From Muribaculaceae bacterium (GTDB lineage Bacteria; Bacteroidota; Bacteroidia; Bacteroidales; Muribaculaceae): a DNA stretch of 12,023 bases. The notes below the pieces were generated by a model. That model was not told the DNA's origin. It did no database searches and worked only from the letters and a program-made list of their open reading frames with translations. How positions within the stretch are numbered: the first letter of the stretch is position 1; each line of letters starts with the position of its first letter. The translations under genes were made by a program, and so were the position numbers. The stretch lies in NCBI GenBank assembly GCA_029059965.1, contig JAIDUY010000280.1, positions 1-12,023 on the forward strand. The letters are read 5' to 3'. Below are positions 1-12,023 of the stretch, piece after piece.

Positions 1-1
1 C

Positions 2-601
2 ATTGCCGAATACATAGGCAATCATCCCGACCGCCTCGAATCAACCCTTATTCTCCTTGGCGACTACGATGCCGCGGCCGACCCCGCGGGCGCCGACTCG
101 CTGATGCAGCTCATTGAACCCGCCGCACGTCCGGCCGCCATCACCGACGGCTTCAACTACCTGCTGCAGCGCCTTGTGGTGGCTTCGGCATCGGGCCCCG
201 TACTCCCCTTCCCCTACCTCGACAGGCGCGACAGCCTGCGCACATTCCGTCCTTCCGACAGCCGGCTCAGCATAATAGCCGTCGACAACAACCGCTCCGA
301 CCGCGGCGACAGCATCGTGCCCATGCTCAGGCACCTTTCTTCCGAAGGCGGCCGCCGTCTGGCAATCCTCGAAGTATCGGTCGACGCCGACACGATGGAA
401 TGGAAGCGCTCGACACGCCGCGACACCGCCACGTGGACGCAGGCCTGGGGGGCGGGAGGCGTAGCGGCACGCGGCCTCGACCGTCTCGGCATTCCGGCAG
501 TGCCCTACTTCGTTGTCTGCGATTCCGCAGGCGTGCAGCTGCACCGCGGACGCTCGGCCGGCGAGGCGGAAGCCTTCGTCATGTCCCACCTCAACCGCTA
601 A
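2..601 (+). CDS. Thioredoxin-fold (TlpA/redoxin-like) protein, C-terminal part; 5' end outside the window
   Basis: The reading frame is open from the left edge to the TAA at 599-601, giving about 199 residues of a longer protein. A mixed helical stretch (to about nt 255) is followed by a thioredoxin-like core. That core has a first strand LSIIAVDNNRSDRG (nt 266-307), a second strand LAILEVSVDAD, and the loop GIPAVPYFVVCDSAG (about nt 488-532), which carries the cis-proline typical of the fold. In thioredoxins the first strand leads into WCxxC; here the same place reads DNNRSDRG, so no redox-active cysteine pair is present. Bacteroidales encode many TlpA/DUF4369-type envelope lipoproteins of this architecture, often without active cysteines, so an envelope location is likely, but the signal peptide lies outside the window. 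Enzymatic oxidoreductase activity is unlikely. The comM start follows 9 nt after the stop, suggesting cotranscription. The fold is fairly sure; the exact family is not. Confidence 0.6.
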   Translation: MAEYIGNHPDRLESTLILLGDYDAAADPAGADSLMQLIEPAARPAAITDGFNYLLQRLVVASASGPVLPFPYLDRRDSLRTFRPSDSRLSIIAVDNNRSDRGDSIVPMLRHLSSEGGRRLAILEVSVDADTMEWKRSTRRDTATWTQAWGAGGVAARGLDRLGIPAVPYFVVCDSAGVQLHRGRSAGEAEAFVMSHLNR

Positions 602-610
602 ACCTCAGCC

Positions 611-2158
611 ATGCTCGTCAAGTCATATGCCGCCGCCGTCCAAGGCATCAATGCCATAGTAGTCACCGTCGAGACAGCCGTCTCGAAAGGCATACAGTAC
701 TGTATCGTCGGCCTGCCCGACACCGCCGTCAAAGAGAGTCACGAGCGTGTCCGCTCGGCTCTGACACAGAGTGGCTACAGCACCGGACGCGCGAGCGTGG
801 TAATCAATCTGTCGCCCGCCGATGTCAAGAAGGAAGGCGCGGCCTACGACCTGCCTATCGCCGTGTCCATCATGGTCGGCTCGGAACAAATCAAGGCGCC
901 CGAGCTGGAGCGCTATATGATAATGGGCGAGCTGTCGCTCGACGGCAGCGTGCTGCCCGTGCGCGGCATCCTGCCCATGGCCATCGAGGCAAGAGCCCAT
1001 GGCTTCAAGGGCATCATCGTGCCCAAGGCCAATGCCTGCGAGGCCGCTGTGGTCAACAATCTCGAGGTCTACGGCGTAGAGAATCTGCGCCAGGTCGCCG
1101 ACCTGCTCAGCGGCAGGGGCGGAGTCGAGCCAACGGTCGTCGACACCCGCGCGGAGTTTGCTCGCGCGGCGTCGGTCTACGACATGGATTTCCGCGAGGT
1201 GCGCGGTCAGGAAAACGTAAAGCGCGCTTTCGAGGTGGCCTGCGCCGGCGGCCACAATATACTCCTTGTCGGCCCTCCAGGCTCCGGCAAGAGCATGATG
1301 GCCAAGCGACTGCCCACAATCATGCCTCCGCTGAGCCTCGGCGAAGCCCTTGAAACCACTAAAATACACTCCGTGGCCGGCAAGCTTCCGCGAGGCTCGC
1401 GCCTGATGACCGTGCGTCCCTTCCGGTCGCCGCACCATACCGTCAGCCCTGTGGCCATGGTCGGCGGCGGTACGGTGCCCATGCCCGGCGAAATATCGCT
1501 GGCTCACAATGGCATACTGTTTCTGGACGAATTTCCGGAGTTCCCGCGGCAGGTACTCGAAGTGCTCCGCCAGCCCCTCGAAGACCGCCATATCAGCGTG
1601 TCGCGCGCCCGCTATCAGATAGACTATCCCGCAGGCTTTATGCTCGTGGCGAGCATGAACCCCTGTCCCTGCGGATATTACGGCCACCCTACCCGACCCT
1701 GCACATGTCCTCCGGGGGCCGTCAACAAGTACATGAACCGCATATCGGGTCCCTTGCTGGACCGCATCGACCTTCAGGTAGAGATTATGCCCGTCGAATT
1801 CGAGCAACTCGCAGGACGCCCCGAAGGCGAGACCAGCGAGGCCATCCGCGCCCGTGTCATAGCGGCTCGCGAGCTCCAGGCACGCCGCTACGCCGACGCA
1901 CCCGGCGTGCACTGCAACGCACAGATTACGCCGCGGCTGATGGAAAAATACTGCAGCCTCGATGCCGAAAGCACGGCCATACTGCGCAAGGCCATGACCA
2001 AGTACGACATGAGCGCCCGCGCCTACGACCGCATCCTCAAGGTAGCGCGCACAATCGCCGACCTCGACGGCAGCGACACCATCCGCCCGCTCCACATCCA
2101 CGAAGCCGTCGGCTACCGCACCCTCGACCGCGGCACCCGCGGCCTGGTGACCTTCTAA
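611..2158 (+). CDS. comM: YifB/ComM family Mg chelatase-like AAA+ ATPase
   Basis: 515 residues, the usual length for YifB/ComM. The N-terminal ChlI-like domain (about 1-175) contains CIVGLPDTAVKES and INLSPADVKKEGAAYDLPIA, family hallmarks. The AAA+ module follows: Walker A GPPGSGKS (221-228), Walker B GILFLDEFPEF (301-311), sensor-1 region ASMNPCPCG (347-355), and RISGPLLDRIDL (377-388) with candidate arginine-finger residues. The Mg_chelatase C-terminal domain runs from about 408 to 515. Four cysteines in PCPCGYYGHPTRPCTC (351-366) resemble a zinc-binding insert common in this family. In Vibrio and Haemophilus, ComM is a hexameric helicase that promotes branch migration during natural transformation; the protein is also widespread in bacteria not known to transform, so its role here is inferred as DNA recombination or branch processing in the cytoplasm. 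It probably shares a transcript with the preceding gene. No terminator is seen before the downstream repeats. Confidence 0.95.
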   Translation: MLVKSYAAAVQGINAIVVTVETAVSKGIQYCIVGLPDTAVKESHERVRSALTQSGYSTGRASVVINLSPADVKKEGAAYDLPIAVSIMVGSEQIKAPELERYMIMGELSLDGSVLPVRGILPMAIEARAHGFKGIIVPKANACEAAVVNNLEVYGVENLRQVADLLSGRGGVEPTVVDTRAEFARAASVYDMDFREVRGQENVKRAFEVACAGGHNILLVGPPGSGKSMMAKRLPTIMPPLSLGEALETTKIHSVAGKLPRGSRLMTVRPFRSPHHTVSPVAMVGGGTVPMPGEISLAHNGILFLDEFPEFPRQVLEVLRQPLEDRHISVSRARYQIDYPAGFMLVASMNPCPCGYYGHPTRPCTCPPGAVNKYMNRISGPLLDRIDLQVEIMPVEFEQLAGRPEGETSEAIRARVIAARELQARRYADAPGVHCNAQITPRLMEKYCSLDAESTAILRKAMTKYDMSARAYDRILKVARTIADLDGSDTIRPLHIHEAVGYRTLDRGTRGLVTF

Positions 2159-2173
2159 TTGAACCTCGCTAAA

Positions 2174-2300
2174 GCTCAGCGCTCCCACAAAACCTTTTGT
2201 TCCTGCCTTGAGCCTCAGCGCGCTCCCACAAAACCTTTTGTTCCAGCCTTGAGCCTCGGCGCTCCCACAAAACCTTTTGTTCCAGCTTTGAGCTTCAGCG
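2174..2300. repeat. Three tandem 33-bp REP-like hairpin repeats
   Basis: Three 33-bp copies lie at 2181-2213, 2222-2254 and 2261-2293, separated by 8 and 6 nt (periods 41 and 39). Copies 1 and 2 differ at one base, and copies 2 and 3 at one base. Each copy is an imperfect palindrome: outer GCTC and GAGC, inner ACAAAA and TTTTGT around a CC centre, with an asymmetric bulge (2 nt on one side, 9 on the other). The joining sequences (CTCAGCGC, CTCGGC, TTCAGCG) are also related. Asymmetric short hairpins next to a Y1 transposase-like gene are the classic arrangement of REP/BIME elements with their RAYT protein. They sit 22 nt after the comM stop and end 22 nt before the transposase-like start. They could also act as 3'-end RNA hairpins for comM. 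No T-run follows them, so they are not an ordinary terminator. Confidence 0.9.
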
Positions 2301-2315
2301 AAAAAAAACAACCCC

Positions 2316-3203
2316 ATGCCCAACTACCGAGCACCCTGGCACGACTACACCTCAAGGTGTATCTACATGATTACAATCAACAAAAGCCCTCGGTGCCCCT
2401 CTTTCGGCAAGTTGGAAGGCAGCCCGCTGATACCCGCCGGACAGGCCGGCAGCAGCTTCATCCAGGCTTCGCACACAGGCTCAGCCATCAAACAAGCTCT
2501 CATGGGCTTTCCCCGCGCCACGCCCGAGGCCCGTGTGCTCCAATACGCAATCATGCCCGACCATATCCACTTCCTGCTCTTCATCCAAGAGCCAACAGAG
2601 GAAATTTTAGGCCGTATTATTGCGCGATTTAAAGTCGAAGTGGACCGACTGTCAGGAGTTGAACAAGTATTTGACAAAGGCTTCAATGACCAGATTCTAA
2701 AGCCTTCACGCTCGCTGGATGTGCTTTATCGTTATATACGTGATAATCCGAGGAGGCTTGCGGTGAGACGGATGAATCCGGATTTTTTCAGACGTGTAAA
2801 TCTTGAAATCGGCGGAAAGCTGTGCCCGGGCTATGGAAATCCGCAGCTGCTCGACAACCCTTTCAAGGAACAGGTGGTGGTGCACCGCGCCGACAGTGCA
2901 TCGGACCGCGAACACAAGCGACAGCTATGGCTCTACACCGCCGCCAACGGCGGTGTGCTTGTCTCGCCCTTCATTTCTCCTGCTGAAAAAGCCATCAGGG
3001 CCGAGGCCGAAGAGCTCGGAGGCAGGTTAATTCTAATCAGCAACGAGACTATGGGCGAGCGCTTCAAGCCCTCGGGGCACGACTTCGGGCTGTGCGAGGC
3101 GGGGCGTATGCTCATTATCTCATCCGAGGACTTTGGAAGCACATTATCACGCTCTGTATGCCTGAGCATGAATGCCTTTGCGGCGCGGGTGGCTACGGCC
3201 TAA
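2316..3203 (+). CDS. RAYT-like Y1 (HUH) transposase-family protein with extra C-terminal domain
   Basis: 295 residues. The N-terminal part (about 1-160) matches the Y1_Tnp/REP-associated tyrosine transposase pattern: YRAPWHDYTSRCIYMITIN (4-22), QYAIMPDHIHFLLFI (76-90) with the HUH metal-binding motif His83-Ile-His85, FDKGFNDQIL (119-128), and YRYIRDNPRRLA (138-149), where Tyr140 is the likely nucleophile in the YIxxNP motif. Such proteins nick single-stranded DNA at REP hairpins and form a covalent phosphotyrosine bond. Residues about 170-295 form a second, alpha/beta-looking domain (GGVLVSPFISPAEKAI, RLILISNETMGERFKPSG, GRMLIISSEDFG) whose function is not recognised; it is absent from simple RAYTs. 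The start at 2316 places the conserved YRAPWHDY right at the N terminus. No flanking target-site duplication or second transposase gene is visible. The stop overlaps the stop of the convergent phosphatase gene by 4 nt. DNA between about 2590 and 2810 is clearly AT-richer than its surroundings. Confidence 0.85.
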   Translation: MPNYRAPWHDYTSRCIYMITINKSPRCPSFGKLEGSPLIPAGQAGSSFIQASHTGSAIKQALMGFPRATPEARVLQYAIMPDHIHFLLFIQEPTEEILGRIIARFKVEVDRLSGVEQVFDKGFNDQILKPSRSLDVLYRYIRDNPRRLAVRRMNPDFFRRVNLEIGGKLCPGYGNPQLLDNPFKEQVVVHRADSASDREHKRQLWLYTAANGGVLVSPFISPAEKAIRAEAEELGGRLILISNETMGERFKPSGHDFGLCEAGRMLIISSEDFGSTLSRSVCLSMNAFAARVATA

Positions 3204-3721
3204 CGCGGGGTCAGGGTGGTGTAGAGATTGGAGCAGGTGTCGGCGAGGAGGTCGAGGACGAGTTCGAAGCCTTCGGAGCCTTCGTAGTAGGGGTCGGGGA
3301 CGTAGTCGTAGCACGTCGCCATCGTGCAGAAATCCATCATCGGTATTATCTTCGATTCGGCTTCGGGCGTGGGTGCCATGCGGCGCAGATGGCGCTCGTT
3401 GGAGGCATCCATGGGGATGATGAGGTCAAAGTCGTCGAAGTCGGCCTCGCGTACCTGACGGGCATGATGAGTCAGCTCAAGGCCCCGCATACGGGCATGG
3501 ACGCGCATACGGCGGTCGGGGAGGTCGCCGGTGTGATAGTCGCCGGTGCCGGCGGAATCTATTGTCCAGCGGTCCTGCGCGCCGTTGCGGTCGACGATGT
3601 CGCGGAGAACGCCCTCGGCAGCCGGACTGCGGCATATGTTGCCGAGGCATACGAAAAGAACACTAATATGAGGAGCCGCCGCCAGTTCGGCGAGACGCTT
3701 GTCGGAACGGTGCTTTTGCAT
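3200..3721 (-). CDS. Low-molecular-weight protein tyrosine phosphatase
   Basis: 173 residues, slightly longer than the usual ~155 because of a 19-residue N-terminal lead. The LMW-PTP signature VCLGNICRSPAAEGV (24-38) holds the catalytic Cys25 and Arg31 of the C-x5-R-S loop. SAGTGDYHTG (56-65) and IPMDASNERHL (102-112) are further family blocks, and VPDPYYEG (141-148) carries the general acid Asp143. The enzyme hydrolyses phosphotyrosine through a cysteinyl-phosphate intermediate in the cytoplasm. Family members often act on exopolysaccharide tyrosine kinases or as arginine phosphatases, but no kinase lies nearby and the substrate is unknown. The ATG at 3721 is the only suitable start and sits 17 nt after a TATCTTTG promoter element, so the gene has its own promoter and a very short leader. 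It converges on the RAYT-like gene; their stop codons share CTAA at 3200-3203. Confidence 0.93.
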   Translation of the reverse strand: MQKHRSDKRLAELAAAPHISVLFVCLGNICRSPAAEGVLRDIVDRNGAQDRWTIDSAGTGDYHTGDLPDRRMRVHARMRGLELTHHARQVREADFDDFDLIIPMDASNERHLRRMAPTPEAESKIIPMMDFCTMATCYDYVPDPYYEGSEGFELVLDLLADTCSNLYTTLTPR

Positions 3722-3738
3722 AAGTCGTTTTTTTGATG

Positions 3739-3772
3739 CAAAGATACGGCAATGCCGTGGAAAATTGGCAAA
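3739..3772 (-). promoter_or_regulatory. Bacteroidota-type promoter of the tyrosine phosphatase gene
   Basis: On the minus strand, TATCTTTG (3746 down to 3739) matches the Bacteroidota -7 consensus TAnnTTTG. A TTTG at 3772-3769 could serve as the -33 element, with 22 bp between them, slightly longer than the usual 19-21. The start codon is 17 nt beyond the -7 box, implying a leader of roughly a dozen nucleotides. An 11-bp palindrome CGGCAATGCCG (3747-3757) lies directly behind the -7 box. Confidence 0.65.
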
Positions 3773-3779
3773 AAAATGC

Positions 3780-3787
3780 TAACTTTG
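3780..3787 (+). promoter_or_regulatory. Bacteroidota -7 element of the pheT promoter
   Basis: TAACTTTG matches TAnnTTTG and lies 25 nt before the pheT ATG. A clean -33 TTTG at 19-21 bp spacing is not visible; the nearest TTG (3765-3767) is only 12 bp away, so the upstream half is degenerate. The region between this box and the divergent phosphatase promoter is A/T-rich, unlike the surrounding coding DNA. Confidence 0.6.
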
Positions 3788-3812
3788 CGGTCTGTAAAAG
3801 GATAGACGTACT

Positions 3813-6287
3813 ATGAATATATCGTACAAATGGCTTAAGGAGTATGTCGACACTACCCTCACCCCGGAGGAAGTGGCGGCTGCCCTTACATCGATAGGTC
3901 TGGAGTCCGGGGGTGTCGAGCGGGTGGAGAGCATCCGCGGAGGCCTGGCCGGAATTGTCATCGGCAAGGTACTCACCTGCGCCGAGCATCCCGACAGCGA
4001 CCACCTTCACATCACCACTGTCGACCTCGGTCTTGCCGACGGTCCCGTCCAGATTGTCTGCGGCGCCCCCAATGTAGCTGCCGGACAGACCGTTGTGGTG
4101 GCCACCGTGGGCACCACGCTCTACAGCCCCGACGGCGAGAGCTTCAAAATCAAGCGTTCCAAAATCCGCGGCGTCGAGTCGCTCGGCATGATATGCGCCG
4201 AAGATGAAATCGGAGTGGGCAATTCGCACGACGGCATCATCGTCCTTCCGGCCGAGGCCGAAGCCATGATTGGCCGTCCCGCCGCCGAGTACTACAATAT
4301 CGACGACGACTATGTCATCGAGGTCGACCTGACCCCCAACCGCATCGACGCCGCCAGCCACTACGGCGTGGCCCGCGACCTGGCCGCCTATCTGAGCTGC
4401 CACGGCGCACCCACCGCGGCACACCGCCCCGACACGTCCGCCTTCCGCGTTGACGACGCATCGGCCAAAGGCATCGACGTCGAGGTGCGCGACAACGCCG
4501 GCTGCACACGCTACTGCGGTGTCACCATCCGCGGCGTCAAGGTTGCCGAAAGCCCCGAATGGCTGCGCAAACATCTGAGCACCATCGGCATGCACCCCAT
4601 CAACAACATCGTCGACATCACCAACTTCATCCTGCACGCATTCGGCCAGCCGCTGCACGCATTCGACGCCTCGACCCTCGAGGGCGGACGCATCGTGGTG
4701 CGCCGCGCCGACGCCGGAGCCAAGTTCACCACACTCGACGGCGTGGAGCGCACGCTCGATGCCGCCGACCTGATGATATGCGACGCCAACGAGGCACGCT
4801 GCATGGCCGGTGTCTTCGGCGGACTCAATTCGGGAGTGACCGACACCACCACCGACATCTTCATCGAGAGCGCCTGCTTCAACAGCACCAGCGTGCGCCG
4901 CACCGCCCGCCGTCACGGCATCTCGACCGACTCCTCGTTCCGCTTCGAGCGCGGCGTCGACCCCAACGGCTGCATGTACGCCCTGATGATGGCCGCCCTG
5001 CTGGTCAAGGAAATGGCCGGTGGCACCATAACAGGCGATGTCGTCGACGTCTATCCCACCCCCGTGCTGCCCGCGCGCGTCGACATGAACTTCGGTGACT
5101 TCGAGCGCCTTATCGGCCGCGAGATTCCCCGCGACACCGTCGACACCATCCTCGCCTCGCTCGAATGCAAGGTATGCAGCGAGGGTGATGCCATGAGCAT
5201 CGACGTGCCCACCTACCGCGTGGACGTAACCCGCCCCTGCGACGTCATCGAGGACGTTCTGCGCATCTACGGCTACAACAACATCGCCATGAGCGACGAG
5301 CTCCACGCCAGCCTCTCGTTCAAGACCGCCGTCGACGCCGCCGACGACCTGCGCCGCACCCTCAGCGAACAGCTCTGCGGCGCCGGATTCACCGAAATAC
5401 TCAACAACTCCCTGACCGCCCAGGCATACTACACCGACAACGCCGTCTTCCCCGAAGAACGCTGCGTGCGCCTGCTCAATCCGCTGAGCCAGGAGCTCAA
5501 CGTGATGCGCCAGACACTGCTCTACGGCGGCCTTGAGAGCATAGCTCACAACATCAACCGACGCAACCCCGACCTCGCCTTCTACGAGTTCGGCAACGTC
5601 TACGCCTACGACGGCACGGCTCAGTCCACCGCCGAAGCTCCTCTGGCACCCTACAGCGAAGGCTCGCGCCTCGCCATGTGGATGACCGGCGCCACACGCA
5701 GCGCCAACTGGCTGCGCCAGCGCGAGGAAGCCACAGCCTACGACCTCAAGGCCGCCGTAGCCAACATACTGGCACGCACCGGCATAGCCGCAGCCTTCCG
5801 CGCCACCGAGCCCGACGCCATCTTCGCCGACCGCATGGAAATCGTCACCGTCAAGGGCGGTACCGTCCTCGGCACCTTCGGCATGGTCGCTCCCGCCGTC
5901 TGCCGCGCATCGGGCATCAAAGTGCCCGTGGCATTCGCCGAACTCGACTGGGACCGCGTCGCCAAACTCACCGCCCGCCACCAGGCACTCTTCACTCCCC
6001 TGCCCAAGACGCAGGCCGTCAAGCGCGACCTCTCGCTGCTGATCGACAAAGGCACCACCATGGCCGACCTCGAGGCAGCCATCCGCCGCTGCGAGCCCAA
6101 ACTGCTGCGCGGAGTGGAGCTGTTCGACGTCTACGAAGGCGACAAGCTGCCCGCCGGCAAGAAGAGCTACGCAGTCAGCATCCTCATCCAGGACAACGAA
6201 AAGACACTTCAGGACAAGTACATAGACAAAATCATGAGCAAAATCACCGAAACGCTCCGCCGCACCTTCGGCGCCGAGCTCCGGTGA
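3813..6287 (+). CDS. pheT: Phenylalanine--tRNA ligase beta subunit
   Basis: 824 residues, typical full length. The beta subunit pairs with PheS as an alpha2-beta2 enzyme that charges tRNA-Phe; it binds the tRNA and carries the editing site that removes misacylated Tyr. Domains in order: N-terminal ISYKWLKEYVD (3-13); OB-fold tRNA-binding (EMAP-like) domain about 45-155 with GKVLTCAEHPDSDHL (51-65) and IVCGAPNVAAGQ (81-92); VDLTPNRID (171-179); B3/B4 editing domain about 235-395 (NNIVDITNF, GQPLHAFDA, FRFERGVDP); B5 domain about 410-485; catalytic-like core; and the C-terminal FDX-ACB anticodon-binding domain about 730-824 (TPLPKTQAVKRDLSLL, FDVYEGDKLPAGKKSYAV). The ATG follows the -7 box by 25 nt. 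pheS is not adjacent, as is common in Bacteroidota. yebC follows after 46 nt on the same strand, with no terminator between them. Confidence 0.98.
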   Translation: MNISYKWLKEYVDTTLTPEEVAAALTSIGLESGGVERVESIRGGLAGIVIGKVLTCAEHPDSDHLHITTVDLGLADGPVQIVCGAPNVAAGQTVVVATVGTTLYSPDGESFKIKRSKIRGVESLGMICAEDEIGVGNSHDGIIVLPAEAEAMIGRPAAEYYNIDDDYVIEVDLTPNRIDAASHYGVARDLAAYLSCHGAPTAAHRPDTSAFRVDDASAKGIDVEVRDNAGCTRYCGVTIRGVKVAESPEWLRKHLSTIGMHPINNIVDITNFILHAFGQPLHAFDASTLEGGRIVVRRADAGAKFTTLDGVERTLDAADLMICDANEARCMAGVFGGLNSGVTDTTTDIFIESACFNSTSVRRTARRHGISTDSSFRFERGVDPNGCMYALMMAALLVKEMAGGTITGDVVDVYPTPVLPARVDMNFGDFERLIGREIPRDTVDTILASLECKVCSEGDAMSIDVPTYRVDVTRPCDVIEDVLRIYGYNNIAMSDELHASLSFKTAVDAADDLRRTLSEQLCGAGFTEILNNSLTAQAYYTDNAVFPEERCVRLLNPLSQELNVMRQTLLYGGLESIAHNINRRNPDLAFYEFGNVYAYDGTAQSTAEAPLAPYSEGSRLAMWMTGATRSANWLRQREEATAYDLKAAVANILARTGIAAAFRATEPDAIFADRMEIVTVKGGTVLGTFGMVAPAVCRASGIKVPVAFAELDWDRVAKLTARHQALFTPLPKTQAVKRDLSLLIDKGTTMADLEAAIRRCEPKLLRGVELFDVYEGDKLPAGKKSYAVSILIQDNEKTLQDKYIDKIMSKITETLRRTFGAELR

Positions 6288-6333
6288 AAGCCCACTGACG
6301 CAAATCAATCAATACCACAACCATACACTACTC

Positions 6334-7080
6334 ATGGGAAGAGCATTTGAATACCGCAAAGCCCGCAAACTCAAACGCTGGGGCAATATGTCGCGTACCT
6401 TCACGCGCATAGGCAAGGAAATCACCATCGCCGCCAAGGCCGGCGGTCCCGACCCCGACACCAACCCCCGTCTGCGCGCGCTGGTACAGAACGCCAAGGC
6501 CGCCAACATGCCCAAGGACACCGTTGAACGCGCCATCAAGAAAGCTACCGAAAAGGACGCAAGCGACTACAAGGAAATCACCTACGAAGGATACGGCCCC
6601 TTCGGCATCGCCATCTTTGTCGAAGCCGCTACCGACAACAACACCCGCACCGTGGCCAACGTGCGCTCCTACTTCAACAAGCACGGCGGCTCGCTGGGCA
6701 CCCAGGGTTCGCTGACCTTCCTGTTCGACCACAAGTGCGTCTTCAAAATCAAACCCAAGGAAGGCATCGGCCTGGACGACCTCGAGCTCGAGCTCATCGA
6801 CTACGGTGTGGACGAACTCGGCCATGACGAAGACGAGGAAGGCAACGAGGAAATCGTGCTCTACGGCACATTCGAAAGCTACTCCAGCATTCAGAAGTAC
6901 CTCGAGGACAACGATTTCGAAATCATCAGCTCGGAATTCGTACGCATCCCCAACGACCTCAAGGACGTCACCCCCGAACAGCGCGAGAGCCTGAACAAGC
7001 TCCTCGAGAAGCTCGAAGACGACGAAGACGTGCAGAACGTATTCCACAACATGCGCGAAGAGGACGAAGACGAGGAATAA
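6334..7080 (+). CDS. yebC: YebC/PmpR (TACO1) family protein
   Basis: 248 residues, the usual family length. The N terminus MGRAFEYRKARKLKRWGNM is the Bacteroidota variant of the family start (others begin MAGHSKWANIKHRK). It is followed by the helical TRIGKEITIAAKAGGPDPDTN and AKAANMPKDTVERAIKKAT blocks (about 25-72), the EGYGPFGIAIFVEAATDNNNRT-like central strand region (about 84-105), GSLGTQGSLTFLFDHK (about 120-135), and a strongly acidic C-terminal tail ending REEDEDEE. The family was long annotated as DNA-binding transcriptional regulators (PmpR, YebC). More recent work on bacterial YebC and mitochondrial TACO1 points to a ribosome-associated role helping translation of proline-rich stretches. 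Its position behind pheT supports a translation-linked function. It is probably cotranscribed with pheT and is followed by an intrinsic terminator. Confidence 0.95.
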   Translation: MGRAFEYRKARKLKRWGNMSRTFTRIGKEITIAAKAGGPDPDTNPRLRALVQNAKAANMPKDTVERAIKKATEKDASDYKEITYEGYGPFGIAIFVEAATDNNTRTVANVRSYFNKHGGSLGTQGSLTFLFDHKCVFKIKPKEGIGLDDLELELIDYGVDELGHDEDEEGNEEIVLYGTFESYSSIQKYLEDNDFEIISSEFVRIPNDLKDVTPEQRESLNKLLEKLEDDEDVQNVFHNMREEDEDEE

Positions 7081-7103
7081 TCCTCCCCTCCACCACATAC
7101 TAC

Positions 7104-7160
7104 AAGCAAGACGGCGGTTCCGCTCATGTAACGGAACCGCCGTCTTGCTTTGTTCTTTTT
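7104..7160 (+). terminator. Strong intrinsic terminator after pheT-yebC
   Basis: A perfect 19-bp stem (7104-7122 with 7132-7150; arms beginning AAGCAAGACGGC and ending GCCGTCTTGCTT) closes a 9-nt loop and is followed by the T-rich tract TGTTCTTTTT (7151-7160). It begins 23 nt after the yebC stop. A T-run is present only on the plus-strand exit, so it terminates the pheT-yebC transcript and is not clearly bidirectional. Confidence 0.93.
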
Positions 7161-7334
7161 CTGGAATTCGGAAATCTAAAATAACAATCACACCTGACGG
7201 GTTCGGCTTTCGGCTGCGTCGGCTGCGATTTCAGCGGCCTGTTCAGAAGTGGGATTTCAATCCCGCCGCGGGCTTACGGCTAAGCCTGTCTTTGATATGA
7301 AAACACCGTGGCGGCAGCGAAAGTTCGCTCCGAA
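7161..7334. other. Repeat-rich intergenic region, no convincing gene
   Basis: Between the yebC terminator and the tcdA stop there is no supported coding region. It contains a 9-nt tandem duplication (CGGCTGCGt at 7211-7219, CGGCTGCGa at 7220-7228), preceded by another CGGCT at 7204. It also has the palindromes GGGATTTCAATCCC (7251-7264) and GGCTTACGGCTAAGCC (7271-7286), and CCCG/CGGG at 7262-7272. The second palindrome can fold as a 6-bp hairpin in the tcdA transcript, but no T-tract follows it on that strand. A clustered set of short palindromes like this could be a dispersed repeat; copy number in the genome is unknown. Confidence 0.45.
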
Positions 7335-8057
7335 TCAGCGTGTACCGCGGAAAATATCGTCGGTAAGAAGTGCGGCCAGACGCAGGCCGAACATGGCCGT
7401 GATATGGGCGAAAGTGCCGTTGGCCGGCGCGTCGGCAGGCTGGGGAAGTGCTGCCTCCGCGCTGTAGACGCAGCGGAATTTGCGACGTGGAAAGACCGAG
7501 GAGCGGCGGAAGCGCGTGCGCAGCGCGCGAGCCAGCGGGCAGCCATCGACCTGCCAGAATTCGGCCACGGCGACCTTGTCGGGATTGATTTTACGGGCGG
7601 CGCCCATCGACGAGAAGAAGGCGTGCCTTGGCGCCGTCGACGGGTCGGTGCAGCGCAGAATAAGGTCGGCCTTGTCAGCCAGGCTGTCGATGGCGTCGAT
7701 GACGTAGTCGAAGGTCTCGATGCCGAATGTATCGGCAGTCTCGGGCGTATAGCGGAAGGGCAGGGCTGTGACCCTGCAGTCGGGGTTAATATCGGCTATG
7801 CGCTCGGCCATCACCTCTACCTTGGGGCGTCCTACGGTCGAGACCAGCGCCGGCATCTGGCGGTTTATGTTGCTCTCGGCCACGCAGTCGGAATCGACAA
7901 TGGTGATATGTCCCACACCCGTGCGGGCGAGCGCCTCGACGCACCAGGAGCCGACACCGCCGACACCGAACACGAGCACCCTTGTCGCCGCCAGCCGTGC
8001 CATCATGGCCTCGCCTGCGAGCAGGGCAGTGCGCTCAAGCCGTTCGGGGACTGTCAT
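7335..8057 (-). CDS. tcdA: tRNA threonylcarbamoyladenosine dehydratase (ThiF/E1-like)
   Basis: 240 residues, matching TcdA/CsdL. It converts N6-threonylcarbamoyladenosine at position 37 of ANN-decoding tRNAs to the cyclic form ct6A in an ATP-dependent reaction. The Rossmann-type E1-like fold shows the nucleotide loop VFGVGGVGSWCVEALARTG (29-47), the acidic strand end ITIVDSDCV (51-59), the SNINRQ motif (62-67) with the conserved Arg66, GRPKVEVMAERIADINP (76-92) with Lys79, and YVIDAIDSLADKADL (118-132). SSMGAARK (149-156) and the C-terminal GLRLAALL are also typical. It starts with the ATGA overlap (8054-8057) on the upp stop, so translation is coupled to upp. It is the last gene of the four-gene minus-strand operon; no clear terminator follows. 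Confidence 0.94.
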   Translation of the reverse strand: MTVPERLERTALLAGEAMMARLAATRVLVFGVGGVGSWCVEALARTGVGHITIVDSDCVAESNINRQMPALVSTVGRPKVEVMAERIADINPDCRVTALPFRYTPETADTFGIETFDYVIDAIDSLADKADLILRCTDPSTAPRHAFFSSMGAARKINPDKVAVAEFWQVDGCPLARALRTRFRRSSVFPRRKFRCVYSAEAALPQPADAPANGTFAHITAMFGLRLAALLTDDIFRGTR

Positions 8058-8707
8058 TCCTTGGTTCCGTAGGCAAGGTCGCCGGCATCGCCCAGACCGG
8101 GCACGATGTAGCTGTGTGCGTTGATTTTCTCGTCAATCACACCCACCCACAGCTCGGCGTCCTCGGGGAGCACGGAGTTCATGTAGTCCACGGCGTGCTG
8201 CGATGCGATGACCGAAGCGATGTGCACCTTGGCGGGGCTTCCCTTGGTGAGCAGGGCGCGGTAGCTCAGCTCCATGGAGGCTCCTGTTGCGAGCATAGGG
8301 TCGCAGAGCACGAGCGTCTTGCCGTCGAGACGGGGCGAGGCGAGGTATTCGATGCAAATGTCGAAATTCTCCTTTTCCTTGTACTTGCGGTATGCCGACA
8401 CGAAAGCATTCTCGGCATCGTCGAAGTAGCGGAGGAAGCCCTGATGGAAGGGCACGCCTGCGCGGAAGATTGTGGCGAGCACGAGCTTATGGTCGATTTC
8501 GTCGCACACGGCGTCGACACCGAGCGGGGTCTTGACGGAAACCGCCTTGTAGTTCAGCGTCTTGCTGAGCTCATAGGCCATTATCTCACCAATACGTTCG
8601 AGGTTGCGGCGGAAGCGCAGACGGTCGGCCTGCATGGAGGTGTCGCGCATTTCGCTGAGGTACTGGCTTACCAGCGAGGGTGTTTCGGCAAAATTATGGA
8701 TTTTCAT
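8054..8707 (-). CDS. upp: Uracil phosphoribosyltransferase
   Basis: 217 residues, close to the usual 208-216. The enzyme salvages uracil with PRPP to give UMP. Diagnostic motifs: TIFRAGVPFHQG (79-90), LCDPMLATGAS (134-144), which is the PRPP-binding loop, and YIVPGLGDAGDLAYG (200-214), the uracil-binding C-terminal signature (PGLGDAGD). The ATG at 8707 follows the upstream gene's stop by 34 nt, in a short AT-rich spacer with two copies of a heptamer. No TAnnTTTG promoter is visible on the minus strand there, so expression probably comes from the promoter ahead of the methyltransferase gene. The stop overlaps the tcdA start by 4 nt. Confidence 0.95.
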   Translation of the reverse strand: MKIHNFAETPSLVSQYLSEMRDTSMQADRLRFRRNLERIGEIMAYELSKTLNYKAVSVKTPLGVDAVCDEIDHKLVLATIFRAGVPFHQGFLRYFDDAENAFVSAYRKYKEKENFDICIEYLASPRLDGKTLVLCDPMLATGASMELSYRALLTKGSPAKVHIASVIASQHAVDYMNSVLPEDAELWVGVIDEKINAHSYIVPGLGDAGDLAYGTKE

Positions 8708-8741
8708 CGTATTCTATGCTATTGTATGCTAATAACAGATT

Positions 8742-9737
8742 TCAAGTTTGTTTTGTTACATCGGCCGCGGGTGCGAGCACGGACATGAGCGACGATTCGA
8801 GGCGGGGGAGTACCGAGAGCCTCAGGCGCGGGTCGGCGGCGGGAGCGGCGCCGTCGGTGACGCGGAGTCCGGCCTGCTCGAGGGCATCGCGCACGGTACG
8901 CAGCGCCAGGGCGGGCGTGTTGTTGATATGGCTCAGGTGGCACAGGAAGACGGTGCGGAGCTTGCCGGAACTCGCCACGGAGGCCAGATAGCGCGCCGTA
9001 TCGGCATTGTCGAGGTGGCCTATGGTCGAGGCTATGCGTGCCTTGAGGCGCTCGGGATAGGGCCCGGTGCGGAGCATATGGGCGTCGTAGTCGGCCTCTA
9101 TCATAAGGTGCTCGGCCTGACGGATGTAGAAGTCGGCGCGCGAGGTAATGGTGCCGGTGTCGGTGGCGAGCACGAAGCTGGTGCCGAGGCCCGTGATGGC
9201 GTAGCCGGCGTTGTCGGTGCCGTCGTGGCTTGTCTCGAAGGGGGTTATGGTGAACGGGCCCACCGTGAAGGGAAATTCCTTGTAGACAGGCTGGTGATAG
9301 TCCTTGATGCGTCGGCTCATGCTGTGGCGACGCAGCAGTCCGGCCATGGCCTTGGGCGTGGCGAAGAGCTTCATATGGCGGTATCGGCGCAGGATGGCGT
9401 AGGCGAATCGCACATGGTCGCTGTGGTCGTGCGTCAGCAGTATTCCGGCTATTGTGGCGGGGTCGATGGCGTTGTTGGCGAGCTCGGCAAGGACGCGGTT
9501 GTTGTCCACGCCCGCGTCGAGGAGCAGACCGCAGCGCGGTGTGCCGATATAGGAGCAGTTGCCGCTGCTGCCGCTGCCGAAGCTTATGAAGCGCAGATGC
9601 TCGGGGCGTTCCACGGCAGCCTCGCCAAGAGGCTGCAGAGGCTCGGCCTCGGTAGCTCCGTTGTCCGCCAGCTCGAACAGGGCAGGATGGTCGCGGAAGA
9701 AAGCTTCACGCTGTAGTTTTTGTCGGCGGCGGGTCAT
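8742..9737 (-). CDS. YycJ/WalJ-like metallo-beta-lactamase-fold hydrolase with N-terminal extension
   Basis: 331 residues from the ATG at 9737. The core begins at about residue 48 with LRFISFGSGSSGNCSYIG, where typical YycJ proteins start, so 47 residues are an extension. Metal ligands of the superfamily are all visible: LLTHDHSDHVRF (101-111) gives His103, His105, Asp107 and His108; FETSHD (168-172) gives His171; VLATDTG (189-195) gives Asp193; STIGHLD (238-243) gives His241. FLCHLSHINNTP (265-276) matches the family's late conserved region. YycJ-type proteins are Zn/Mn phosphodiesterases; WalJ is reported as a DNA exonuclease, but the substrate here is not established. Its start lies 4 nt after the methyltransferase stop, which favours the upstream start and coupled translation. 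A GTG at Val42 could give a shorter product. Confidence 0.87.
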   Translation of the reverse strand: MTRRRQKLQREAFFRDHPALFELADNGATEAEPLQPLGEAAVERPEHLRFISFGSGSSGNCSYIGTPRCGLLLDAGVDNNRVLAELANNAIDPATIAGILLTHDHSDHVRFAYAILRRYRHMKLFATPKAMAGLLRRHSMSRRIKDYHQPVYKEFPFTVGPFTITPFETSHDGTDNAGYAITGLGTSFVLATDTGTITSRADFYIRQAEHLMIEADYDAHMLRTGPYPERLKARIASTIGHLDNADTARYLASVASSGKLRTVFLCHLSHINNTPALALRTVRDALEQAGLRVTDGAAPAADPRLRLSVLPRLESSLMSVLAPAADVTKQT

Positions 9738-9741
9738 GGCT

Positions 9742-10449
9742 TCAGATATACAGCAGGAAAATGGCAGGTCGTTTGTCGACAGGCTCGTCGATGGCACGCC
9801 ATTGGGCCAGCGAGCGTGTTCGTATGCTTTGGGCAGGGCCGGTAATATCCTCGGCCACACACAGGAGCATGTCCTGGGGCAGGGTGGAGCAGAGGTCGCC
9901 TATAAGACGCCTGTTGCGGTAGGGAGTCTCGATGAAAATCTGTGTCTGTCGGTCGCGGCGTATGGCGCGCTCCATGTCGCGCATGGCAGCCGTGCGTGCC
10001 TTTTGGTCGACAGGCAGATAGCCGCGGAAGGCGAAATTCTGTCCGTTGAAGCCCGAGGCCATGAGCGACATCAGAATGCTCGACGGGCCCACAAGGGGCA
10101 CCACCTCGATGCCTGCGCGCTGAGCGGCGGCCACAAGGTCGGCGCCGGGGTCGGCCACGGCGGGGCATCCGGCCTCGCTGATGACGCCGATGTCATTGCC
10201 CTCGAGAGCAGGGGCGAGCATGGCACAGACCTCCTCGGGGGCGGTGTGCTCGTTCAGAACCTCGAAGTGGAGCGAGTCGATGTCGATGCTGCGGTCGCAG
10301 GCCTTGAGGAAGCGGCGGGCTGTGCGGAGCTCCTCGACCACAAAATAGCGCACACCGCGCAACAGCTCGGTGTTGCGGCGCGGCAGCACATCATCAGGAC
10401 TCACGGGAGCCAGAAAGGACGGGAAAAGATATATTTTGCCTTTGGTCAT
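9742..10449 (-). CDS. RsmI-like SAM-dependent methyltransferase (tetrapyrrole methylase fold)
   Basis: 235 residues from the ATG at 10449. The tetrapyrrole-methylase fold shows IGVISEAGCPAVADPGADLV (87-106), equivalent to the RsmI GLVSDAGTPGISDPG motif, and VPLVGPSSILMSLMASGFNG (117-136), then FAFRGYLP (139-146) and FIETPYRN (172-179). RsmI methylates the 2'-OH of C1402 in 16S rRNA. However, the N terminus MTKGKIYLFPSFLAPVSPDD lacks the ATPIGNxxD motif of RsmI, and the following block reads VEELRTARRFL where RsmI has AEDTRxTxxLL. It is therefore a Bacteroidota-type paralogue whose target is unknown. The frame is open further upstream to 10599, but the MTKGK start is right because a -33/-7 promoter ends only 11 nt before it and the upstream stretch has no family similarity. 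It is the first gene of the minus-strand operon. Confidence 0.87.
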   Translation of the reverse strand: MTKGKIYLFPSFLAPVSPDDVLPRRNTELLRGVRYFVVEELRTARRFLKACDRSIDIDSLHFEVLNEHTAPEEVCAMLAPALEGNDIGVISEAGCPAVADPGADLVAAAQRAGIEVVPLVGPSSILMSLMASGFNGQNFAFRGYLPVDQKARTAAMRDMERAIRRDRQTQIFIETPYRNRRLIGDLCSTLPQDMLLCVAEDITGPAQSIRTRSLAQWRAIDEPVDKRPAIFLLYI

Positions 10450-10460
10450 GGTTATCCGTG

Positions 10461-10491
10461 CAAAGATACGAAATTCCACGCGCACAGCAAA
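10461..10491 (-). promoter_or_regulatory. Bacteroidota promoter of the methyltransferase-hydrolase-upp-tcdA operon
   Basis: On the minus strand TTTG (10491-10488) and TATCTTTG (10468-10461) are separated by exactly 19 bp, a near-perfect match to the Bacteroidota TTTG-N19-TAnnTTTG promoter. The -7 box ends 11 nt before the ATG at 10449, so the predicted mRNA would have a leader of only a few nucleotides. Confidence 0.8.
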
Positions 10492-10537
10492 GGGAATAGC
10501 CTCCAAGCAACAAAAAAACTGCATCGCAGCAATAAAA

Positions 10538-10568
10538 TTGCACAATACAAATAAAAATTGTATTTTTG
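10538..10568 (+). promoter_or_regulatory. Bacteroidota promoter of the S24 regulator-rnhB unit
   Basis: TTG (10538-10540) and TATTTTTG (10561-10568) are 20 bp apart, fitting the Bacteroidota -33/-7 arrangement. The predicted start of transcription is a few nucleotides past 10568, which makes the in-frame ATG at 10571 unlikely to be used and leaves a leader of about 35-40 nt before 10607/10613. Confidence 0.72.
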
Positions 10569-10571
10569 CAA
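10538..10571. promoter_or_regulatory. Extended inverted repeat over the regulator promoter (candidate operator)
   Basis: Inner arms AATACAA (10544-10550) and TTGTATT (10558-10564) flank a 7-nt centre. Outer arms TTGCA (10538-10542) and TGCAA (10567-10571) continue the dyad with a 1-nt and 2-nt offset. The 34-bp element covers both the -33 and -7 boxes of the regulator promoter. A dimeric HTH-S24 repressor binding here would block its own promoter; this is inferred from position and symmetry. Part of the symmetry involves promoter consensus bases, which reduces its independent weight. Confidence 0.5.
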
Positions 10572-10612
10572 TGTCACTCTCACGTGCGCCCGCGCACACG
10601 AAAGGAATGCTT

Positions 10613-11305
10613 ATGGAAAACTTCGCCTGTCAACCCGAAATCCCCGAACCCACGGCCACTATCACCGACCGTATCCGCTATCTCATAAGCCTGTCGCGCA
10701 GCAATCAGGCCCGGTTCGCCCAGCACAGCGGCATCGACCCGGGCTACCTGTCGCGCGTCCTCACAGGCAAGCAGGAGGCGAGCGAGGGGTTCATCAACCG
10801 CCTCGTCGTCAACCTCGGCGTAAGCAAGGAATGGCTGATGACGGGGCACGACGTACCCTTCCCGCGCCAGCAGCCCGAAGTTCCGGCGCACACCGGCGTT
10901 CATGCCGGAGCGCCGGTCTACGACATCGACGTCACCGCAGGATGCATACCCCTGAGCCGCATGTTCACCGAAGAACGCATCGTGGGCTACTGCAATCTTC
11001 CGGGCGTCGACCCCGCCTATCCCCTCGTCCGTGTGGCCGGCGACTCCATGCAGCCCAAAATCAACCCCGGGAGCTACATATCCATCCGCAACGTCAACGC
11101 CTCGGGCGCCATATCGTGGGGACAGATATACGTCGTGGTGCTCGAAGACTACCGTCTCGTCAAGTTCGTACGCCGCCACAAGGACCCGGAGATGGTCGTG
11201 CTCCACAGCGCCAACCCCGAATACGACGACATGGAAATACGCCGCAGCGACATCGTTGCCCTCTACCTTGTCGAAGCCATAATCAACTATGACCAGGTCT
11301 GCTAA
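10613..11305 (+). CDS. HTH-S24 (LexA/CI-like) transcriptional regulator
   Basis: 230 residues from 10613. The N-terminal XRE/CI-type helix-turn-helix (about 16-78) includes [22 protein letters not shown] (29-50 region), then [15 protein letters not shown] (69-83), a common Bacteroidales HTH ending. After a proline-rich linker, the S24 peptidase-like domain (about 100-230) shows [15 protein letters not shown] (141-155) with nucleophile Ser145 and RLVKFVRR (181-188) with general base Lys184. A possible self-cleavage pair is Ala109-Gly110 (VTAGC), 36 residues before Ser145, close to the LexA spacing; Ala98-Gly99 is less well placed. Target genes are unknown. An AGGA at 10603-10606 is 6 nt before the ATG at 10613 but touches the in-frame ATG at 10607, so 10613 is preferred; 10607 would add two residues. 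The 3' end overlaps rnhB by 17 nt. Confidence 0.88.
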
Positions 11306-11906
11306 GACTCACGAGCCCCTGCCCGCGTGCAGCCGCCCGGGATGCATGGAGGCTGGTACCGACGAGGCCGGACGCGGATGTCTGGCAGGCCCCGTCTATG
11401 CCGCCGCTGTCATCCTGCCCGACGACTTCAGCCACCCGCTTGTCAACGACTCCAAGAAGCTGAGCGAGGCACGGCGTATGGAGCTGCGCGAGCTCATCAT
11501 GGAGCGCGCCGTGGCCTGGGCCATAGCTGACGTCAGCGCCGCCGAAATCGACAGCATGAATATACTGCGGGCATCCATCGAGGCAATGCACCGCGCCTTG
11601 GCTCAACTGTCGCCGCAGCCAGGAGCCGTAGCTGTCGACGGCAACCGCTTCATACCCTACGGCGATATACCCTGGCAGACCTTCGTCAAGGGCGACGGCC
11701 GCCTGGCCAACATCGCCGCGGCGTCCATACTCGCCAAAACCGAACGCGACCTGTTCATGGCTCGCGCCGCCGAGCAGTACCCCGTCTACGGCTGGGATGT
11801 CAACAAAGGCTATCCCACGGCCGCCCACCGCGCCGCCATAGCCGAGTACGGCCCCTGCCCCCTGCACCGCTTGAGCTTCCGCCTCCTCCCCACACCCCAG
11901 ACATAA
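11289..11906 (+). CDS. rnhB: Ribonuclease HII
   Basis: 205 residues, normal length. It cleaves RNA in RNA-DNA hybrids and starts removal of ribonucleotides embedded in DNA. The catalytic residues are visible: Asp25-Glu26 in [15 protein letters not shown] (22-36), Asp117 in VAVDGNR (114-120), and Asp154 in [13 protein letters not shown] (145-157). [11 protein letters not shown] (53-63) and [14 protein letters not shown] (171-184) are further family signatures, and [10 protein letters not shown] matches the usual C-terminal HR(x)SF block. The ATG at 11289 overlaps the regulator's 3' end by 17 nt in another frame, implying cotranscription. A second in-frame ATG at 11346 ([11 protein letters not shown]) would remove the overlap but leave an unusually short N terminus, so 11289 is preferred. 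Confidence 0.96.
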
Positions 11907-12023
11907 CTGTTCTGACAGCCAGTAGACAACACGGTCGAGGCGTCCGACAAGATAAAAGGGGACACTGACCAGACGGAAAGTCTTGCCGTAGGCGGTCGTG
12001 ACCGTATCGACGGAAAGTGGATT
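11907..12023. other. Right-edge segment without an assigned gene
   Basis: After the rnhB stop there is no start codon with a clear plus-strand gene. On the minus strand one frame is open from the window edge, reading TVTTAYGKTFRLVSVPFYLV followed by [14 protein letters not shown], with protein-like composition. It might be the 3' part of a gene entering from the right. However, this frame does not stop before running antisense through all of rnhB, so a normal gene end is not visible. No hairpin with a T-run is seen that would end the rnhB transcript. Confidence 0.2.

Follow-up and report, generated by a model that had tools for sequence, protein, structure and literature searches.

RAYT/REPIN pairs are best described in Proteobacteria, where they go with GTAG repeats. 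The survey of TnpA-Y1 proteins by Quentin et al. (2018; PMC6006769) distinguishes 12 subclasses, and the REP-bearing ones have GT[AG]G feet except for subclass 2.6 and class 3. In this survey, subclass 2.6 comprises Bacteroidetes proteins with a median length of 179 aa, the motifs NH[LIV]H and YIH[QN]NP and atypical, non-GTAG flanking structures that have copies elsewhere in the genome. Subclasses 2.1 and 2.3 have large C-terminal domains (with HTH-like tails in 2.1) and are described there as lacking REPs. TIRYTs have non-GTAG inverted repeats that lie on both sides of the gene, often with GGGGWSAS, and some of these repeats form families while others do not (Di Nocera et al., 2013; PMC3733652). 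Because 20 of the 26 TIRYTs fall into subclass 2.1 (PMC6006769), the combination of a large C-terminal domain and flanking repeats has a precedent, and non-GTAG inverted repeats beside tyrosine transposases were already known from TIRYTs and subclass 2.6.

Here we analysed a 12,023-nt stretch of DNA (the window) from a Muribaculaceae bacterium, in which a gene for a RAYT-like Y1 HUH protein follows an array of repeats. This locus is probably a chromosomal REPtron of the RAYT/TnpAREP type, representing a family found mainly in Bacteroidales that has a C-terminal domain and a GTAG-less REP type of its own. The locus resembles class 2 of the TnpAREP/RAYT proteins in its HUH and Y---NP motifs, low gene copy number, inverted REP-like palindromes beside the gene and unit-specific multi-copy repeats in some genomes. 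It differs from them in lacking a GT[AG]G foot, in an additional C-terminal domain of about 148 aa and in a cognate repeat for which no dispersal was found in the window's genome. The REP-like palindromes of the window lie on the upstream side only. Subclasses 2.1 and 2.3 have a similar length and a large C-terminal extension as well, whereas the window family has REP-like repeats and no HTH-like tail as in 2.1. As in TIRYT/TIRtron systems, a tyrosine transposase is combined with non-GTAG inverted repeats, but the window locus has neither GGGGWSAS nor a downstream copy, and its repeats end in covarying palindromes; some relatives of the window's gene do have repeats on both sides. REPINs likewise consist of two inverted REPs as a unit, and the inverted pairs found here measure about 73 bp (genome G140) to 171 bp (G199) end to end; sequence and foot are different, and the three tandem units of the window share palindromes. 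Judged by motifs, length and domains and not by a joint tree, the motif set of the family matches none of the 12 listed subclasses, and no description of the family was found in the open-access literature on TnpAREP, REPIN/RAYT or REPs in Muribaculaceae/Bacteroidales.

The locus and its RAYT-like protein

The window is contig 202 of a 2.19-Mb assembly of 545 contigs that is 83% complete and 6% contaminated. The gene directly upstream of the RAYT-like gene is comM, which has a role in natural transformation; a gene for a low-molecular-weight phosphatase lies downstream on the other strand. A gap of 157 nt separates the comM stop from the start of the 295-aa ORF and holds three tandem 33-nt units, the last of which ends 22 nt before the ATG at 2316. 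The original prediction had described these three near-identical repeats and their distance from the gene correctly; the comM neighbourhood and the C-terminal domain were not foreseen by it. No Rfam family matched within 2100-3250.

Table 1. Positions of the features of the locus in the window.
Feature	Position	Strand	Basis
comM (YifB/Mg-chelatase-like ATPase)	611..2158	+	Pfam Mg_chelatase (9.1e-94), ChlI, Mg_chelatase_C
REPIN-like array in the gap between comM and the RAYT-like gene	2166..2301	.	inverted outer palindromes flanking three tandem hairpin units
Distal palindrome TCGCTAAAGCTCA	2166..2178	-	inverted copy of the proximal palindrome, one mismatch
Repeat unit 1 (GCTC...ACAAAA CC TTTTGT...GAGC)	2181..2213	+	repeat search, sequence reading
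Repeat unit 2	2222..2254	+	repeat search, sequence reading
Repeat unit 3	2261..2293	+	repeat search, sequence reading
Proximal palindrome TGAGCTTCAGCGA, 14 nt before the start codon	2289..2301	+	imperfect, only two inner pairs form
Gene for RAYT-like Y1 HUH protein, 295 aa, intact	2316..3203	+	ORF, motifs, profile matches
DHIH (HUH) motif, residues 82-85	2559..2570	+	alignment of 68 sequences
YIRDNP motif (residues 140-145), presumed catalytic Tyr 140	2733..2750	+	alignment of 68 sequences
C-terminal domain, residues 148-295	2757..3200	+	second conserved region, Pfam/PDB profile searches

The HUH and YIxxNP motifs named in the original prediction are present, and their key residues H83, H85, Y140 and N144 are invariant in an alignment of 68 sequences, with D82 present in at least 90% of the rows; homologues with a stop or frame break, for instance those of loci L007 and L036, were excluded from this alignment. 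The motif set of the family consists of DH[ILV]H, a YIR-NP consensus and F--GFND, in the place where others, by eye, have W[QE]. On its own the window protein stays below the curated cut-offs of NCBIfam REP_Tyr_transpos (NF047646; residues 70-147, 30 bits, cut-off 80) and Pfam Y1_Tnp (PF01797; 13.8 bits, cut-off 23), whereas the profile of the whole family has TnpArep (4er8, E 2.8e-4) as its top solved structure, followed by transposases, and 65 of the 68 aligned members match Y1_Tnp at E values up to 1 (best 3.6e-8). The Y1/RAYT type given in the original prediction is supported, more clearly by the family than by the window protein alone.

The top-scoring named relatives come from Muribaculaceae and other Bacteroidales, and loci titled Kiritimatiellia/Kiritimatiellae and Verrucomicrobia also align with the family. 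A match to the protein was found in 81 of the 198 sampled genomes of the bacterial family, in 18 of 30 genera. The window's genome (G000) contains one full-length copy and one weak match; other genomes of the bacterial family have up to ten matches each, fragments among them. The weak match in G000 (contig 228, 3458-3589, L282) is a Y1-type protein with the motif YIRNQKEHH that fits the published subclass 1.2. PADLOC returned nothing for the window protein and three weak single-member matches within the family.

Residues 148-295 form the second conserved region, with the motifs GN--LL, GGVLVSPFIS--EK, KP---F--C--GRLLI and MN--A. No Pfam family matched more than one of 51 members in this region (best E 0.007), and the sole HTH match among the 51 was HTH_PafC in one member (E 0.18). 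In profile searches against the PDB the C-terminal part gave weak matches to DprA (5mll, E 0.022; 3uqz, E 0.25) with PdxJ entries interleaved (E 0.054 to 0.31), and the whole family profile also matched DprA weakly (E about 0.04). A DprA-like domain, which had also been suggested by eye, was not confirmed: hhalign against 23 Bacteroidales DprA sequences gave a probability of 2-3% in other registers, and hmmsearch with the same 23 yielded nothing above shuffled sequences. The profile of the C-terminal region was matched in 17 of 295 sampled genomes of the order, 15 of them outside the bacterial family, and at all 11 loci read from other families the ORF of the listed length also has an HUH-like and a Y---NP motif in a regular-expression check. 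Going by these motifs, the two-domain architecture occurs beyond the bacterial family too. As a guess, the C-terminal domain could serve hairpin recognition or recruitment to single-stranded DNA.

Architecture and covariation of the array

The array can be described as a 46-nt direct repeat in three copies, starting at 2175, 2216 and 2255 with spacings of 41 and 39, the second and third being 89 and 91% identical to the first. The original prediction had read it as three asymmetric hairpins. Folded as single-stranded DNA, single stretches are no better than shuffles, with z-scores of -1.93 for 2166-2220 (10 of 200 shuffles as good), +0.51 for 2209-2261 and +0.44 for 2250-2304; only the whole array (2166-2301) outperforms every one of the 200 shuffles (z -3.0). 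The prediction had described ACAAAA/TTTTGT inner arms; it is not this stem but the outer palindrome of the GAGCTTCAGC type that recurs upstream of the gene in relatives. This palindrome is present in the window once inverted, at the comM side, and once direct, at the gene side. Since two further degenerate palindromes stand between TCGCTAAAGCTCA and TGAGCTTCAGCGA, the three units share palindromes. The sequence of the array fits inverted REP halves, as in a REPIN, better than three asymmetric hairpins that are independent of one another. As predicted, the hairpins are unlike the GTAG REPs: reading the sequence, no GT[AG]G foot is found in the array.

For comparison 85 distinct loci were used, from which short flanks or low identity left 75 for the flank-repeat test, 74 for the stem test and 72 for the core test. 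Within the 260 nt preceding the gene, 24 of the 72 loci have the core GCTTYAGC, counted in both orientations and with TTAA loops accepted, compared with 6 of 337 control windows taken from elsewhere in the same loci. In all 12 loci where both orientations are unambiguous, as counted from the listing, the inverted core is the distal one. The other 48 loci do not have this core, and some of them have hairpins with CTTG/CAAG loops. Perfect upstream stems of at least six pairs were found in 26 of 74 loci, in 137 of 1,480 shuffles and in 44 of 401 distant windows. The longest perfect stem of the window has five pairs (ACAAA/TTTGT), and at five pairs the respective counts are 49 of 74, 521 of 1,480 and 145 of 401.

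The stems covary. In a set of 21 distinct palindromes from 23 extracted, 33 cells are changed on both sides, compared with 14.9 +/- 3.1 in shuffles that leave relatedness in (0 of 500 as high), and the covariation score is 0.386, compared with at most 0.188 when the palindromes are slid. Only the five outer pairs are informative in this analysis, because the sequences were picked for the core, which fixes the two inner pairs.

When the comM-gene gaps of the 20 comM-linked loci were placed side by side, roughly half shared one layout by eye, most clearly L004, L010, L014, L015, L036 and L041. This layout has the inverted REP half on the comM side and the direct half on the gene side, and most of the halves combine a T-rich stretch of the TTTTTGT type, some ten nt and then a short palindrome whose loop is TTCA, TTTA, TTAA or similar. 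Other gaps deviate, with one long palindrome (L019, L044), pyrimidine-rich sequence (L006, L029) or other repeats (L085).

Repeat copy number in the window's genome and in relatives

Searches of the window's genome for the 19-nt core, allowing 2 mismatches, and for the 26-nt unit, allowing 3, gave three sites, all of them in the array. According to the original prediction, a repeat restricted to this locus would refute it, and for the window's genome this is what was found. The genome thus has no repeat population within the 83%-complete, 545-contig assembly. In part of the relatives a pairing of repeat and gene recurs, with covarying palindromes, as the prediction would have it. The flank-repeat test likewise detected no repeat copy above shuffles downstream of the window's gene. 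A generic palindrome, GAGCTTYAGCKM, was tried as a family-wide probe and rejected, as it was not above the reversed control in most genomes (in the window's genome 8 matches, 21 in the control), because stems differ between species; at the 30 loci viewed, one per genome, its matches were chance-like by eye except for L135. It was replaced by unit-specific patterns.

With these patterns, gene-flanking units were found to be multi-copy in the relatives G140, G198 and G199. Genome G140, from the same genus as the window's genome, contains 42 copies of the window-type unit (control 0). The palindrome beside the RAYT-like gene of G140 itself reaches 138 copies there (control 7), and the second-highest count among 49 genomes of the genus is 31 (control 10). 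Directly after the G140 gene the palindrome forms an inverted pair. G140 thus has two palindromic repeat families, with 42 and 138 copies, for one family gene found. The palindrome lies within 100 nt of a window-type unit in 5 of the 17 G140 loci read, and the two repeat families may be halves of one composite REPIN. The G140 palindrome, GCTTCGAGCTCTTGCTCG, is also matched at 21 sites of the window's genome (up to 3 mismatches), with 16 on the same strand, compared with 4 in the control.

The unit flanking the genes of L077, L071 and L073 is present in 30 (G198), 51 (G199) and 7 (G200) copies, respectively, with 0 in each control, and some of the copies form inverted pairs. As for G140, these counts include the copies beside the genes; in G200, three of the seven copies share contig 32 with the gene, and each of the remaining four has 2-3 mismatches. 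L071, L073 and L077 were picked for repeats seen beforehand in their flanks, and G140 came to attention through its high count; these multi-copy examples are therefore not a random sample. The G199 unit occurs in 0-7 copies in 60 other genomes of its genus, 8 of which have 1-7 copies, with two control matches in all. Some homologue is present in 50 of these 60 congeners, and the closest homologues to that of G199 (53-60% identical) are found in genomes with 0, 1, 1 and 7 copies. Since G199 has several homologues, the gene matching the repeat was assigned from its position.

Two or more copies of the window-type unit (up to 3 mismatches) were detected in 5 of the 198 genomes of the bacterial family. 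A single unit was found in G003, which has the protein, and in three genomes without a listed protein match. On whether copy number follows the homologue, as the prediction had asked, all five genomes with at least two window-type units carry the protein, as do 81 of the 198 in all. For the most part, a multi-copy repeat is restricted to the genome in which it flanks the gene.

Samples of four comM-linked relatives contain few copies. Those of G170 (400 kb), G050 (220 kb) and G117 (160 kb) contain only the gene's own copy of the palindrome (up to 3 mismatches), and a 400-kb sample of G057, with its comM-linked gene outside the sample, has two copies of the cognate palindrome compared with one in the control. 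Three copies of the window-type unit are present in the comM-linked G102; on contigs 7 and 22 of this genome, away from the gene, REP-like units stand in tandem at 34-35 bp, a spacing similar to that of the window.

Little or nothing in these four samples, the confinement of the repeat to the locus in the window's genome and the position of the array wholly inside the comM-gene gap would also be expected if the array were no more than a cis element acting locally on the RAYT-like gene or comM (a leader, attenuator or mRNA-stability structure), the protein did not act on it and the repeats of the relatives were separate amplifications. We regard this as rather doubtful, since loci in which comM was not found next to the gene have upstream palindromes too (for example L007, L038, L071, L073, L076, L077), and the high copy number in G199 and G140 goes with the genome whose gene that unit flanks. 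The scan of 2050-3300 for promoters and terminators also speaks against it: no terminator-like site was found on the + strand, and the single promoter-like site and the single terminator-like site detected lie on the other strand (means of 0.4 and 1.6 in shuffles).

Linkage to comM and alternative explanations

comM is located upstream on the same strand in 20 of the 85 distinct loci including the window's (19 of 84 relatives' loci), which is a lower bound because some loci are cut at contig ends. A tree was calculated from 54 of the 68 alignment rows, excluding 12 rows labelled P and two long sequences. The window pairs with L005 (support 97/92), and in a clade of 10 (92/82) nine members are located at comM; the tenth is the gene of G140, the genome with the large repeat population. 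On the whole tree the comM label requires 9 changes, compared with 14.7 in shuffles. This distribution may reflect either an ancestor located at comM, with later relocations among its descendants, or repeated insertion.

At L015 the RAYT-like gene is followed by 54 nt that repeat the comM 3' end exactly, and the duplication looks as if a unit had entered the comM tail, leaving a second copy. Ordinary Y1 transposition is not known to duplicate its target and would not generate this copy. Repeats shared by the upstream and downstream flanks are direct in 18 of 75 loci and inverted in 13 of 75, with 0 and 0 in one shuffle each; of the 18 direct cases, two duplicate the comM tail and a third extends across sequence with Ns.

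These flanking repeats, the L015 copy and the 9 changes of the comM label are what a mobile single-gene unit (IS200-like/TIRtron-like) would leave if it inserted at comM and elsewhere with the repeats as its ends. This explanation is nevertheless distinctly unlikely, as the window's gene lacks a downstream copy, only a single full-length copy is present in each of G000, G003, G140 and G170, and the other full-length matches in G199 are 35-37% identical to the query copy. Unlike IS200/IS605, the protein has YIRDNP and not Y---Q, no tnpB was detected among the scanned neighbours of the gene (Pfam scan), and in one pattern-based scan of viral contigs none of the 177 stretches that fit one of two peptide patterns encodes a relative.

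Very improbable, in our estimation, is a RAYT family taken into DNA uptake, in which the endonuclease would have been kept beside comM, a diverged DprA-like domain would handle single-stranded DNA, hairpins in incoming or replicating single strands would be cut and the array would be a docking or regulatory site; if true, this would link natural transformation with an HUH protein of the REP-associated kind. That the locus is an ordinary member of TnpA-Y1 subclass 2.6 we consider least probable of all, for although phylum, atypical GTAG-less flanking structures and copies elsewhere in genomes agree with that subclass (PMC6006769), the window protein has 295 aa compared with the median of 179, DHIH with D82 in at least 90% of the rows, YIRDNP in a family with the consensus YIR-NP, and the C-terminal domain of about 148 aa.

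For a REPtron of the RAYT/TnpAREP type, the reading we favour, a mechanism can be proposed by analogy to TnpAREP biochemistry (Corneloup et al., 2021; PMC8266576). As inferred from TnpAREP, the protein would bind the palindrome as a hairpin in single-stranded DNA, cut next to the hairpin through Tyr140 and rejoin the strands. In the window's genome the protein could act in this way on its own leader only, with cis-regulation and an occasional local duplication as possible consequences, and we propose that such duplication of the leader would account for the three tandem units. In some lineages the same chemistry would have spread REPINs over the chromosome.

In this family, GTAG-less REPs that covary and are sometimes multi-copy go together with a large C-terminal domain. 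In the survey of TnpA-Y1 proteins, the subclasses with such large domains had no REPs beside their genes, though TIRYTs, which mostly belong to one of these subclasses, have other inverted repeats (PMC6006769). Within a single genus the repeat numbers range from one locus to more than 100, and how a stationary RAYT locus gives rise to a spreading repeat population becomes a question that is testable by comparison.
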